Shown: positions 1 through 64,000 of the stretch, piece by piece | Position numbering within the stretch: the stretch's first letter is position 1 | Layout: every line of letters begins with the position of its first letter | From: a bacterium | GTDB taxonomy: Bacteria; Verrucomicrobiota; Verrucomicrobiia; Chthoniobacterales; UBA6821 | Length of the DNA stretch: 64,000 bases | Assembly: GCA_021849805.1 (NCBI GenBank) | Contig: JAJZSL010000001.1 | Span: forward strand, 62,001 to 126,000 | Reading direction: 5' to 3' | Made by a program: the position numbers and the translations under genes | The notes under the pieces: model-generated | The model's database searches: none | The model's input: only the letters and a program-made list of their open reading frames with translations | Told to the model about the DNA's origin: nothing

Positions 1-780
1 ATTGCCTACGATGGCTCTCCCTTTTTGGGATGGCAGAGTCAGTGCCATGGCAATAGCGTCCAAGATATCATTGAGGGAGCATTTTCCAAAATCTTAGGAA
101 AGGACCTTGTTGTCCACGGAGCAAGTCGTACGGATCGTGGTGTCCATGCTTTAGCTCAGGTTGCTCATGTCAAAATTGAAGAAGTTTCTAAAAAAATAAA
201 TCACCCTGATTGTTTGAAGAGAGCACTCAATGCCTCTCTTCCTCCTCAAATACGGATTCTTCGAGTACAAAAAGCTCCAGCAACATTTCATGCTCGCTTT
301 GATGCAAAGAGTAAAATTTATTCCTATCGACTTTGGCATGATGATCTCTTGCCTCCTCATTTATATCAACGTAGTTGGCATATTTATGGTCAGCTTGATC
401 TCTCTCTTCTGGAGGAGATTGGTAGTGCACTGCTTGGCAGGCATGATTTTAGAGGATTTACTACAAAATCAGGAAGTATGAGGAGGAATACGATACGAAC
501 ACTTTATGCTTTGAAGATCATCAAACGTGGTCGAGACATTCGTTTCTTCTTTCATGGAGATGGATTTCTCTATCATATGATTCGTATTCTTGTAGGAAGC
601 ATGATTGCTGTTGCTCGTGGGAGAGCAAGTATTTCTTCTTTTCTGGAAAGGCTTCATCATGCCCAACCCTCATCACTACCTTCTAGCGCTCCAGCTCAAG
701 GACTTTACTTAGTCCATGTTTTCTACAAGAAGCAGGCAGTAGTCACTCAATTGCCTTCCTGGAAGCTTTCAGAGGGATAA
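1..780 (+). CDS. truA: tRNA pseudouridine(38-40) synthase TruA, 5'-truncated by window edge
   Basis: Converts uridines 38, 39 and 40 of the tRNA anticodon arm to pseudouridine in the cytoplasm. The reading frame is already open at base 1 (IAYDGSPFLGWQ..., the usual TruA N-terminal strand), so only a few N-terminal residues are missing. The catalytic motif SRTDRGVHA is visible, with the catalytic Asp codon at 133-135, and the C-terminal signature GDGFLYHMIRILVG is present. The 259 visible residues match the usual length of about 250-270. The downstream amidase gene starts 12 bases after the stop, so the two may be co-transcribed. Family assignment is secure. Confidence 0.95.
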   Translation: MAYDGSPFLGWQSQCHGNSVQDIIEGAFSKILGKDLVVHGASRTDRGVHALAQVAHVKIEEVSKKINHPDCLKRALNASLPPQIRILRVQKAPATFHARFDAKSKIYSYRLWHDDLLPPHLYQRSWHIYGQLDLSLLEEIGSALLGRHDFRGFTTKSGSMRRNTIRTLYALKIIKRGRDIRFFFHGDGFLYHMIRILVGSMIAVARGRASISSFLERLHHAQPSSLPSSAPAQGLYLVHVFYKKQAVVTQLPSWKLSEG

Positions 781-792
781 GAGCTAGAGATT

Positions 793-1794
793 ATGCTAAT
801 GAGAAGGAGACTATTGATCATGCGTTTTTTCTTTTTATTCATTTTCTTGACTTTCTCTTTTTCTAAAAGTAATGCCAAGCTCAGTGAAACAGACAAACAA
901 GCTCTCTTTCTTGATTCCAGAAGACCAATTCATCCACGGAAAGGATCTTCTTCACATCATCAGCAGTCTTCTCATAGCAGTAAACATCACCATACTTCTA
1001 CTCATGAGAAAAGTTCTCATAACAGTACAAAGCAGAAATCGACCGTTTCCAATCTAAGTGCGACTTCCTCATTACAGAGTCATGATCATTCGCCTCTCCT
1101 CAACGAGACTCCAAGCTCTCAATTATCTCATGATACAATCATTCCTCTTGATCATGCTGCCTCTATTACGATTGAAAAATCAGGACAGCTGCCGGATCAA
1201 GGATTGGAGCCAGCTGCAGAAAAAACTTCTGAACTCTCACATCGATTTGATTGGTTCTTTGGCAGGCACCGTTCTCTCAATCACTATCACTATCTCTCTT
1301 ACTCAGTTCAACGTGCTATCGAACGTGCTTCTGTCCGTCGTGGTCGTTGGAAATATATTATTGTGCACAATAGTGGGACACGTTCAGGAAATGCTCACGT
1401 TTTCGATATTTACCATCGCCGTGTGCGCAAAATGGTTCATGGACTGGCCTATCATTTTGTTATTGGTAATGGACACTCTTCCGGAGATGGAGAAGTTGAA
1501 GTTGGGCGTCGTTGGGTTGACCAACTCAATGGTGGACATGTCGCCAGTGATTATTTGAATGATATTTCACTAGGAATTTGTTTGGTGGGTGACTACAACC
1601 GCGATCTACCAACCAAAAATCAAATTGCAGCATTACAAGAGCTCATCACTTGCCTTCGACTCCGTGTTGGTAAAGCACAAGGTAAGTCGGCAATTGTTTA
1701 TGCTCATAAAGAAATCAACCCACGACCAACAGATTGCCCTGGAAAACGCTTCCCTTATCATTGGCTCCATGAGTTTTTTGGGAATAAGCTTTAG
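793..1794 (+). CDS. Secreted N-acetylmuramoyl-L-alanine amidase (Amidase_2/PGRP fold)
   Basis: Predicted zinc amidase that cleaves the bond between MurNAc and L-Ala in peptidoglycan. Residues 1-28 form a signal peptide (basic start, then FFFLFIFLTF). Residues 45-80 are a low-complexity Ser/His-rich linker. The catalytic domain covers about 186-330 and shows the Amidase_2 zinc ligands in context: His192 in IIVHNSGT, His305 in AHKEINPRPTDCPG and Cys315. Start choice is uncertain because ATG codons at 793, 799 and 820 all precede the hydrophobic core. It follows truA by 12 bases. The His-rich linker might bind metal, but that is only a guess from composition. Confidence 0.85.
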   Translation: MLMRRRLLIMRFFFLFIFLTFSFSKSNAKLSETDKQALFLDSRRPIHPRKGSSSHHQQSSHSSKHHHTSTHEKSSHNSTKQKSTVSNLSATSSLQSHDHSPLLNETPSSQLSHDTIIPLDHAASITIEKSGQLPDQGLEPAAEKTSELSHRFDWFFGRHRSLNHYHYLSYSVQRAIERASVRRGRWKYIIVHNSGTRSGNAHVFDIYHRRVRKMVHGLAYHFVIGNGHSSGDGEVEVGRRWVDQLNGGHVASDYLNDISLGICLVGDYNRDLPTKNQIAALQELITCLRLRVGKAQGKSAIVYAHKEINPRPTDCPGKRFPYHWLHEFFGNKL

Positions 1795-1875
1795 AGAACT
1801 TAGTTTTAGAGAACTTTTTAGAAAGCTATGCTAGAAGGGATGAACATCAGCAGCCATGTTGTTCTTGTAGAGATG

Positions 1876-2703
1876 CTATCTCCTTGAAAAAATCATCATT
1901 TGTAATTTTTCTTTAACCGCTTCCTTAGCACATGTCGTTGCCGGAAACAAGGAATAATCAGAGTCAAAGGCATGATAGGCAAAAATAATATGGCGATCAT
2001 TCTTTTCTACCCAGCCGACAAACCAAGTCCCATGAGGTCCTAAGCATGTCCCATGAGGACCAGAGCAACTCTTGCCATAGAGCTTCCACCCCTCTGATAG
2101 TTTATCCATGTAGAGAATTTTTTGAGTCATTTTTTGAGCTCTTGGACTTGCTGGAAGCTGGCAGAGGAGGAGCTTTTGTAAAAAAGAGATTTGTTCTCTG
2201 GTAGAAATCATCAAGCTTTTCTTCAACCATAGAAAGAGAGGTCCATCTTTTTCTTCGACGTAGGTTAAGTTTTTGGAATCTCCATATTGAAAGGAAAGAA
2301 GATAATGCTCAATTTTTTTAATTCCTAGTTGCTGTAAAATCCACTCCGAGTACCAAGCTGCAGAGAGAGCGTAACTCATGTGCTCATGAGACATCCATGT
2401 TGTAGGATTATAAATTTGTTTGAAAATAGCAAAAAGCCAAGCATAGTACCAATGATCGGCTCCTTCACACATAACTGAAGGACTAATAGCATTATTGAGT
2501 ATTCCAGCATCATATCCCATGACGCTGATAGCTATTTTAAGAGAAGAATAGGCAGGATAGTGCAGATCACTGTTTCCTTCCTTGTACAAAAGAGTATTCC
2601 CTTCCTGTATTAAGAATGAAACATCCGTTGCAAGAAGTTTCTCAACGTAAAAAGAGGAAGTAATCAGGAAGAGAGAGAGAAGAAGAATTTTCTGAAGTTG
2701 CAT
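1876..2703 (-). CDS. Class D beta-lactamase-like (OXA/BlaR-type) penicillin-binding protein
   Basis: Class D serine beta-lactamase fold; such enzymes hydrolyse penicillins in the periplasm or act as penicillin sensors. A signal peptide covers residues 1-25. Family motifs appear in order: SSLK at 53-56 (nucleophile Ser and carboxylated Lys in the family), GYDAGIL at 63-69, SAAWYSE at 114-120, FQYGD at 138-142, a stretch like the family's LKIS..EQ..FL around 160-176, and WFVGWVEK at 227-234. The third active-site motif, normally KTG or KSG, reads KSC here (211-213) and is followed by a duplicated seven-residue unit. Activity is therefore uncertain. It converges on the amidase gene and stands alone. 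Confidence 0.75.
   Translation of the reverse strand: MQLQKILLLSLFLITSSFYVEKLLATDVSFLIQEGNTLLYKEGNSDLHYPAYSSLKIAISVMGYDAGILNNAISPSVMCEGADHWYYAWLFAIFKQIYNPTTWMSHEHMSYALSAAWYSEWILQQLGIKKIEHYLLSFQYGDSKNLTYVEEKDGPLFLWLKKSLMISTREQISFLQKLLLCQLPASPRAQKMTQKILYMDKLSEGWKLYGKSCSGPHGTCLGPHGTWFVGWVEKNDRHIIFAYHAFDSDYSLFPATTCAKEAVKEKLQMMIFSRR
2026..2067 (-). repeat. 21-nt imperfect tandem repeat inside the class D beta-lactamase-like gene
   Basis: Two adjacent 21-nt units encode CSGPHGT and CLGPHGT at residues 213-226. The units differ by a few bases. The repeat sits directly after the KS of the expected K-[ST]-G motif, so the duplication may have changed the active-site strand. Confidence 0.7.
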
Positions 2704-2786
2704 GGTTTTTAATATTTACTTGTCGTTTACTTAGGTTTTGCAGAGCCATAGAATGAACACGGATTTTTTACTGAACTAAAACTGCA

Positions 2787-3689
2787 ATGAACCTTCTTCT
2801 TGTTGACGGACATTATTATCTCTATCGATCTTTTTTTGCAATTCGGGGTTTAAAAAATTCTCGAGGAGAGCCTACAAATGCTATCTATGGATTTATTAAG
2901 GCACTTCATAAGATGCTCATCGATTTAAAACCCGATTTTGCTCTTGTAGTTTGGGATGCAGGACTCCCTGAGCGTCGCACAGCGCTGCAGCCCTCTTATA
3001 AAGAGCATCGAGAGGAAATGCCAGAGGAGTTAAAAATGCAAGAAGCTCCGCTCAGAAGACTCATCACACTCTTAGGAGTTCAACATACATCATCTCCTCA
3101 AGAAGAGGCTGATGATTTAATTGCTTCCTATGTTCTTGCAGCAAGATCAAAAGGAATAGCCTCTCTGGTGGCTACTAATGATAAAGATATCATGCAGTTG
3201 GTGGATGCTGAGGTAAAAATTTATTCTGTTTCAAAAAAAGATCTTCTACAAAAAGATGCTCAACAAGCCGGGTATGCTTTACTAGGACCAAGAGAAGTGA
3301 AGCAAAAATGGGGAGTGCTCCCCTCTCAAATTGTCGATCTTTTAGCTCTTACAGGAGATAGTGCTGATAATATTGCTGGCCTTCCTGGAGTTGGGAAGAA
3401 GACTGCTGCCAAGTGGATTGAGAAATTTGGTTCCTTAGAAAAGTTATTAGAGTCTGCCCATGAAGATCCCAAAATCGATGTTAAGATTAAACATGCTCAT
3501 GCTCAGTTATTAGAAAATCGTAAAATGATTCAACTCCACGTAGATCTTCCTCTTCCTCTTCCTATTGAAACCTTGGAAATCAGTCCCAACTATCCAGCCT
3601 TATTTCAAGAATTAGAAAACCTTGAGTTTCGATCGTTTGCACGCGATATTGAGCAGGAAGCAAAGCGCTGGGGAATTCTTCTCCAATAG
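2787..3689 (+). CDS. Stand-alone 5'-3' exonuclease (PolA N-terminal/flap nuclease type)
   Basis: Structure-specific 5' nuclease resembling the N-terminal domain of DNA polymerase I; removes RNA primers or 5' flaps. The protein opens with LLLVDGHYYLYRSFFA, carries the acidic metal-site runs EEADDLIAS and ATNDKDIMQLV, and has the helix-hairpin-helix stretch TGDSADNIAGLPGVGKKTA in the middle. At 300 residues it ends where the polymerase part of PolA would begin, and nothing after the stop resembles a polymerase. It is thus a free-standing nuclease; whether a polymerase-only or complete PolA lies elsewhere cannot be seen. It converges on truB. Confidence 0.88.
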   Translation: MNLLLVDGHYYLYRSFFAIRGLKNSRGEPTNAIYGFIKALHKMLIDLKPDFALVVWDAGLPERRTALQPSYKEHREEMPEELKMQEAPLRRLITLLGVQHTSSPQEEADDLIASYVLAARSKGIASLVATNDKDIMQLVDAEVKIYSVSKKDLLQKDAQQAGYALLGPREVKQKWGVLPSQIVDLLALTGDSADNIAGLPGVGKKTAAKWIEKFGSLEKLLESAHEDPKIDVKIKHAHAQLLENRKMIQLHVDLPLPLPIETLEISPNYPALFQELENLEFRSFARDIEQEAKRWGILLQ

Positions 3690-3727
3690 TTATAGTGCTG
3701 TTATAAGAAAAGAATTTGAATGTTCAA

Positions 3728-4432
3728 TTACGCTCCGCGCAAGCGTGAAATTTCTGGCAAGCTGATTATTCTTGAGGCTAAGAGGTCACGCGATGTTTCT
3801 TTGAGAAGGGCTGCTTGGAATGCACCATCGACGCAGAAGCGGCCAGATTTTATGCGGCGTAAGGATTGGAGATAGGCTCCACATCCTAAATCACCTCCAA
3901 TATCGTGTACATAGGTGCGCACATAGAAACCCTTACTACAAACAACACGAAAATCGATTTCTTCATCACGCTGTGCTAAAATTTGATGAGCATAGACGCG
4001 AACAAAGCGTGGTTCTCGCTCGATAATTTTTCCTGCTCTTGCAAGCTTGTAGAGAGGGACGCCCTCTTTTTTGATAGCAGAAATCATAGGTGGTATTTGA
4101 TAGAAATCACCATCATATTTTCTAAAAGCAGCTTCGAGCACCGATTGATCAAAAGATGGAACGGGATGTCTTTCCAAAATTTTTCCTTCTGCATCTTGAG
4201 AATCAGTAATGATTCCAAGTTTCATGGTGCCACTGTACTCTTTATCTTCACTCATCAGAAGATCTTGAATTTTGGTTCCACGTCCTATTGTTAGCATAAG
4301 AAGACCAGTGGCTAAAGGATCGAGTGTACCACAATGACCAACTTTGCGAATGCCTAGAACTCGACGTACAAGAGCAACAACGTCATGGGAAGTCATCTTA
4401 GTAGCTTTATCAATGAGGAGAACACCATCCAT
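3728..4432 (-). CDS. truB: tRNA pseudouridine(55) synthase TruB
   Basis: Makes pseudouridine 55 in the T-loop of tRNAs. It begins MDGVLLIDKATKMTSHDVV, the classical TruB start, and has the catalytic motif GHCGTLDPLATGLL with Asp38. Tyr and Arg motifs in the C-terminal half (GFYVRTYVHDIG) also fit. At 234 residues it is shorter than E. coli TruB (about 314), lacking most of the C-terminal PUA region, as in several bacterial groups. It is the last gene of the minus-strand nusA-infB-rbfA-nrnA-truB block, a common arrangement in bacteria, and starts 35 bases after nrnA. Confidence 0.95.
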   Translation of the reverse strand: MDGVLLIDKATKMTSHDVVALVRRVLGIRKVGHCGTLDPLATGLLMLTIGRGTKIQDLLMSEDKEYSGTMKLGIITDSQDAEGKILERHPVPSFDQSVLEAAFRKYDGDFYQIPPMISAIKKEGVPLYKLARAGKIIEREPRFVRVYAHQILAQRDEEIDFRVVCSKGFYVRTYVHDIGGDLGCGAYLQSLRRIKSGRFCVDGAFQAALLKETSRDLLASRIISLPEISRLRGA

Positions 4433-4467
4433 AGAGAGTAAAAAGTAAGCGCAGCGTGAAGTGAATC

Positions 4468-5559
4468 TTAGTGAGGAGAGAATGATGAAATCTTAGGGAG
4501 ATGAAGAAGCCTGAGGTGATTGGTAATTTTTGTGATGATTTCCTCTTCTATCACACTCAAACTCCCTACAATCCTCGCTCCAGCAGCCATGTGGTGACCT
4601 CCTCCTCCATATTTTTTACAAAAATCAGAAGCACTGAAGCAATGAGTTTTAGAGCGAAGGCTCAGGCGAATTTTCCCTTCTGAGAGTTCTTCAAAGAAAA
4701 TAGCTACAAGAACTCCCTCTATAGAGCGGAGAGGGTCGATGATTCCCTCTGTATCTTCAGGGCGAATATTGAGAGCTTCTGCTTCTGCTAGCGTTAGTGA
4801 AATACTAGCAATACATCCCTGCGCACTGATTTGAGCTTTATTGAGAGCATGGCGTAACAATTCAAATCGTCGTCGTGGTTGTGATCCATACATGGCCTCT
4901 GAAATTGCTCCTACACGGACTCCTGCATGGACAAGTAGCGCTGCTATTTCTAATGTACGTGCTGAGGTATGATCATATTGGAAAGAACCAGTATCAGTAG
5001 AAATAGCAACGTAGAGATTGGTAGCGATTTCAGGAGTGATCATGACTTTTTTTGATAGTAATCCCTCTGCAAGCATTTCTCCAGTTGCTGCAGCTTCTGG
5101 ATTGATCCATTGGAGATTTCCAAATTTTTGATGACTATGATGGTGATCAATCATCAGCCAGAGGGGAGTTTCTACACGTGAGCAGAGATGATCTCCGAGA
5201 CGATGTTTTGCAGCTGCATCAAGAGATAAAACAGCATCAAAATGTTTGGGTTTCTCTGGTGGCTTTTGGATCAAGTGGGAGTTAGGGAGATAAGAAAATT
5301 TTTCTGGTAACCCATCTTCATTCCAAATTTCTACGTGATGACCTTGCTCCTTGAGCCAGAGTGCTGCTGCAAGCGAAGAGCCTAAAGCATCACCATCCGG
5401 ACGAAGGTGACTTACTATCAAAATATCAGACGCTTGCTCAAGAGATTGATCTATTGCCCAAAAAGAATCTAGCTGACCTTCTTCATGTTCATTGTCATGT
5501 GAAGGCGACTGAGGAGAGAACATGGAAGAGGATGTTGAGACTGAATGAGAGGAGTGCAT
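4468..5559 (-). CDS. nrnA: DHH/DHHA1 phosphoesterase, NrnA-like (oligoribonuclease / pAp phosphatase)
   Basis: Cytoplasmic manganese-dependent phosphoesterase. NrnA proteins degrade nano-RNA and often remove the 3' phosphate of pAp. The DHH domain shows VSHLRPDGDALGSS, SLDAA and the DHH triad in IDHHHSH. The DHHA1 domain shows the GGGGHHMAAGAR signature, roughly 40-50 residues before the C terminus. The first ATG is at 5559; a TTG three codons upstream would overlap the preceding small ORF. Length of about 363 residues includes a Ser-rich N-terminal extension of about 40 residues. Its place between rbfA and truB matches the conserved order in many bacteria. Confidence 0.9.
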   Translation of the reverse strand: MHSSHSVSTSSSMFSPQSPSHDNEHEEGQLDSFWAIDQSLEQASDILIVSHLRPDGDALGSSLAAALWLKEQGHHVEIWNEDGLPEKFSYLPNSHLIQKPPEKPKHFDAVLSLDAAAKHRLGDHLCSRVETPLWLMIDHHHSHQKFGNLQWINPEAAATGEMLAEGLLSKKVMITPEIATNLYVAISTDTGSFQYDHTSARTLEIAALLVHAGVRVGAISEAMYGSQPRRRFELLRHALNKAQISAQGCIASISLTLAEAEALNIRPEDTEGIIDPLRSIEGVLVAIFFEELSEGKIRLSLRSKTHCFSASDFCKKYGGGGHHMAAGARIVGSLSVIEEEIITKITNHLRLLHLPKISSFSPH

Positions 5560-5564
5560 AGTTC

Positions 5565-5795
5565 TCAAACGACATGCGATCTCATGGAACTATCCACGAC
5601 TCTTCTCAATTCCCGTGCTAGATCGGAGCTAGCTCTAAGAGTTGAATGAGTATTTTGATGAAGAACCGATCCACTAATAGAGAGAGGAGAGTAAGAAAAA
5701 TCTGCTTGTTTCAAAGAAACAACTCTTAAAGTTATCTTTTGTTTATTTTTATCAAAGTTTCTGGAACTAGGAGGTGGGAGCGAAGAATGAGTCAT
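5565..5795 (-). CDS. Small protein of unknown function between rbfA and nrnA
   Basis: A 76-residue open frame fills the space between rbfA and nrnA. I do not recognise it. It is polar, begins MTHSSLPPPSSRNFDKNKQK and ends with a possible helix (ASSDLARELRRVVDSSM). Its stop lies 5 bases before the nrnA ATG, and it begins 32 bases after rbfA, so the spacing is what an operon gene would show. There is no clear ribosome-binding site. It could be a genuine small protein or a chance frame; spacing is the only support. Confidence 0.45.
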   Translation of the reverse strand: MTHSSLPPPSSRNFDKNKQKITLRVVSLKQADFSYSPLSISGSVLHQNTHSTLRASSDLARELRRVVDSSMRSHVV

Positions 5796-5827
5796 ACTGG
5801 AGAATGTTCTGAGGAAAAGAAGAACAT

Positions 5828-6190
5828 TCAGTTTGATGACTCTTTGAGAGATTGCTCTTCTTCTAGCTGATCGAGTAAATTGAGAATGCGTGTTCCTCGT
5901 TCAATGGATTCATCTAATTGAAAGAGAAGATGAGGGGTATATTTTAAAATAAGCCGTTTGGATAATTCTTGCTGGAGAAAGGAACGATTTTTCTGAAGTA
6001 AAACAATCGCTTCTTTCTTTTGTAGTGGTGTTCCTAGAGCACTAATAAATACATGAGCTCGTTTTAAATCAGGGGTAATGTCAACGGCCCTGACGGAGAG
6101 GAGAGGAGCTTCAAAAGAGAGGTCCCGCATAATGAGCATTCCTAATTCTCGTTTTAGAAGCTCAGCAACTCTTGTTGGTCGAAGATTCAT
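5828..6190 (-). CDS. rbfA: 30S ribosome-binding factor RbfA
   Basis: Late-stage 30S maturation factor that binds near the 5' helix of 16S rRNA. The protein is 120 residues, the usual length. It begins with the typical R..RVAELLKRELGMLI helix and continues through a KH-like core with VDITPDLKRAHVFISAL, a strong RbfA signature. It lies downstream of infB, separated by 177 bases in which I see no gene, and belongs to the classical nusA-infB-rbfA-truB order. Confidence 0.93.
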   Translation of the reverse strand: MNLRPTRVAELLKRELGMLIMRDLSFEAPLLSVRAVDITPDLKRAHVFISALGTPLQKKEAIVLLQKNRSFLQQELSKRLILKYTPHLLFQLDESIERGTRILNLLDQLEEEQSLKESSN

Positions 6191-6367
6191 AAACTTACAG
6201 TCAAATTACTTAGAAATGATAGAGAAAGGAGTAGAGGTTTTTGGAAAAGAAAAGGGCTGAAGGAAAAAGCGCTATTTCAATACAAGTATTATTGGATAAA
6301 AAGGTTGCATTTTTCAGAACAAGATCACGTTCATTTTTATAGTTTCTCAGTAATTTGAGGATGTTCT

Positions 6368-8584
6368 TTAGAGAGATTGAGCTATTTTCTCCAAAGTATA
6401 GCATTCAATAATATCACCTGGTTCATACTCAGTAAAATCACCAAGACGAATACCACACTCTAGGCCAGAGCGAACCTCTTTGACGTCTTCGGTAAAGCGT
6501 CGCAGTGTTGCAATACCTCCATCGTAGATAACTTGACGTCGACGAAGTACACGAGCACGTGCTGTTCTTAGAATGCGACCATCTGTAACAGCAGAACCAG
6601 CAATGACGCCACGAGAGAGATTGAAGACTTGTTTAATCGTTGCATGACCAACAATAGCTTCTCGAAGTTCAGGATCTAAGAGTCCTGTCATGGCATCTCT
6701 CATTTGGTCTACTAATTCATAGATAATACTGAAGAGTTTGATTTGGATCCCTTCTCGGCGTGCTGCTGTTGCTGCAGAATTTTCGACTTTAGTTCCAAAA
6801 CCAATAATAATAGCTTGCGAGGCGCTAGCTAGAAGTACATCAGATTCTGTAACTGGACCAACAGCTGCATGGATAATTTTTAGTTCAATTTTAGTTTGAG
6901 GAATGTCAGCAAGTGTTCCCACAATAGCTTCCAGCGAACCCTGCATGTCACTCTTGAGGATAAGTTGTAATATTTTTTTCTGATCTTCTTGAGTGCTTTT
7001 AAAAAGATTCTCTAATGTTAAACGCTGTGGAGATGCTAGTTTTGATCCTCGTAGTTCTTGAAGCTTCTGCTCACTGAGTTGACGTGCTGAACGCTCATCA
7101 TTCATAACGACAAATTCATCACCAGCATTGGGCAGACCACTAAATCCAAGAATCTTTGCAGGAGTAGCAGGACCAGCTTTTTTGATAGGCTCTCCAAGAT
7201 CATTAATGAGCTGTTTGACTTTGCCCCAGTAGTTACCACAAATAAAGACATCACCAATGTTGAGCGTTCCACTATTGATAATAATTGTTGCCGTTGGTCC
7301 CCGTCCTGCTTCCACTTGAGCTTCAATAACACTAGCACGTGCTAGTTGATGTGGACTTGCTTTGAGTTCTAGAATTTCTGCTTGGAGTAACATCATTTCC
7401 AGAAGATGATCGATTCCAGCTCCTGTTATTGCAGAAACTTCACAACAAACAGTTTCTCCTCCCCAATCTTCAGGGGTTAATCCCTGCTCTTGTAGCTGTG
7501 CTTTGACACGATCAACATTGGCTGTAGGAAGATCAACCTTATTAATGGCAACAATGATAGCAACATTAGCAGCACGAGCATGGCTTAAGGCTTCTAAAGT
7601 TTGTGGCATGAGGCCATCATTAGCAGCAACAACAAGGACAACAATATCGGTCACTGTTGCACCACGAGCACGCATTGCTGTAAAAGCAGCGTGCCCAGGA
7701 GTATCAATAAAGGTAATCGATTTTCCTTGGCGTTCAATCATGTAGGCTCCGATATGTTGCGTGATTCCACCAGCTTCTCCAGAGGCTACTTTGGTTCGAC
7801 GAATAGCATCTAGGAGAGAAGTTTTTCCATGATCCACATGGCCCATGAACGTAATGATGGGAGCACGAGGTAGTAGAGAATCTGGTTTTTCTGGAGTTTT
7901 AGTAGCAAGAGTAGGAGCAAGAGTGGAAGGATCGACTTTGTGAACTCCTGCACCAGCTGTTCGTTTTTCACGCTCAAAGATAAATCCATAACGTTCGCAG
8001 AGCTTAGCTGCTACATCAGGTTCTAGAGATTGCGTGATACTCGCAAAAATATTCATCTCCATGAGATCATGGATCATCTTAAATGGTTTGACATTCATTT
8101 GAGATGCCAATTCTTTAAGTGCAATAGGGAATTTGATATGGATAATTTTGCGATGAAGTGGAGATTCTTGAGAACTATTCTCCTGGAAGGAATCAAAAGT
8201 GTCATGCGCTAAAGACATGTCAGCTGATTTTTCTAGAACTGGTTGTTCTGACTGGAGAGGCTCCTTGAGTGCTCCAATACGCGGGAGAGCTTTACCCCGT
8301 AATCCTGATTTCTGCTCTTGTGGACGAGATGTTTTTTCTTCAATAAGAGAGAGTCGAGGTAGGACTTTAGGGGTAGCAGGAGAGGAGAGAATTCCTTCTT
8401 TTGTTTCTAGAGAGGAACTTTTAGAAATTTTTTTCTCGTCCAGCAATCTCTCAGAGAGAGGGAAAGTCCTTTTGGAAGAAGTTTTTTTGAGCTTTGTTTT
8501 ACTCTGAGAGAACACTCTCTTATCACCTTTTTCTTTTTTTGAGGAAGGTGTGGAGGATGGAGATGATATTCTTTTTGATGGCAT
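6368..8584 (-). CDS. infB: Translation initiation factor IF-2
   Basis: GTPase that places initiator fMet-tRNA on the 30S subunit. Residues 1-145 are a Lys/Ser-rich, probably disordered N-terminal part; 150-205 is the IF2_N-like domain. The G domain starts at about 243 with G1 GHVDHGKTS (248-256), then DTPGHAAF (294-301) and the NKVD box (348-351). Domains II, III and C-terminal IF2 domain follow, ending in a typical GDIIECY stretch. The length of 738 residues is short for the family because the N-terminal region is compact. It begins 17 bases after nusA and is surely co-transcribed with it. Confidence 0.97.
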
Positions 8585-8601
8585 TATTGATGAGTAAAAA
8601 C

Positions 8602-9858
8602 TTAGGACGGGGATTGTTCTAACTGTTTCTTTGCTGCTTCTAATATTAGTTGAGCACGAGTGAGATCGCAGGGAAGAAGTTCAGCAATATCTGTTGATTC
8701 AGCAGTTAAGATAACTTCTAGAGAAGTCATTCCGCCATCAGTCAAGATTTTTGCTTCTTTCTCGGTCAGTCCCAGAGCAGAAGCAAGCTGATGTGCTGCA
8801 CCAGCCATTTGTTGCTCAAAAACTTCAGCAGCGGTTCGATCTTCACTAATATCAAGTTCCCAGCCAACTAATCGGGAAGTAAGACGAGCGTTTTGACCTC
8901 GTTTTCCAATAGTAAGAGCCAACTCTTCTTTGTCAACAGTGATCCGAAGGGTATGACTTGCTTCATCCACTTCAATACTTTTGAGACGTGTTGGTTTGAT
9001 GGCTTCTTTAAGAAATTCTCTGGGATCTTCATGCCAGCGAATAATATCAACCTTTTCATTGTTGAGCTCACGAACGATGTTCTTAACTCGTGCTCCACGA
9101 ACTCCAACACAAGCTCCAACAGGGTCAATTTTCTCATTGGCACTGTAAACAGCAACTTTTGTTCGGAAGCCTGCTTCACGAGCGATAGAGCGAATTTCAA
9201 CAGTGCGATCATTAATTTCACTAACTTCAATTTCGAAAAGACGCCGAATGAAATTAGGATGACTACGTGAGAGAATAATTTCAGGACCACGTGTTCCATT
9301 TTCTACTGCAAGGACATAAGCTCGTAAACGATCGCCGATATTATATTCTTCCGTAGCAACACGCTCTCTTGAAGGCATGATTGCTTCAAACTTACCCAAA
9401 TCAATCACAACATCTAAGCGCTCGAAACGACGTACAGTGCCACTAACGATTTCTCCAGCTCGATCTTTGAATTCTTCATAGATCATGTTCTTTTCAATTT
9501 GACGAATACGCTGTGTAATGGCTTGGCGTGCAGTTTGTGCAGCAATACGTCCAAAATCTGAAGGAGTCACTTCCACTTCAATTTCATCTCCAAGAGCAAT
9601 ATCCCTTTTGATTTGTCTGGCACGTGTAAGGCTGATCTCTTCTTGAGGATGAGTCACCGTTTCTACAACGAGTGGTTTTGCAAAAGCCCGGATTTGTCCG
9701 CTTTTAGAATTAATATCAATACGAACTTCTCGCGAAATTGAAAAACTTTTCTTCGCAGCTGTTATCAGTGCTGTTGAAATGGCTTCAATAAGCACTTCAC
9801 GCTTAATACCTTTTTCACGCTCGAGGTAATCGAGCATGGCAATAAATTCAGAATTCAT
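8602..9858 (-). CDS. nusA: Transcription termination/antitermination factor NusA
   Basis: RNA-polymerase-binding elongation factor. The N-terminal domain (1-130) begins with MNSEFIAMLDYLEREKGI, a standard NusA start. An S1 domain follows (AGEIVSGTVRRFERLDVVI), then two KH domains with CVGVRGARVKNIV and LTIGKRGQNARL. After the KH domains there is one short helical acidic repeat with the helix-hairpin motif LTDGGMTSLEVIL. At 418 residues it lacks the longer second C-terminal repeat of E. coli NusA, which is common outside Gammaproteobacteria. No rimP-like gene precedes it. Confidence 0.96.
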   Translation of the reverse strand: MNSEFIAMLDYLEREKGIKREVLIEAISTALITAAKKSFSISREVRIDINSKSGQIRAFAKPLVVETVTHPQEEISLTRARQIKRDIALGDEIEVEVTPSDFGRIAAQTARQAITQRIRQIEKNMIYEEFKDRAGEIVSGTVRRFERLDVVIDLGKFEAIMPSRERVATEEYNIGDRLRAYVLAVENGTRGPEIILSRSHPNFIRRLFEIEVSEINDRTVEIRSIAREAGFRTKVAVYSANEKIDPVGACVGVRGARVKNIVRELNNEKVDIIRWHEDPREFLKEAIKPTRLKSIEVDEASHTLRITVDKEELALTIGKRGQNARLTSRLVGWELDISEDRTAAEVFEQQMAGAAHQLASALGLTEKEAKILTDGGMTSLEVILTAESTDIAELLPCDLTRAQLILEAAKKQLEQSPS

Positions 9859-10161
9859 AACTTATTAATTTCTCGTAATAATAATGTTCGCTGGGAAGCA
9901 GTATACAAAGCAGATGGGGCAGGGATTGATAAATATGAGGCCCACTGAACAAATGGTCAATCAAGAAGCATCTTTTTGTTATATCTTCTTCATTTTTTAT
10001 TATTGATTGATCATCATGTTTCAGAGAAAAGGCAGAGATGAAAAGAATCAATAAGGAATAAAAAAATCTTGGATTTTCCTTCTAACATGGAAAATAAAAA
10101 CTAATGAATTTGAAATTTTCCTATTTTTAGCTAAGAAAAAAATGACCAAAGAAAAGATGAT
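9859..10161. other. Divergent intergenic region nusA / nth
   Basis: About 300 bases without a convincing gene. The region is AT-rich and must contain the promoters for the minus-strand nusA block and for nth on the plus strand. A 67-codon minus-strand frame extends through it but has no protein-like features. No rimP homologue, usually found upstream of nusA, is seen. I cannot place promoter boxes confidently. Confidence 0.5.
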
Positions 10162-10818
10162 ATGAAGCGGAAAGAGAGAGTTGAGCATCTTATTGAAGAA
10201 TTTTTGCGACTTTACCCTCAGGCTCATTGTGAATTAAATTACAGCAATGCTCTTGAGCTTCTGGTAGCCACAATTCTCTCAGCACAGTGCACGGATGTAC
10301 GTGTTAATAAAGTTACTCCAGCTCTTTTTAAGCGTTGTCGTAATGTTCGAGAGTATAAGGAAATTCCATCTCTGGAACTAGAGAAACTGATTTACTCTAC
10401 AGGATTTTTTCGCAGCAAAGCAAAAGCGATTCAAGGAAGCGCTACGGTTCTCTTTAACAATTATGGAGGAAAAATTCCTCGCTCACTCAAAGAGCTATCA
10501 GCATTGCCCGGTGTTGGCAGAAAAACGGCTAATGTCGTTTTATCGAATGCTTTTAATATTCACGAAGGAATTGTTGTTGATACTCATGTCCGTCGTCTCT
10601 CCAAGCGTCTTGGGCTGACTAAGGCAAATAGTCCTCAAAAGATTGAAGAGGCACTGATGAAACTTTTTGAGCGTCAATATTGGGGGGTATTAAGCCATTG
10701 GTTTATCTGGCATGGGAGGCGTGTTTGTAGAGCACGTCATCCCGATTGTGAATCGTGTACCTTACATTCTTTTTGTCCGAGTGCTTATCAGCCGCATCGA
10801 TTTTTAAGAAAGCTCTAA
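10162..10818 (+). CDS. nth: Endonuclease III (DNA glycosylase/AP lyase)
   Basis: Base-excision repair enzyme that removes oxidised pyrimidines and nicks AP sites. The helix-hairpin-helix with the catalytic Lys is seen in LPGVGRKTANVV, and the catalytic Asp in VVDTHVRRLSKRLG. The C-terminal [4Fe-4S] loop has the exact C-x6-C-x2-C-x5-C spacing in the stretch from CRARHPDC to HSFC. At 218 residues the length is standard. It converges on mqnC, with 11 bases between the two stops. Confidence 0.96.
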   Translation: MKRKERVEHLIEEFLRLYPQAHCELNYSNALELLVATILSAQCTDVRVNKVTPALFKRCRNVREYKEIPSLELEKLIYSTGFFRSKAKAIQGSATVLFNNYGGKIPRSLKELSALPGVGRKTANVVLSNAFNIHEGIVVDTHVRRLSKRLGLTKANSPQKIEEALMKLFERQYWGVLSHWFIWHGRRVCRARHPDCESCTLHSFCPSAYQPHRFLRKL

Positions 10819-10829
10819 GAAAATTTAGT

Positions 10830-11879
10830 TTAATACACTCTTGCTGGTGCTAACCATGGACGACGCTTCAGAGGAGTTATGCCAAGAATCTCTACCCACT
10901 GGAGCATTTTTTCAAGAGAGGGCTCTATGGTGGCTCCAGCTAGTTGAGTGACTTGATCTTCTAGTGGAAGATCAAAATCAGAAGCTCCCCATTGTAGAGC
11001 AAGAGGTCCTTCTCTTCCTTGCGTCAGAAAAGAAGCTCTGATCGTGGGAATATTCTCTAGGTAGAGTCTGCTGATAGCAACGGCTTTTAAATACTCTTCA
11101 TTACTCAGAGATGTGCCTCCGAGTGCTGTATTTTTAGTTTGGTAGGTCCAAAGTAAAAAACTACGAAAGCCACCAGTTTTTTCTTGGAGTTGGCGTAGCT
11201 TCTCTAAGTGCTCAAGGCGATCTTTCCATGATTCTCCAAACCCAATAACCATTGTTGCTGTTGTGCCAAAGTTAAGACGCTGGGCGAGCTCCATTCCTTC
11301 TAAGTACTCCTGAGCTGAATATTTACGAGGCGATAATTTCTGACGCCAGGAATCTGTTAAAATTTCAGCACCACCACCGGGAATCCACATCAAACCTGCT
11401 TTTTGAAGCCTTAAGAGAGCTTCTTTTAGTGAGATTCTTGAGCTGCGTGCAATAAAAATAATTTCGACAATAGTTGGACCATAAATTTCAAGAGCACTCC
11501 CATAGCGAGCGCGTACTTGAGAGAAGAGATGCTCATAGTGATCGATTTTTAATTTTGGATGGAATCCTCCCTCCATTGCTACAAGACTTCCTCCGCGTTC
11601 TAGGAGCTCATCAATTTTTTTGAAAATAGCTTCATCACTGAGCACATAGCCTTCAGGATCATTGGGCCTGCGATAAAAAGCACAGTAACTGCAATCAGCA
11701 ATACAAATGTTTGTATAACTGATAATACGCATAATAATATAAGTAGCCATTGTTTCAGGAAGATCCTCGCATCTCCGAGCATGAGCTTGTAAACGAAGCT
11801 CCTCAGGTTTGCCTTCAAGAAGTTTAAGAGCCAGTGCTTGAGTAAGACGTTTTTTCATATCGTGACTATAAGCCGGCAT
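10830..11879 (-). CDS. mqnC: Cyclic dehypoxanthinyl futalosine synthase (radical SAM) MqnC
   Basis: Radical SAM enzyme of the futalosine pathway to menaquinone; it cyclises dehypoxanthinyl futalosine. The cluster-binding CxxxCxxC is at Cys59, Cys63 and Cys66 (CIADCSYCAFYRR). Other MqnC-type segments are EGGFHPKLKIDHYE and IPGGGAEIL. At 349 residues it has normal length. Its first 14 bases overlap the end of the prenyltransferase gene, so the pair is translationally linked. MqnE is a close relative, but the GGGAEIL context and CAFY after the third Cys favour MqnC. Confidence 0.88.
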   Translation of the reverse strand: MPAYSHDMKKRLTQALALKLLEGKPEELRLQAHARRCEDLPETMATYIIMRIISYTNICIADCSYCAFYRRPNDPEGYVLSDEAIFKKIDELLERGGSLVAMEGGFHPKLKIDHYEHLFSQVRARYGSALEIYGPTIVEIIFIARSSRISLKEALLRLQKAGLMWIPGGGAEILTDSWRQKLSPRKYSAQEYLEGMELAQRLNFGTTATMVIGFGESWKDRLEHLEKLRQLQEKTGGFRSFLLWTYQTKNTALGGTSLSNEEYLKAVAISRLYLENIPTIRASFLTQGREGPLALQWGASDFDLPLEDQVTQLAGATIEPSLEKMLQWVEILGITPLKRRPWLAPARVY

Positions 11880-12690
11880 ACGTTGCTATTAGGAAGAGAA
11901 AACCGAGTAGAGCATTCGTCTGAAAAAAAGCACGATTAAGTAGGGAAACTTGAAGCGTTGCGGCTATTTTGTGCTCATAGAAAAGTAGCAGTAAAACAGG
12001 TGCTAAGAAAAAATAATAACCTCGGTGCTGCTGACTCATGATGCCAAAAGCAATCAAGAAGACAAATAGTAGAAAATGAAGCCATTTTGCTAATGTTAGC
12101 GCACGAGTAACACCAAGAAGAACAACCATAGAGTAGAGACCTTCTTGACGATCGATGTCTTCATCTTGGGTAGCGTAGATGATGTCAAATCCAGCAACCC
12201 AGCAGAGAACTCCAAGCGCTAAGATCAATGGAGCCAATGATAGTGTCCCCTGAACGGCTATCCAAGATCCTAGAGGGGAAATAGCTAAAGCTAAACCTAA
12301 AAAGAATGGTGCAAAATGAGTAAATCTTTTTGTAAGAGAGTAGAAGAAAATAATGATCAGAGCAACTGGCGCAAGAAAAGCACAAGGAGGATTGATCCTC
12401 CATGCGGTTATCAAAAAGAGAATACTACTCCCAGCAGAGAAAAAAATAGCTTCTCTCTTTTTTAGGAGTTGGTGACGGTGAGCTGTTCTTGGATTTCGCT
12501 GATCGATTTCCCAATCAACGATTCGATTAAAGCTCATGGCTGCTGTTCGTGCAAAAACCATACAACCTACGATCAGTCCCAAAAGAGACCAACCAGGCCA
12601 TCCATGAGCAGCGACAATCATCGAACCAAGCGCAAAGGGAAGAGCAAAGAGGGTGTGTGAAAAACGAATGAAAATGAAAAAATTTTTCAC
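11866..12690 (-). CDS. mqnP: UbiA-family prenyltransferase, probably MqnP of menaquinone synthesis
   Basis: Integral membrane prenyltransferase that attaches the isoprenoid tail to the quinone head group. The first Asp-rich motif is NRIVDWEID (Asn55, Asp59, Asp63) followed by NPRT; the second is in GFDIIYATQDEDID (169-180). About eight hydrophobic segments are visible along the 274 residues. The start codon is GTG. Overlap with mqnC on the same strand argues for the futalosine pathway rather than ubiquinone synthesis; on sequence alone UbiA could not be excluded. Confidence 0.85.
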   Translation of the reverse strand: MKNFFIFIRFSHTLFALPFALGSMIVAAHGWPGWSLLGLIVGCMVFARTAAMSFNRIVDWEIDQRNPRTAHRHQLLKKREAIFFSAGSSILFLITAWRINPPCAFLAPVALIIIFFYSLTKRFTHFAPFFLGLALAISPLGSWIAVQGTLSLAPLILALGVLCWVAGFDIIYATQDEDIDRQEGLYSMVVLLGVTRALTLAKWLHFLLFVFLIAFGIMSQQHRGYYFFLAPVLLLLFYEHKIAATLQVSLLNRAFFQTNALLGFLFLIATYAGL

Positions 12691-12715
12691 TAAAACAGAC
12701 TAAGAAAATAGCTTT

Positions 12716-13228
12716 TTATGTTAACAAAGCTGAAGAAATCTTTGGCTGATTCATTTTGAGTAGCTGGAAAGCTTCTTGAAGAGAGGGACCTTCAATTTTA
12801 GGAGAAATCGGATTTTCACAAAACTCACGCCAAACATAGAGCTGAATGTCTGCAGCATCGAACTGGCGCTCTGAAAAAGCTCCATCAGTGCGAGTTTGAA
12901 ACTGCTTTAAGTTAGCATAGCGCTTATCTTTTAAGAAACCTTGAATAACCCAGTCATAAATAGGAATAAAATGAAAGTGAAAGGAGGGGCCCCTCATGTG
13001 TCCATAGCGCCCAATATGGAGGTATCGAGGAGCGAGAACTTGCATGATGAGTTGTTGAATGTTTGATAAAAGAGGTCCCATTTCCTCTAAGGCAGCAGAA
13101 GGAAGTTCCCAGAGGTGAGTACTCCTCTCCTTAGCACACATCAAGAGATAACCCGGTAGTGTTGCATCGGGTCTTTGTTCAATGGTCCAATGATTTGTTT
13201 CCAGAAGCAGGTGATTGGGCGTTGACAT
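12716..13228 (-). CDS. HIT-family-like protein with a modified histidine triad
   Basis: Resembles HIT proteins (nucleotidyl hydrolases or transferases). The opening W...RPDATLPGYLLMCAKERSTHLWEL aligns with the usual P-G-[YH]-L-[LV] hairpin. The triad normally reading H-x-H-x-H is S-F-H-F-H-F at 82-87, so the first His is Ser while the nucleophile (His84) and third His (His86) remain, followed by the usual IP. At 170 residues it has a C-terminal extension of about 70. It lies 25 bases upstream of mqnP and could be co-transcribed. Substrate unknown. Confidence 0.65.
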   Translation of the reverse strand: MSTPNHLLLETNHWTIEQRPDATLPGYLLMCAKERSTHLWELPSAALEEMGPLLSNIQQLIMQVLAPRYLHIGRYGHMRGPSFHFHFIPIYDWVIQGFLKDKRYANLKQFQTRTDGAFSERQFDAADIQLYVWREFCENPISPKIEGPSLQEAFQLLKMNQPKISSALLT

Positions 13229-13564
13229 ATTTTTAGAAGGAAGAGGACTAAAAAGTGAGAGGAGAAGCTTTGAGAAAAGATTTTTCCAAAAAAATGTTGG
13301 AGCTTTTTAATAATAGATCTAGTGATTTAATTTCTAGGTCTAAGATAAGGGAAAAAGTATATCGCATTCGATTTTAAATCAAAGTCAGAAGAATTAGAAA
13401 TAGCTATTTTTATTGTTAAATTATCCATCATGTCATCGATTTGATTCTCAATCTTGATGAAGGAGTGGAGAAATCTTGACTTCAAAAGAGCGAGAAGAGT
13501 CTTGACTTCATAGGGACTTCAGCAGAGACTTTCCCACTTCTATAAAGAAAGCAGGTGAATTTAC
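13229..13564. other. Divergent intergenic region HIT-like gene / rpsU
   Basis: Some 336 bases with no gene. It holds two nearby copies of CTTGACTTCA (13474-13483 and 13501-13510), whose TTGACT could serve as a -35 box, but no well-spaced -10 box accompanies either. A TATAAA lies at 13541-13546, and an AGGTG ribosome-binding candidate is 7 bases before the rpsU start. Promoter assignment is weak. Confidence 0.4.
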
Positions 13565-13762
13565 ATGCCAGAAGTTATCGTTCGTAAAGGTGAGCCCATC
13601 GACCGTGCCCTCAAGCGTCTCAAGAGTAAACTTGATAATGAGGGTATTCTTGATGAAGTGAGGCGTCTTCGTGCCTTCGAGACTCCAGTACAGCGAGTCA
13701 AGCGCAAAGCAAAGCTAAATGCTAAGAAAGCAAAAGCGAAGCAGCGCTATAACCTTCATTAA
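13565..13762 (+). CDS. rpsU: 30S ribosomal protein S21
   Basis: Small-subunit protein that helps base-pairing of mRNA leader with the 16S 3' end. The 65-residue sequence begins MPEVIVRKGEPIDRALKRLK and has the usual basic C-terminal helix rich in Lys/Ala. Length and composition are typical. An AGGTG sequence 7 bases upstream of ATG may be the ribosome-binding site. The SDR gene starts 15 bases downstream and is probably co-transcribed. Confidence 0.95.
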   Translation: MPEVIVRKGEPIDRALKRLKSKLDNEGILDEVRRLRAFETPVQRVKRKAKLNAKKAKAKQRYNLH

Positions 13763-13777
13763 TTTTTTGAAGATTCC

Positions 13778-14674
13778 ATGTTGAAGGAAAAAAATCCGAT
13801 TGTTGTTCTTGGCTGTGGATTTCTTGGGAGAGCTGTTGCTTCTCTTTTTTCTTCACATGGATATTCCGTTTTTGGTCTTACTCGCCATCCAAGGACTCAG
13901 GAGATTATAGAAGAAAATGCCGCTTCTAGTTATTCTATTTTAAATGGTGATGTTACCGATTGTTCCTCTCTAGAGCTTCTTTTAGAGAAACTTCCTGCCC
14001 AATTTTCTGTCATTTATTCTGTAAGTTCTGGAAGAGGTGGAAGTGATGCTTATGCTTCTATTTATCGAGATGGGCTCAGCCATGTCTTGAAAATATGGAA
14101 ACCAAGAAGAGTGCTCTTTGTCAGCAGCACTTCTGTTTATGGACAAGTTCATGGAGAGCTAGTCGATGAAACATCGCCAACATTACCAGAGAGTCCAACA
14201 AGTCGTATTCTGCTGGAAGCAGAACAAATTGCACTTCGCTACAATGGGTTAGTCGCCCGTCTTTCTGGAATATATGGTCCTGGACGCTCCATACTGCTTG
14301 AAAAATTTCTCAATGGAACTGCTGTTCTAGAAAATGGAGGAGATCGCTTCCTCAATCAAATTCATCGCGATGATGCTGCTAGGGCACTTTTTTTTCTGCT
14401 TACAGAAGGAGAATTTTCTGGAATTTATAATGTTACTGATGACACACCAGCAACACAGCGGACTGTTTATGCTTGGATGGCAGAAGTACTTGATAAGCCG
14501 CTTCCCAACATTGGCCCTGCTGATCTTCATAAGAAGCGAGGCTGGACATCGAAACGAATTTCTAATGAAAAATTGAAATCAACAGGATGGGTCCCAAACT
14601 TTCGAAGCTATCGAGATGCTTTGCCAAGTTTACTGAAAGAGAGGAAAGCTTTACCCTCTGAAATAAAAATTTGA
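13778..14674 (+). CDS. NAD(P)-dependent epimerase/dehydratase-like SDR (YeeZ type)
   Basis: Extended short-chain dehydrogenase fold. The nucleotide-binding loop GCGFLGRAVA is at residues 12-21, the strand with VLFVSSTSVYGQVHGE contains the catalytic Ser/Thr and the Tyr region, and ILLEAEQ takes the place of the usual YxxxK helix; this replacement is typical of the YeeZ-like subgroup. RLSGIYGPGR is the conserved segment for sugar or cofactor binding. 298 residues. Substrate is unknown. It lies 15 bases behind rpsU. Confidence 0.75.
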   Translation: MLKEKNPIVVLGCGFLGRAVASLFSSHGYSVFGLTRHPRTQEIIEENAASSYSILNGDVTDCSSLELLLEKLPAQFSVIYSVSSGRGGSDAYASIYRDGLSHVLKIWKPRRVLFVSSTSVYGQVHGELVDETSPTLPESPTSRILLEAEQIALRYNGLVARLSGIYGPGRSILLEKFLNGTAVLENGGDRFLNQIHRDDAARALFFLLTEGEFSGIYNVTDDTPATQRTVYAWMAEVLDKPLPNIGPADLHKKRGWTSKRISNEKLKSTGWVPNFRSYRDALPSLLKERKALPSEIKI

Positions 14675-14791
14675 CGTAAGAGAGGGCAATCCTAACAAAT
14701 ATATTTTCAGATTTCTTGATTGCTGTTTTCTTGAAAACGAGAATAGTTAAAATAGCCAAAATGAGAACTACTTTTAAGAACTTATCACATT

Positions 14792-15532
14792 ATGGACATC
14801 AACTTCAATAATACTGATTCTCTTTTAGGATCACAACAATCACCTCTGCGTGATACAAAAACATCACATGGAACGCTTGATAATCAAAATAATAGTACTA
14901 TCGAAAATATAACCGGAAGCCATGGAACCTATGTTCCTCCTGGAGGAGCAACAAGCATTCCTATAATTCCTACTACTAACCCTTCTATTAAAGAAGGGCC
15001 TTCTCAAAGGAATTCCGTTTTACAAAGGCTAAAAAGTTATCTGCATCCCTCTGCTAATAAGTCAGATGACCAAATAGCAAACAACAAAATTGACCGTGAA
15101 GCAAGAGATCTTCATGAGGCCATTTCAGCAATCAAGGAAAATAATCCTTCAGTCCTCAAGAAAGCTCAACAAAGCGTCAAAGAGATTCTTAATGAAGATC
15201 AGACTTACACGACTATCTATGCAGATCATCCGAATCAACAGCAGATTTGGAATAATGCAGTTGATGGAGTTTTCAGTAAAGCCCGTGCTACAATTAGAGA
15301 AGAAGAAGATAACGCGGTGATAGCAGGTGCGGGGAATAGAGTAGCCAAAATCATGGATACCAAATATCCACAAAGAGAAGAAACAGCTTTAAAAATCCTT
15401 AAGGAAGCTATCTTGGAAACCAGATCAAAGGCTTCTTCTCATCAACCTCCACTCTCCGATGATGAGTTATTGAGAAGAGCTCAATCTATTTTAGCTCAGA
15501 TAGAGAAACGCACCTCATTACGGGGTCAATAG
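14792..15532 (+). CDS. Unknown protein with Asn/Ser-rich start and helical C-terminal half
   Basis: Not recognised. 246 residues, no signal peptide and no membrane segment. Residues 1-70 are Asn/Ser/Thr/Gly-rich and probably disordered; SHGT occurs twice there (TSHGT and GSHGT). Residues 80-245 look alpha-helical and charged (EARDLHEAISAIKENN, KAQQSVKEILNE, LKILKEAILETRSKAS). It precedes the sigma-54 response regulator by 22 bases and may be co-transcribed. The style (disordered polar start, no classical signal, helical remainder) resembles three other unknown proteins in the window and would be compatible with a secreted effector or cytoplasmic scaffold; both are speculative. Confidence 0.7.
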   Translation: MDINFNNTDSLLGSQQSPLRDTKTSHGTLDNQNNSTIENITGSHGTYVPPGGATSIPIIPTTNPSIKEGPSQRNSVLQRLKSYLHPSANKSDDQIANNKIDREARDLHEAISAIKENNPSVLKKAQQSVKEILNEDQTYTTIYADHPNQQQIWNNAVDGVFSKARATIREEEDNAVIAGAGNRVAKIMDTKYPQREETALKILKEAILETRSKASSHQPPLSDDELLRRAQSILAQIEKRTSLRGQ

Positions 15533-15554
15533 CTAAAAAAATGAAGGTTGCTTC

Positions 15555-16931
15555 ATGAAGAAAACTCTTCTCATTGTCGATGATGAAAAACATACTCGTG
15601 AAGGTCTTCGGGAGGTTTTCAGTGAGCAGTATGATGTTTCTACTGCTGCTAATTTAGAAGGTGCTCTAGCAACACTAGAAGCGGATCCTGCTGATCTTTT
15701 GATCACTGATTTAAAACTAGGTGGAGAAAATGGGATTGATCTGATTGAAAAAGCGTTGGCTTTTTCAAAGCCACCTATTTGTATTATGATGACCGCCTAT
15801 GGCTCTGTAGATAGTGCTGTCGAGGCAATGCGTCGAGGTGCTTATGATTTTGTGACCAAGCCAGTGAATATCGAGCGTCTTGAGATGCTTGTAAAAAGGG
15901 CGTTGCGTGAGCAGGCCATAGAAAAGGAAAATGGAGAGCTAAAAGCAGAAATTCAAAAAACATATGCTCTGGATCAAATGATAGGATCCTCTGCTCTCAT
16001 GAAAAAAGTCTTTGAGTTTATTCATCAGGTAGCTCCTTCTAAAGCAACGATTCTTATTGAAGGGGAAAGTGGGACAGGAAAAGAAGTAGCAGCTAAGGCT
16101 ATCCACTCTCTAAGTCAGCGTGCTAAGGAGCGCTTTGTAGCTGTTCACTGTGCTTCCTTGTCACCACAACTCTTAGAAAGTGAACTCTTCGGTCATGAAA
16201 AGGGGGCATTCACGGGAGCTACAGAACGTCGTATTGGTCGTTTTGAGCAGGCTAGTGGAGGAACTCTTTTTCTAGATGAAATCGGTGAAATTGATCCCAG
16301 CGTTCAAGTAAAAATTTTGCGTATTCTTGGAGAAAGAACTTTTGAGCGTGTGGGAGGGAATCAAACCTTGAAAACAGATGTCCGTTTAATTGCAGCAACT
16401 AATCGTGATTTAAAAAAAATGACCTTAGAGGGAACGTTTCGAGAAGATCTTTTTTTCCGTTTGAATGTTGTTCCTCTTCTGATGCCACCACTTCGAGACC
16501 GTAAAGAGGACATTCCATTGCTAGGTGAAGCTTTCTTAAGAGAACTTTCCAAAGAGCATGGGAAGCCCTATCGCTCTTTTTCTAAGGAAGCAATGTCACG
16601 GCTCTTGAACTATTCGTGGCCAGGCAATGTCAGAGAGCTCCGAGCAGCAATTGAACATGCTATTGTTCTTGGAAAAGGAAAAGAGCTAACCACCGGTGAT
16701 CTTCCAGCTAGCATTTCTAATGTATCCTCCATCCATGTAGAAGAGAGAGATTCTCCTGGCAGAGAAGCTTTGAATTTAGAAAAAGTGACATTGCTGATGA
16801 TTGATCGTGCACTCGAAGAATGTGGCGGGAATCGTTCACAAGCAGCTGCTAAGCTTGGGATTAGTCGTCGTACATTGCATCGTAAGCTCGCAACATTAAA
16901 AAACCACACAGCACAGAAAAGTAGATTCTGA
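15555..16931 (+). CDS. Sigma-54-dependent response regulator (NtrC/AtoC family)
   Basis: Transcription activator that uses ATP to open sigma-54 promoters after phosphorylation. The receiver domain (1-120) has the acidic pair DD at 9-10, phospho-acceptor Asp52 and Lys in the FVTKPVN loop. The AAA+ domain (142-380) has Walker A GESGTGKE (170-177), the sigma-54-contacting GAFTGA loop (217-222) and Walker B GGTLFLDEIGEI. The C-terminal Fis-type helix-turn-helix reads GGNRSQAAAKLGISRRTLHRKL. No histidine kinase is adjacent, so its partner is unknown. Full-length at 458 residues; an AAGG lies 7 bases upstream of ATG. Confidence 0.95.
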   Translation: MKKTLLIVDDEKHTREGLREVFSEQYDVSTAANLEGALATLEADPADLLITDLKLGGENGIDLIEKALAFSKPPICIMMTAYGSVDSAVEAMRRGAYDFVTKPVNIERLEMLVKRALREQAIEKENGELKAEIQKTYALDQMIGSSALMKKVFEFIHQVAPSKATILIEGESGTGKEVAAKAIHSLSQRAKERFVAVHCASLSPQLLESELFGHEKGAFTGATERRIGRFEQASGGTLFLDEIGEIDPSVQVKILRILGERTFERVGGNQTLKTDVRLIAATNRDLKKMTLEGTFREDLFFRLNVVPLLMPPLRDRKEDIPLLGEAFLRELSKEHGKPYRSFSKEAMSRLLNYSWPGNVRELRAAIEHAIVLGKGKELTTGDLPASISNVSSIHVEERDSPGREALNLEKVTLLMIDRALEECGGNRSQAAAKLGISRRTLHRKLATLKNHTAQKSRF

Positions 16932-16990
16932 TAGTCTCTTCTTAGTGTTGTAGCGTATTCTGTTGTTCACTCAACTCTTCTCTTCTTTTG

Positions 16991-17593
16991 ATGTTAAATT
17001 TTTCTCCCCAGCGTCTTCTTTGTTTATCTCTTCTTGTTTCCTTCTGCTTGATGCATCATATTCTCTCTGCTCAAGAAGCAGCCGAGGGAACAGTTTCCAT
17101 TGTGCTTCATCAAGAGGATGGTTTATTCAAAGAGCAATCAGATCTGACTGCTTCCAAGCCAATGCCTATCATTGAAATTCCTCTGGGAGCTCATCTAGAA
17201 GTTCAGTTAGAAGCTCCTGAAGTTTATCCAACTCATTGGAATAATTTAATCCTGAAAACGGATTGGTCTTTTGATGATGATCCTGCTTGCTCTTGTCATG
17301 ATTTCTTAACGCTCCAGGAAACTCGTGAGGTGCTTTGGGTACACGGTCAACCATTTTCTATTCTCAACTTTGATTCCTGGAATTATTCTCAAGGATATTG
17401 GGATGGAGAGTGCACAAAGCAGAGTGTATTTTCTTTTGATGCTTCTGAAAAAGGAGAAGGAGCGCTTCATTTTGAGAAAAGAGAAACTGATAGCAGTGAT
17501 AATTTTCAACCTCATGGTTATGATCATCTCTATTTTGATTTGCATGTTATCGATCCTGAAGATTTTCAAAGAAGAAAAGTAACGACAAAATAG
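16991..17593 (+). CDS. Secreted protein of unknown function
   Basis: Not recognised. About 200 residues beginning with a cleavable signal peptide (LLCLSLLVSFCLMHHILSA, then QEAAEG). The mature part is acidic and aromatic, with Trp, Asp and His, and two Cys as CSCHDF near the middle plus CTKQ; it may be a beta-sandwich. The first ATG is at 16991; a TTG lies one codon upstream. It follows the sigma-54 regulator by about 60 bases. I can assign no function. Confidence 0.65.
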   Translation: MLNFSPQRLLCLSLLVSFCLMHHILSAQEAAEGTVSIVLHQEDGLFKEQSDLTASKPMPIIEIPLGAHLEVQLEAPEVYPTHWNNLILKTDWSFDDDPACSCHDFLTLQETREVLWVHGQPFSILNFDSWNYSQGYWDGECTKQSVFSFDASEKGEGALHFEKRETDSSDNFQPHGYDHLYFDLHVIDPEDFQRRKVTTK

Positions 17594-17667
17594 GGTAGTG
17601 AATGTAGTGATTTTCCAACGATTTCGAGCTTGGTTCCTTAAACTACTTTATTAGAATCAACGTCTCT

Positions 17668-18234
17668 ATGTCACTACAACCCGATCACTGGATTCGCAAG
17701 ATGGCTGTGGAAGAAAAAATGATTGAGCCATTCGTTGACCAACAGATGCGTCTTTTTAACCAGCAACGAATCATCAGCTATGGATTATCAAGTTACGGAT
17801 ACGACTTGAGAGTTGCTGATGAGTTCAAAGTTTTCACCAATGTATTTAATACGGTTGTTGATCCCAAAGATTTTGATGATCGTTCTTTCATTAATATCAA
17901 AACAGATGTTTGTATTGTTCCTCCCAATTCTTTTGCACTAGCACGTAGTGTTGAGTATTTTCGAATTCCTCGTGACGTTCTTACCATTTGTGTCGGTAAA
18001 TCAACTTATGCACGTTGTGGTATCATTGTGAATGTGACTCCCTTTGAACCAGCATGGGAAGGTCATGTAACACTCGAAATTTCTAATACAACACCTCTGC
18101 CAGCTAGGATTTATGCTAATGAAGGGCTCGCTCAGGTTCTTTTTTTCCAATCTACTTCGCCTTGTGATATCAGCTATGCAGATCGCCATGGGAAGTACAT
18201 GAAGCAGCGTGGGATTACTATTCCACGTGTCTAA
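17668..18234 (+). CDS. dcd: dCTP deaminase
   Basis: Deaminates dCTP to dUTP for thymidylate synthesis. The 188-residue sequence shows the family's [13 protein letters not shown] near residue 40, the central [16 protein letters not shown], the active-site region [19 protein letters not shown] with the catalytic Glu, and GLAQVLFF. Length is standard. Bifunctional deaminase/dUTPases share this fold, so dUTPase activity cannot be excluded. It is 75 bases downstream of the unknown secreted protein, probably with its own promoter. Confidence 0.93.
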
Positions 18235-18401
18235 AATATTTTTTCGTGGACTTCTGAGAAAAAGATCAAGGAAAAAATTTTCTTAAAAAGAAGAATCAGA
18301 GTTGACAAAGGGAAGCTTTTTTTGGGATCTCCATGGAGCTTCTTGCTAAGTAACATTGCAGGATTCACACTAAATACTAAAACACCACTCATTCTAAACT
18401 C

Positions 18402-18677
18402 ATGAATAAAGCAGAACTTGTTGTAGTCGTCCAAAAGCTCCTTGGCAAAGAAGTCAGTAAGGCTTCCGCTGAGAAATCAGTGAATGCCGTTATTGAAGGC
18501 ATTAAGACTGGGATCAAGAAAAAGAAAAATGTTCAATTGATTGGCTTTGGGACTTTCAAGATCGTCAATCGTAAAGCACGTCTTGGAGTTAATCCAAAGA
18601 CAGGAGAACAAATTAAAATTAAGGCATCCAAGACAGTCCGTTTTGTTTGCGGAAAAGCTTTAAAGAGCTCTTTATAA
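18402..18677 (+). CDS. HU-family DNA-binding protein
   Basis: Nucleoid-associated protein that bends DNA. 91 residues, standard. It begins MNKAELVVVVQKLL, and the DNA-contacting arm region reads IGFGTFKIVNRKARLGVNPKTGE, the HU/IHF signature. The N-terminal methionine follows a long leader; a TTGACA hexamer at 18302 in the leader has no good -10 partner. A strong intrinsic terminator follows 14 bases after the stop, so the gene is monocistronic. Confidence 0.94.
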   Translation: MNKAELVVVVQKLLGKEVSKASAEKSVNAVIEGIKTGIKKKKNVQLIGFGTFKIVNRKARLGVNPKTGEQIKIKASKTVRFVCGKALKSSL

Positions 18678-18691
18678 GTTTTCTTTTGATT

Positions 18692-18741
18692 AAAGGAGAA
18701 AAGAAATTGAGGTAGACTCAACGTTCTTTTCTCCTTTTTTT
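18692..18741 (+). terminator. Rho-independent terminator after the HU gene
   Basis: A 14-base arm AAAGGAGAAAAGAA (18692-18705) pairs perfectly with TTCTTTTCTCCTTT (18724-18737). An inner TGAG/CTCA pair extends the stem, and a run of seven T residues ends the element (18735-18741). It lies between the HU gene and mdh on the plus strand. This is the clearest terminator in the first half of the window. Confidence 0.9.
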
Positions 18742-18753
18742 CGACTCTTCCTC

Positions 18754-19740
18754 ATGACATCCCCAATCATCATTGCCATTACTGGTGCTGCTGGTCATAT
18801 TGCGTACTCTCTTATCCCGCGTATTGCTTCTGGCGCTCTCTTTGGGCCCACTCAACGAGTTGCCTTGCGTCTCATTGAAATTGAGGCTGGAATGAAACCT
18901 CTGCAAGGAGTTGTTATGGAACTTCATGATTCTGCTTTTCATTTGGTAGAATCCATTGAAATAACATCGGATCCCCATGTTGGCTTCCAAGGCGCTCATT
19001 GGGCTTTTCTTCTTGGTAGTCTTCCTCGCAAAGCTGGTATGGAACGTAAAGATTTACTCTCTATTAATGGCAAGATTTTTGTAGATCAAGGAAGAGCGAT
19101 TGCTCGTCATGCCGCTTCTGATATTCGTGTGCTTGTTCTTGGTAATCCAGCAAATACCAATTGCCTCATTGCCATGAAAAATGCTCCTGATGTGCCCATG
19201 GATCGTTGGTATGCAATGAGCCGCCTTGATGAGGATCGAGCACGTTCTCTGCTAGCTCATCGAGTGCATTCTCACTCCCGAAATGTCACTAAGATGGCCA
19301 TTTGGGGGAATCATTCTTCGACTCTTTATCCTGATTTTGAGCATGCTTGTATTGATGGTAAACCTGTTGAGGAGGTCATCAATGATCGTACTTGGTTGGA
19401 GAATGATTTTATGACTCAAGTTCAACAACGAGGTGCAGCTATTATTGCAGCTCGGGGGCTCTCATCAGCTCTCTCCGCAGCTAATGCAGCCATTGAAACT
19501 GTTCGCTCCATTATTGAGGTCACTGCAGAAAATCAATGGCACAGTGTTTCTCTCTGCTCTGATGGGAGCTATGGGATTGATCCAGGATTAATTTCCTCTT
19601 TTCCTACTCGCTCAGATGGCAAGCATCTCTCCATTGTTCCAGAAATTCCTTTGAGTGCTTTTGCAAAACAGAAAATTAAAACTACGATCGAAGAATTGAG
19701 GGAAGAGAAAGCCATGGTCACTCATTTGCTACCTCAGTAG
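18754..19740 (+). CDS. mdh: Malate dehydrogenase
   Basis: Interconverts malate and oxaloacetate with NAD in the TCA cycle. The Rossmann loop GAAGHIAYSL is at 11-20; GSLPRKAGMERKDLL carries the substrate arginine; GNPANTNCLIAM and MSRLDEDRA are the family's central motifs; the catalytic His187 is in IWGNHSSTLYPDF. The sequence type is that of the 'cytosolic-like' MDH with 328 residues. The gene begins 12 bases after the HU terminator and its end overlaps the convergent fucosyltransferase-like gene by 7 bases. Confidence 0.93.
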   Translation: MTSPIIIAITGAAGHIAYSLIPRIASGALFGPTQRVALRLIEIEAGMKPLQGVVMELHDSAFHLVESIEITSDPHVGFQGAHWAFLLGSLPRKAGMERKDLLSINGKIFVDQGRAIARHAASDIRVLVLGNPANTNCLIAMKNAPDVPMDRWYAMSRLDEDRARSLLAHRVHSHSRNVTKMAIWGNHSSTLYPDFEHACIDGKPVEEVINDRTWLENDFMTQVQQRGAAIIAARGLSSALSAANAAIETVRSIIEVTAENQWHSVSLCSDGSYGIDPGLISSFPTRSDGKHLSIVPEIPLSAFAKQKIKTTIEELREEKAMVTHLLPQ

Positions 19741-20744
19741 TGATGCCTTTTACTTTCTCTTGCTTGTTTCCAGCGTAGGAGATCTCTCTCAAGTCGTTCC
19801 TCAAAGGATTGATGGTGCGTCCCATCGATCCACTCGATGGGAGTTGCAAACCAAAAAGGATGGTAAATAATGATTCCTTCCTTGTTGAGCATGGCCCCTA
19901 GATAGCTGAAAGTAGATCGGCTCATGATCAAGAGATCAGCAGTAGCAAAGGAGCGCAATGTTTCTATGGAGTCATGGTTGTTATATTTCTTTAAATGGGG
20001 AATAAGATCAAATTCTTGAAGAAAATTTTCTTCTCTATCAAGTGTTACGGGATTCTTCACTCTCTCTCTCATGGTTTGCATTCCTCTATTTTCTGAAGTT
20101 ACTACAAAAGTCTGAGTGGGAGTTTCTGTATGAAGTTCACAAGAGAAAGGGAGGTGATGTTTATGAAGTAACTGAATAATTCGTAAGGTGAGGTTGATGT
20201 AATAGGAATTAGGAAGTATCCGATTTCCTTCAGGTGAGATTAAGAGATCCCCTCGACGAACGTGAATGACAATTTTCAAGGGAAGAGCGAGGTTTGTTTG
20301 AAAGGGAGTAACACTCTTAGCATGATGAATCATTTGCGGATGCTGATTCACGATGGAAAAAGGCATATCCATTTTGAGTAAGAGATATTTCTTTTTCTTT
20401 TTTAATTCTTCTCGTAAAGACCATAGAAATCCAATATCTGCAGTGATATTGAAAACATGATGCACGCTGGCTTGCTCGGGAATAGCTCCATCTGAGGGAA
20501 TGCTCAAGAGTTTGTTATAGCTGTTCACAAGATCAGGATCTAATTGGTTTCTTTCAAGACTCAAGAGTCCTTGATAAGGAATAGACTTCAGTGGTGTGTG
20601 AATATAGGAAGCACCTAGAAATCGAGAAAGCGCATACACTCCATAAATGCGCTGGAGTTGAGAACCAGCACCATCAAGAATTCGAGATTCATTATCGTAA
20701 CTGAGGATCAAATGCTCCATGGGGCTTTTTGTTGGTTCTTCCAT
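19734..20744 (-). CDS. Fucosyltransferase-like glycosyltransferase (GT11-like), copy 2
   Basis: Predicted cytoplasmic sugar transferase. The key motif is VIHVRRGDLL, the nucleotide-sugar-binding HxRRGD of alpha-1,2- and alpha-1,6-fucosyltransferases. An N-terminal DGAGSQLQRIYGVYALSRFLG resembles the glycine-rich G-G-x-G-N-Q start of GT11. The C-terminal RSTFSYLGAMLN matches the family's S-x-F-S-x-x-x-x-x-L-N. 336 residues; no signal peptide. It begins 37 bases inside the end of the preceding paralogue, with which it shares most motifs along its whole length. Donor and acceptor unknown; it probably decorates a surface glycan. Confidence 0.7.
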   Translation of the reverse strand: MEEPTKSPMEHLILSYDNESRILDGAGSQLQRIYGVYALSRFLGASYIHTPLKSIPYQGLLSLERNQLDPDLVNSYNKLLSIPSDGAIPEQASVHHVFNITADIGFLWSLREELKKKKKYLLLKMDMPFSIVNQHPQMIHHAKSVTPFQTNLALPLKIVIHVRRGDLLISPEGNRILPNSYYINLTLRIIQLLHKHHLPFSCELHTETPTQTFVVTSENRGMQTMRERVKNPVTLDREENFLQEFDLIPHLKKYNNHDSIETLRSFATADLLIMSRSTFSYLGAMLNKEGIIIYHPFWFATPIEWIDGTHHQSFEERLERDLLRWKQARESKRHHY

Positions 20745-21709
20745 TTTTCACAGGCCATAATGAGCCTTTCATGAAAAGAGGGTTGATGCGTGGCATCTAG
20801 CCATTCTAGAGGAGTAGCACACCAGAAGGGATGATAGACAATGATCCCTTTTTTGTTGAGCATTGCGCCTAAGTAACTAAATGAGGAGCGACTCATGATG
20901 AAGAGATCGGCAGTGGCAAAGGAGCGGAGTGCTGCTAGCGGATCATCATTGTTGTGTATTGTTAAATGAGGGATTGTTGCAAATTCCTCCATGTGTTGAC
21001 TCTCAGGAGTGATGAGCACTTGTTCTTCGAGTCGATGCTTCATGGAATGATGTTCAGCAGTCACCAGCAAAGTTTTGGAAGGAATTTCTGTGTGAAGCTC
21101 ACAAGTAAAAGGTATCTTCAGTGAACGGAGGACATCAATAATTTGTAAATTTAGGTTGATGTAATAAGAATTGGGAAGGAGGCGATTTTTTTCTGGTGAA
21201 ATCAAGAGATCCCCGCGACGCACATGAAGTACTATTTTAAAAATCGAGGAAGGAGTGCGCTCAAAGGGAGTGACCTTTTTGATATGATGAATCATTTCAG
21301 GTTGTTGATTCACCAAGAAAAAAGGACACCCGATCGAAAGTAAAACAAAGTTGCGACTTTTGATTAGTTGTTCTTTTAAAGAATGTAGGAAGGAGAAATC
21401 ATTTTTGAGCCGAAAGAGATAGTGAATTTTGGCATACTTGGAAAGTGGTTGATCCGAAGGGATGACAAAGAGCTCATTGTAGCGTTCAACAAGGTGTACA
21501 TCATCCTGATTTGTTTCAATCGAATGAAAACCATGATAAAAAATTTTTTGTAGTGGGGTGTGGATGTAGGAAGCACCTAGAAAACGAGCAAGAGCGTAGA
21601 TTCCATAGATTCGCTGGAGCTGAGATCCAGCACCATCAGCAAAACAACTGTTATAATAGCTAAAAGCCAAATGAGGATTCGCTTCTTCGATATTGCTTTG
21701 CTCTTTCAT
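20708..21709 (-). CDS. Fucosyltransferase-like glycosyltransferase (GT11-like), copy 1
   Basis: First of two tandem paralogous genes. It shows the same N-terminal DGAGSQLQRIYGIYALARFLG, the VLHVRRGDLLISPE sugar-nucleotide motif and the C-terminal RSSFSYLGAMLNKKG. 333 residues, no signal peptide. The end of the gene overlaps the start of copy 2 by 37 bases. The divergence between copies is spread along the proteins, so the duplication is not very recent. Upstream, 170 bases separate it from the divergent thiE start. Confidence 0.7.
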   Translation of the reverse strand: MKEQSNIEEANPHLAFSYYNSCFADGAGSQLQRIYGIYALARFLGASYIHTPLQKIFYHGFHSIETNQDDVHLVERYNELFVIPSDQPLSKYAKIHYLFRLKNDFSFLHSLKEQLIKSRNFVLLSIGCPFFLVNQQPEMIHHIKKVTPFERTPSSIFKIVLHVRRGDLLISPEKNRLLPNSYYINLNLQIIDVLRSLKIPFTCELHTEIPSKTLLVTAEHHSMKHRLEEQVLITPESQHMEEFATIPHLTIHNNDDPLAALRSFATADLFIMSRSSFSYLGAMLNKKGIIVYHPFWCATPLEWLDATHQPSFHERLIMACEKWKNQQKAPWSI

Positions 21710-21878
21710 TTATTTTGATGATAATTTTCAGCTGGTATCCAAGATAGTGGTGTTCAATCACCATGGGAGATTGCAAAAAATTTTCCTGTCGTTGCAACAC
21801 TTCTTATCAATAAATAAAAACCCTTCTCGAAAGCTCTTCCTTTTAGTCCACTTATTCTCGATCCAATTTTTCATTAAA

Positions 21879-22523
21879 ATGGCTTCTCTAAAACTTCAAA
21901 TAAAACTTCAAGCGGCACGCGTTTATGGCATCTTGGATACAACTTATCTGACTTTTGATGCTATGACCAAAGTGGTAGAGCAGTTGCTCCAAGGAGGGAT
22001 TGATCTACTGCAACTCAGAGCGAAGCATTCTACAAAAGAAGAAATCATTGCTATGGGAAGAGCGATTCTTCCTTTCACAAGGGCAGCTGGTATTCCACTG
22101 CTTCTTAATGATTATCCCGATTTGGTCAAGATTGTCGGAGCACAAGGAGCGCATGTTGGTCAAGAGGATATGAGTCTCCAAGAAGCTCGTGCTCTAGTAG
22201 GAGAAGAAGCAATCCTTGGTCTTTCAACACATTCCTTAGAGCAAGTTCAACAATCAATAGCTCAGCAACCTGATTATATCGGCTTTGGACCACTTTTTCC
22301 TACTCCCACAAAGCCAGATGCTCCTTCTATTGGTCTTACTAACATTGCAGCAGCTCAGTCCATGGTTGATTTTCCTCTTTTTTGTATTGGTGGGATTAAT
22401 CTGAGAACCTTACCTCAAGTCATTGATGCTGGTGCGCATCTTGTTGTCATGGTCTCTGCTCTTCTTAATGATGAGAATCGAGTAGAGCTGATTCCAAAAA
22501 TTAAAAAACTGTTACCTCAATAA
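21879..22523 (+). CDS. thiE: Thiamine-phosphate synthase
   Basis: Joins hydroxymethylpyrimidine diphosphate and thiazole phosphate to thiamine phosphate. TIM-barrel protein with LLQLRAKHSTKEE, LLLNDYPDLVKIVGAQGAHVGQED and PDYIGFGPLFPTPTKP (phosphate and pyrophosphate contacts) and CIGGINLRTL. I place the start at ATG 21879, giving 214 residues, the normal size; an upstream in-frame ATG at 21693 would add 62 unrelated residues and overlap the divergent glycosyltransferase gene. No TPP riboswitch is visible upstream. The stop overlaps the ybaB start as TAATG. Confidence 0.9.
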   Translation: MASLKLQIKLQAARVYGILDTTYLTFDAMTKVVEQLLQGGIDLLQLRAKHSTKEEIIAMGRAILPFTRAAGIPLLLNDYPDLVKIVGAQGAHVGQEDMSLQEARALVGEEAILGLSTHSLEQVQQSIAQQPDYIGFGPLFPTPTKPDAPSIGLTNIAAAQSMVDFPLFCIGGINLRTLPQVIDAGAHLVVMVSALLNDENRVELIPKIKKLLPQ

Positions 22524-22834
22524 TGAATATTGCAAAAATGATGCAGGCTGCTTCGGCAGCACAAAAAAAGATGGCCAAGATTCAAGAAGATCTTGCAGAG
22601 CGGACCCTAGAAGCTACTTCAGGAGGTGGTCGTGTAACCGTTACTGTCAACGGTACGGGCGAAATTCTCTCCCTGAAGATTGCTCCAGAAGTTGTGACTC
22701 CTGATGACGTGGAGATCTTAGAGGACTTAGTTCTTAGCGCTGTACGTCAAGCCGTTGCTGATGCTAAAAAACTGAGCGAGTCGGAAATGGGAAAACTTAC
22801 TGCTGGTCTAGGGATTCCTGGACTTCCTTTTTGA
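22523..22834 (+). CDS. ybaB: YbaB/EbfC-family nucleoid-associated protein
   Basis: Small dimeric DNA-binding protein, often encoded near recR or dnaX. The 103 residues show the family pattern MMQAASAAQKKMAKIQEDL, then GGRVTVTVNGTGEILSLKI and EILEDLVLSAVRQAVADAKK. Its ATG overlaps the thiE stop by one base (TAATG), so translation is probably coupled. The usual partners dnaX and recR are not in the window. Confidence 0.92.
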   Translation: MNIAKMMQAASAAQKKMAKIQEDLAERTLEATSGGGRVTVTVNGTGEILSLKIAPEVVTPDDVEILEDLVLSAVRQAVADAKKLSESEMGKLTAGLGIPGLPF

Positions 22835-22892
22835 AGAAATAAGAGAGAGAGATAGGAAGCTCAACAAGGCAGAAGGAGCTATTCACGATAAA

Positions 22893-23105
22893 TTAGTCCT
22901 GCTCTTGCTCTTTTTTTGTCGAATTGAAGTGCTTTTTAGACACTCTCAATTTTTGAAGAAAAGAGTTCTTTTTCTTGCCAAAATGACATCCACAATTATC
23001 GCCACAGCCATCTTGTTGTCTCTTCTGCCACCAGCTCCAAGCTAGGGTAGCGGCTGTTATAAAAACAAGGAGGAGAGCTAGGATGGTTTGAAGAGGAGGA
23101 GTCAT
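22893..23105 (-). CDS. Small cysteine-rich single-span membrane protein
   Basis: 70 residues: an N-terminal membrane helix (ILALLLVFITAATLAW), then QQDGCGDNCGCHFGKKK with three Cys, then a basic tail. This layout resembles the small FeoB-associated Cys-rich membrane proteins, although no feo gene is present here. ATG at 23105, no clear ribosome-binding site. It converges on ybaB with 58 bases between. Gene reality is supported mainly by the TM-plus-Cys-cluster layout. Confidence 0.5.
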   Translation of the reverse strand: MTPPLQTILALLLVFITAATLAWSWWQKRQQDGCGDNCGCHFGKKKNSFLQKLRVSKKHFNSTKKEQEQD

Positions 23106-23344
23106 ATTTCAGTCATTATATCTTCTCTGAGGAAGAATCATTTTATTTTTTATTACTGACTCAACTAAGTAGTACTCATGATAAATTCTTCAAGAGCAAG
23201 CATTGATTTCCCTGCCGGTAGCATGGTTCTCTTTTTCTATGTCTTGAAAAGCCTCTCTCCTAGTGGCCTCCAGGAGTTCCATGATGATTAAGAATATTTT
23301 TTGATCGATATAGGCGCAAGAGTTCAGTTTCTTTGCAGGTCTCA

Positions 23345-23373
23345 TTGTTTTCCTCTAGTTTAGTGCATATAAT
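23345..23373 (+). promoter_or_regulatory. Candidate sigma-70 promoter of lysA
   Basis: A perfect TATAAT (23368-23373) is preceded, with a 17-base spacer, by TTGTTT (23345-23350), which keeps the first three bases of the -35 consensus. Transcription would start near 23380, about 25 bases before the ATG at 23405. The position supports the short lysA start rather than an in-frame ATG at 23333. Confidence 0.55.
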
Positions 23374-23404
23374 TTCTATTGCCTATTCTCCAGAGTCTTT
23401 CTCT

Positions 23405-24697
23405 ATGTTTTCCTTTCATTATCTCAATAACGTCCTTCATGGAGAAGGGATCAATCTGGAATCCTTATTGAAAGAGGTTGGCACGCCTGCCTATGTTTAT
23501 TCTGCAAGAAGTATTCGAGACCATTTTCGAGAGTTAAATCATGCTTTTGCTCCCCTCGAGAATTATCGCATCTGTTATGCAGTAAAAGCCAATAGCAATC
23601 TTACTATCCTTCGGTTGCTCCAAGAAGAAGGAGCTTGGTTTGATATTGTTTCTGCTGGCGAGCTCTTCAAAGTGTTGCGCGCTGGTGGAAAAGCAGCTCA
23701 ATGCACGTTTGCTGGAGTGGGTAAAATGTCTCATGAAATTGAGTATGCGCTCGATGAAGGAATTTATTCTTTCAATATCGAATCGGAAGAAGAGTTAGAG
23801 CTCATCAACGATATTGCTAAAAGGCGTGGATTAAAGGCTCCAATTGCTCTACGAGTTAATCCTGATGTTGATACTCCAACGCATCATTATATTTCCACTG
23901 GGAAGAATAAAAATAAATTTGGCATTGCGTTTCATCGTATTGAGGAAATTTATGCAAAAGTAGCAGCTCTTCCTCACCTTGCAATCCGTGGTATACAAAC
24001 TCATATTGGTTCACAAATCCTCACCGCTACCCCTTTCTTAGAAGCTATCGAGAAGTTAGCGCCACTGGTTATGAAAATCCATCAGCGCTATGGGTTGGAA
24101 TTTTTTAGTATTGGTGGTGGCCTTGGAATTCTCTATGAAGGAGTTTTAGAGAAGAATGCTCAAAGCTTGGAGGAGCAAGAGAATTCTTTTCTTAAAGCCT
24201 ATGCTCATGCTCTTCTGAGGCCATTAAAAGCACTGAGATTACCTATTTTCTTTGAGCCGGGGCGTTTTTTAGTCGGAAATGCTGGAGTTTTGCTCACGCA
24301 AGTACTCTATCGAAAAGAGACTTCTGAGAAAAATTTTCTCATTGTTGATGCAGGAATGAATGATCTCATTCGCCCTGCTCTCTACCAAGGCCATCATGAT
24401 ATCAAGCCGCTTAAAGCGAAGAGTAGAGAGCAGGAAGAATCACTTTTTGAAAAAGTAGATGTTGTCGGGCCTGTTTGTGAAAGTGGTGATTTTTTTGCTC
24501 GTGATCGTTTGCTTCCACCTCTTCACGCTGGAGATAAGCTTGCTATCCTCAGTGTTGGAGCTTATGGAATGGTCATGGGATCCAATTATAATGCACGACC
24601 TCTTCCCCCCGAAATTCTCCTTGATGGGAACACTGCAAAAGTCATTCGTCGTCGCCAGAGGTGGGAAGATTTAATTCAAGGAGAAAGGACTCTCTAA
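23405..24697 (+). CDS. lysA: Diaminopimelate decarboxylase
   Basis: PLP enzyme that makes L-lysine from meso-diaminopimelate, the last step of the pathway. The PLP lysine lies in CYAVKANSNL (Lys61 from this start), the phosphate-binding loop in SIGGGLGILYEG, and the C-terminal active-site Cys in VGPVCESGDFFARDR. 430 residues from ATG 23405, the usual length. An ATG 72 bases upstream is in frame but lies in front of the candidate promoter. The gene indicates lysine prototrophy at this step and DAP-type peptidoglycan precursors. Confidence 0.94.
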   Translation: MFSFHYLNNVLHGEGINLESLLKEVGTPAYVYSARSIRDHFRELNHAFAPLENYRICYAVKANSNLTILRLLQEEGAWFDIVSAGELFKVLRAGGKAAQCTFAGVGKMSHEIEYALDEGIYSFNIESEEELELINDIAKRRGLKAPIALRVNPDVDTPTHHYISTGKNKNKFGIAFHRIEEIYAKVAALPHLAIRGIQTHIGSQILTATPFLEAIEKLAPLVMKIHQRYGLEFFSIGGGLGILYEGVLEKNAQSLEEQENSFLKAYAHALLRPLKALRLPIFFEPGRFLVGNAGVLLTQVLYRKETSEKNFLIVDAGMNDLIRPALYQGHHDIKPLKAKSREQEESLFEKVDVVGPVCESGDFFARDRLLPPLHAGDKLAILSVGAYGMVMGSNYNARPLPPEILLDGNTAKVIRRRQRWEDLIQGERTL

Positions 24698-24748
24698 GCT
24701 CTATCTAAGATAGAAATCTCTGAAGTGATGGAACAAGATAGTGTATGA

Positions 24749-28274
<3,526 letters not shown>

Positions 28275-28278
<4 letters not shown>

Positions 28279-28697
28279 AAGCTCTTCCTATAATCCTTGA
28301 GCCCAAAAGTCGCTCTTTCCTTGATTTAGGAATTAATTATACTGGGGAGGTGAGGACCTCGTTACATCTTCTCTTTACTTCCTTTGCTAACAAAGAAGAA
28401 GCTCTTCTCACGCTACGTACCTTACTGAAGGAGCGCTTGATTGCTTGTGGAACACTTCTTCCAAGCGCCTATTCTCTCTATTTATGGAAAGATCAATTAG
28501 AGGAAACTGCTGAAGTCGTTGTTTTTCTCAAAACCTCTACTCCTCTTTTGAATCAGTGCATGGAACGGCTCAAAGAGCTTCATCCCTATGAAGTTCCTGA
28601 AATCATTGCCTTGGAGGCTGCTGCTCTTGATAGCGACTATGGAAATTGGCTCAAGCAGGTTCTCTCTGGGAGCAACTTCTCCTCTTTTGCTACATAA
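28275..28697 (+). CDS. cutA: CutA-like divalent-ion tolerance protein
   Basis: CutA1 is a small trimeric protein with a PII-like ferredoxin fold; its role in metal tolerance is not settled. Signature segments are LLFTSFANKEEALLTL, ERLIACGTLLPSAYSLYLWK and LHPYEVPEIIAL. The start is unclear: TTG at 28275 overlaps the preceding stop as TTGA and gives 140 residues, while an in-frame GTG at 28350 would give 115, closer to the family's usual length. The first 25 residues have no counterpart I know. Confidence 0.85.
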
Positions 28698-28743
28698 ATC
28701 TGTATCGTTGAGCCTATGATTAGATACTAAACTTTCTATTCCT

Positions 28744-29805
28744 ATGACTTCTGAACATCAAGCATCTCCTCTCAACTCTAGCCAAAATCCTGATCTTAAG
28801 CTCCATCTTAAGTCAGAATCTGAAGATACCCTTTTTGATGTTTCACTGCGGCCACCTTTCTTTAGTGAGTTTGCTGGTCAGACTCGTACCATCGAGCGCT
28901 TACAACTTTTAGTAGAGGCAGCTTCTGGGCGGGGAGATACACTGCAACACATTTTGCTGAGTGGTCCTCCAGGACTTGGTAAGACAACATTGGCTTACAT
29001 TTTGGGTAACGCTATGGGTGTAGAAGTGAAGACAACAAGCGGGCCTGCCATTGAAAAAGCTGGTGATCTTGCTGGTCTGCTCACCACCATGCCTCGAGGC
29101 GGTATTTTATTCATTGATGAGATTCATCGTCTTCAACCAGCTATCGAAGAATATCTTTATCCAGCTATGGAAGACTTTTGTGTGGATATCATGATTGATC
29201 AAGGTCCTAACGCTCGGAGTGTCCGTCTTAATCTCGCTCGCTTTACTCTCATTGGTGCTACGACACGTGCTGGAATGATTAGCTCTCCTCTTCGCTCTCG
29301 TTTTGGGATGAATTGTCGCCTCGATTATTATGAAGCTGCTGAACTAAAAAATATTGTGATGCGAGCAGCACGTTTGCTCAAGGTGACCATTGATGATGCT
29401 GGAGGCTTAGAAATTGCTCGTCGAGCTCGTGGAACGCCTCGTATTGCTAATAACTTACTTCGTTGGGTGCGTGATTTTGCTCAGGTACGTGCTCAAGGAG
29501 TGATCAATCAAGAGTCAGCTGCTCAAGCACTCTCCATGCTTGATATTGATGAAGAAGGATTTGATGAAATGGATCATCGTATTTTGGAAGCTATTGTGCA
29601 CAAATTTGCAGGTGGCCCTGTTGGTCTCCACTCTTTAGCAGTTGCTGTAGGCGAGGAGCCAGGAACACTCGAAGAGGTTCATGAACCCTATTTGATCATG
29701 CAAGGATATCTTCAGCGGACTCCACAGGGTCGTATGGCTACTTCTAAGGTGTATAGAAAGTTTGGCCTGCCATTGCCTAGGGCATCTTCTCCAGCAGAGG
29801 TATGA
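28744..29805 (+). CDS. ruvB: Holliday junction branch-migration helicase RuvB
   Basis: AAA+ motor that drives branch migration with RuvA. The N-terminal signature [12 protein letters not shown], Walker [13 protein letters not shown], Walker [11 protein letters not shown], sensor GATTRAGM and arginine finger region LRSRFGM are all present; the C-terminal winged helix has [18 protein letters not shown]. 353 residues with a polar N-terminal extension. The stop overlaps the start of the following gene (ATGA). ruvA is encoded about 34 kb away at the end of this window, not adjacent. Confidence 0.97.
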
Positions 29806-31859
29806 ATCATCTTGCTACTACTGCTTCACCCTATTTGCTCGAGCATGCTTCTCATCCTGTCGCATGGTATCCTTGGGGTGAGGAAGCTTTTAGAAGGGCG
29901 AGGGAGGAGAGAAAGCCGATTTTTTTGTCCATTGGTTATTCCACGTGTCATTGGTGTCATGTTATGGCTGATGAATCTTTTGAAAATGAGGCCATCGCTG
30001 CTCTGCTCAACGCTCATTTCATTGCTATTAAAGTTGATCGTGAAGAACGCCCTGATGTTGATCGTCTCTATATGCGATATGTTCAGCTATTAACAGGTAG
30101 AGGAGGTTGGCCCTTGAGTGTCTGGTTGACTCCAGAGCTGAAGCCATTTTTTGGAGGAACCTATTTTCCACCTACCAATACTACTAATCAGATTGGATTT
30201 CCTTCCGTACTCATACAACTGATCCAGCTTTGGGAGGAACATCCGGAGGAAATTGAAATTCAGGTTCTACGTTCCATGCAAGCGCTTGAGTACAGCATGA
30301 AAAGAGAGGAGAGTTCTCCCAGTTTTAAAAAGGAATTTATTTTAGAAAATGCTTTAGAAATATTCTCTAAGCACTTTGATGAAGATTATGGAGGATTTAC
30401 TTTAGCTCCAAAGTTTCCAAGACCTTCGCTCCTCTTCTTTTTATTACGTTATGCTCATCAGCGTCATGATTTTTCCGCAGAAAAAGCTCGCAGTATGGTA
30501 CTACTCACGCTTGAGAAAATGGCTGTAGGAGGGATACACGATCAGCTTGGAGGTGGCTTTCATCGTTACTCAGTAGATCGTACTTGGACCATTCCTCATT
30601 TTGAGAAAATGCTCTATGATCAAGCACAGCTTGCCATGGCTTACCTTGAAGCATACGAGCTTACTGAGGAGAAAAAATATGCTCAGGTCGTCCATAGCAC
30701 CCTCCATTATGTACTGGAAATGATGAGAGCAGCTGAAGGTGGTTTTTACTCTGCTCAAGATGCCGATAGTGAGGATGTGGATGGTCAAAAACGTGAAGGC
30801 GCTTACTATTTATGGTTTGCTGAAGAAATAAAAGAACTCTTATCCAACCAAGAGTATCGTGCTGCTACTAGCTACTATCATCTTCAAGAAAAAGGAAATA
30901 TTGACCCCAGCTATGATCCGCATGGAGAGATGGCTGGGAAGAATATTTTATTTATGAAGGAAGAGAAGAAGCTCACTCAAGTTGATGAAAAGCATCTCCA
31001 CGCTGCCTCTAGGAAACTTTATCAAGCACGTGCAAAGCGTCAGCCTCCCCATCGTGATGAAAAAATTTTAGTAGCTTGGAATGCTCTCATGATCACGGCT
31101 CTAGCTCGTGCTGGTATTACCCTAAAGAGTCAATGTTATCTTGATGCAGCGATTGAAGCTGCTTTTTTTATTCATAAAAATCTCTATGATCAATCCTCCA
31201 AGGAGCTCTATCGCAGCTACTATAAGGGTAGTAGAACTGTGAAAGCTTTTGCTGAAGATTATGCTTTTTTGATTCAGGGGCTCCTCGATCTTTATGAAGC
31301 AACCTTTGATCTTTTCTGGCTGCAATGGGCAGAGGAACTTCAGCAAACCATGAATGAGTTATTCTGGGATGGGAAGCATGGTGGCTATTTTAATAGTTCA
31401 GAAGACGATCCTTATCTTTTTTTACGACTTAAAGAAGAAGATGATGGAGCTGAACCCTCGGCTAACTCAATAGCAGCTCTTAATCTCCTTCGCTTCTCTC
31501 ACCTTTTTGAGGATATTTCAGCTGCCGAGAGAGCAACAAAAATTTTTCATCAATTTACTTCAATTTTAGAGAAGGCTCCCCTGGCAGTTCCACAGTTGCT
31601 TCTAGCTCTCTGGTACTCGCTTAGAGTGCCACGCCAGTTAGTCATTGTTGGAAAGTCTTCTTGGTCTAGCACACAAGTTCTCCTCTCAGAAGTAAGAAAA
31701 GGATTTCACCCAGATCAGTCGATTATCTTACTGCAAGGAGATGCTCGTGAGCAATGGCTAGAGAAGAGGAATCATGTTCTAGAAAAAATGAAATTAGAAG
31801 GAGAGAAAGCAGTACTCTACCGTTGTGATCACTACTGTTGTGAAAAAATAGAGGCCTAA
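29802..31859 (+). CDS. Thioredoxin-domain protein of the YyaL/SSP411 (DUF255) family
   Basis: The N-terminal thioredoxin-like domain (about 1-160) has the family motif STCHWCHVM, with [16 protein letters not shown] before it and DREERPDVD after it. The remainder is the alpha/alpha-barrel region typical of N-acyl-glucosamine epimerase-like folds, with [27 protein letters not shown] and ILVAWNALM. 685 residues is full length. The biochemical role of this widespread family is not established. It is coupled to ruvB by an ATGA overlap. Confidence 0.9.
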
Positions 31860-32030
31860 GGAAAGTAGAGAAATTTTATTGTATTGCAGCCACTGTGGAG
31901 TAGAGATAACTTTCTCTGGTTTCTTGGAGTCTTGTCGCTCTGAAGAATTTTGGGGTGAAATGGTTGAAATTTTTCTTCTTCAATAGAAAAAAAGAAAAAA
32001 TTTTAATTTCTAACTAATTTGAACTATACA

Positions 32031-32543
32031 ATGAAACGATCAATTCTCTTTTTTTTACTTATGACAACGTTTGGATTTGCTGCTCAGCCACTCTCTCCTG
32101 GAGATCTTGCTCCTAAAATCACTGCTCCTAATCAAGATGGAGCCTTGGTTTCTTTCCCTGAAGTCTATGCTCAAGGCCTCACACTTGTTTATTTTTATCC
32201 TAAGGCTGACACTCCAGGATGCACTGCAGAAGCTTGTTCTCTGAGGGATTCCTACCAGGAGCTTCGCGATCGTCATGGAAAGGCTATCCAAATTTTGGGT
32301 GTTAGCAAAGATACTCCTCAAGCACAGAAAGATTTTCAGCAGAAGCATCATCTTCCCTTCACGCTAATAGCGGACACAGATGGTCACGTTGCAAAAGCTT
32401 TTGGGGTAACAATCATTCCCATCGTTGGTCTGACCAGTCGCCAATCTTTTCTTATTAAGGATGGAAAAATTGTTTGGTCTTCCCTAAAGGCAGCGACGAG
32501 TGGTGCTGCTGCCGAAGTTCAAAAAGCCCTCCAAGAACTCTAA
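32031..32543 (+). CDS. Secreted thioredoxin-dependent peroxiredoxin (BCP/PrxQ type)
   Basis: Reduces hydrogen peroxide and organic peroxides. The sequence begins with a signal peptide (ILFFLLMTTFGFA, then AQPLSPGD), so it should act outside the cytoplasm. The PrxQ pattern ADTPGCTAEACSLRD carries the peroxidatic Cys64 and resolving Cys69, four residues apart. VYFYPKADTPG and the later LIADTDGHVAKAFGV support the family. The first ATG is at 32031; a TTG four codons upstream is in frame. Monocistronic by position. Confidence 0.9.
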   Translation: MKRSILFFLLMTTFGFAAQPLSPGDLAPKITAPNQDGALVSFPEVYAQGLTLVYFYPKADTPGCTAEACSLRDSYQELRDRHGKAIQILGVSKDTPQAQKDFQQKHHLPFTLIADTDGHVAKAFGVTIIPIVGLTSRQSFLIKDGKIVWSSLKAATSGAAAEVQKALQEL

Positions 32544-32658
32544 GAAAGAAAAAAGAGAGCTGGAGAAGAATTTTGGACTCAATCCTCTTTTCTTCTTCAT
32601 CTCAATCCTCCTTTACTTTTTTGGAGCGTCTGCTACTCTCTTTACTCTTGTTTTTTCA

Positions 32659-32730
32659 GGGTTGGTAGCTCAATGGTAGAGCAGTGCCCTTTTAAGGCAT
32701 TGGTTGAGGGTTCGAGTCCCTCCCAACCCA
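32659..32730 (+). tRNA. tRNA-Lys (anticodon TTT)
   Basis: A complete cloverleaf: acceptor GGGTTGG/CCAACCC, D stem GCTC/GAGC, anticodon stem GTGCC/GGCAT with loop CTTTTAA and anticodon TTT at 32691-32693, five-base variable region, T arm GAGGG-TTCGAGT-CCCTC, and discriminator A. The CCA end is not encoded. It stands alone, 115 bases after the peroxiredoxin gene. Confidence 0.95.
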
Positions 32731-32895
32731 AGAGGAAAACTTCTTTGAAATAGTTTTTATCAGAAACTTAAGATTTGGAGACTGTTTTAAGAAAAAAATT
32801 TCTACATTTCAAAATATTCTCCCAAATATTCTCCAATAGTATTCTCCCTCTAAGGTGAGGAAGACTCATCGAGTGTAAGTAATAACAACGCGATC

Positions 32896-34146
32896 ATGCC
32901 CTCTTTTCATTTTCAAGCGTTTGATTCCTCTGGAAAAAAGATGACTGGTGATCTAGAGGCAACTTCACAAAGTGAAGCTTATCGATTACTTCGCATGCGG
33001 GGCCTCCAGCCTCAATCACTTCAAGGAGAGGTATCTCTTGGGGCTCCATCCTCTCGTTCAAAAGGGAGACTTGCTATGTCAAACTCTGCTTCTTGGACGC
33101 AAAAGCGCCTTAGTACGCCGGAGCTTCTTTTCTTTACCGAAGAACTTGCTGAACTCTTAGAAGCAGGATTACAGCTCGAAGGAGCGCTTAGGGTCATCGA
33201 GGAGCGTCAAGAAAAATCTTCTGTCAAAGTTGCTGCTGCTCTTCTGCGAGCCCGTGTTCGCGAAGGAGTCAGTTTTTCTAAGGCGCTTCGTGAATGTGGA
33301 GAGTCTTTTGATCCACTCTACTGCAATCTAGTAGCAGCAGGGGAGGCTAGTGGCGCGCTACCAAAAATTTTGAAGCGTCAATGTGCTCACTTAGAAATGA
33401 TGGAGGAACTGCGCAAGAAGGTCACCTCTTCACTTGTCTATCCAAGTATTGTTTTTGCTTCTGCTATTGTGCTGATGTTTATTTTCCTGACCTTTTTAGT
33501 TCCTCAGCTCTCTGTGCTTCTTGGAAAATCAGGCCAGAAACTTCCACTCATTACTAGAGCCCTCATTGCTATTAGTGAATTCTCTGCTCATTGGTGGTGG
33601 GCTATTATTGCCGCTCTAGGAGCTTCATTTCTAGGACTTCGTATGATAGTGGAAACTCCCTCCGGAAAAGCATGGTGGCATCACTTCCTCCTTGAGATTC
33701 CAGTACTTGGTCCCGTCCTGAGAACAAAATTTTTTGCTGAAATCTTACAAACTTTATCCACTCTTGTTTCCAATGGAGTACCTATGCTCAATGGTCTTCA
33801 TCTACTTCATGGTGCTACAGGAAATATTTTCCTGCGTTCTCTTCTTGCTCAGTTAGCTGCTCTAGTTAGTGAAGGTTATAGTTTGGAGAGGTCGATGAGA
33901 AAGGTTGGGTTTTTTCCTCCTGTGCTCATTGATATTTTGAGTGTTGGAGAGCAGACTGGAGATATTGCAGGAGCGCTCAGTCGTGCTGCACAACGATATG
34001 ATCGTGAACTCTCTTCCAAAATTGGCTATCTTACTACCCTTATTCAACCAGCAGTAATTTTGCTCGTTGCTCTTTTTGTCGGTTTGGTGGCCTACTCCAT
34101 GATTGCTGGTATTCTCACGAGCGTCAATTCGCTACGAGCTCACTAG
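32896..34146 (+). CDS. Type II secretion/type IV pilus inner-membrane protein (GspF/PilC family)
   Basis: Polytopic platform protein of type II secretion or type IV pilus machines. The N-terminal strand PSFHFQAFDSSGKKMTGDLEA is the usual PilC/GspF opening. Two T2SSF domains follow, each with RxGxSFSKAL-like or SxGYSLERSMR-like motifs and a membrane segment (IVFASAIVLMFIFLTFLVPQ; AVILLVALFVGLVAYSMI). 416 residues is normal. No gspE, gspG or pilus genes are adjacent, so the rest of the machine must be elsewhere or lost. The upstream leader carries three close copies of a TATTCTCC motif. Confidence 0.9.
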   Translation: MPSFHFQAFDSSGKKMTGDLEATSQSEAYRLLRMRGLQPQSLQGEVSLGAPSSRSKGRLAMSNSASWTQKRLSTPELLFFTEELAELLEAGLQLEGALRVIEERQEKSSVKVAAALLRARVREGVSFSKALRECGESFDPLYCNLVAAGEASGALPKILKRQCAHLEMMEELRKKVTSSLVYPSIVFASAIVLMFIFLTFLVPQLSVLLGKSGQKLPLITRALIAISEFSAHWWWAIIAALGASFLGLRMIVETPSGKAWWHHFLLEIPVLGPVLRTKFFAEILQTLSTLVSNGVPMLNGLHLLHGATGNIFLRSLLAQLAALVSEGYSLERSMRKVGFFPPVLIDILSVGEQTGDIAGALSRAAQRYDRELSSKIGYLTTLIQPAVILLVALFVGLVAYSMIAGILTSVNSLRAH

Positions 34147-34233
34147 AGGGTTTAAAAATCCTCTCCTGGCACCTCTCTTGGAGCACTTCTCGTTTCTGGC
34201 ACTGCATCCGGCTACAACTTTATTTAAAACACT

Positions 34234-35244
34234 TTAGAGAGAAACTCTTTTTTTAAAAGAGTCAGTATTAAGAATGATTTCTTCAAGGACTTGGGGAAGT
34301 GATTTAGTGGCAATCCAAGAGAAGTCTTTCTCAAAAGCACTTCCATCAACAACCCAGCGCTGCTCCAACATTTCTTTAACGCGATCGCGCCCAAGGCTAG
34401 GATAGGCATCTTGGAGTGCTGGAATTTGATCCAGAATCATTGATAAGAACTTGATGATGAAATGAGGTAGCCGCAATGTAACTCCAGGACTCTTGAGAAG
34501 AGCTGCCGTTGTTTCTAAGAGTTCTAAGTCAGTTATGCTCTTTTGATTTGCTACAAAATAGAGCTGCCCTGAGAGCTTCCTCCACTCTTGCTTAGCAGCA
34601 AGCAGAAGAGCACGACATAAATCATCCACAGCTATCCAACTATATTCTTTTTTAAAGAAACCTGGCTTCACACGTAGAGAGGAGTTTGCCATTTTGAGAA
34701 GAGGAAGAATAGCACGATCACCAGGCCCAAGAATCATGGGGGGACGAAGCAGGAGAAGTCGCTCTGGCAGGCGTGCTAGTAGCTCTTTCTCCATAGCAAG
34801 TTTAGATTCTCCATACCAAGTGATGGGTGCAGGAAGATCTTGCTCCCGAAGTATCTGCTTTGGCTCTCTGGTTGGCCCAGCAGCCGATTGAGAGGAGAGA
34901 GCAAGAAAGCGAGATTTTTCGGGAAGAGCTTCTAGAAGGTGAAGTGTACTCTTCACATTGCTCTGAAAATAATCAGCTCGATGTCGAGCAAAGAGGAGTC
35001 CTGCAGCATGGATGACCACCTCCGTTTCTTGAGCAAGAGGAGGCAAGAGCCATCGATTCTCAACAACAGGGCAGGGGAGAAGACGATGATCTTGAGGAGG
35101 AATGCTATCTTGGCGCAGCTGCTGCTGAAGTTTTTCTGGATTACGAACTGGAAGAATAATCGTTGAGAATGTTCTATCGTTGAGAGCCTGGAGCAGGAGA
35201 TGTCGTCCTAGAAAACCTGTAGAACCAGTAATAAGGAGCTTCAT
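34234..35244 (-). CDS. NAD(P)-dependent epimerase-like dehydrogenase, probable ceramide reductase (CerR-like)
   Basis: Extended SDR with TGSTGFLGRHLL near the N-terminus and a catalytic WYGESK (Tyr-x-x-x-Lys) preceded by LALSSQSAAGP. About 336 residues from ATG 35244 (a TTG precedes it). In Caulobacter, ceramide synthesis needs Spt, a GNAT-like ceramide synthase and an NAD-dependent epimerase-like reductase CerR. The same three types of gene lie in a row here on one strand, so I infer that this one reduces the oxidised ceramide. Taken alone, it could act on another substrate. Confidence 0.65.
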   Translation of the reverse strand: MKLLITGSTGFLGRHLLLQALNDRTFSTIILPVRNPEKLQQQLRQDSIPPQDHRLLPCPVVENRWLLPPLAQETEVVIHAAGLLFARHRADYFQSNVKSTLHLLEALPEKSRFLALSSQSAAGPTREPKQILREQDLPAPITWYGESKLAMEKELLARLPERLLLLRPPMILGPGDRAILPLLKMANSSLRVKPGFFKKEYSWIAVDDLCRALLLAAKQEWRKLSGQLYFVANQKSITDLELLETTAALLKSPGVTLRLPHFIIKFLSMILDQIPALQDAYPSLGRDRVKEMLEQRWVVDGSAFEKDFSWIATKSLPQVLEEIILNTDSFKKRVSL

Positions 35245-35314
35245 CAATGCGTAAGTAGAGAAGAGAAGATCTGCTCAAGAGCTAAGAGCTGGCGTGCCCT
35301 CCATGCTCTGACTC

Positions 35315-36487
35315 TTAAGTAGGAGAGCAAATTTCTCCGATTGTTTTTTCAAAAATTTCGTAAGTCTTATCCTGATAGCCACCCATGAGCTGGGCCCCCT
35401 CCAAGATCTCAACATTATTAGCTTCCACCCAAGAAACTTCAGAACGCTCATAACGAGCTTTAGTTCGAACATAGGCTTCATAGAAGAGAAGAGCACTCAA
35501 TCCTTTATTTTGATGTTCTGGATCGACTCCAAGAACACACAGACGAGCACTCTTAGGGCGTTGAATTTGGATTCGTAGAGCTATTTCTAAGAATCGCAAT
35601 AGACCTCGGCGAGGACGCGCTGCATGAAAAAGCTCATTGACATTGGGGAGAGAGAGGCTAAAGGCGACTTCCTGATCATCTAAGCAAGCGAAGAGAATAA
35701 GGTTGGGGTCCGCGATAGCTTTTAAATCCTTAGCTGCATGTCGGAGATCTTCTAGGGAAATGGGATAGAAGCCCCAGTTACGGTTTAGTGTTACATTATA
35801 GAGGCGATGAAGAATCTTCATTTCGTGCTCAAGATCATTCATTCTAATGCTACGAATCGTTACTCGAGAGCGTCGAGCAAGCCGATCAACAATTTTGTTA
35901 ACACGAGCGGGTGTTGCTGCTTGGAGAGGAATCATCCAAGCGTAGAGTATTCTGACGGATGCTAAGCCAGCAGCAGCATAGAGTTCACGGTAGTAAGGAG
36001 GATTCCATGGCATGGAAATGAAAGCAGGAGTATCAAATCCTTCTGTTAGTAAGCCACAATCATCATTAATAGAAGGATTGTAGGGCCCCCTTAGTGAGGT
36101 CATGCCATGGGCTCGAAGAATCTCTGCAGCTTTTTCAAAGAGAGCCTTAGCAACTTGAGGATCATCAACAGAGTCAAAAAACCCAAAAAAGCCAACACGA
36201 TCTTTATGATAGTCGTTGTGCGAGCGATTGATGATTGCTGCAATACGTCCTAGTGGTTTTCCATGGGCAGTTGCTATCAAGGGAAAAATTTTCCCGTGCT
36301 CTTGGGTGAAGACCCCACGTGGTTGGATCAGTTGAACAACACTACCGGGAAAGGGTGGCGTAAAGTTCGGATTCTTGCAGTGTAGTAACTCGGGAATCTG
36401 CTCGAAGCGATGAAACTCGCTCTTGCTCTGGCAAGGCAAAATCGAAAACGTTGCGACGGCGGCCTGGTTCGGTGTAGACGGGATCAT
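35315..36487 (-). CDS. GNAT-fold N-acyltransferase, probable bacterial ceramide synthase (bCerS-like)
   Basis: About 390-residue protein of the GNAT superfamily type that is found beside bacterial serine palmitoyltransferase. It begins with the family's opening (KSEFHRFEQIPELLH, then PNFTPPFPG), carries GRIAAIINRSHNDYH and GFFGFFDSVDDPQVAKALFE, RGPYNPSINDDCG and a final acyl-CoA region with CVLGVDPEHQNKGLSALL. bCerS acylates the amino group of the sphingoid precursor. The ATG at 36487 has an AGGAA 6 bases upstream, which supports this start although it lies 146 nt inside the spt gene. A peptidoglycan or other acyl acceptor remains possible. Confidence 0.7.
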   Translation of the reverse strand: MIPSTPNQAAVATFSILPCQSKSEFHRFEQIPELLHCKNPNFTPPFPGSVVQLIQPRGVFTQEHGKIFPLIATAHGKPLGRIAAIINRSHNDYHKDRVGFFGFFDSVDDPQVAKALFEKAAEILRAHGMTSLRGPYNPSINDDCGLLTEGFDTPAFISMPWNPPYYRELYAAAGLASVRILYAWMIPLQAATPARVNKIVDRLARRSRVTIRSIRMNDLEHEMKILHRLYNVTLNRNWGFYPISLEDLRHAAKDLKAIADPNLILFACLDDQEVAFSLSLPNVNELFHAARPRRGLLRFLEIALRIQIQRPKSARLCVLGVDPEHQNKGLSALLFYEAYVRTKARYERSEVSWVEANNVEILEGAQLMGGYQDKTYEIFEKTIGEICSPT

Positions 36488-37673
36488 CAAAGGTTCCTAG
36501 TTCACGGGCTAATTTTTCAAAAACTTCTAAAATAAAATTAAGATCATTCTCAGTGTGTGTCGACATGAAGCTAGTGCGTACAATAGCCTCTCCATAGCGT
36601 ACAGCAGGATAAATAGCGGGAGTAGCAAAAATTCCTTCCTCAAAAAGTCGTTGTGAGAAGGTAAATGCCTTTGCTTCACTTCCAATGAGAATAGGCACAA
36701 TGGGAGTCTGTGTGGAACCAATATTAAATCCAATAGATTTGAATCCAGCATGCATTTTATGGGTATTCATCCAGAGTTGCTCGATACGCTCTGGCTCTTG
36801 GCGCATGAGCTCTAACGCTTTGAGTACACCACCTACCACAGCAGGTGCTAGGGCAGCGGTGAAAATAAAACAGCGAGCTTTGTGCTTGAGAAATTCAATC
36901 ATCTCCTGAGAACCAGCAATGAAGCCACCCATGGAGCCAAGTGATTTCGAAAAAGTTCCCATCATGATTTCTACTTCATCATTAATTCCAAAATGATGAG
37001 CAGTACCACGACCTTGAGGTCCGAGTACTCCTAACGAATGTGCTTCGTCAACGTAAGTGATGGCACCATATTCCTTGGCGATTGGCAGAAGAGCAGGAAG
37101 ATCAGCAATATCTCCTGACATGCTGAAAACACCATCCATAATAACAAGCTTTCCTGACTCTTCCGGTAAACGTTTAAGACGATTACGAAGAGCCATGGCG
37201 GAATTGTGACGATAAGGGATCAAGCGTGCCACGGAAGTTTGACATCCTTCAATAATACTTGCATGGTTTTCTCGATCACAGAGAATAGCATCCTCTGCTT
37301 CCAGAAGAGCAGTTAAAGCTCCTTGATTAGCAAAAAATCCTGTAGAGAAGAGAAGAACTGCTTCACGCTGTAGAAAATCAGCGAGTTGTGCTTCAAGTTC
37401 CTCATGCAAGCGGATGGTTCCATTGAGCAGACGAGAACCAGTACAGCCAGCTCCAAAGCGACGCGTTGCCTCACAAGCTGCTTCAATAACACGAGGATCT
37501 TGAGCTAGTCCTAAGTAGTTATTGGAACCAATCATGATTTTCTCAGCACCTTGACAGAGAACATGATTGCCGTAACTATCATCAATGCATCTGAAATAAG
37601 GGTAGAATCCTTGAGCTCGTGCATCGTCTGAGTCACGATATTCCCGGCATTTTTTAAAAAGATCTTTGGCCAT
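36342..37673 (-). CDS. spt: Serine palmitoyltransferase (alpha-oxoamine synthase)
   Basis: PLP enzyme that condenses L-serine with an acyl-CoA to 3-ketosphinganine, the first step of sphingolipid synthesis. The SPT-type N-terminus is clear (AQGFYPYFRCIDDSYGN, then GSNNYLGL and GSRLLNGT). His137 stacks on PLP, Asp209 and His212 are in YVDEAHSLGVLG, and the PLP Lys243 is in GTFSKSLGSMGG. The conserved core ends near residue 393; about 50 more residues are encoded over the start of the acyltransferase gene. Related synthases (BioF, KBL) are less likely because of the YPYF motif and the neighbours. Confidence 0.85.
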   Translation of the reverse strand: MAKDLFKKCREYRDSDDARAQGFYPYFRCIDDSYGNHVLCQGAEKIMIGSNNYLGLAQDPRVIEAACEATRRFGAGCTGSRLLNGTIRLHEELEAQLADFLQREAVLLFSTGFFANQGALTALLEAEDAILCDRENHASIIEGCQTSVARLIPYRHNSAMALRNRLKRLPEESGKLVIMDGVFSMSGDIADLPALLPIAKEYGAITYVDEAHSLGVLGPQGRGTAHHFGINDEVEIMMGTFSKSLGSMGGFIAGSQEMIEFLKHKARCFIFTAALAPAVVGGVLKALELMRQEPERIEQLWMNTHKMHAGFKSIGFNIGSTQTPIVPILIGSEAKAFTFSQRLFEEGIFATPAIYPAVRYGEAIVRTSFMSTHTENDLNFILEVFEKLARELGTFDDPVYTEPGRRRNVFDFALPEQERVSSLRADSRVTTLQESELYATLSR

Positions 37674-37863
37674 TGAAAAGAGGTGGAACTACTCGAGATG
37701 AGTTAAGAGAAAATCGATCAGGATATTGAAAGAAGAAGGAGAGCTAGGAATTTTTTGAGGATCTTTTCTAGAAAACAATGCTAAGGCAAGGTGATGGAGG
37801 TAGAAAAGAAACGCAGACGAGGAACAGAAAAATTGAATCGCTAGTCTACTCAAAGAAGCGCTT

Positions 37864-39060
37864 CTAATGCAAGCTTAGCATTCTCTTGAGGGTTTTTAGA
37901 GAATCAAAATACTCCACGGCTGTCGCTCGTGCTAGCTTGGAGAGGCGTGGCCAATCCAAAATTACTTCTGCAGAAGCTTCGATGGCTTCTTGAAGTGTTT
38001 TTACAAAGAAGAGGCCGCTTTCACTTCCAGAAGGGGGAAGAAAACGCTCGGCTCCAGTGGGCTCCGTAATCACTGGGCGCCCTATCGCTAAGTAAGCAGC
38101 AGCACGATCACTGAGCCAGCCACTTTGCATTTTACTCTCTAGCTTTACAGCAGTGAATTCTGCTAGCGAGCTCTTTAGATAGTCATAATAGCGCTTGGGA
38201 GTTGGCATCAAATGATGAGGAGAGAGTACATGCCATCCTAGTTTTTCAAGGCGCTTTCTCTCTGGATCGTCTGCATTGAGGTTCATGGCCAGCTCAAAAG
38301 TAGCTTCAGGAAGATGCTCTGGCAAGGTGAGGTAAGGCTCAAAAGCAACTTTTTTTGAAAAATCAGGGTACTCCCCTTCGATTTCAACATGGCCATCCCA
38401 GTACCATTGGCCAACGGTGGTGAAACGAGGGGATCCCTGGAAGATCGGTTTGGGCTCTGCTTGAAGAAAAGCAGTATCCACTAGTGGAAAAAAAGACTTC
38501 CAGGTTACCAGGCTTTTGGGGATGCGTGAATCGATGGAATCCATGCATAAACCTACTGACCAGAATTCATGATGAAATGATTGTCCCATTTCCATACGAC
38601 TCATCCAAAAGAGAACTTCTGTTGGGTCGAGACTGCAGAGCAAGCGACGCTCAAAGAGCATGAGTAGTGGTGGCTTGATAGAATAACTCAAATTCAGAAG
38701 GACTCCCTGCTTAGCCTCTTGTCGTAAGGTTGAGGGATCTACTCCAAAGCTTTTCATTTGCGAGAGATCATATTCTTCTGAGTTTTTGTTCTGAAGTGCT
38801 TTGGGGTGGATGAGTAGAGAGTATTCAATGTCATACTCCTTCATTCTCCTCACAAAAGTACGCACACAAAAAGCATCTCGAGTGGGATCGTTACTCTCAG
38901 GCATGACCTCTAGCCAAATAGCACGAGTACCAAGCCGCTTTAGTCCTAATAAATATTGCAGTGGAACAGAAAAATTTCCTCCTCCCTCTGGATATTTGGC
39001 AGCAAAGCCACAGCCAACAAAAACGGTAGGAAGATTGGAGGAAGTAGTAGGAGAAGACAT
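37864..39060 (-). CDS. GT-B-like glycosyltransferase, member of the sphingolipid locus
   Basis: About 398 residues, no signal peptide. The N-terminus TVFVGCGFAAKYPEGGGNFSVPLQYLLGLKRLG reads like a GT-B Rossmann strand and glycine loop. The C-terminal third has the segment SGWLSDRAAAYLAIGRPV, then ITEPTG, which recurs in the second glycosyltransferase-like gene (41239-42417). It lies 190 bases upstream of spt on the same strand. I infer that it adds a sugar to ceramide or another lipid. ATG 39060 is preferred; a TTG seven codons upstream is in frame. No classified family is recognised with certainty. Confidence 0.55.
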   Translation of the reverse strand: MSSPTTSSNLPTVFVGCGFAAKYPEGGGNFSVPLQYLLGLKRLGTRAIWLEVMPESNDPTRDAFCVRTFVRRMKEYDIEYSLLIHPKALQNKNSEEYDLSQMKSFGVDPSTLRQEAKQGVLLNLSYSIKPPLLMLFERRLLCSLDPTEVLFWMSRMEMGQSFHHEFWSVGLCMDSIDSRIPKSLVTWKSFFPLVDTAFLQAEPKPIFQGSPRFTTVGQWYWDGHVEIEGEYPDFSKKVAFEPYLTLPEHLPEATFELAMNLNADDPERKRLEKLGWHVLSPHHLMPTPKRYYDYLKSSLAEFTAVKLESKMQSGWLSDRAAAYLAIGRPVITEPTGAERFLPPSGSESGLFFVKTLQEAIEASAEVILDWPRLSKLARATAVEYFDSLKTLKRMLSLH

Positions 39061-39283
39061 CAGCTGGGAAGTATTCTCCAATTTTGAAAAAAGAAAAGCT
39101 TTTCAAACTTATTCATTGATTCTTGGGAGAAGATGTTTGTAAAGATAGAAAAGTGAATCAGGATTTTCAAAAAATATGCTCTCTCCACGAGAAGAGCTTC
39201 CGCCAAAAACAATGGAAGGAACATGAGCATCATCAATTTTTTTAATCTAGCTGACACTGTTAATTATCAGCCGTGTAACAAGT

Positions 39284-41197
39284 ATGTCCTCGAACTTCGA
39301 TGTGCGTTCTACCAGCAGTGAAGGTGCTCAACGTTCTTCGAGCTTTCATGCTCAGCGTACCGATAAGTCTTTCAATAGCGAAGAGAGTGAATTTGGTAAC
39401 TTAGCAGGAATCGGGGTTAGTGAGAATTCAGCAGCAGAAAAACCTTTTTATGATCGATGGATGAGAGGTTTTGGAAGTGTGGTGAGTTGGTTGTTTGGCT
39501 TTCATCGATCAGAAGGGAGTCCAGTAGGTAAGTTAGAAAAGATCGAACCTGTTCCAAAATGTATCCCGAGGAAAAATATCTTCCAAGCTAATGACGATCA
39601 AAAAGAGAAGATCAGTGCTGAATTCCAAAAGGCCCTCACTCAACATTTTCAAGATTCTTTAAATAATTCATCATCCAGCAGTCTTCCAGATAGTAGTGAT
39701 GATCAACAAAGAAGAAAAGAGACAGAGTATCTCTATGCCTTTCCAACTCAATTAGAAGGTGGTGCTACTAATAGACAAATATGCGATGCTGATGAAAATA
39801 TTTCAAAAGCTGATGGTGAACTTACGCATTCTCGAACAGATGGAGATACAGTGATTCCATCAAATCATGGAACTCCGTTGGATACATTTAATAACGATCT
39901 CAATGAATTTGATAACGCTCTAAAAGAATACTGTGGTGATTTTTTAGAAGCATACAAATTTTGTGTTGCTTCAAACACAATTGCCATCATTCCCGCAGAG
40001 TTGATGATGAAGTTGCCCTCAGAGGACAAGTTGTCAGAGGACAAGTTGCCAATAATGGCATTTTCAGATAAAAAGCGCTTTGCTAAGGTGAGTAGAGAAA
40101 CTTCACCAGAAGGAGAAATCACATCGCTAACAGTGAGATTGGAGTTAGCAGGCGAAGAGACTCCTACAGCATTTCCAGATCCTATCAAAGATTTAGAAAA
40201 CTATGTTGCAGATACAAGGTCGGTTTTCTCATTAACCTTTCGCAAGAAGGAGACTGTAGACAGGGATGACTCACCAATTTCCGTAACCTGCAACCACGTT
40301 GAAAACCGCTATGAGCTTCTCCCTAATGTTAAGGAAACAATCATAACAAGTTCTCAGGAGATAACATTAGGTGCCATAAATCAAGGTGGACATAACGTCT
40401 GCTGGTTAAGAGCAATCATTCCAATGAGCTCTTCCTTTCAAGGAGGTGTGAATGAGAGAAAAGCGCTAGAGAAAAAGCTTGATCAGTCGTTAGTTTCTCA
40501 GTCGTTAGTTCCAGTAGAAGCTTCAAGATCAGCATCGAGTCATCCTTTAGAGAGTGAGCCTGCTGATCCGTTATTGACTACACTTCTGGGAGAAAAAACT
40601 CAATGTTTCATCGATGGTGAGATGATAGGGACCATGAACGAACTATCAACTTTTTGCGGCGATGCTACTGACACAATGATCAGGCTGATGAGTAGGAATG
40701 TAGCAGCGATGGCTCAGGAGGTACTAGATGATTATCTAAAAGAAGAAGCGCAAGCAGGTCAATTATATGGCCTTCTTGAGGGGGGTGGTACTCCGACTGA
40801 CACTGGAAATAGCAAAAATAACAATCATCAGCGCTTTGAAATTAACAAAAGAACTAATCTCAATGGTGATGGCGTCCTCAGTGTCAAATTTTATACTCAG
40901 GGCGAATTAAAGTCAGTCTATCGTAAGGGAGCGCAAGGGAAGGAACTTGATCAAATCGATCTTGAACCCTCTCGCATACAAGCTGCTATTTTCGACGAAG
41001 ATGACAAAGAATTAATTCTCAACTCCAGAAAAACTGCAGAAATAGCAGTGACCTTGGAGCTTATAAAAGGAGAGAGCATAGGGAATCAAACGCCATCTTA
41101 CTCTATAAATTGTAGAGAATTCTCCCATCATTATAAAATTAAGAAATTATCAAAATGGAGTCGCTGGATTCGGAGTTTTGTAAACTGGAAAAGATAA
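39284..41197 (+). CDS. Large unknown protein inserted in the sphingolipid locus
   Basis: Not recognised. 637 residues on the strand opposite to its neighbours. It starts MSSNFDVRSTSSEGAQRSSS, Ser-rich and probably disordered, with no signal peptide. At 60-73 there is a hydrophobic patch (MRGFGSVVSWLFGF), and near the C-terminus a Trp/basic patch (LSKWSRWIRSFVNWKR). A 15-base unit is tandemly repeated at 40019-40048. Between lie two regions with similar polar beta-type segments (residues about 275-300 and 540-560, for example SLTVRLELAGEE and LSVKFYTQGEL). The SWLFG element recurs in the unknown gene at 51978. A signal-less secreted protein or scaffold is possible. Confidence 0.7.
   Translation: MSSNFDVRSTSSEGAQRSSSFHAQRTDKSFNSEESEFGNLAGIGVSENSAAEKPFYDRWMRGFGSVVSWLFGFHRSEGSPVGKLEKIEPVPKCIPRKNIFQANDDQKEKISAEFQKALTQHFQDSLNNSSSSSLPDSSDDQQRRKETEYLYAFPTQLEGGATNRQICDADENISKADGELTHSRTDGDTVIPSNHGTPLDTFNNDLNEFDNALKEYCGDFLEAYKFCVASNTIAIIPAELMMKLPSEDKLSEDKLPIMAFSDKKRFAKVSRETSPEGEITSLTVRLELAGEETPTAFPDPIKDLENYVADTRSVFSLTFRKKETVDRDDSPISVTCNHVENRYELLPNVKETIITSSQEITLGAINQGGHNVCWLRAIIPMSSSFQGGVNERKALEKKLDQSLVSQSLVPVEASRSASSHPLESEPADPLLTTLLGEKTQCFIDGEMIGTMNELSTFCGDATDTMIRLMSRNVAAMAQEVLDDYLKEEAQAGQLYGLLEGGGTPTDTGNSKNNNHQRFEINKRTNLNGDGVLSVKFYTQGELKSVYRKGAQGKELDQIDLEPSRIQAAIFDEDDKELILNSRKTAEIAVTLELIKGESIGNQTPSYSINCREFSHHYKIKKLSKWSRWIRSFVNWKR
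40019..40048 (+). repeat. 15-nt exact tandem repeat in the unknown 637-residue gene
   Basis: The unit TCAGAGGACAAGTTG occurs twice in tandem and encodes SEDKL twice. It keeps the reading frame, suggesting a slippage duplication in a flexible region. Confidence 0.85.
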
Positions 41198-41238
41198 AGA
41201 AGACTATCTCTTTAGTCAAAACATGCACGGACTCATGA

Positions 41239-42417
41239 TTAGACGCCTGCTCGCTCTAGTAGGGAGCTGAGTACTTTTTCGGCTTCAAAATATTCTCGAG
41301 CTATTTGGAGAGCTGCTTGAGAATGTTTTTTATAATCAGTACGAATCGAGCGAGCTGCCTCTACAATTTCTTCCATTGTTGAGAAACCAATCAAACCAAT
41401 GCCATCTCCGTAGAGATGACTAAATCCAGTTTCTTGAGTGATAACAGGTCGACCAGCAGCCAAATAACAAGCGCTCCGATCGCTAAACCATCCAGTCTTC
41501 AAGCGAACGTATTGATCCTTAGCACAGGTAAATTCTCCTCGTGAGGAGCAAATGTAGTCCTTATAACTTCTCCAATTCACGCTTAAATCGTGTGGTAGTA
41601 TCAATCGCCAATGATTGTTGATGAAGAGATTTTTTTCTTCTTGGTTGTTGATCTCGGTAGCGAGTTCAAAAGTTTCACCACATTTTCTAGGAGCCTGGAG
41701 AAACTTTAAAAATTCTAATGACTTGCTCCAGAGGTAGGTGGAATCATGCCAGAGGATATCTTTTTTTCCACTTGTTGACCAATTGCAGACCGAGGTGTAG
41801 AGCGCTTCTTGGGCGGGAGGAGGAGCTTCTAAGGTTGAGCACCAAAGATCAGTAACAATGGGTTGTCGTGTTGGTAACCAGTGAAAATCATGCAGAGGAA
41901 CAGGAAAAGAGGGGGTTCCAATAGCTTCTCCAAAGGTAAAGAGGTGATGATGCTTTTTGAGAAAAGAGATTGTTTCCTCCCTGCCTTGGTCAATTTTAAT
42001 TTGCTCAACACCAGGATCGCTTTCGACATAGATGAGGTTGTTCACAGAAGCTAAGTCTTCATAGAAATCATGAGAGCCGCAGACATTGAGTGCAGCATCG
42101 CATGTTCGATAGAGCTCGAGGAGCTCTGCATGCCGCATTCCTACTATTTCAAAAGGATCTTTGTAGCGAGCGCAGTAAGCCCACTGAAAGTTATATTCCT
42201 TTGCTAAGGTTGCTACTGTTGATGCTCCATAGGTGTAATCATCAGAAATATCAAAGGTGGAAGGATTATAAGGAAAGTTCACTGTATCCTCAACGTAGTA
42301 GACATCATGCCCCAAGCGCTGAAGTCCAATGATGTAGTGCAGGTGCTGCCAAATAACCCCAGCAATAGGGCAGCCTCCCATGAATCCTAAGATAATAATT
42401 TTCTTTTTAGTAATCAT
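41239..42417 (-). CDS. GT-B-like glycosyltransferase, next to ABC exporter
   Basis: 392 residues, cytoplasmic. The start KKIIILGFMGGCPIAGVIWQ, then HYIIGLQRLGHDVYYVEDT is typical for a GT-B first strand and helix. The C-terminal KTGWFSDRSACYLAAGRPV, then ITQETG matches the segment in the gene at 37864, so the two are paralogues. It begins 5 bases after the exporter gene, which makes co-transcription nearly certain. It probably adds a sugar to the lipid that the transporter flips. The exact glycosyltransferase family is not recognised. Confidence 0.6.
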   Translation of the reverse strand: MITKKKIIILGFMGGCPIAGVIWQHLHYIIGLQRLGHDVYYVEDTVNFPYNPSTFDISDDYTYGASTVATLAKEYNFQWAYCARYKDPFEIVGMRHAELLELYRTCDAALNVCGSHDFYEDLASVNNLIYVESDPGVEQIKIDQGREETISFLKKHHHLFTFGEAIGTPSFPVPLHDFHWLPTRQPIVTDLWCSTLEAPPPAQEALYTSVCNWSTSGKKDILWHDSTYLWSKSLEFLKFLQAPRKCGETFELATEINNQEEKNLFINNHWRLILPHDLSVNWRSYKDYICSSRGEFTCAKDQYVRLKTGWFSDRSACYLAAGRPVITQETGFSHLYGDGIGLIGFSTMEEIVEAARSIRTDYKKHSQAALQIAREYFEAEKVLSSLLERAGV

Positions 42418-42422
42418 CTCCT

Positions 42423-44198
42423 CTAAGACATAGCATGATACAAACGAGCGTACGAACCGCCCGCAGAGAGCAAATGAGCCCCGCTTCCTTGCTCACCAAT
42501 AGTTCCGCCTTCCAGCACGACAATCTTCTCTAGCCGATGAACAGTTGCAATACGATGAGTGACAATGAGGGTTGTGCGTCCTTGCATCAATTCAAAAATA
42601 GTTTCCATAACTGCTTTTTCTGTTTGAGGATCAAGGGCAGAAGTTGGTTCATCAAGTAAGAGAATTGGTGCATTTTTCAAAAAAGCACGCGCAATACCAA
42701 TGCGCTGGCGCTGTCCCACACTCAAGTGCCCACCGCGCTCGCCAACATGAGTTTGAAAACCATGGGGCATCCCCATAATAAAGTCATAAGCTCTAGCTTG
42801 TCGGGCAGCCTCCATGATCTCCTCCTTGCTAGCTCCTTGACGACCATAAGCAATATTTTCTTCAATTGTGGAGGAGAAGAGAACCGTTTCTTGGAAGACC
42901 ATTCCAAGTTGAGCGCGCAGAGAATCTTTTCTCAAAGTACGGAGATCTTTTCCATCAAGGGTAAGCTTTCCTTCTGAAGGATCATAAAATCTTGGAATAA
43001 GACTTAGTAGTGTGCTCTTGCCAGCTCCAGTTCCTCCGACAAAGGCAACTCTTTCTCCTGGAGCAATCACCAAGTTAATATTCTTGAGGATTGTTTTCTC
43101 AGGGGTATAGAAAAAGGAGAGATCATGAAAACAAATTTCTCCTTCCGCTTGCTCCAGTACTGTTGCTCCAGGCAAGTCCTTGGTTGCTTCTTTTTCATCG
43201 AGCACTTCAAAACATCGCTCTGCTCCAGCAGCAGCTCCTTCCAGCGCCCAGGCAGTGTAAGTGAGTTGTTCAATAGGTTGATACAACATCACCAGGTAGG
43301 TTGAGAAGACAAGCAAATCACCGAGAGAGAGTTTGGAGTCTAGAACTTGAAGAGCTCCTAGGGAGTACATCAAGGCAGTCCCCAGAGCCATTAAGGTTCC
43401 AATGACTAGTGCACTTTGCGTAGAGGTGATATTGAGGCGAAAGCTGGCCTCAAGACTTCGCTTAGCATGATGATGAAATTGATCTACTTCGAAAGCTTCT
43501 CTTCCAAAGGATTGAATCATTCGTATGGAGCTCAATCCTTCTTGAGCTGTGGCTAAGAGATCACTCTCCCTCTCTTGAATAGAAGTCGATTCCTTGCGAA
43601 TTCTCTCAGCATAGTAGCGCATACTAAGGATAAACAGAGGGAGGACTGCCAAGGAGAGAAGTGTTAGTTTCCAATCCATCCGCATCATGATAATGAGTGC
43701 TAAGAACAACATCAGGGTAGAAGTGAAAATAGTCGAAAATCCTTTGTTATACATTGTTTGAATCGATTGCGAGTCATAGGTCACACGATAAGAGGAGTCA
43801 CTACTTCGACGTGCATCATGGTACTTAAGTGGTAGAGACTGCAGGCAGGTGTAGAGGTCGGTGCGCAACTTCAATGTTCCCTCTAGTCCAATACGTAAGA
43901 GAACCATGTTTGTTATCAGTGTGATAAAACTGGAGCAAAGGGTGATGAGAATGAGTGCTAGGGAGAGCAGAAGAATAGCTCCCATCTTCGAGGTCCAGCC
44001 AAAGTAAGTGGCAATAAAAATTTTTGCAGAAGAAGTCGTTGAAGTTATCTCTGGGGTGAGTATGCCATCAACCATGTATTTAAAGGGCCATGGTTTTAGG
44101 AGATTGATAATCACGCCAGCAATCATGAGAAAAATTGAGAGAATTGTTCTCCAGAAGAACTGATTAAAGTAACGGAAAATTCGAAGATAAAGATTCAT
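42423..44198 (-). CDS. MsbA-like lipid ABC exporter (fused membrane and ATPase domains)
   Basis: Half-transporter of 591 residues: six-helix ABC membrane domain (about 15-315) and ATPase domain (350-591). Walker A GGTGAGKST is at 388-396, the signature motif is LSVGQ (492-496, with Val for the usual Gly), Walker B ILLLDEPTSALD follows, then the H-loop in IVTHRIATV. Homodimers of this type flip lipids, lipid A precursors or peptides. The adjacent glycosyltransferase and nearby ceramide genes suggest a glycosphingolipid as substrate; lipid A core remains an alternative. Confidence 0.88.
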   Translation of the reverse strand: MNLYLRIFRYFNQFFWRTILSIFLMIAGVIINLLKPWPFKYMVDGILTPEITSTTSSAKIFIATYFGWTSKMGAILLLSLALILITLCSSFITLITNMVLLRIGLEGTLKLRTDLYTCLQSLPLKYHDARRSSDSSYRVTYDSQSIQTMYNKGFSTIFTSTLMLFLALIIMMRMDWKLTLLSLAVLPLFILSMRYYAERIRKESTSIQERESDLLATAQEGLSSIRMIQSFGREAFEVDQFHHHAKRSLEASFRLNITSTQSALVIGTLMALGTALMYSLGALQVLDSKLSLGDLLVFSTYLVMLYQPIEQLTYTAWALEGAAAGAERCFEVLDEKEATKDLPGATVLEQAEGEICFHDLSFFYTPEKTILKNINLVIAPGERVAFVGGTGAGKSTLLSLIPRFYDPSEGKLTLDGKDLRTLRKDSLRAQLGMVFQETVLFSSTIEENIAYGRQGASKEEIMEAARQARAYDFIMGMPHGFQTHVGERGGHLSVGQRQRIGIARAFLKNAPILLLDEPTSALDPQTEKAVMETIFELMQGRTTLIVTHRIATVHRLEKIVVLEGGTIGEQGSGAHLLSAGGSYARLYHAMS

Positions 44199-44745
44199 GA
44201 GATTTGCTCCTCACACAGCCTCAATTCCACGGTTGCAATGGGGATGAGTCAGTGTAAGGATTTTTTAGCAAAAATAGTCTTCATAGAGCCACCACTCGCC
44301 TGGATGGTGCATGAGGCTTTGGAAAAAACTTTTTGAGAAAAAGTATCATATTGCCCAACATCGCTATTCTCAACTGCGGAATTTAGGTTCCATAAGAATC
44401 AGAGAGTTTGATGAGAGGATTATTTGAGAGAGGGTTGCGGCCTATTTGATGCTGATTATTTCTAGAAGAGTCAGAAGGCTGATGCATACTAGGTTCAAAG
44501 CAAATATTGATTGGAGACATATGTCACCATAGAGAGTCCACTATGAAATTTCCTCTCTCTTTTTCTCCAGGAGTTCTTTTCAATCCTCTCCTAACAATTA
44601 GGAAGAAGTAATTGATCCCTAGATTCAAAACTGGGGATTTCAACACTGATGAAAGAGGAGAAAAGGGAATTGAGGAGAGAACTCATTTTTTGCTATCGAG
44701 TTTTTCTTCATTCCCCTAAATTTCGCTAATAATGGCAATAATACA
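44199..44745. other. Long divergent intergenic region upstream of the ABC exporter
   Basis: About 550 bases, the longest gap in the window. I see no open frame with protein character and no known RNA motif (no SRP, tmRNA or riboswitch signature). A short inverted repeat CATAG/CTATG surrounds 44528-44545. The region must hold promoters for the minus-strand exporter operon and the plus-strand membrane glycosyltransferase. Otherwise nothing is recognised. Confidence 0.5.
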
Positions 44746-46305
44746 ATGGTGGTTATGATTTGGTTTTTTCTTTTTTTACTGACGCTAGCTCGGGTTGTTT
44801 TTGCAGCAACTGGACACTTCAGTGGCCAGGAGGCCTACCTCATGCTCTGTGCAGAACGCCTTGATTGGGGGTTTGTCGATGGACCTGCTGGGATAGCAGC
44901 TTTGATTCGATCTACGCCCCCCGTACTTAACTTCGCAGGTTATTCTTTGCTAGGGGTGAGGTTTCTCTCTCCCTGTTTTTTGTTTCTTTGCTCGTATTTT
45001 TTATGGTTGCTCTTGAAGAAACTCCAAGGAAGAGAGGTAGCACTCTGGAGTATTCTTGCTTTCAATCTTCTCCCACTGACCAATGCAGCAGCTCTCCTCA
45101 TGGATGGAGTGATGGTGCGGGTGACCTTCTGGCTAGGAACGCTAGCATGGGCTTGGTTACTGATGGTAGAGAGCAGGGAAGATTTCTTAGCATGGTCGAT
45201 TTTTGGTCTTCTCTTAGCTTTGGGTACACAAGTGAGCTATGCCATAGGATGGTTATTACCTGCTCTCCTTCTGCTCATGATGCTCAGGCGTCAGAAAGTT
45301 CCTCATTGGCCCTTAAGTGTGACCCTGCTTCTCCTGGCACTAGGTTGGGCAGGTCCTCTCTACTGGAATGCTACCCACGATTGGCTCCAGTGGGCAACAA
45401 TAACATGGGGTAGTTTTTGGTCCTATCAGCTACCTCCCTGGCATCTAGAGCTCAATGGAGCTTGGTTTTGGTTGTTGCTCTCTCTTCCTCTTATTTTTGG
45501 AGGAAGTGTAGCTAGTGTTTTTGCTTTTTTTAAAAAAAAGGAGAAAGACTTACTCTCCTTCTTGGCTCTGCTGATTGTTCCTCTCCTATTCTTCTTAGGA
45601 GGAATTGGACATGATCACCCTTCTTTTGATTTGCAACTTCTTCTCATGGCTCTTCTGCTTCCATTCTTAGTGGATTTTTTCATGAAAACGGAGAAGAGGA
45701 AAAAATCGGGACTCCTCCTTCTTCTCTGTATGGCGATCTTTTCTCTGATGACAGTTTGTTACTTTCTAAACGACGATGAGGAAAGTGACTCTACTTATTC
45801 TCTCTCAAGTCCACGCGGAGTAGAAGGAGTGCAAAGGGGAGCTGTTGAGTTGCTTCGACTTCGAGCACTCCTTGCCAGTTCTTCTACAAATAGCTCTGCG
45901 GAGCAATCTCTTCCCCCTTCGTTTCCATTTATCATTGCTCAATGCCCCCAACTAGCTGCTCTTCTCGGAGTAATACTTCCTATCCACTACCCCGAATTAC
46001 AAGGAGCTCCTTCAGTCTTCACTCCAGAGTCTCCCTCTTTTTCTAGTCAGTTTCAACTTTGGCCGCATTATGCTGATGCTACTCTCCAGAGCACTCCTGA
46101 TCCCCTTTATACTCAAGAGCCAAGAAGAAGTCCTTTTCTTGGGCATGATGCACTCTATATTACTAGGGAATTAGAAGGTGACTTGCCTGAGACGATCACG
46201 GGAGCCTTTGCTAGTGTGCTTCCTATCAGTGAAGTTTCTTTCAAGAGTGGCAAAGGACGCTTCATTATCTACAAGTGTACCAATTATCAAATGATGTCAC
46301 TCTGA
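44746..46305 (+). CDS. GT-C-like membrane glycosyltransferase (ArnT/PMT-type) with altered catalytic motif
   Basis: 519 residues with about ten hydrophobic segments in the first 350 and a soluble C-terminal part. The segment GQEAYLMLCAERLDWGFVDGP, in the first external loop, corresponds to the D-E-A-Y-Y...L-x-W-G-Y-x-D-H-P stretch of ArnT/GT83 and related lipid-linked sugar transferases. The expected catalytic Asp is Gln here, and the D-H-P is D-G-P. Activity is therefore doubtful, or a different residue is used. ATG at 44746 or 44755. No neighbouring co-transcribed gene. Confidence 0.65.
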   Translation: MVVMIWFFLFLLTLARVVFAATGHFSGQEAYLMLCAERLDWGFVDGPAGIAALIRSTPPVLNFAGYSLLGVRFLSPCFLFLCSYFLWLLLKKLQGREVALWSILAFNLLPLTNAAALLMDGVMVRVTFWLGTLAWAWLLMVESREDFLAWSIFGLLLALGTQVSYAIGWLLPALLLLMMLRRQKVPHWPLSVTLLLLALGWAGPLYWNATHDWLQWATITWGSFWSYQLPPWHLELNGAWFWLLLSLPLIFGGSVASVFAFFKKKEKDLLSFLALLIVPLLFFLGGIGHDHPSFDLQLLLMALLLPFLVDFFMKTEKRKKSGLLLLLCMAIFSLMTVCYFLNDDEESDSTYSLSSPRGVEGVQRGAVELLRLRALLASSSTNSSAEQSLPPSFPFIIAQCPQLAALLGVILPIHYPELQGAPSVFTPESPSFSSQFQLWPHYADATLQSTPDPLYTQEPRRSPFLGHDALYITRELEGDLPETITGAFASVLPISEVSFKSGKGRFIIYKCTNYQMMSL

Positions 46306-46411
46306 GCAGATCTCCTCTTAAGAAGATAGCATTTGAGAACATTGCAAGGATTTTTGCGAAAATTCACTTTTCCTCTCCCCTTGCTCTATGGTAATTTCAC
46401 TGGCCTTTGAT

Positions 46412-46483
46412 GCCAAGGTAGCTCAGAGGTAGAGCAGGGGACTCATAAGCCCTTGGTCGGGAGTTCAATTCTCCCCCTTGGCA
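46412..46483 (+). tRNA. tRNA with CAT anticodon (elongator Met or Ile2)
   Basis: Cloverleaf with acceptor GCCAAGG/CCTTGGC, D stem GCTC/GAGC, anticodon loop CTCATAA (anticodon CAT at 46444-46446), T arm GGGAG-TTCAATT-CTCCC and discriminator A. The anticodon stem GGGGA/GCCCT has an A-G mismatch next to the loop. Normal Watson-Crick pairing at the acceptor end excludes an initiator tRNA. A TilS-modified tRNA-Ile2 is an alternative that sequence alone cannot settle. CCA is not encoded. Confidence 0.88.
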
Positions 46484-46612
46484 AAAGAAGACCATTCTCT
46501 TGCTTTCAAAGCCTTATCAAAGTTCTACTATATTACCGTTTATAAAATAAAAATGACTTTTGTGATGACCAAGGTTTTTCATCACTAAGCACCTATCAAC
46601 TTACATTTCATT

Positions 46613-46993
46613 ATGACTACATCCAAAAGTGCTCCCAAGAAAAGTGATTCCGCAATCAAGCGTGCCAAGCAAGGAGTGACCCGTCATGCTCGTAACGTCA
46701 GCATGATGACCAGTCTTAAAACAATCGAGAAGAAAGTACTCAAAGCTCTTGGAGGAGAAGCAAGTGAACTTCAGAAAGTTTTCAGCCAGTTAGTTGCTGC
46801 GCTTGATAAAGCGGTTAAGAAAGGAGTCATTCACAAAAATAAGGCAAATCGCAAAAAGAGTCTTTACAACAAGCGCACTACTCCTGGTGTTGCTGCCCCT
46901 ACCAAAGCCCTCAAGAAATCAACTGCTCGCAAAGAGAGCTCAAAAGAAAAATCTCAAGCGAGAGCTAAGGTTAGATCAAAATCCAAAAAATAG
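46613..46993 (+). CDS. rpsT: 30S ribosomal protein S20 with basic C-terminal extension
   Basis: Primary 16S-binding protein. Residues 1-88 fit S20: SAIKRAKQGVTRHARNVSMM, VLKALGG...LQKVFSQLVAALDKAVKKGVIHKNKANRKKS. The remaining 38 residues are a Lys/Ser/Ala-rich tail without a counterpart in typical S20 (about 87 residues). The tail may be disordered and RNA-binding. Gene starts 129 bases after the CAT tRNA. Confidence 0.9.
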   Translation: MTTSKSAPKKSDSAIKRAKQGVTRHARNVSMMTSLKTIEKKVLKALGGEASELQKVFSQLVAALDKAVKKGVIHKNKANRKKSLYNKRTTPGVAAPTKALKKSTARKESSKEKSQARAKVRSKSKK

Positions 46994-47092
46994 ACTAAGA
47001 CTCAACAACTTTTACCTCGCCCACATTTCTCTTTAAACCATCCTAAATTCAACAAAATGTTCTCTCGCTTTCCTTGCTATTCTCTAAAAATA

Positions 47093-47896
47093 ATGAAAAA
47101 CATTCTTTTTCTCAGCTTACTATTCTTATCGTTATCAATCTACAGTTTAGAAGCTCAGAGTGGGGGAACAGCTGGAGCTCCAACTGCCAGTGATGAACTA
47201 ACTCCTGGGAAGGAGCGCATCTTCTCTGCCTATGTAGGGAATCTTCTCTCCTTAGAAGATGCTCCTATTCTCGATGGAGAGAGTATTGCGATGCCAGTAA
47301 AATTATACAATGCATTGCTCAATCTTCTTTGCTGGGAGGAGGATTACTTCCATTTATTTACTGCTAAAGCTGGTTCTTTTATTGATGAAGTTATTACTTT
47401 AGTCGATGGAAGACCCAAGCATCGCTATATTGTCAAAAGAGGTCAGGAAAATGTGATTCTCGGTTATTTAGCCTGTGGAGATAGAAAAGTCCTTGATGCA
47501 ACGGCAGCCAACGCAGCCAAGGAGCATGACTCTGAAGCCTATCAATATTTTTCACATCTTGGTATTAGTGGGAATATCCTTCGTCTCCACTTATATTATG
47601 ATTTTCTCTCCAGCAACCTGATCGAGAGTTTGTATGGTAAGTTTTATGATCCAAAATATAAGGGAGAGGATGCTGATTTCGGAACACATGTCTGGATGAT
47701 CACAAAGCCTTATACCACCAATCTCAAAGAGTCGAATATTCCTCAGAATGTTTTTGAATTGGATCTTTGTGTATCGTTGAACGATAAAGATGCTGCTGAA
47801 GCTTCAGAAGACTACGATAACTGGAATCACTACGAAAGCGGCAAGGTAGATCCTGATCATCAATACATCGATCAAAAAGGAGAGAATAATCCTTGA
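47093..47896 (+). CDS. Secreted protein of unknown function
   Basis: Not recognised. From ATG 47093 the protein has 267 residues with a signal peptide (ILFLSLLFLSLSIYSLEA, then QSGG). The mature protein is acidic, with aromatic residues, and no motif that I know; Cys occurs only singly (LLCWEE, ACGD, LDLCV). An upstream ATG at 47057 in frame would place basic residues before the signal peptide and is less likely. Stands alone after rpsT. Confidence 0.65.
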   Translation: MKNILFLSLLFLSLSIYSLEAQSGGTAGAPTASDELTPGKERIFSAYVGNLLSLEDAPILDGESIAMPVKLYNALLNLLCWEEDYFHLFTAKAGSFIDEVITLVDGRPKHRYIVKRGQENVILGYLACGDRKVLDATAANAAKEHDSEAYQYFSHLGISGNILRLHLYYDFLSSNLIESLYGKFYDPKYKGEDADFGTHVWMITKPYTTNLKESNIPQNVFELDLCVSLNDKDAAEASEDYDNWNHYESGKVDPDHQYIDQKGENNP

Positions 47897-48217
47897 TTTT
47901 TTAGTTCTGTTTTAGAGATTTTTTAACGGTGTAACGATGCTCAGTCAGTGGTAAGCATTCAATTTGAGTGCTGATTTCTAGAGCGTTTTAAATGAAGTTC
48001 TAGCCACTGTAGTTCTAGAAACGAGGAGAGGAACCCAAGACCAAACCGCAGTGTATCCTAGTATTCGAGGATTCGAGCACTGAAGTGATGCTACTATGCA
48101 GGACTACAACTTTCATGAAAATGCTACTAACTTGAGAAGGAGTCTCTAGAAGCATAGAGATTTTTTCCTCAGTGGACCATACTGTTCCTATTTTACTTGA
48201 CGAAAGGAGAATGACTC
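47897..48217. other. Intergenic region before the small membrane protein/MFS pair
   Basis: About 320 bases without a recognised gene or RNA. GTTCTAG occurs twice close together (near 47997 and 48010-48016), and a short CTCT/AGAG hairpin followed by T residues lies near 48150-48170. The end of the region has AAAGGAG, a good ribosome-binding site, 8 bases before a GTG start. Confidence 0.45.
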
Positions 48218-48418
48218 GTGAACAATAAATTTCTTTTTATGGAAATACTCCCTTCCCCTGCACTTCCTACCAAGGAGGAGGTCTGGCTTGAAGATCAGAA
48301 GATTCGTTTCTTTCTCTTTGCAGCTCTTCCTCTACTCATTGCTCTCTCTCTTGTGCTCTCAAGTCTGATTGCCGTTTGTATTGCTCTAAATTTTAATCCT
48401 CTCAATTGGTTGGAGTAA
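48218..48418 (+). CDS. Small single-span membrane protein coupled to MFS transporter
   Basis: 66 residues with GTG start. AAAGGAG lies 8 bases upstream, one of the best ribosome-binding sites in the window; an ATG at 48210 would stop after five codons. The protein has a polar N-terminal half and one membrane helix (FFLFAALPLLIALSLVLSSLIAV). Its stop overlaps the MFS start as TAATG, so the two are translated together. It may be an accessory subunit of the transporter. No family recognised. Confidence 0.65.
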   Translation: MNNKFLFMEILPSPALPTKEEVWLEDQKIRFFLFAALPLLIALSLVLSSLIAVCIALNFNPLNWLE

Positions 48419-49686
48419 TGGCAAATTGTTCCTCGCGCAGATACGCTTGGGGCGTTGCTGGAATGTTGTGGCTCATTGGGTTTCTTAATTTTGCTGATCG
48501 TCAAGTTATCTATAGTATTTTTCCACTGCTGGAGAAGGAGTTTCATTTTTCAAAATTTCAATTAGGCCTCCTTGGTTCTTCTTTTCTCTGGGTTTATGCA
48601 GCATTTGGAATCGTTGCAGGAATCATCAGTGATCATTGTTGTAGGAAAAATATTATTATAGGAGGATGCCTCTTCTGGAGCTTGATGACTTGGGGAACAG
48701 CATGGTGTTCACAATTTTCTCAATTTTTTGCGCTTCGAGCTCTCGATGGTCTTGGTGAGGCTTTCTATCTCCCTGCAGCTATGTCACTGCTTGCCGATTA
48801 TCACGGTTCTCAAACACGTTCAACAGCTTTTTCTTTTCATTTCTCTGGTATCTTATTTGGTATTGTTGCCGGGGGAACGTTAGGTGGTTTTTTATCACAA
48901 CGATTTGGGTGGCAGTTTGTTTTTTCCTTTTTTGGATGCTTAGGAATTTTACTCTCTTTCGTTTTTTTCAAATTTTTAAAAGAACCGCTTCGTGGTGCTT
49001 CTGAAGAAAAAGTAGAAGCTCCTTTGATTTTTCCTAAAACAAAAAGCTATTATTTTAGGGAAGTCATAAAATTCCATAAAAATACAGAAGCTCTTTTGCT
49101 GATGTTTGCTTTTGGAAGCGAAAGTATTGTTTCTTATGCTCTTTTCACCTGGCTTCCCACTTTTTTTCATGAAAAATTTCATTTTGATTTGACCTTGTCG
49201 GGCTTTTCAGCAGCACTCTACCTTCAGCTTGGATGCATTGTCGGAACGCTTTTTTTTGGGAAAATCACTGATTGCTTTTTCTCAAATCGACGAGGTGGAA
49301 AACTTCTCTCGCAAATGATTGGACTGGGCTTGGGGTTTCTGGCGATTCTTTTTCTTGGTCGTGCTAGCAGTGTTTTGATATTAAGTGCCCTTCTTTTTTG
49401 CTTCGGTTTTGGCAAGGGGGGATATGTGGGAGGAATGTTTCCAGTCCTCTATGAGGCTGTTTCACTTCAACAGCGTGGTCTTGCCTCAGGAATGAATAGT
49501 TTTGTTGGCTCCATTGCAGGTGGACTAGGACCAACGATTGTTGGTGCAGTTGTTACTTTTGGGCATGCAGGAACAAGTATGGAGAGAATGAGCCATGCAC
49601 TCTCTTGGAGTTCCTTTTTTTATCTTGTAACGATTCTCTTTCTTTTGGGAAGCTACTGCTTGGCGGTAAAGAAAGCAGCTACTTGA
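48418..49686 (+). CDS. Major facilitator superfamily transporter
   Basis: 422 residues, about twelve membrane helices. LWLIGFLNFADRQVIYSIFP in helix 1, a loop-2 motif G-I-I-S-D-H-C-C-R-K between helices 2 and 3, and RALDGLGEAFYLPAAMSLLADYH in helix 4 are characteristic of the organic-anion/spinster-like part of the superfamily. Substrate cannot be deduced. The ATG overlaps the stop of the small membrane protein. The end overlaps the convergent CbiX-like gene by 34 bases. Confidence 0.88.
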   Translation: MANCSSRRYAWGVAGMLWLIGFLNFADRQVIYSIFPLLEKEFHFSKFQLGLLGSSFLWVYAAFGIVAGIISDHCCRKNIIIGGCLFWSLMTWGTAWCSQFSQFFALRALDGLGEAFYLPAAMSLLADYHGSQTRSTAFSFHFSGILFGIVAGGTLGGFLSQRFGWQFVFSFFGCLGILLSFVFFKFLKEPLRGASEEKVEAPLIFPKTKSYYFREVIKFHKNTEALLLMFAFGSESIVSYALFTWLPTFFHEKFHFDLTLSGFSAALYLQLGCIVGTLFFGKITDCFFSNRRGGKLLSQMIGLGLGFLAILFLGRASSVLILSALLFCFGFGKGGYVGGMFPVLYEAVSLQQRGLASGMNSFVGSIAGGLGPTIVGAVVTFGHAGTSMERMSHALSWSSFFYLVTILFLLGSYCLAVKKAAT

Positions 49687-50456
49687 TCCAAGATAACTTC
49701 TGCCATCATGGGCTCTGTTCCTAGAGCGCTTGTGTAGTAGAGAGTCTTCTCATGAAGCATATAGGGATTACGGCGGAAGACCTCAGACTGACTTGCTGCT
49801 GGACCAACCTCTTTTTCAATACCAAGGAGTACGGGAATATCTTGATAACTATGAAGTCCATCACTAATGAAAAAAGGAACAACGATGACGTAAGAGGTCG
49901 TAGCCATCTTCCACCAATCGCTAATAAGAGGTTCCTCTTCCATGTAAGCAGGTAGAATATGAGCGTAGCAATTCATTGCTCTGATACGGTCAACTTGTTC
50001 TCTAGCTGCTTCTGCAGAGTGATCGTTGAGGTTGGTTCCATGACCAACAATAAAAAGAGTAGTCTCCCCGGGAGGAGCTTGAGGGGCTGTTTGTTGAGCT
50101 CGCCTTAAAATGACATTTGTCATCGAGGGATGATTGCCTACTGGATCTGTGTAGTAGAAGCGCTGCGTTCCACGGCAAGTCACCTTTCCAGAGAGCTCTA
50201 ACTCTCGCGGAAGAACCGTTTGAGTAAAATAACCTTCACTAATGAAATTAGGAACAATAAAAGTCTCAGGAGTCTCAATTCCATAGAGAACATCACGTAG
50301 AGAAGGCTCTTCTTTCCAAAAAGCAACCCGGACTTCCTTGAAAAGTCTTCGAGCTCGAATCCTATCAGCATGAAGATGAGTTGGCTCTGAGGAGTCAGGA
50401 TTTGTGGTTGAACCATGACCAATAATGACGAGTGTTTTGTCGGAGTAGGTGATCAT
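49653..50456 (-). CDS. Tandem CbiX/SirB-like chelatase protein
   Basis: Two CbiX-type half-domains: residues about 8-125 start LVIIGHGSTT, and about 130-267 start TLFIVGHGTNLNDHSAEA. Both show the conserved GHG with the metal-binding His, and both a later V-P-x-F-I-S-[ED]-G motif (IVPNFISEGYFT; VVPFFISDGLHS). CbiX enzymes insert Co or Fe into sirohydrochlorin. No other cobalamin or siroheme gene is in the window, so the true substrate is uncertain. It lies 25 bases downstream of a YkgJ-type gene on the same strand and is probably co-transcribed. Confidence 0.82.
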   Translation of the reverse strand: MITYSDKTLVIIGHGSTTNPDSSEPTHLHADRIRARRLFKEVRVAFWKEEPSLRDVLYGIETPETFIVPNFISEGYFTQTVLPRELELSGKVTCRGTQRFYYTDPVGNHPSMTNVILRRAQQTAPQAPPGETTLFIVGHGTNLNDHSAEAAREQVDRIRAMNCYAHILPAYMEEEPLISDWWKMATTSYVIVVPFFISDGLHSYQDIPVLLGIEKEVGPAASQSEVFRRNPYMLHEKTLYYTSALGTEPMMAEVILDQVAAFFTAKQ

Positions 50457-50481
50457 GAACTTTCAAAAATAGATTCGTTTT

Positions 50482-50949
50482 TTAAAATGTTGGGAGCTCC
50501 TTGAGAGCAGTGTCGATGGCACGATCTAGTGTTTGTGCTCCAGAGCCATAAAGTTTCTGATCGATTTCTTCAAGGCGATGAATTAAATCAATGACTGCTT
50601 CTCGAGGATAGACTCCTCCTGCAGCTTGACAAAAATGAGTTCGACATCCTAGAGGACGTCCTTGATAAATCAAACAACGTGCCGTCTTCTGATGGAGAAA
50701 TCGGCAAGCTCCATCCTTCCTCTTTGGAGCTTCTTTGCGGCCGCTACGACGCAATTCTCTTAAGGCGACTAAAGCTTCCCCTTTGGTAAGGAAAGGAGTT
50801 TTGCCAGTTTGAAGAAAATGGCAGCAAGTTGTTGTAAGAACACAATGACGCTCTATCGGACGTGAAGAAAATTCATCGTAAATAGTTTCAATATCACGAA
50901 TAGCATCGCTTATTGAATAATAAGAACCCAAATTTTTTAGTTGCCTCAT
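50482..50949 (-). CDS. YkgJ-family cysteine-cluster protein (UPF0153)
   Basis: 155 residues with conserved Cys in the family's order: CVLTTTCCHF, then GACRFL, CLIYQGRPLGCRTHFC. Family members carry a zinc or iron-sulfur cluster; function is not established. The gene precedes the CbiX-like gene by 25 bases. The pair suggests a shared metal-related task. ATG at 50949 with typical length; upstream gene is divergent. Confidence 0.8.
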   Translation of the reverse strand: MRQLKNLGSYYSISDAIRDIETIYDEFSSRPIERHCVLTTTCCHFLQTGKTPFLTKGEALVALRELRRSGRKEAPKRKDGACRFLHQKTARCLIYQGRPLGCRTHFCQAAGGVYPREAVIDLIHRLEEIDQKLYGSGAQTLDRAIDTALKELPTF

Positions 50950-51069
50950 AGAATTATGCTCTCTACTTTTAGAATATTAGTTTCAGTTTTGATGACTATG
51001 AACCGTCATAAGAGCTCTCTTGCTCTTCCCATGAGTAGCTCATAATAGCTTTTCTAGAAAATAAAATCG

Positions 51070-51975
51070 ATGAATAATATTAATCATGGAGATCGGCATG
51101 TTGCTGAGGGAAACTTCAATCCTCCCTTGAATCCAGCGCCAGGAGCACCTACTGATATTTTCTACCATGATCCTCATGAACCTCAGCATGTAGGTCTTTT
51201 CCGTGTTGAAGGAGGTCCTCATCCTTTTGATGTCCATATCAGCCAGGCAGAACCTGCTCATTGCTTTCATCCCTTGGAAGACTCTCTTCCTATTTTGCAA
51301 GAAGATATATTGGATGATGATGCTCCACTTCCTCCAGAAGCAGTGTTGAATCATGAAAATAGTGCTGAGAGTAAGTTCGATGCTCAAGAAAATTTGCCGG
51401 TAGCAGCACCTTTGATCGAAGCTCAAACTCCCTACTGGCATTTACCTATTGCTGAGAATGTAAGTGATGTTCCTTTGGAAAACATTCCTTTAGCTTTTCA
51501 TTCGCAGGGAAGTGAATCTCTTCAATCTTCTGCTGCTCCGGATTTATTAGATCGTTGGGAAGGTGCTCTTCCTTCCCAAAGAGAAGCAAGAGAGCAGTTG
51601 AGAAGTAGTGTTGCAGGAACTGATAGAGCAGAGCTCTTATCATGGTTCAGGGGAAGAGAACGTCTTCACCGTCTCCAAACTGCTTTTAATAATGCTACTG
51701 CTGGAGGAGCTCTCCTAGCAGAAAGAGTACGAAATACAAATTCTCCTTTTGAAAGAATGGAACAGGCTCTTCGATTAATGAACTCAACTCTTAATCAAGA
51801 GAATCTTCGCAGACGAGTTCCAATTCTCAATAGAGTGGCTAATTCCTTAGTAGATTTGAGAAATAGAGCAGCTACACAGATGACTCGTGGAGAGCGAGAA
51901 AGTTTATTTCAGTATACTGGATTGCTACATTCCCTTTGTGATGAACTTTTAGTAAGTGCTCTTCATACTCTATAA
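51070..51975 (+). CDS. Unknown protein, acidic/Pro-rich start and helical C-terminal domain
   Basis: Not recognised. 301 residues, no signal peptide or membrane helix. Residues 1-150 are Pro, His, Asp and Glu-rich and probably unfolded (PPLNPAPGAPTDIFYHDPHE). Residues 165-301 are helical and basic/acidic (REAREQLRSSVAGTDRAELL, RMEQALRLMNSTLNQENLRR). The stop is 2 bases from the convergent stop of the next unknown gene. Placed together with that gene, it may belong to the same accessory system. Function unknown. Confidence 0.65.
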   Translation: MNNINHGDRHVAEGNFNPPLNPAPGAPTDIFYHDPHEPQHVGLFRVEGGPHPFDVHISQAEPAHCFHPLEDSLPILQEDILDDDAPLPPEAVLNHENSAESKFDAQENLPVAAPLIEAQTPYWHLPIAENVSDVPLENIPLAFHSQGSESLQSSAAPDLLDRWEGALPSQREAREQLRSSVAGTDRAELLSWFRGRERLHRLQTAFNNATAGGALLAERVRNTNSPFERMEQALRLMNSTLNQENLRRRVPILNRVANSLVDLRNRAATQMTRGERESLFQYTGLLHSLCDELLVSALHTL

Positions 51976-51977
51976 CT

Positions 51978-53183
51978 TCAGGACAATCCAAAGTGAGCAT
52001 TGTTTGAGGAGTGCCCTTGAAGATGTTGAAGAATTTCTTGCATGATCTTTTCATACTTTTTGAAATACGCTTCTGCTTCTTCTGATTGCTGAGTTCTAAG
52101 AGCAGGATTGGTGGTTGCTCTTGCAGCTTCTCCAAAGTGAAGAGCAGCTCTATTGAGCTCTGCTGCTAGCTCAAAGTCTCCAAAAGCAAAATCAAGAACT
52201 AATTTTGATGCTTCTCGAGAACACTCAGCAGCCTTGTAATAAAGACGAGCCGAAGGAACATCTCCCCCTGCGACATTTGTTGCATAATAAAGATAGCTAT
52301 CGGCTGCTTGAGAAGCATTTTTCCGTGCTTCACGGAAGCGAGCCATTGTGATTTCTAGGGAATAATTTCTCTCTTCTTCTCCTAACTCATCATTTTCTAT
52401 AATACGAGTGGAAAGCTCTTCTTCATGATCATAGGAATGGATGACCTTTTCACTCAATCTGCTCATCGCCTCGACAATCGTCAGCAATTTCTCAAGGTTC
52501 TTACTCACCGCAGTGTGAGCTTTTTGTAATCTGAAGAGCTCATTGAGCGTAGCGGATGTTGGAGACGTTCTTCTGATAAAATCAAGAAAACCTTCTCTAT
52601 ATAAAGCTGCCTTCTGGAGCAAGGAGAAAATCTGTTTTGAAGAGAGATATTCTTGGAGTTCTTTTCTAAGATTGATTTGTTCTCTAGGAGAAAGATTGAA
52701 ACTACTGATTCGTTCCTCTTGTTCTTCTTCTGTTGCTTGAAGAAGGAAATCAAGTGCAGCAGCTACTTGTGGACGTTTCTTTAAATTAGCAAGGAGAAGA
52801 TGAGATTGTTCCTGGTAATTTTTCCTTTTCTCATCAAGAGAGGGCAGGGAGCTAATCTCCATAGAATGAAGCAAGGTAATTTTGAGAGCTGCTTCTGGAA
52901 GCTGCTCTCCTTTCTCAAGGATGGAGGGAGAAGAGGGAGTGGAAGGTCTGCTCTCTTCTACTTCTGTACTGACAACACTCACTTCTTCAGTATGCTCTTC
53001 TTTTAAATCAAATTTTTCTGTTGTTTGCAAAGCAGAAGCACTCTCCTTCTTCTTGCCGAAGAGCCAGGAAAAACTTCTTCCAAAAAAAGAAGAAGAAGAT
53101 TTTTGCTCCTCATTATTTGAGGAAAAAGCAGGATATTGAGATGAATTGGATTTTAAATTTGGGTCAATCGATGGAGAAGACAT
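51978..53183 (-). CDS. Unknown helical protein with Ser-rich start and SWLFG element
   Basis: Not recognised. About 401 residues from ATG 53183 (an in-frame TTG lies seven codons upstream). Residues 1-35 are Ser-rich; FFGRSFSWLFGKKK at 33-46 is followed by a Lys/Glu/Ser-rich stretch to about 105; the rest is helical, with a TPR- or 14-3-3-like look (ARLYYKAAECSREASKLVLDF, ELNRAALHFGEAARATTN). No signal peptide. The SWLFG element is shared with the 637-residue protein at 39284. Divergent from the L,D-transpeptidase gene. Confidence 0.68.
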   Translation of the reverse strand: MSSPSIDPNLKSNSSQYPAFSSNNEEQKSSSSFFGRSFSWLFGKKKESASALQTTEKFDLKEEHTEEVSVVSTEVEESRPSTPSSPSILEKGEQLPEAALKITLLHSMEISSLPSLDEKRKNYQEQSHLLLANLKKRPQVAAALDFLLQATEEEQEERISSFNLSPREQINLRKELQEYLSSKQIFSLLQKAALYREGFLDFIRRTSPTSATLNELFRLQKAHTAVSKNLEKLLTIVEAMSRLSEKVIHSYDHEEELSTRIIENDELGEEERNYSLEITMARFREARKNASQAADSYLYYATNVAGGDVPSARLYYKAAECSREASKLVLDFAFGDFELAAELNRAALHFGEAARATTNPALRTQQSEEAEAYFKKYEKIMQEILQHLQGHSSNNAHFGLS

Positions 53184-53364
53184 AAGATGATTATCGTGTA
53201 TCAATGAGAAGATGGGTGAGATAGAGAGAGAAAAAAATCTTTCTGCTCAAGCATCAAGCATGACCATTTCCAGTATAGACGCAACAAGTTATTCGCACTA
53301 CCATTCTTTGGATCAAAGTTTGGATCAAAATATGGCAATCTCTCCATCAATCTTCATCATGAGC

Positions 53365-54015
53365 ATGCTTAAGAAAATAACATTACTAATGCTAGTGGTT
53401 GTTTCACTTTTTTTAAGTGCTTGTGCTCCGTTCTACCATCTCTATGATCAGCCCGCTTATCAACCTCATGATCCTTCTGATGTGCGTGTTGATGTTTCAC
53501 TAGAACGTCAGATGGTCTACGTTATGGAAGGGAAATGCCCACTTCTAGTAACGGCATGTTGTGTCGGTATTCCTAGTAAACCAACGCCAAAAGGAAATTT
53601 TAAGGTGACACGCAAAGAACGCAACAAACGTTCAGGAAGCTATGGTTTCTCTCTCCTTGGTGGTCGTATCACGGCTGTCCAAGCTGCTGAAGCTTCCGGT
53701 CACTATGTTGGGTATCCGATGCCCTATTGGGTAGAGTTTGCTCCTGGTTATGGATTCCATCAAGGTTGGGTCTGGCCTGTTCCAAGAAGCCACGGTTGTA
53801 TTCGCCTGCATGCTAATGATGCAGGCAAATTTTTTGAATTAGTTCGTCTTGGAACACCGATCCATATTGCCAATAGTCAACCTGAGGATCATACGCTGGG
53901 CGCTCAATTTCGACGCCCAAACGATTACAATAGTCCTGATCAGCCTGCTTCACTCTTAGTTTCTCCAACTTATTTTGAGCAGTTGAAGAAGGTTTTTCTT
54001 CAGAAAAATCATTAG
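53365..54015 (+). CDS. L,D-transpeptidase lipoprotein (YkuD domain)
   Basis: Cross-links peptidoglycan or attaches proteins to it. From ATG 53365 the protein starts with a lipoprotein signal (LLMLVVVSLFLSACAP; lipobox Cys20). The YkuD domain shows VDVSLERQMVYVMEGK, TPKGNFKVTRKE and the catalytic H...SHGCIRLH motif with the nucleophilic Cys. In-frame ATG codons at 53212, 53260 and 53359 would extend the protein, but the longest of these would place 50 polar residues ahead of the signal; 53359 is equally possible. It is 16 bases before ispH and probably co-transcribed. Confidence 0.88.
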   Translation: MLKKITLLMLVVVSLFLSACAPFYHLYDQPAYQPHDPSDVRVDVSLERQMVYVMEGKCPLLVTACCVGIPSKPTPKGNFKVTRKERNKRSGSYGFSLLGGRITAVQAAEASGHYVGYPMPYWVEFAPGYGFHQGWVWPVPRSHGCIRLHANDAGKFFELVRLGTPIHIANSQPEDHTLGAQFRRPNDYNSPDQPASLLVSPTYFEQLKKVFLQKNH

Positions 54016-54031
54016 CTCTACTCGCTCATTC

Positions 54032-55252
54032 ATGTCCACCTCTTCACCACGCTTGAATCTTCGTACTCCAGAAGTCATGCGTGAAGTACAAGCTCGAGTA
54101 GAGCAGCACTATCATAGTTCTCTCATTGAACAAGTGCGCTCGCAAGGTGGTCGCCTCTTAGTCGGTCAAACAACATGTTACTTAGCCAAGCAGTTTGGAT
54201 TTTGCTATGGAGTGGAAAGAGCCATTAATCTTGCTTATGCAGCAAGGAGCGTTTTTCCTCAGGAGCGACTTTTCTTAGTAGGTGAAATTATTCACAACCC
54301 CGAAGTCAACGCTCACATTAGTGCTCTGGGTATTAAGAATCTTTTAGAAGAAGAGGGAGGAGCTGCTATCAACTCTCTAAAACCAGAGGATGTAGTCATT
54401 CTTCCAGCCTTTGGAACAGAAGTTTCCATTCTTGAGAAAATTAAAGCACGTGGCTGTCGTCTTGTGGATACAACGTGTGGGGATGTGATGAGTGTTTGGA
54501 AGCGTGTGAAGCAAAATACGATGGAAGGCACTACTTCCATTATTCATGGCAGAGCTTCCCATGAAGAGACCAAAGCAACAGCTTCACGAGCTTTTGCAGG
54601 CGGGAAGGGACATTACCTTATTGTGCTCAATCTAGAAGAAGTGGACTTCTTAGTGCGCTATTTACTAGGTGAGGAGAGTAGTGAGCACTTTTTGAAAAAA
54701 TTTGATGGGGCCTACTCCCCAGGCTTTAATCCGGAACTGCATCTCAGACGTCTTGGTCTTGCCAATCAAACCACCATGCTTCGCTCAGAAACAGAGGAGA
54801 TTCAACAACGCTTATCTCATGCTCTGGAGCAACGTGATGGATGTAGAGATAACTTTCGTTTTTTTGATACCATTTGTGGTGCTACCCAAGAACGTCAAGA
54901 AGCTCTTTTAGAGCTTCTGGAGAAGCCACTCGATTTCTTGCTTGTCGTAGGTGGCTACAATAGTTCTAACACGACTCATTTAGCAGAAATAGGTGAGAAG
55001 AAATTCCCTACCTACTTTATTCGCAATCAGCAGTGCCTGGAAAGTTTAACCTCTCTTCGCTATTTTGAACTCAAGAGGCACCAAGAAGTACTATTAGAGA
55101 AATTTTGGATGATAAAAAAACTCCAAGAACCCCTTGCTATCGGTATTACAGCAGGAGCTTCTTGTCCAAATTATCTTCTTCAGGAGGTCATATTGCGACT
55201 TTTAGAACTTCGTGGAGAAGAATTTCACCATGCAGCTTTTTTTACTTCTTGA
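54032..55252 (+). CDS. ispH: 4-hydroxy-3-methylbut-2-enyl diphosphate reductase (long form)
   Basis: Last enzyme of the non-mevalonate isoprenoid pathway, a [4Fe-4S] protein. The three cluster Cys are Cys58 (FGFCYGVERA), Cys149 (VDTTCGDVMS) and Cys378 (GASCPNYLL). EIIHNPEVN and IIHGRASHEET carry substrate-binding residues. With 406 residues and a 45-residue N-terminal part it is the long type known from cyanobacteria and plants as well as some other bacteria, not the 316-residue E. coli type. Products feed quinone tails here. Confidence 0.93.
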   Translation: MSTSSPRLNLRTPEVMREVQARVEQHYHSSLIEQVRSQGGRLLVGQTTCYLAKQFGFCYGVERAINLAYAARSVFPQERLFLVGEIIHNPEVNAHISALGIKNLLEEEGGAAINSLKPEDVVILPAFGTEVSILEKIKARGCRLVDTTCGDVMSVWKRVKQNTMEGTTSIIHGRASHEETKATASRAFAGGKGHYLIVLNLEEVDFLVRYLLGEESSEHFLKKFDGAYSPGFNPELHLRRLGLANQTTMLRSETEEIQQRLSHALEQRDGCRDNFRFFDTICGATQERQEALLELLEKPLDFLLVVGGYNSSNTTHLAEIGEKKFPTYFIRNQQCLESLTSLRYFELKRHQEVLLEKFWMIKKLQEPLAIGITAGASCPNYLLQEVILRLLELRGEEFHHAAFFTS

Positions 55253-55298
55253 GTGACTCGTTACTTTTCCTCTCTCATCAACTTATACGGAACTGCTG

Positions 55299-57041
55299 AT
55301 GCAACCATTCATCCTACTAACTCGCTTAAGTTCTCTGCTTTCTTTGAGGAGAAGTAAGAGTTGGAGAGTGCAAGAATCCTGGTTGCAAACTCAGGACATC
55401 GAGAAGAGTTTAGCTAGAGTCCTGCTTCTAGGTGCTCTCTTTTTTTTAACTAGTTGTATGGTTGGGCCCAACTATGTTGAGCCTGACTCCAAGGTCGAGA
55501 AAAATTGGGTCGAACATCATGCTCTTGCTCAGAAGCCTTATGGTGAAGCGGAAGTGTTTTGGTGGAAAAATTTTCATGATTCAACGCTCAATCACCTTAT
55601 TGAGATTGCCTATGAAAATAATCCCAATCTTCAATCTATTGGAGTCAATATTCTCAAAGAGCGTGCTCTTTTGAATCGATCCATTGGGAATCTTTTGCCA
55701 CAGAAACAAGGAATTTCCGGAGCCTATAATTATACTTATATTCCCAATGGGTCGACTCGTGGTGGAGGTATTAGTGGGGCTCTTGGAGCTCTTAGTAATA
55801 ATAATGGTTCTCTTTCGCTTGGGTCCCTGATTGCCAATAACTATTTTTTCTTTTCTTCTTGGGAAATTGATTTCTGGGGGAAATATCGACGTCAAATTGA
55901 ATCTGATAAGGAGAGCTATCTTGCTGCAGTTGCTTCGTACGATGATGCTCTTGTTTCCTTGATTGGGGAGGTGGCTCAACATTATCTGATCATTCGCACT
56001 GATGAAGAGCAGATTCGCATTATTAATGAAAATATAAAGTTGCAACAAGAGAACCTCCATCTTATTACGGCACGTTTCAGAGATGGCCAGGTCAGTCAGC
56101 TTGATCTCACCGAAGCAGAGTCCACGCTCTCGCAAACAGAGTCGCAATTACCTCCACTTGAAAACAACTTAACTCAAACTAAGAATGCACTAGCTCTTTT
56201 GCTGGGGATACCGCCAGCGCAGGTGAATGCTCTCTTAGAGCCAGGGAAAGTGCCAGCAGTTCCTTCTTCTCTTGTGGCAGGAATTCCTCATGATCTACTG
56301 CGTCGTCGTCCTGATGTGCGTCAAGCTGGTCTTCTGGCTGCCTCCAAATGTGCTCTCATTGGTGTTGAAATCACGAATCTACTTCCCTCTTTCTCTCTCT
56401 CAGGATATTTTGGTTCGGCCTCTAGTAATCTTGGAGGAGAACAACTCGTCAATATTTTCAGTTGGCAAAATACATTGGCCAGTGCGGCTAGTAGTTTTAC
56501 GATGCCAATCTTCAACTATGGGCGTTTAATCAATCAAGTCCGAGTGGCAGATGCTTCGTTTCAGGAAGCAATTCTAAAATATCAAGACACGGTGCTCAAC
56601 GCTCAAAAAGAAGTCGAAGATGGTCTCTCCTCCTACTATCATGGACGCGAGAGCATGGCATTTTTGTCTAAAGCAATTGAAGCAGCTCATCAATCCACCC
56701 GCTTAGCCATTGTCCGCTACACTCAAGGAGAGACTGATTATACGTCAGTACTGAGAGCAGAGCAACAACAGCTTGCCCTAGAAAGTTCTTATGTTAGTGA
56801 GCAAGGAAGTACTATTGCTGGTGTGATTGCAACCTATCGTGCCTTGGGAGGAGGTTGGCAGCTACGTTCTGGACACGATGTCATTTCAGAAAAAGTTAAA
56901 GCAGCAATGGAAAATCGGACAAATTGGGGTCATTTACTTCTTGCTAAAAATCATCTTCCCTCCATTTCACCTGAGGATCGTCCAGCAGCAGAAGTGCCTG
57001 AAAATCGTCCCCTCTGGAAACTTTTTAATGTGAATCAATGA
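55299..57041 (+). CDS. Outer-membrane efflux lipoprotein (TolC/NodT family)
   Basis: Outer-membrane channel of tripartite efflux systems. A lipobox (FFLTSCMVGPNYVEPD) is followed by the NodT-family start; W...F.D..L..LI..A...NPNL, then two repeats of long coiled-coil helices and strands, for example ITARFRDGQVSQLDLTEAES and RYTQGETDYTSVLRAEQQ. Some 580 residues; the start at 55299 puts about 45 residues before the signal helix, so an internal TTG start is possible. The stop overlaps the adaptor gene start (ATGA). No inner-membrane pump is seen next to it. Confidence 0.9.
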   Translation: MQPFILLTRLSSLLSLRRSKSWRVQESWLQTQDIEKSLARVLLLGALFFLTSCMVGPNYVEPDSKVEKNWVEHHALAQKPYGEAEVFWWKNFHDSTLNHLIEIAYENNPNLQSIGVNILKERALLNRSIGNLLPQKQGISGAYNYTYIPNGSTRGGGISGALGALSNNNGSLSLGSLIANNYFFFSSWEIDFWGKYRRQIESDKESYLAAVASYDDALVSLIGEVAQHYLIIRTDEEQIRIINENIKLQQENLHLITARFRDGQVSQLDLTEAESTLSQTESQLPPLENNLTQTKNALALLLGIPPAQVNALLEPGKVPAVPSSLVAGIPHDLLRRRPDVRQAGLLAASKCALIGVEITNLLPSFSLSGYFGSASSNLGGEQLVNIFSWQNTLASAASSFTMPIFNYGRLINQVRVADASFQEAILKYQDTVLNAQKEVEDGLSSYYHGRESMAFLSKAIEAAHQSTRLAIVRYTQGETDYTSVLRAEQQQLALESSYVSEQGSTIAGVIATYRALGGGWQLRSGHDVISEKVKAAMENRTNWGHLLLAKNHLPSISPEDRPAAEVPENRPLWKLFNVNQ

Positions 57042-58150
57042 TGATAAAAAAGTTTTTTCTCCTCCTTCTTCTTCCTATGTTGTGGAGTGGCTGTGCTCCC
57101 AAGCACAAGTTAGAACAGCAACCTCCTGAAGTTATTGTTGCTTCTCCTACTGAAGAAATGGTCACCAATTATGAAGATACGACAGGAACTGTTGCTGCAA
57201 CCCAGCAGATTAATGTGGTCGCACGTGTGGAAGGCTTTCTCGAGTCGATTAATTTTAATGATGGGCAACGCGTGAAAAAGGGAGATCTTCTTTTTGTTAT
57301 TGAACAAGAGAGCTATCTTCAAAAAGTCAAGCGCTCTCAAGCTCTACTCGATTATGACAACGCGCAGTATCAACGTCAGTTAGCCATGCTCAAGGAAAAT
57401 GCAACTTCTCAAGCTAACGTCGAAGAATATCTGGCCAAGGTTCAAGCAGATCGAGCGGACTTAGAATTGGCAAAAATTAATCTTAGCTACACCGAAGTTC
57501 GAGCACCTTTTGATGGTCTTCTAGGAGCGCATCAAATTGATGTCGGTGGCTACGTTGGCTCTAATCCAGCTAATCCCACCGTGCTTGTTACCCTAGAGGC
57601 GATAACTCCCGTCTATGTCAATTTCAATATCAACATGCGTGATGCACTTCAACTACGTGAAGAGCTTCGAGCACTAGGTCAAGGCAATAAGGAAATTGTT
57701 GGTACACTTCCTATTTTTGTGGCTCTTGCCAATGAAGAAGGTTTCCCACATGAAGGAATCCTCGATTTCCTCAATAATAGTCTTGATAGCTCAACAGGAA
57801 CTATCCAAGCACGTGCTATTTTTCCTAATGAAGATTTAGCACTGATTCCTGGCTTTTTTGTGACAGTGCGTGCAGCGATAGGACCTCCTTTCTTAGCATT
57901 AACGATTCCCAGTGCTGTGATTCAAAGTGACCAAGGAGGAGAATTCGTTCTTACTGTCAATGAACATCAAGAGGTAGAAGAACATTACGTACTCTTAGGT
58001 CCTAAAAAAGGAACTTCTCGAGCTCTTCTCAAAGGAATTGGTAAAAAAGATCATGTTATTATCTCTGGACTCACACGAGTTAAAGTAGGAATGAAGGTCC
58101 GTACGGAAGAAACTCCTCCTAAAACTCTTTTTAATCCAACGTTAAAATAA
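57038..58150 (+). CDS. RND-type periplasmic adaptor lipoprotein (membrane fusion protein)
   Basis: Connects an inner-membrane pump to the outer-membrane channel. The signal ends in LPMLWSGCAP, so a lipoprotein. The barrel-sandwich hybrid is formed by NVVARVEGFLESINFNDGQRVKKGD and VRAPFDGLLGAHQIDVGGYVG; an alpha-hairpin with LKENATSQANVEEYLAKVQ lies between them. 370 residues, complete. Translation is coupled to the channel gene by ATGA. The usual RND pump gene, expected next, is missing: prfB on the other strand follows. Confidence 0.92.
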   Translation: MMIKKFFLLLLLPMLWSGCAPKHKLEQQPPEVIVASPTEEMVTNYEDTTGTVAATQQINVVARVEGFLESINFNDGQRVKKGDLLFVIEQESYLQKVKRSQALLDYDNAQYQRQLAMLKENATSQANVEEYLAKVQADRADLELAKINLSYTEVRAPFDGLLGAHQIDVGGYVGSNPANPTVLVTLEAITPVYVNFNINMRDALQLREELRALGQGNKEIVGTLPIFVALANEEGFPHEGILDFLNNSLDSSTGTIQARAIFPNEDLALIPGFFVTVRAAIGPPFLALTIPSAVIQSDQGGEFVLTVNEHQEVEEHYVLLGPKKGTSRALLKGIGKKDHVIISGLTRVKVGMKVRTEETPPKTLFNPTLK

Positions 58151-58210
58151 TAATTGTACGCTGTAGTATGGTGAAAACTCTTATGCCTCTTCAAGCAGTC
58201 GTCATCAAAG

Positions 58211-59315
58211 CTACTGAGAGCGTAGTTTTGCCTCAATGAAGAGGTCAATCTCTCCATCCATCACACCAGTAATATCACTGGTTTGAGTGTTGGTACGATG
58301 ATCTTTAACCATTTGATAGGGTTGAAAAACATAAGAGCGAATTTGGTTGCCCCAAGCAATTTCTCCTTTTTCACCATATTGCTCATCGAGTTGAGCTCGC
58401 TTTTTTTCAGCTTCCAAATGGTAGATTTTTGCTTTGAGCATTTTGAGTGCTAAAAGACGATTCTTAAGCTGGCTCCGTTCTGCTTGGCAAGCCACCACAA
58501 CGCCAGTAGGAAGGTGAGTCATGCGAACAGCAGTTTCAACTTTGTTAACATTTTGACCACCTTTACCACCAGAGCGATATGTATCAACTCGAATATCTTT
58601 TTCATCAATTTCAATAGGAGCATCTTCAATATCAGGAACCGCATCAACACTCGCAAAGGAAGTGTGACGGCGTTTGTTTGCATCAAAAGGAGAAATACGC
58701 ACTAAACGATGCACTCCTCGTTCTGTTTGCAAATAACCAAAAGCATATTCACCACGTACAAGAAGTGTGATCGACTTAATGCCAGCTTCTTCTCCTTCTT
58801 GAATATCGATGATTGTAGAGCTGTAATTGTGACGTTCGATCCACCGCTGGTACATGCGCAGTAACATTGATGCCCAATCGCATGATTCCGTTCCACCTGC
58901 TCCAGCATGAATGGTAAGAAAGAGATCAGCTTGGTCAAACTCACCATGGAGAAGCTGTAAAATCTCAAACTTTTCAAGATCATCCGTGAGCTTTCTCCAT
59001 TCATTATGGACTTCCTTGATGGCTATTGCCCTCTCTTCCTCAGTTACTGCTTCTTCAGCGATGGACTTGAGTAATTGCAGGTCAGCAACTCGCTCTTCAA
59101 GAGCCATGAGAGGAGTAAGCTTAGAGCGGAGTTGGGAGAGACGTTCTACATCATGTTGGGCATCTTCTCGCCGATCCCAAAAATTTGGGAGGGCCATGCG
59201 AGCTTCAATTTGAGTTAATTCTTCGCTGAGGGAAGGAACATCAAAGAAACCTCCGCAAACTACTGAGGCGTTCAGTGAGAGCGGAGGTATCCAAGGCAAT
59301 TAGGTCAAAGGACAT
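58211..59315 (-). CDS. prfB: Peptide chain release factor 2 with programmed +1 frameshift
   Basis: Recognises UGA and UAA stop codons. Translation starts at ATG 59315 ([19 protein letters not shown]...), runs 24 codons to CTT TGA (stop at 59241-59243), and shifts +1 so that the next codon is GAT, giving about 367 residues. The downstream part has the tripeptide SPF in [15 protein letters not shown] and the GGQ motif in [12 protein letters not shown]. The element is described separately. The alternative in-frame ATG at 59299 would yield an N-terminus foreign to RF2. Confidence 0.95.
59241..59256 (-). promoter_or_regulatory. prfB programmed +1 frameshift element
   Basis: On the minus strand, GCGGAGG (Shine-Dalgarno-like) is followed by TTT, the slippery CTT and the in-frame TGA, then T. 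The spacing of three bases between the G-rich stretch and CTT equals that in E. coli prfB (AGGGGG-TAT-CTT-TGA). Autoregulation follows from RF2 competing at its own UGA. Confidence 0.93.
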
Positions 59316-59448
59316 AGCAGAGAAAAATAAATATGAAGCTGACTATAGTAAACCCATTTTCTCCTTTAGCCAAGCAAGGGGAAGTAATTTTTATTCTTCT
59401 TGATCCTCTGGTCAAGAGTAGTAATGATAATTGTCCTTTTTTTGAGTT

Positions 59449-59522
59449 CGGGCCGTAGCTTAGCTTGGTAGAGCGCTTGGATGGGGTCCAAGAGGTCGTG
59501 GGTTCGAATCCCGCCGGCCCGA
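59449..59522 (+). tRNA. tRNA-Pro (anticodon GGG)
   Basis: Cloverleaf of 74 nt: acceptor CGGGCCG/CGGCCCG, anticodon stem CTTGG/CCAAG with loop ATGGGGT and anticodon GGG at 59483-59485, T arm GTGGG-TTCGAAT-CCCGC, discriminator A. The first base C is typical of tRNA-Pro. CCA is not encoded. It sits between prfB and the hydrolase gene. Confidence 0.95.
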
Positions 59523-59552
59523 TAGTTCTCCTCTATTGTGACCTTCCTAATC

Positions 59553-60656
59553 ATGCCGGGGTTCAATCGCAGTCCTCTTTTTCTTTTTACCTTATTCATC
59601 TTATTGACTTGGAGGTTAGGATGGACTAAGGAAGAGCAGAAGCAACCTCTTGAGCAGTTGCGCATTGTGAGCTTTGGTCATTCTTTCTTAGAGAAGAGGC
59701 CTCATTACCTCTACTTGCCTTCTCATTTAGATCCCAAGCGTGACTACTGGTTAGTTTGCTATATTCATGGAGCTCATGGTTGTGGAAGAGCCGATGTAGT
59801 GAGTCTTGAGGATTTTGTAAAGCGTGGTGACTGCCTTGGAATGGCTCCGAGTCTCGATCATGGATTTCAGTTGCTCAACAGTGGAACTGACAAAGAGCTT
59901 CTTCAGGTGATTGATGAACTTAGGAAACACTATCGACTTCATAGAACATTCTTCCTCTATGGTCACTCTGCAGGAGCTCAATTCGTCCATCGTTTTACAA
60001 TGCGCTATCCTCATTTAGTCCTTGGCTCTGCTGCTTCTTCGGCTGGAACTTGGGCAACAGGAGGGATCTATCATCAGCTTAATCCTGCTCTCCGAGAGAA
60101 ACCAATTGGGATTTGTTGTGGTAGGGAGGATCAACAACGAGTGGGAGCTCGTATCGAAAAACTCTTCTTGGAGCAAAGCAATACTCCCTTCATCTCCTCA
60201 GTTAGAAGCCAAGATCCAGGCTGGAGCCGCGTGGAGTGGTTCAGGCAATTTGAGAAGCAATTGGAGGAAGGGAACTATTTTTTTAAATCGAAAGAAATTT
60301 GGGGGCTAGGGCATCAGCTCAGGAACAATGACCAAGAAGAACTAGCACTGGAGGCTTTTCTTCTGGGAACATCCGGAATGCTTCCTCAAGAGAGAGAAGC
60401 ATATGATCATGCTCTAGCGCTTCATCAACTCAAGGGGGCTAATTTGGCAGGTATCTCTAAGGAGCTAGAAAAATTAGATCATTATTTAGCAAGTCGCTCA
60501 TCAATCGTACTTTTTAACAAGCTTAGTAAGCATGGTTGGAAACTGGGCTCCTCAGCACTAGAGCGATGTCGACAATCTTCTCAAGCATTTATAGAAGAGG
60601 AGAAAGCCCGACTTAAACTCGATACTTCTTTCTCTTACTTCTCTCTTCAGTTTTAG
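59553..60656 (+). CDS. Secreted or membrane-anchored alpha/beta hydrolase
   Basis: Predicted serine esterase. An N-terminal hydrophobic segment (LFLFTLFILLTWRLGW) acts as signal or anchor. HYLYLPSHLDPKRDYWLVCYIHG leads to the oxyanion hole region, and FLYGHSAGAQFVHRF has the nucleophile in GHSAG (Ser139). It resembles the poly(3-hydroxybutyrate) depolymerase/esterase D type. The C-terminal 120 residues after the hydrolase core are helical and unassigned. ATG 59553 preferred over GTG 59538. Substrate unknown. Confidence 0.75.
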   Translation: MPGFNRSPLFLFTLFILLTWRLGWTKEEQKQPLEQLRIVSFGHSFLEKRPHYLYLPSHLDPKRDYWLVCYIHGAHGCGRADVVSLEDFVKRGDCLGMAPSLDHGFQLLNSGTDKELLQVIDELRKHYRLHRTFFLYGHSAGAQFVHRFTMRYPHLVLGSAASSAGTWATGGIYHQLNPALREKPIGICCGREDQQRVGARIEKLFLEQSNTPFISSVRSQDPGWSRVEWFRQFEKQLEEGNYFFKSKEIWGLGHQLRNNDQEELALEAFLLGTSGMLPQEREAYDHALALHQLKGANLAGISKELEKLDHYLASRSSIVLFNKLSKHGWKLGSSALERCRQSSQAFIEEEKARLKLDTSFSYFSLQF

Positions 60657-60673
60657 AGAGATGATGATTTTTG

Positions 60674-62524
60674 TTATGGCATTAAGAGGCATGGCTTGAT
60701 CGAAGGGGGGTCGAAGAGAATGTTTCCTCGTTGCGAGGGATCTAGGAAAGAGACTAATGTTGAGAAGAGGATCGGATTTTGGTTAACGGATTCCAAGGCT
60801 GCTTTTGAGAAATGATGAAGTTGTAGGATGAGGATTGAATTGTAATAGGCAGCTGCTAGAGCTTGACGTTCTGTTGGGGCAAGAGCTTGAACTTCTGAAG
60901 AATCAAAGAGGATTTGAAGAGGAGTTTCTGGTGAGATCAAATTTTCTTTTCCATAAAGTGTTACTCCTTTTCCAAGAGCAATGGGTCTCCATCCTAAAGC
61001 ATTTAAAAAGCGATTCTGCCAATCGAAACGACTGTTTTCAACAAGTGCTATCTGTACATTATAACGATCCAACAGTGTGTTCTCTTCTGATTGTGTCAGT
61101 GCATTGTAATCTTGCCAAAGACTTGTAGGATGAGGAGCAAAGAAGCCATCAATAAAAACCTTTTTCTTTTTTTGCCAAAAAAAAGAGGCGTAGCTGCCTG
61201 TAACAATAGTTGTGAAGCATGGTGCCGAGGGAAAAAATTGCTCAGCAAATTGATAAACCTCCTCACTAAAAACAGCTGCTTTTCCTATACCAACAATACG
61301 ACCCTTTTCCTTAAAAAAGAATTCGCTTTGATGGCTAGCAATAAAACCTAGAATGCTCAACGAAAGTAGAAAAGCTATTAGAGCGCATGCAGGAGGTATG
61401 ATCTTAAGGAGCGCTCTAGGCCAGTAGTGCATATCAGGAATGGTGCTAACCAAGATAAAAATAGAAGCGATAGCTAAATATCCTGTCCCTCGAAAATAGC
61501 AGATTCCAAAATAGGTAGTTAGTAGTAGGAGTGTTGTCATTCCCCATTTGTAAGGAGTTGGAAACAACAAAAGAGCAATCCACGCTAGCAAGGCAAGTAA
61601 TAGTGAGCACCAAGCTGCTGGATGGTGAAGCACTCTCCATGTTGGAAGAAAATCTCCACTGAGAGGAATTTGCTTGTTTACCCAAATAGGTTGGGTGATT
61701 TGAGAAAGCATATTTTGAGAGTCAGGGCCTGATAGTGATTTTGCATTCTCAAAATGTGTTATGAAAGAAGCAGCATTTCTTACTCCTGCTGTGAGAAGTT
61801 GCCTGGGCTGCCAGCTATAAGTAAGAGTGAAAAGAAAAATAGTTAGTAGTATCAACAACATCCTTGTTGTAGAGATTGGAAATGAAAAGTTCCTCTTTTG
61901 AGATTTCTTTACTATCCAATGGAGAACTTCTCCTCCATAGAGAAGAAAAAGTGAAATCATTCCTAAAAAATAGGAGGGATGAATCCATGACCAACATAGA
62001 AAGAGAAGAGGATAAAGGAAAAATATTTTGTGGTTTTTCTCATCTTTCTGCTCAATGTAGAGCAGCAAAGTAAGAGGAAAGAAAGCCAGTGAGATAATAG
62101 AATTTCTCACTATCTGGAGTTGAGAAGTTCCAAGGCAAAAGAAAACAAAGAGTAAGTATCCTAGAGAAATCCAACGTGGATCTTGCTTCAATCGGTTATA
62201 CCATGGAAGAAAAAGAAGGAAATAAGCTCCTCCTAAGAGAGAAAAGAATACCAGCAGCTCTAGTGCTACCACACCTCCAGCACGCATGAGCAAGGCCAGG
62301 GCAATATCTCCTAAAAAAGTATTAGGAAGTTCTCGGAGATAATGAGTTGTTGTAGGAGTGAAATAAAAAAGATCTGCTGAAGGAAAAATCGTATGTTCTC
62401 GCAACATTTCTTCTCCCCAAGCAATGTGCCACCAAACATCCGAATTATGAATATGAAAAAAACTGACTCCTCCCCCCAAGACGAGAACACTGAGTTCTAG
62501 AATCCAAATAAGCTTTCGGCTCAT
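60674..62524 (-). CDS. Multi-spanning membrane protein, GT-C-like
   Basis: About 616 residues with some twelve membrane helices in the first 430, followed by a soluble domain of about 190. The first external loop reads NSDVWWHIAWGEEML and then LRELPNTFLGDIALALLM; a D-x-W-W-H-I-x-x-G loop is typical of large polytopic GT-C-like proteins, possibly lipid-linked glycosyltransferases. I prefer ATG 62524; ATG 62545 lies in the loop of the terminator hairpin of the upstream gene and would be poorly accessible. Exact function unknown. Confidence 0.65.
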   Translation of the reverse strand: MSRKLIWILELSVLVLGGGVSFFHIHNSDVWWHIAWGEEMLREHTIFPSADLFYFTPTTTHYLRELPNTFLGDIALALLMRAGGVVALELLVFFSLLGGAYFLLFLPWYNRLKQDPRWISLGYLLFVFFCLGTSQLQIVRNSIISLAFFPLTLLLYIEQKDEKNHKIFFLYPLLFLCWSWIHPSYFLGMISLFLLYGGEVLHWIVKKSQKRNFSFPISTTRMLLILLTIFLFTLTYSWQPRQLLTAGVRNAASFITHFENAKSLSGPDSQNMLSQITQPIWVNKQIPLSGDFLPTWRVLHHPAAWCSLLLALLAWIALLLFPTPYKWGMTTLLLLTTYFGICYFRGTGYLAIASIFILVSTIPDMHYWPRALLKIIPPACALIAFLLSLSILGFIASHQSEFFFKEKGRIVGIGKAAVFSEEVYQFAEQFFPSAPCFTTIVTGSYASFFWQKKKKVFIDGFFAPHPTSLWQDYNALTQSEENTLLDRYNVQIALVENSRFDWQNRFLNALGWRPIALGKGVTLYGKENLISPETPLQILFDSSEVQALAPTERQALAAAYYNSILILQLHHFSKAALESVNQNPILFSTLVSFLDPSQRGNILFDPPSIKPCLLMP

Positions 62525-62527
62525 AAC

Positions 62528-62560
62528 AAAAAACATCCTGGACATGATCCAGGATGTTTT
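62528..62560 (-). terminator. Rho-independent terminator of the secreted-protein gene
   Basis: A perfect 13-base-pair stem (62530-62542 with 62548-62560) with a five-base loop. In the minus-strand direction it ends in a run of six T residues, 29 bases after the stop of the gene at 62589. It overlaps the beginning of the longest frame of the next minus-strand gene. Confidence 0.88.
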
Positions 62561-62588
62561 TAAAAGTCAACTGTTTTTAGCAATCATA

Positions 62589-63110
62589 CTAATCTTGCAC
62601 TACTGCATCACTTCCAAGGACAATATAAGGAGGGATAAATGCTGGTTTCCTTGGAATCTCTGAAGTTGAAAAAAGGCGTTGAGTTGATACTCCAGCATCA
62701 CTTCCAAGTTTTACAAAAGGAACATCAAGAAATCTAGTAGTCGTATACCAAGAGGAAGCATCAGAAGAAATAGAAACAAAGTCACTACCGGTGATGTAGA
62801 AGAGATGCGTTGTGTCATCAGAAGTCAAAGTGAGCGCTGGGCTTGGGAAAGAGAGCGTTTTTGTATAGATATCCTCTGATGTATTCTCATAGGAGAGACC
62901 ACCTACAAAGACATTATATTTAAAAATTCCTTTTTGGTGACCTCGTTCAGATTGTTCTAAAAAAATTGATCTCCAACCAGCTTGAGTATCGAAATAATGA
63001 TGAAGAAGTACAATTTTACGAGAATCAGGAACTGGTTGGGCAGCCATTGAGAACGTGGACCAAGCAAGTAGCAAAAACAAGGCAGTTTTCAGTGTGAGAT
63101 GAAGTTTCAT
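62589..63110 (-). CDS. Secreted protein of unknown function
   Basis: Not recognised. 173 residues with a clear signal peptide (LFLLLAWSTFSMAAQ). The mature protein is Ser/Thr-rich, likely beta-stranded, without Cys. LGSDA occurs twice near the C-terminus (FVKLGSDAGVS and IVLGSDAVVQ), reflected in a 14-base direct repeat in DNA. It has its own terminator and lies alone. Possibly a surface-exposed or periplasmic protein. Confidence 0.65.
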   Translation of the reverse strand: MKLHLTLKTALFLLLAWSTFSMAAQPVPDSRKIVLLHHYFDTQAGWRSIFLEQSERGHQKGIFKYNVFVGGLSYENTSEDIYTKTLSFPSPALTLTSDDTTHLFYITGSDFVSISSDASSWYTTTRFLDVPFVKLGSDAGVSTQRLFSTSEIPRKPAFIPPYIVLGSDAVVQD

Positions 63111-63419
63111 TTGAGTTATTGTAATATCGTGGAATAGTTAAGCGCTAATTAGCCAACTGGACTAATTGGACATGCATTCAATTAGCTTGAATGCTTCTCG
63201 ATGTCATTGAAATGAATCTATCAACCTTCAGAACTTTGTGAAAAAGCAGCGCAAAGAGTATCGATCATAAAATACTACTCTCCAAGATAAAAATGATTTC
63301 TAGAAGAGAATTCCTCTAGAAGCTACATTTCATCTCCATTGCCGTCATCTTTTTGAAGTTTTGCTAAAAGAGCTTTCCTTGCTTGATAGCAAAGCTTTCT
63401 TTCTATTACCGTTTTGGGA
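63111..63419. other. Divergent intergenic region with inverted repeats before ruvA
   Basis: About 309 bases without a gene. A perfect 8-base-pair hairpin GCATTCAA/TTGAATGC (63174-63181 and 63187-63194) lies next to two copies of CTAATT; another inverted repeat with TTCTAGA/TCTAGAA arms lies near 63299-63323. Neither ends in a T run. They may be operators or part of the promoter region of either gene; I cannot decide. Confidence 0.45.
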
Positions 63420-64000
63420 ATGATTACTTTTGTTGAAGGAGTGCTCGAGAAAGTGTTGCCCACCATGGTCGTGATTAATGCTCATGGAATTGGTTATCAA
63501 ATTCTCATCCCACTTTCTAGCTTTGAGCGAATGCCGCCAGTTGGGTCCCTCTTGCGAATTATCACTCACCATCACGTGCGTGAGGATGTTCAGCTGCTTT
63601 ATGGCTTTTATTCTGAAGCAGAGAGAGATCTTTTTCGGCTTCTTATCACGCACGTCTCTGGTATTGGTCCTAAGATGGCTCTCTCCATCCTCAGTGGTAT
63701 GTCCTTAGAGCAATTCAAGTCAGCGGTGATTTCCTCAGACATTACTGCGATTTCAAAAATTCCTGGTGTTGGCAAGAAAACTGCTCAGCGTGTGGTCCTA
63801 GAGCTCAAAGATAAGCTTGGTGTCGCTGCTCAATGGGAAGCTGCTTCGCTTCAACAAGAACGTCCAGGAGGAGAGAAGTATTTGCACGATGCCATTTTGG
63901 CCTTGATTTCTCTTGGATATAAACAAGGTGAAGCGGAGCGTGAAGCTCGTCAGGTTCTTGCTGCTTTTGGCGAAATGAGCTCAACAGAAGAAATTGTCCG
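63420..64000 (+). CDS. ruvA: Holliday junction DNA-binding protein RuvA, 3'-truncated by window edge
   Basis: Binds Holliday junctions and loads RuvB. The frame opens with ATG at 63420 (MITFVEGVLEKVLPTMVVI) and is open to the last base. The OB fold domain contains the typical VREDVQLLYGFYSEAERDLF, followed by two helix-hairpin-helix motifs (THVSGIGPKMALSIL and KIPGVGKKTAQRVVLELK). The C-terminal domain III that contacts RuvB starts with DAILALISLGY; only the end is missing. ruvB lies at 28.7 kb. Confidence 0.95.
   Translation, partial: MITFVEGVLEKVLPTMVVINAHGIGYQILIPLSSFERMPPVGSLLRIITHHHVREDVQLLYGFYSEAERDLFRLLITHVSGIGPKMALSILSGMSLEQFKSAVISSDITAISKIPGVGKKTAQRVVLELKDKLGVAAQWEAASLQQERPGGEKYLHDAILALISLGYKQGEAEREARQVLAAFGEMSSTEEIV

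Follow-up and report, generated by a model that had tools for sequence, protein, structure and literature searches.

Can two conserved enzymes be read in different frames from the same 146 nucleotides of bacterial DNA, and is that stretch maintained for both of them? The question is raised by a locus in a 64,000-nt stretch of a Chthoniobacterales genome (contig JAJZSL010000001.1; the window is this whole stretch), where the end of a serine palmitoyltransferase (SPT)-type gene runs into the start of an acyltransferase gene on the minus strand. In the survey of PMC2478687, all 715 of 715 co-directional overlaps longer than 60 bp were assigned to misannotation categories, some being possibly real but unconserved, and co-directional overlaps longer than 59 bp were left out of PMC3887535 on grounds of misannotation. 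Our literature search, which was of partial coverage, returned no description of an overlap between genes for SPT and ceramide synthase. Comparison of related sequences indicates that the overlap is very probably genuine, ancient and on one strand, with both proteins under selection.

The gene pair and its shared stretch

Three genes follow one another on the minus strand of the window: an SPT-type gene, an acyltransferase gene and an NAD-epimerase-type gene. The first, spt (36342..37673, stop included), encodes a serine palmitoyltransferase-type alpha-oxoamine synthase of 443 aa that matched Pfam Aminotran_1_2 (E = 2.4e-57) and whose top sequence matches in the PDB were the serine palmitoyltransferases 8guh and 3a2b (E ~1e-118), making it an alpha-oxoamine synthase sequence with SPT as its best match. 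We use the label SPT-type because the protein scored below the cut-offs of the NCBIfam SPT equivalogs: 482.8 bits against 640 for NF047600 (the best), 389 against 500 for NF047599 and 327.7 against 670 for NF047603. Lysine K243, which we take to have the PLP role, was invariant in alignment A1. Upstream of spt lie a 405-aa ORF (37864-39081, minus strand), for which neither Pfam nor NCBIfam gave a hit at E ≤ 0.001, and a 637-aa ORF (39284-41197, plus strand).

The second gene (35315..36487, minus strand, stop included) encodes a GNAT-type acyltransferase of 390 aa that is bacterial ceramide synthase-like, hereafter CerS. By sequence it fell just short of the Pfam cut-off for Acetyltransf_1 (20.4 versus 20.7 bits), with no family above cut-off, no NCBIfam match and nothing among solved structures at E up to 1. 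Its predicted model (mean pLDDT 88) matched tandem GNAT structures (2wpw, E = 3.4e-14), so that the gene adjoining spt is a GNAT-type acyltransferase by its tandem GNAT folds. This model and the operon context would be compatible with the bacterial ceramide synthase of PMC11087976, and both overlapping genes probably make membrane lipids. The place of the ceramide reductase is taken by an NAD-dependent epimerase-type gene (34234..35247, minus strand; Epimerase, E = 1.9e-20).

The two frames share 146 nt (36342..36487), with CerS in the +1 frame. The SPT stop, TAG (36344..36342), is built from the CerS Gly-Ser codons GGT AGT, and the CerS ATG (36487..36485) lies within SPT Asp396-Asp397 (GAT GAT). 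A Shine-Dalgarno (SD)-like AGGAA (36498..36494) falls within the codons for SPT Leu392 (CTA), Gly393 (GGA) and Thr394, six bases upstream of that ATG. A preliminary description of the locus had listed the 146-nt overlap, the start at 36487 and the AGGAA six bases before it, and these, like both ORFs and the end of SPT at 36342, proved as described.

Conservation among relatives

We searched for SPT in 58 relatives (56 with some match), at the level of the order (213 genomes, 60 of them with matches at E ≤ 1e-140), in a phylum sample (7 of 288 at E ≤ 1e-110), in a sample of the phylum to which L084, titled Bdellovibrio, belongs (113 of 290, of which the best 30 became loci), and across genome contigs (best 80 of 145 kept). 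Taxon names are those in the record titles. The first 142 loci gave 93 unique ones, of which 91 were placed in a quick tree; this tree does not fix how the main lineages of the overlap clade branched, and its outgroup does not form one branch side (two rows misplaced). Sequences counted throughout are related, and counts are accordingly not independent.

In one SPT clade, CerS reached into spt in 66 of 73 rows, so the overlap is conserved among orthologues, in records titled Spartobacteria or Chthoniobacterales and Bdellovibrionales or Deltaproteobacteria. The branch leading to this clade had an SH-aLRT of 99, and the overlap label changed 5 times on the tree, compared with a mean of 22.0 when shuffled. 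All 13 clade members from the Bdellovibrio-phylum search (L143-L154 and L164) likewise had the overlap. Within the window family (22 genomes yielding 20 full loci, with G003 lacking such an SPT and G020 left out as only a fragment), exactly 146 nt were kept in 17 of 20, and the remaining three, L003, L004 and L005 from the window's genus, had an earlier SPT stop at codon 420 that brings the overlap down to 74 nt and is probably recent. These three, ending at codon 420, are the closest relatives with an earlier stop; no close relative had the separate SPT stop near 36495 that the preliminary description had named as counting against the overlap. A sequencing frameshift or a misannotated start or stop, the reading that the 715 cases of PMC2478687 would favour a priori, has a vanishingly small chance of being correct here, given the same arrangement across many separately assembled genomes, the similar lengths of SPT and CerS in relatives and the codon signatures at both the internal start and the stop. 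We rejected a frameshift or assembly error on the grounds of conservation in many genomes.

Seven clade rows lacked the overlap: three with separated genes (L050, L052 and L114), three in which no CerS was found nearby (L030, L054 and L075) and L062. The absence in L075 is a contig-end effect: in L147, which seems to be the same record, an overlapping CerS can be seen to begin. The nested position of the separated rows within the clade makes a secondary loss of the overlap probable. L062 (4369-6685; L122 is the same place) carries a tandem CerS duplication downstream of a non-overlapping SPT whose end keeps a likeness to the once dual-coded tail (NGS..HS..PR); both tandem copies are open. In family f13 (L131-L141), the overlap is kept with an SPT tail that has no FDF motif and ends 54 nt short of the usual place.

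An epimerase-type homologue lay downstream of CerS in 17 of 18 window-family loci and 12 of 12 Bdellovibrionota-type loci, and it also follows CerS in L050, L052 and three f10 loci. No such homologue was found immediately downstream of CerS in 13 loci that had space for one among L047 and L053-L071 (f7 and f2), nor in three more (L060, L064 and L081).

The SPTs of the pairs in L072-L085, titled Bdellovibrionales, Deltaproteobacteria or Proteobacteria, were 61-70% identical to that of the window. Identities of 60-70% across records of two phyla suggest that the overlapping pair may have been transferred between phyla as a unit. Further out, 17 loci from the Bdellovibrio-phylum sample had SPT identities of 50-54%, and an SPT tail of the overlap type was not seen in any of these 17. 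CerS was found downstream in six, with starts taken from printed translations: four start after the SPT stop, L158 overlaps by 1 nt and L171 (51% SPT identity) overlaps by 8 nt in the same +1 frame. L171 could offer a picture of the forerunner of the overlap. A 4-nt overlap was present in L086.

Initiation of CerS inside spt

Codon choice in spt is unusual where the CerS start signals lie. CTA, which accounts for 4% of leucine codons elsewhere in both genes, encodes Leu392 in 18 of 20 family sequences; Gly393 is GGA in 16 of 20, and Asp396 is GAT in 20 of 20 against a background of 0.62. Among 42 aligned Chthoniobacterales, CTA was confined to sequences bearing the ATG (22 of 32, versus 0 of 10 without it). 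The 10 sequences without an ATG at this position require a start elsewhere, and neighboring ATGs occur in the same stretch in other lineages, for example in aATGGTTACGATTT. A start downstream of the overlap was ruled out for CerS: the overlap encodes the first strand and helix of the protein, and in separated relatives CerS opens just ahead of that strand.

The mRNA around the internal start (36453..36503) is predicted to be locally unstructured. This 51-nt stretch was less structured than spt-synonymous recodings in the window family (mean z +2.3, 19 of 20 positive; +1.64 in the window itself), in other Chthoniobacterales (+1.8, 21 of 22 positive) and in f13 (+1.3, 10 of 11 positive), compared with averages of -1.0 to +0.4 at nine upstream places in spt in the window family and other Chthoniobacterales. 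The six non-overlap relatives were also mildly unstructured at the same place (z +0.5 to +1.2, 6 of 6 positive), and part of the signal therefore belongs to spt itself. Bdellovibrionota-type loci, where the start is elsewhere, gave little signal in the two windows tested (mean z -0.11 and +0.32). Just past the CerS start (36453-36503; L001-L020), spt of the window family is enriched in A-ending, otherwise uncommon codons (CCA, GCA and ACA).

Internal initiation is the best model for CerS translation on these sequence signals. The preliminary description had proposed that the arrangement couples two consecutive steps of one pathway. The order of steps would fit by analogy with Caulobacter, for which a pathway with consecutive SPT and ceramide synthase steps, both cytoplasmic in the model, has been proposed (PMC11087976), and coupling by termination-reinitiation would gain its appeal from this. 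Reinitiation, as described in PMC10666635, uses a start no more than about 20 nt from the upstream stop and drops off over a range of about 20-40 nt; to reach the CerS start, a ribosome would need to move 146 nt upstream from the end of the SPT stop, and an SD dedicated to CerS is present. We consider that mechanism very unlikely. A programmed frameshift yielding an SPT-CerS fusion besides the separate proteins is extremely unlikely: geometry alone speaks for it, in that the two frames differ by +1 and neither is interrupted within the overlap, against kept start signals for a separate CerS and the existence of separated relatives.

Two parts of the SPT tail

We compared variability by codon position in the 20 window-family sequences and 22 other gapless Chthoniobacterales. 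As the preliminary description had suggested checking, the alignment shows variability changing from SPT third positions to CerS third positions, near 36431. In the family (n = 20), mean pairwise differences at SPT positions 1/2/3 were 0.09/0.06/0.29 in the first part and 0.40/0.18/0.16 in the second, with flanks of 0.08/0.06/0.51 upstream and 0.57/0.23/0.17 past the SPT stop. In the 22 other Chthoniobacterales, p+78 to p+120, where the distal tail begins, varied about evenly across codon positions (0.36/0.34/0.32).

The conserved SPT core had been described as ending close to 36495; conservation extends instead to about residue 415 (36429). This conserved tail segment (residues 396-415, DDPxYxxPGRR[RK]N[VI]FDFxL[PS]; 36429..36488) is recognizable in all six non-overlap relatives (L030, L050, L052, L054, L062 and L114), whose distal SPT ends differ, with the exception of the NGS..HS..PR-like end of L062. 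Across 34 tail-keeping sequences, SPT residues E391-F395, D397, P398, Y400, R405, R406, N408, F410, D411, F412 and L414 were invariant, and R424, S435 and S442 of the distal tail were nearly so. Confidence in the SPT model holds up to roughly residue 400 and then drops, with pLDDT of 62 for residues 401-410, 48 for 411-420 and <40 beyond, and residues 416-443 (pLDDT <50) are predicted to be disordered.

The CerS leader, residues 1-12, coincides with the conserved SPT segment. In the CerS model, residues 1-10 are disordered and order begins at the strand of residues 15-18; this first strand and the helix of residues 22-36 fall in the overlap and are predicted with confidence, and the N-terminal segment of the acyltransferase is conserved inside the overlap, as initially described. 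Between 36429 and 36451 both frames are conserved, with SPT NVFDFALP over the CerS first-strand region TFSILPCQ. Conservation and models together indicate that the first part of the overlap is used by SPT, the second by CerS and about 36451-36429 by both. The distal SPT tail (residues 416-443 plus stop; 36342..36428) covers the CerS core from its first helix to PPFPGS and, though predicted to be disordered in SPT, is constrained.

Selection on the distal tail

The SPT frame was open as far as the CerS Gly-Ser codons in 41 of 66 sequences, of which 38 stop exactly there with GGT AGY and three run on. The other 25 stop earlier, so the distal tail is dispensable in places. GGT makes up 15-20% of glycine codons as background and stood at this site in 38 of the 41 open sequences versus 2 of the 25 earlier-stopping ones (Fisher p = 2e-12, relatedness ignored). 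Synonymous recoding of CerS in the two main groups placed an SPT stop at the observed spot in ~1% of draws. The actual stop lies there in 17 of 20 and 18 of 23 members of these groups, 3 of 12 Bdellovibrionota-type sequences and 0 of 11 from f13, counts of related sequences to which no probability is attached.

For silent changes, we compared the last 16 CerS codons up to the SPT stop with those after it, expressed as a fraction of saturation. In 19 tail-keeping pairs, CerS-silent changes amounted to 32/145.1 (0.22) inside and 391/504.4 (0.78) after the stop, the inside value being lower in 19 of 19. In 12 truncated pairs, the corresponding values were 48/83.9 (0.57) and 193/288.9 (0.67), with inside lower in 7 of 12, and none of the 5 pairs of separated relatives had a lower silent-site value inside (one pair gave 7/6.6 there and 19/28.6 beyond the stop). 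In a set picked by hand, the values were 0.20 inside versus 0.77 just after, and 0.68 versus 0.64 when truncated. Maintenance of an open frame and an intact stop would explain little of this freeze (27 changes seen versus 117.6 expected). In f13, with its SPT stop at p+111, the silent ratio was 0.18 just before that stop and 0.63 after, so the dip tracks the group's own stop. Because silent sites are nearly frozen over the translated tail and hardly reduced where it is truncated, both frames appear to be under purifying selection across the shared stretch, and the distal tail appears to be selected as protein where present, having been shortened in several lineages.

We had first read the distal tail as a mere passenger, a product of a lost SPT stop and an accidental read into CerS with only CerS selected, and abandoned this after the silent-site comparisons. 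Variability that tracks CerS codon positions in the distal part, predicted disorder in SPT and the earlier stops in 25 of 66 sequences all agree with a passenger; near-frozen CerS-silent sites under the translated tail, bounded by the SPT stop and hardly reduced where the tail is truncated, do not, nor does the keeping of the stop itself, and we regard a passenger as quite unlikely. It is distinctly unlikely that the frozen stretch is instead a DNA or RNA element, such as a regulatory site or structure. In its favor, many tail-keeping lineages show hardly any variation around ACGGATCCG, although the window differs there. Constraint ends at the SPT stop wherever that is located, and an element would have to fade with the tail; the distal stretch has no plus-strand ORF of at least 60 aa; and the distal mRNA tends towards less structure than its recodings rather than more (family mean z +1.05, 18 of 19 positive), which leaves RNA structure in this part unsupported.

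Selection in both halves supports a functional tail, one of the two options in the preliminary description. The other, a lost SPT stop followed by an overprinted tail, holds insofar as the tail was gained relative to more distant SPTs, but that gain is old, and the first half persists without the overlap.

Discussion

Comparison supports a C-terminal extension of SPT in this clade, one that continues into the following gene, which lies in the +1 frame. On a single mRNA, CerS would be initiated independently at the SD and ATG inside spt, probably assisted by the unstructured start region, and ribosomes on spt would pass through the CerS start to the TAG at 36342. The SPT tail would then form a flexible extension, possibly a partner or membrane contact, or possibly just a harmless stable end. 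More specifically, the disordered, overprinted tail might tether SPT to the acyltransferase or keep the two enzymes at the membrane; this we think rather unlikely, but if true, the DNA that starts the second enzyme would also encode the part of the first that contacts it.

Several known systems bear comparison. Short overlaps on one strand are common. Short operon overlaps of 4 nt or 1 nt (PMC10666635) likewise involve adjacent co-directional genes, here probably of one pathway and on one mRNA from a putative operon, whereas the present overlap is 146 nt, its downstream start has its own SD and the tail itself appears selected. Long phase-1 co-directional overlaps (PMC2478687, PMC3887535), for which an origin by extension of the upstream gene has been described, share the strand and phase class (the -8, -11, -14 ... 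series); unlike those surveyed in PMC2478687, the SPT/CerS case is conserved and apparently selected in both frames. In rnpA-rpmH of Thermus (PMC9841429), two real bacterial proteins also come from one DNA stretch in two frames, but those genes are nested and share one initiation site, whereas SPT and CerS overlap end to end with separate starts. The Caulobacter genes spt, bcerS and cerR (PMC11087976) would represent the same three enzyme kinds, and the abstract of that source mentions no overlap. SPT of Sphingobacterium multivorum (8guh and 3a2b; PMC10196870) has the same core fold, alignable over query residues 5-388, and at 398 residues is described there without such a tail.

The SPT/CerS pair thus belongs to a known class of overlapping genes, within which the comparative evidence makes it an unusually well supported case that is long, ancient and doubly selected. 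Involving two conserved enzymes, and marked in its codons by the internal start, the upstream stop and both frames, it is a strong candidate for a counter-example to the view of long overlaps as misannotation, and gene callers that do not allow overlaps of such length may trim genuine protein ends. Among its relatives, the overlap is found kept, shortened and absent, states that allow direct tests of how dual coding originates, is maintained and is resolved.
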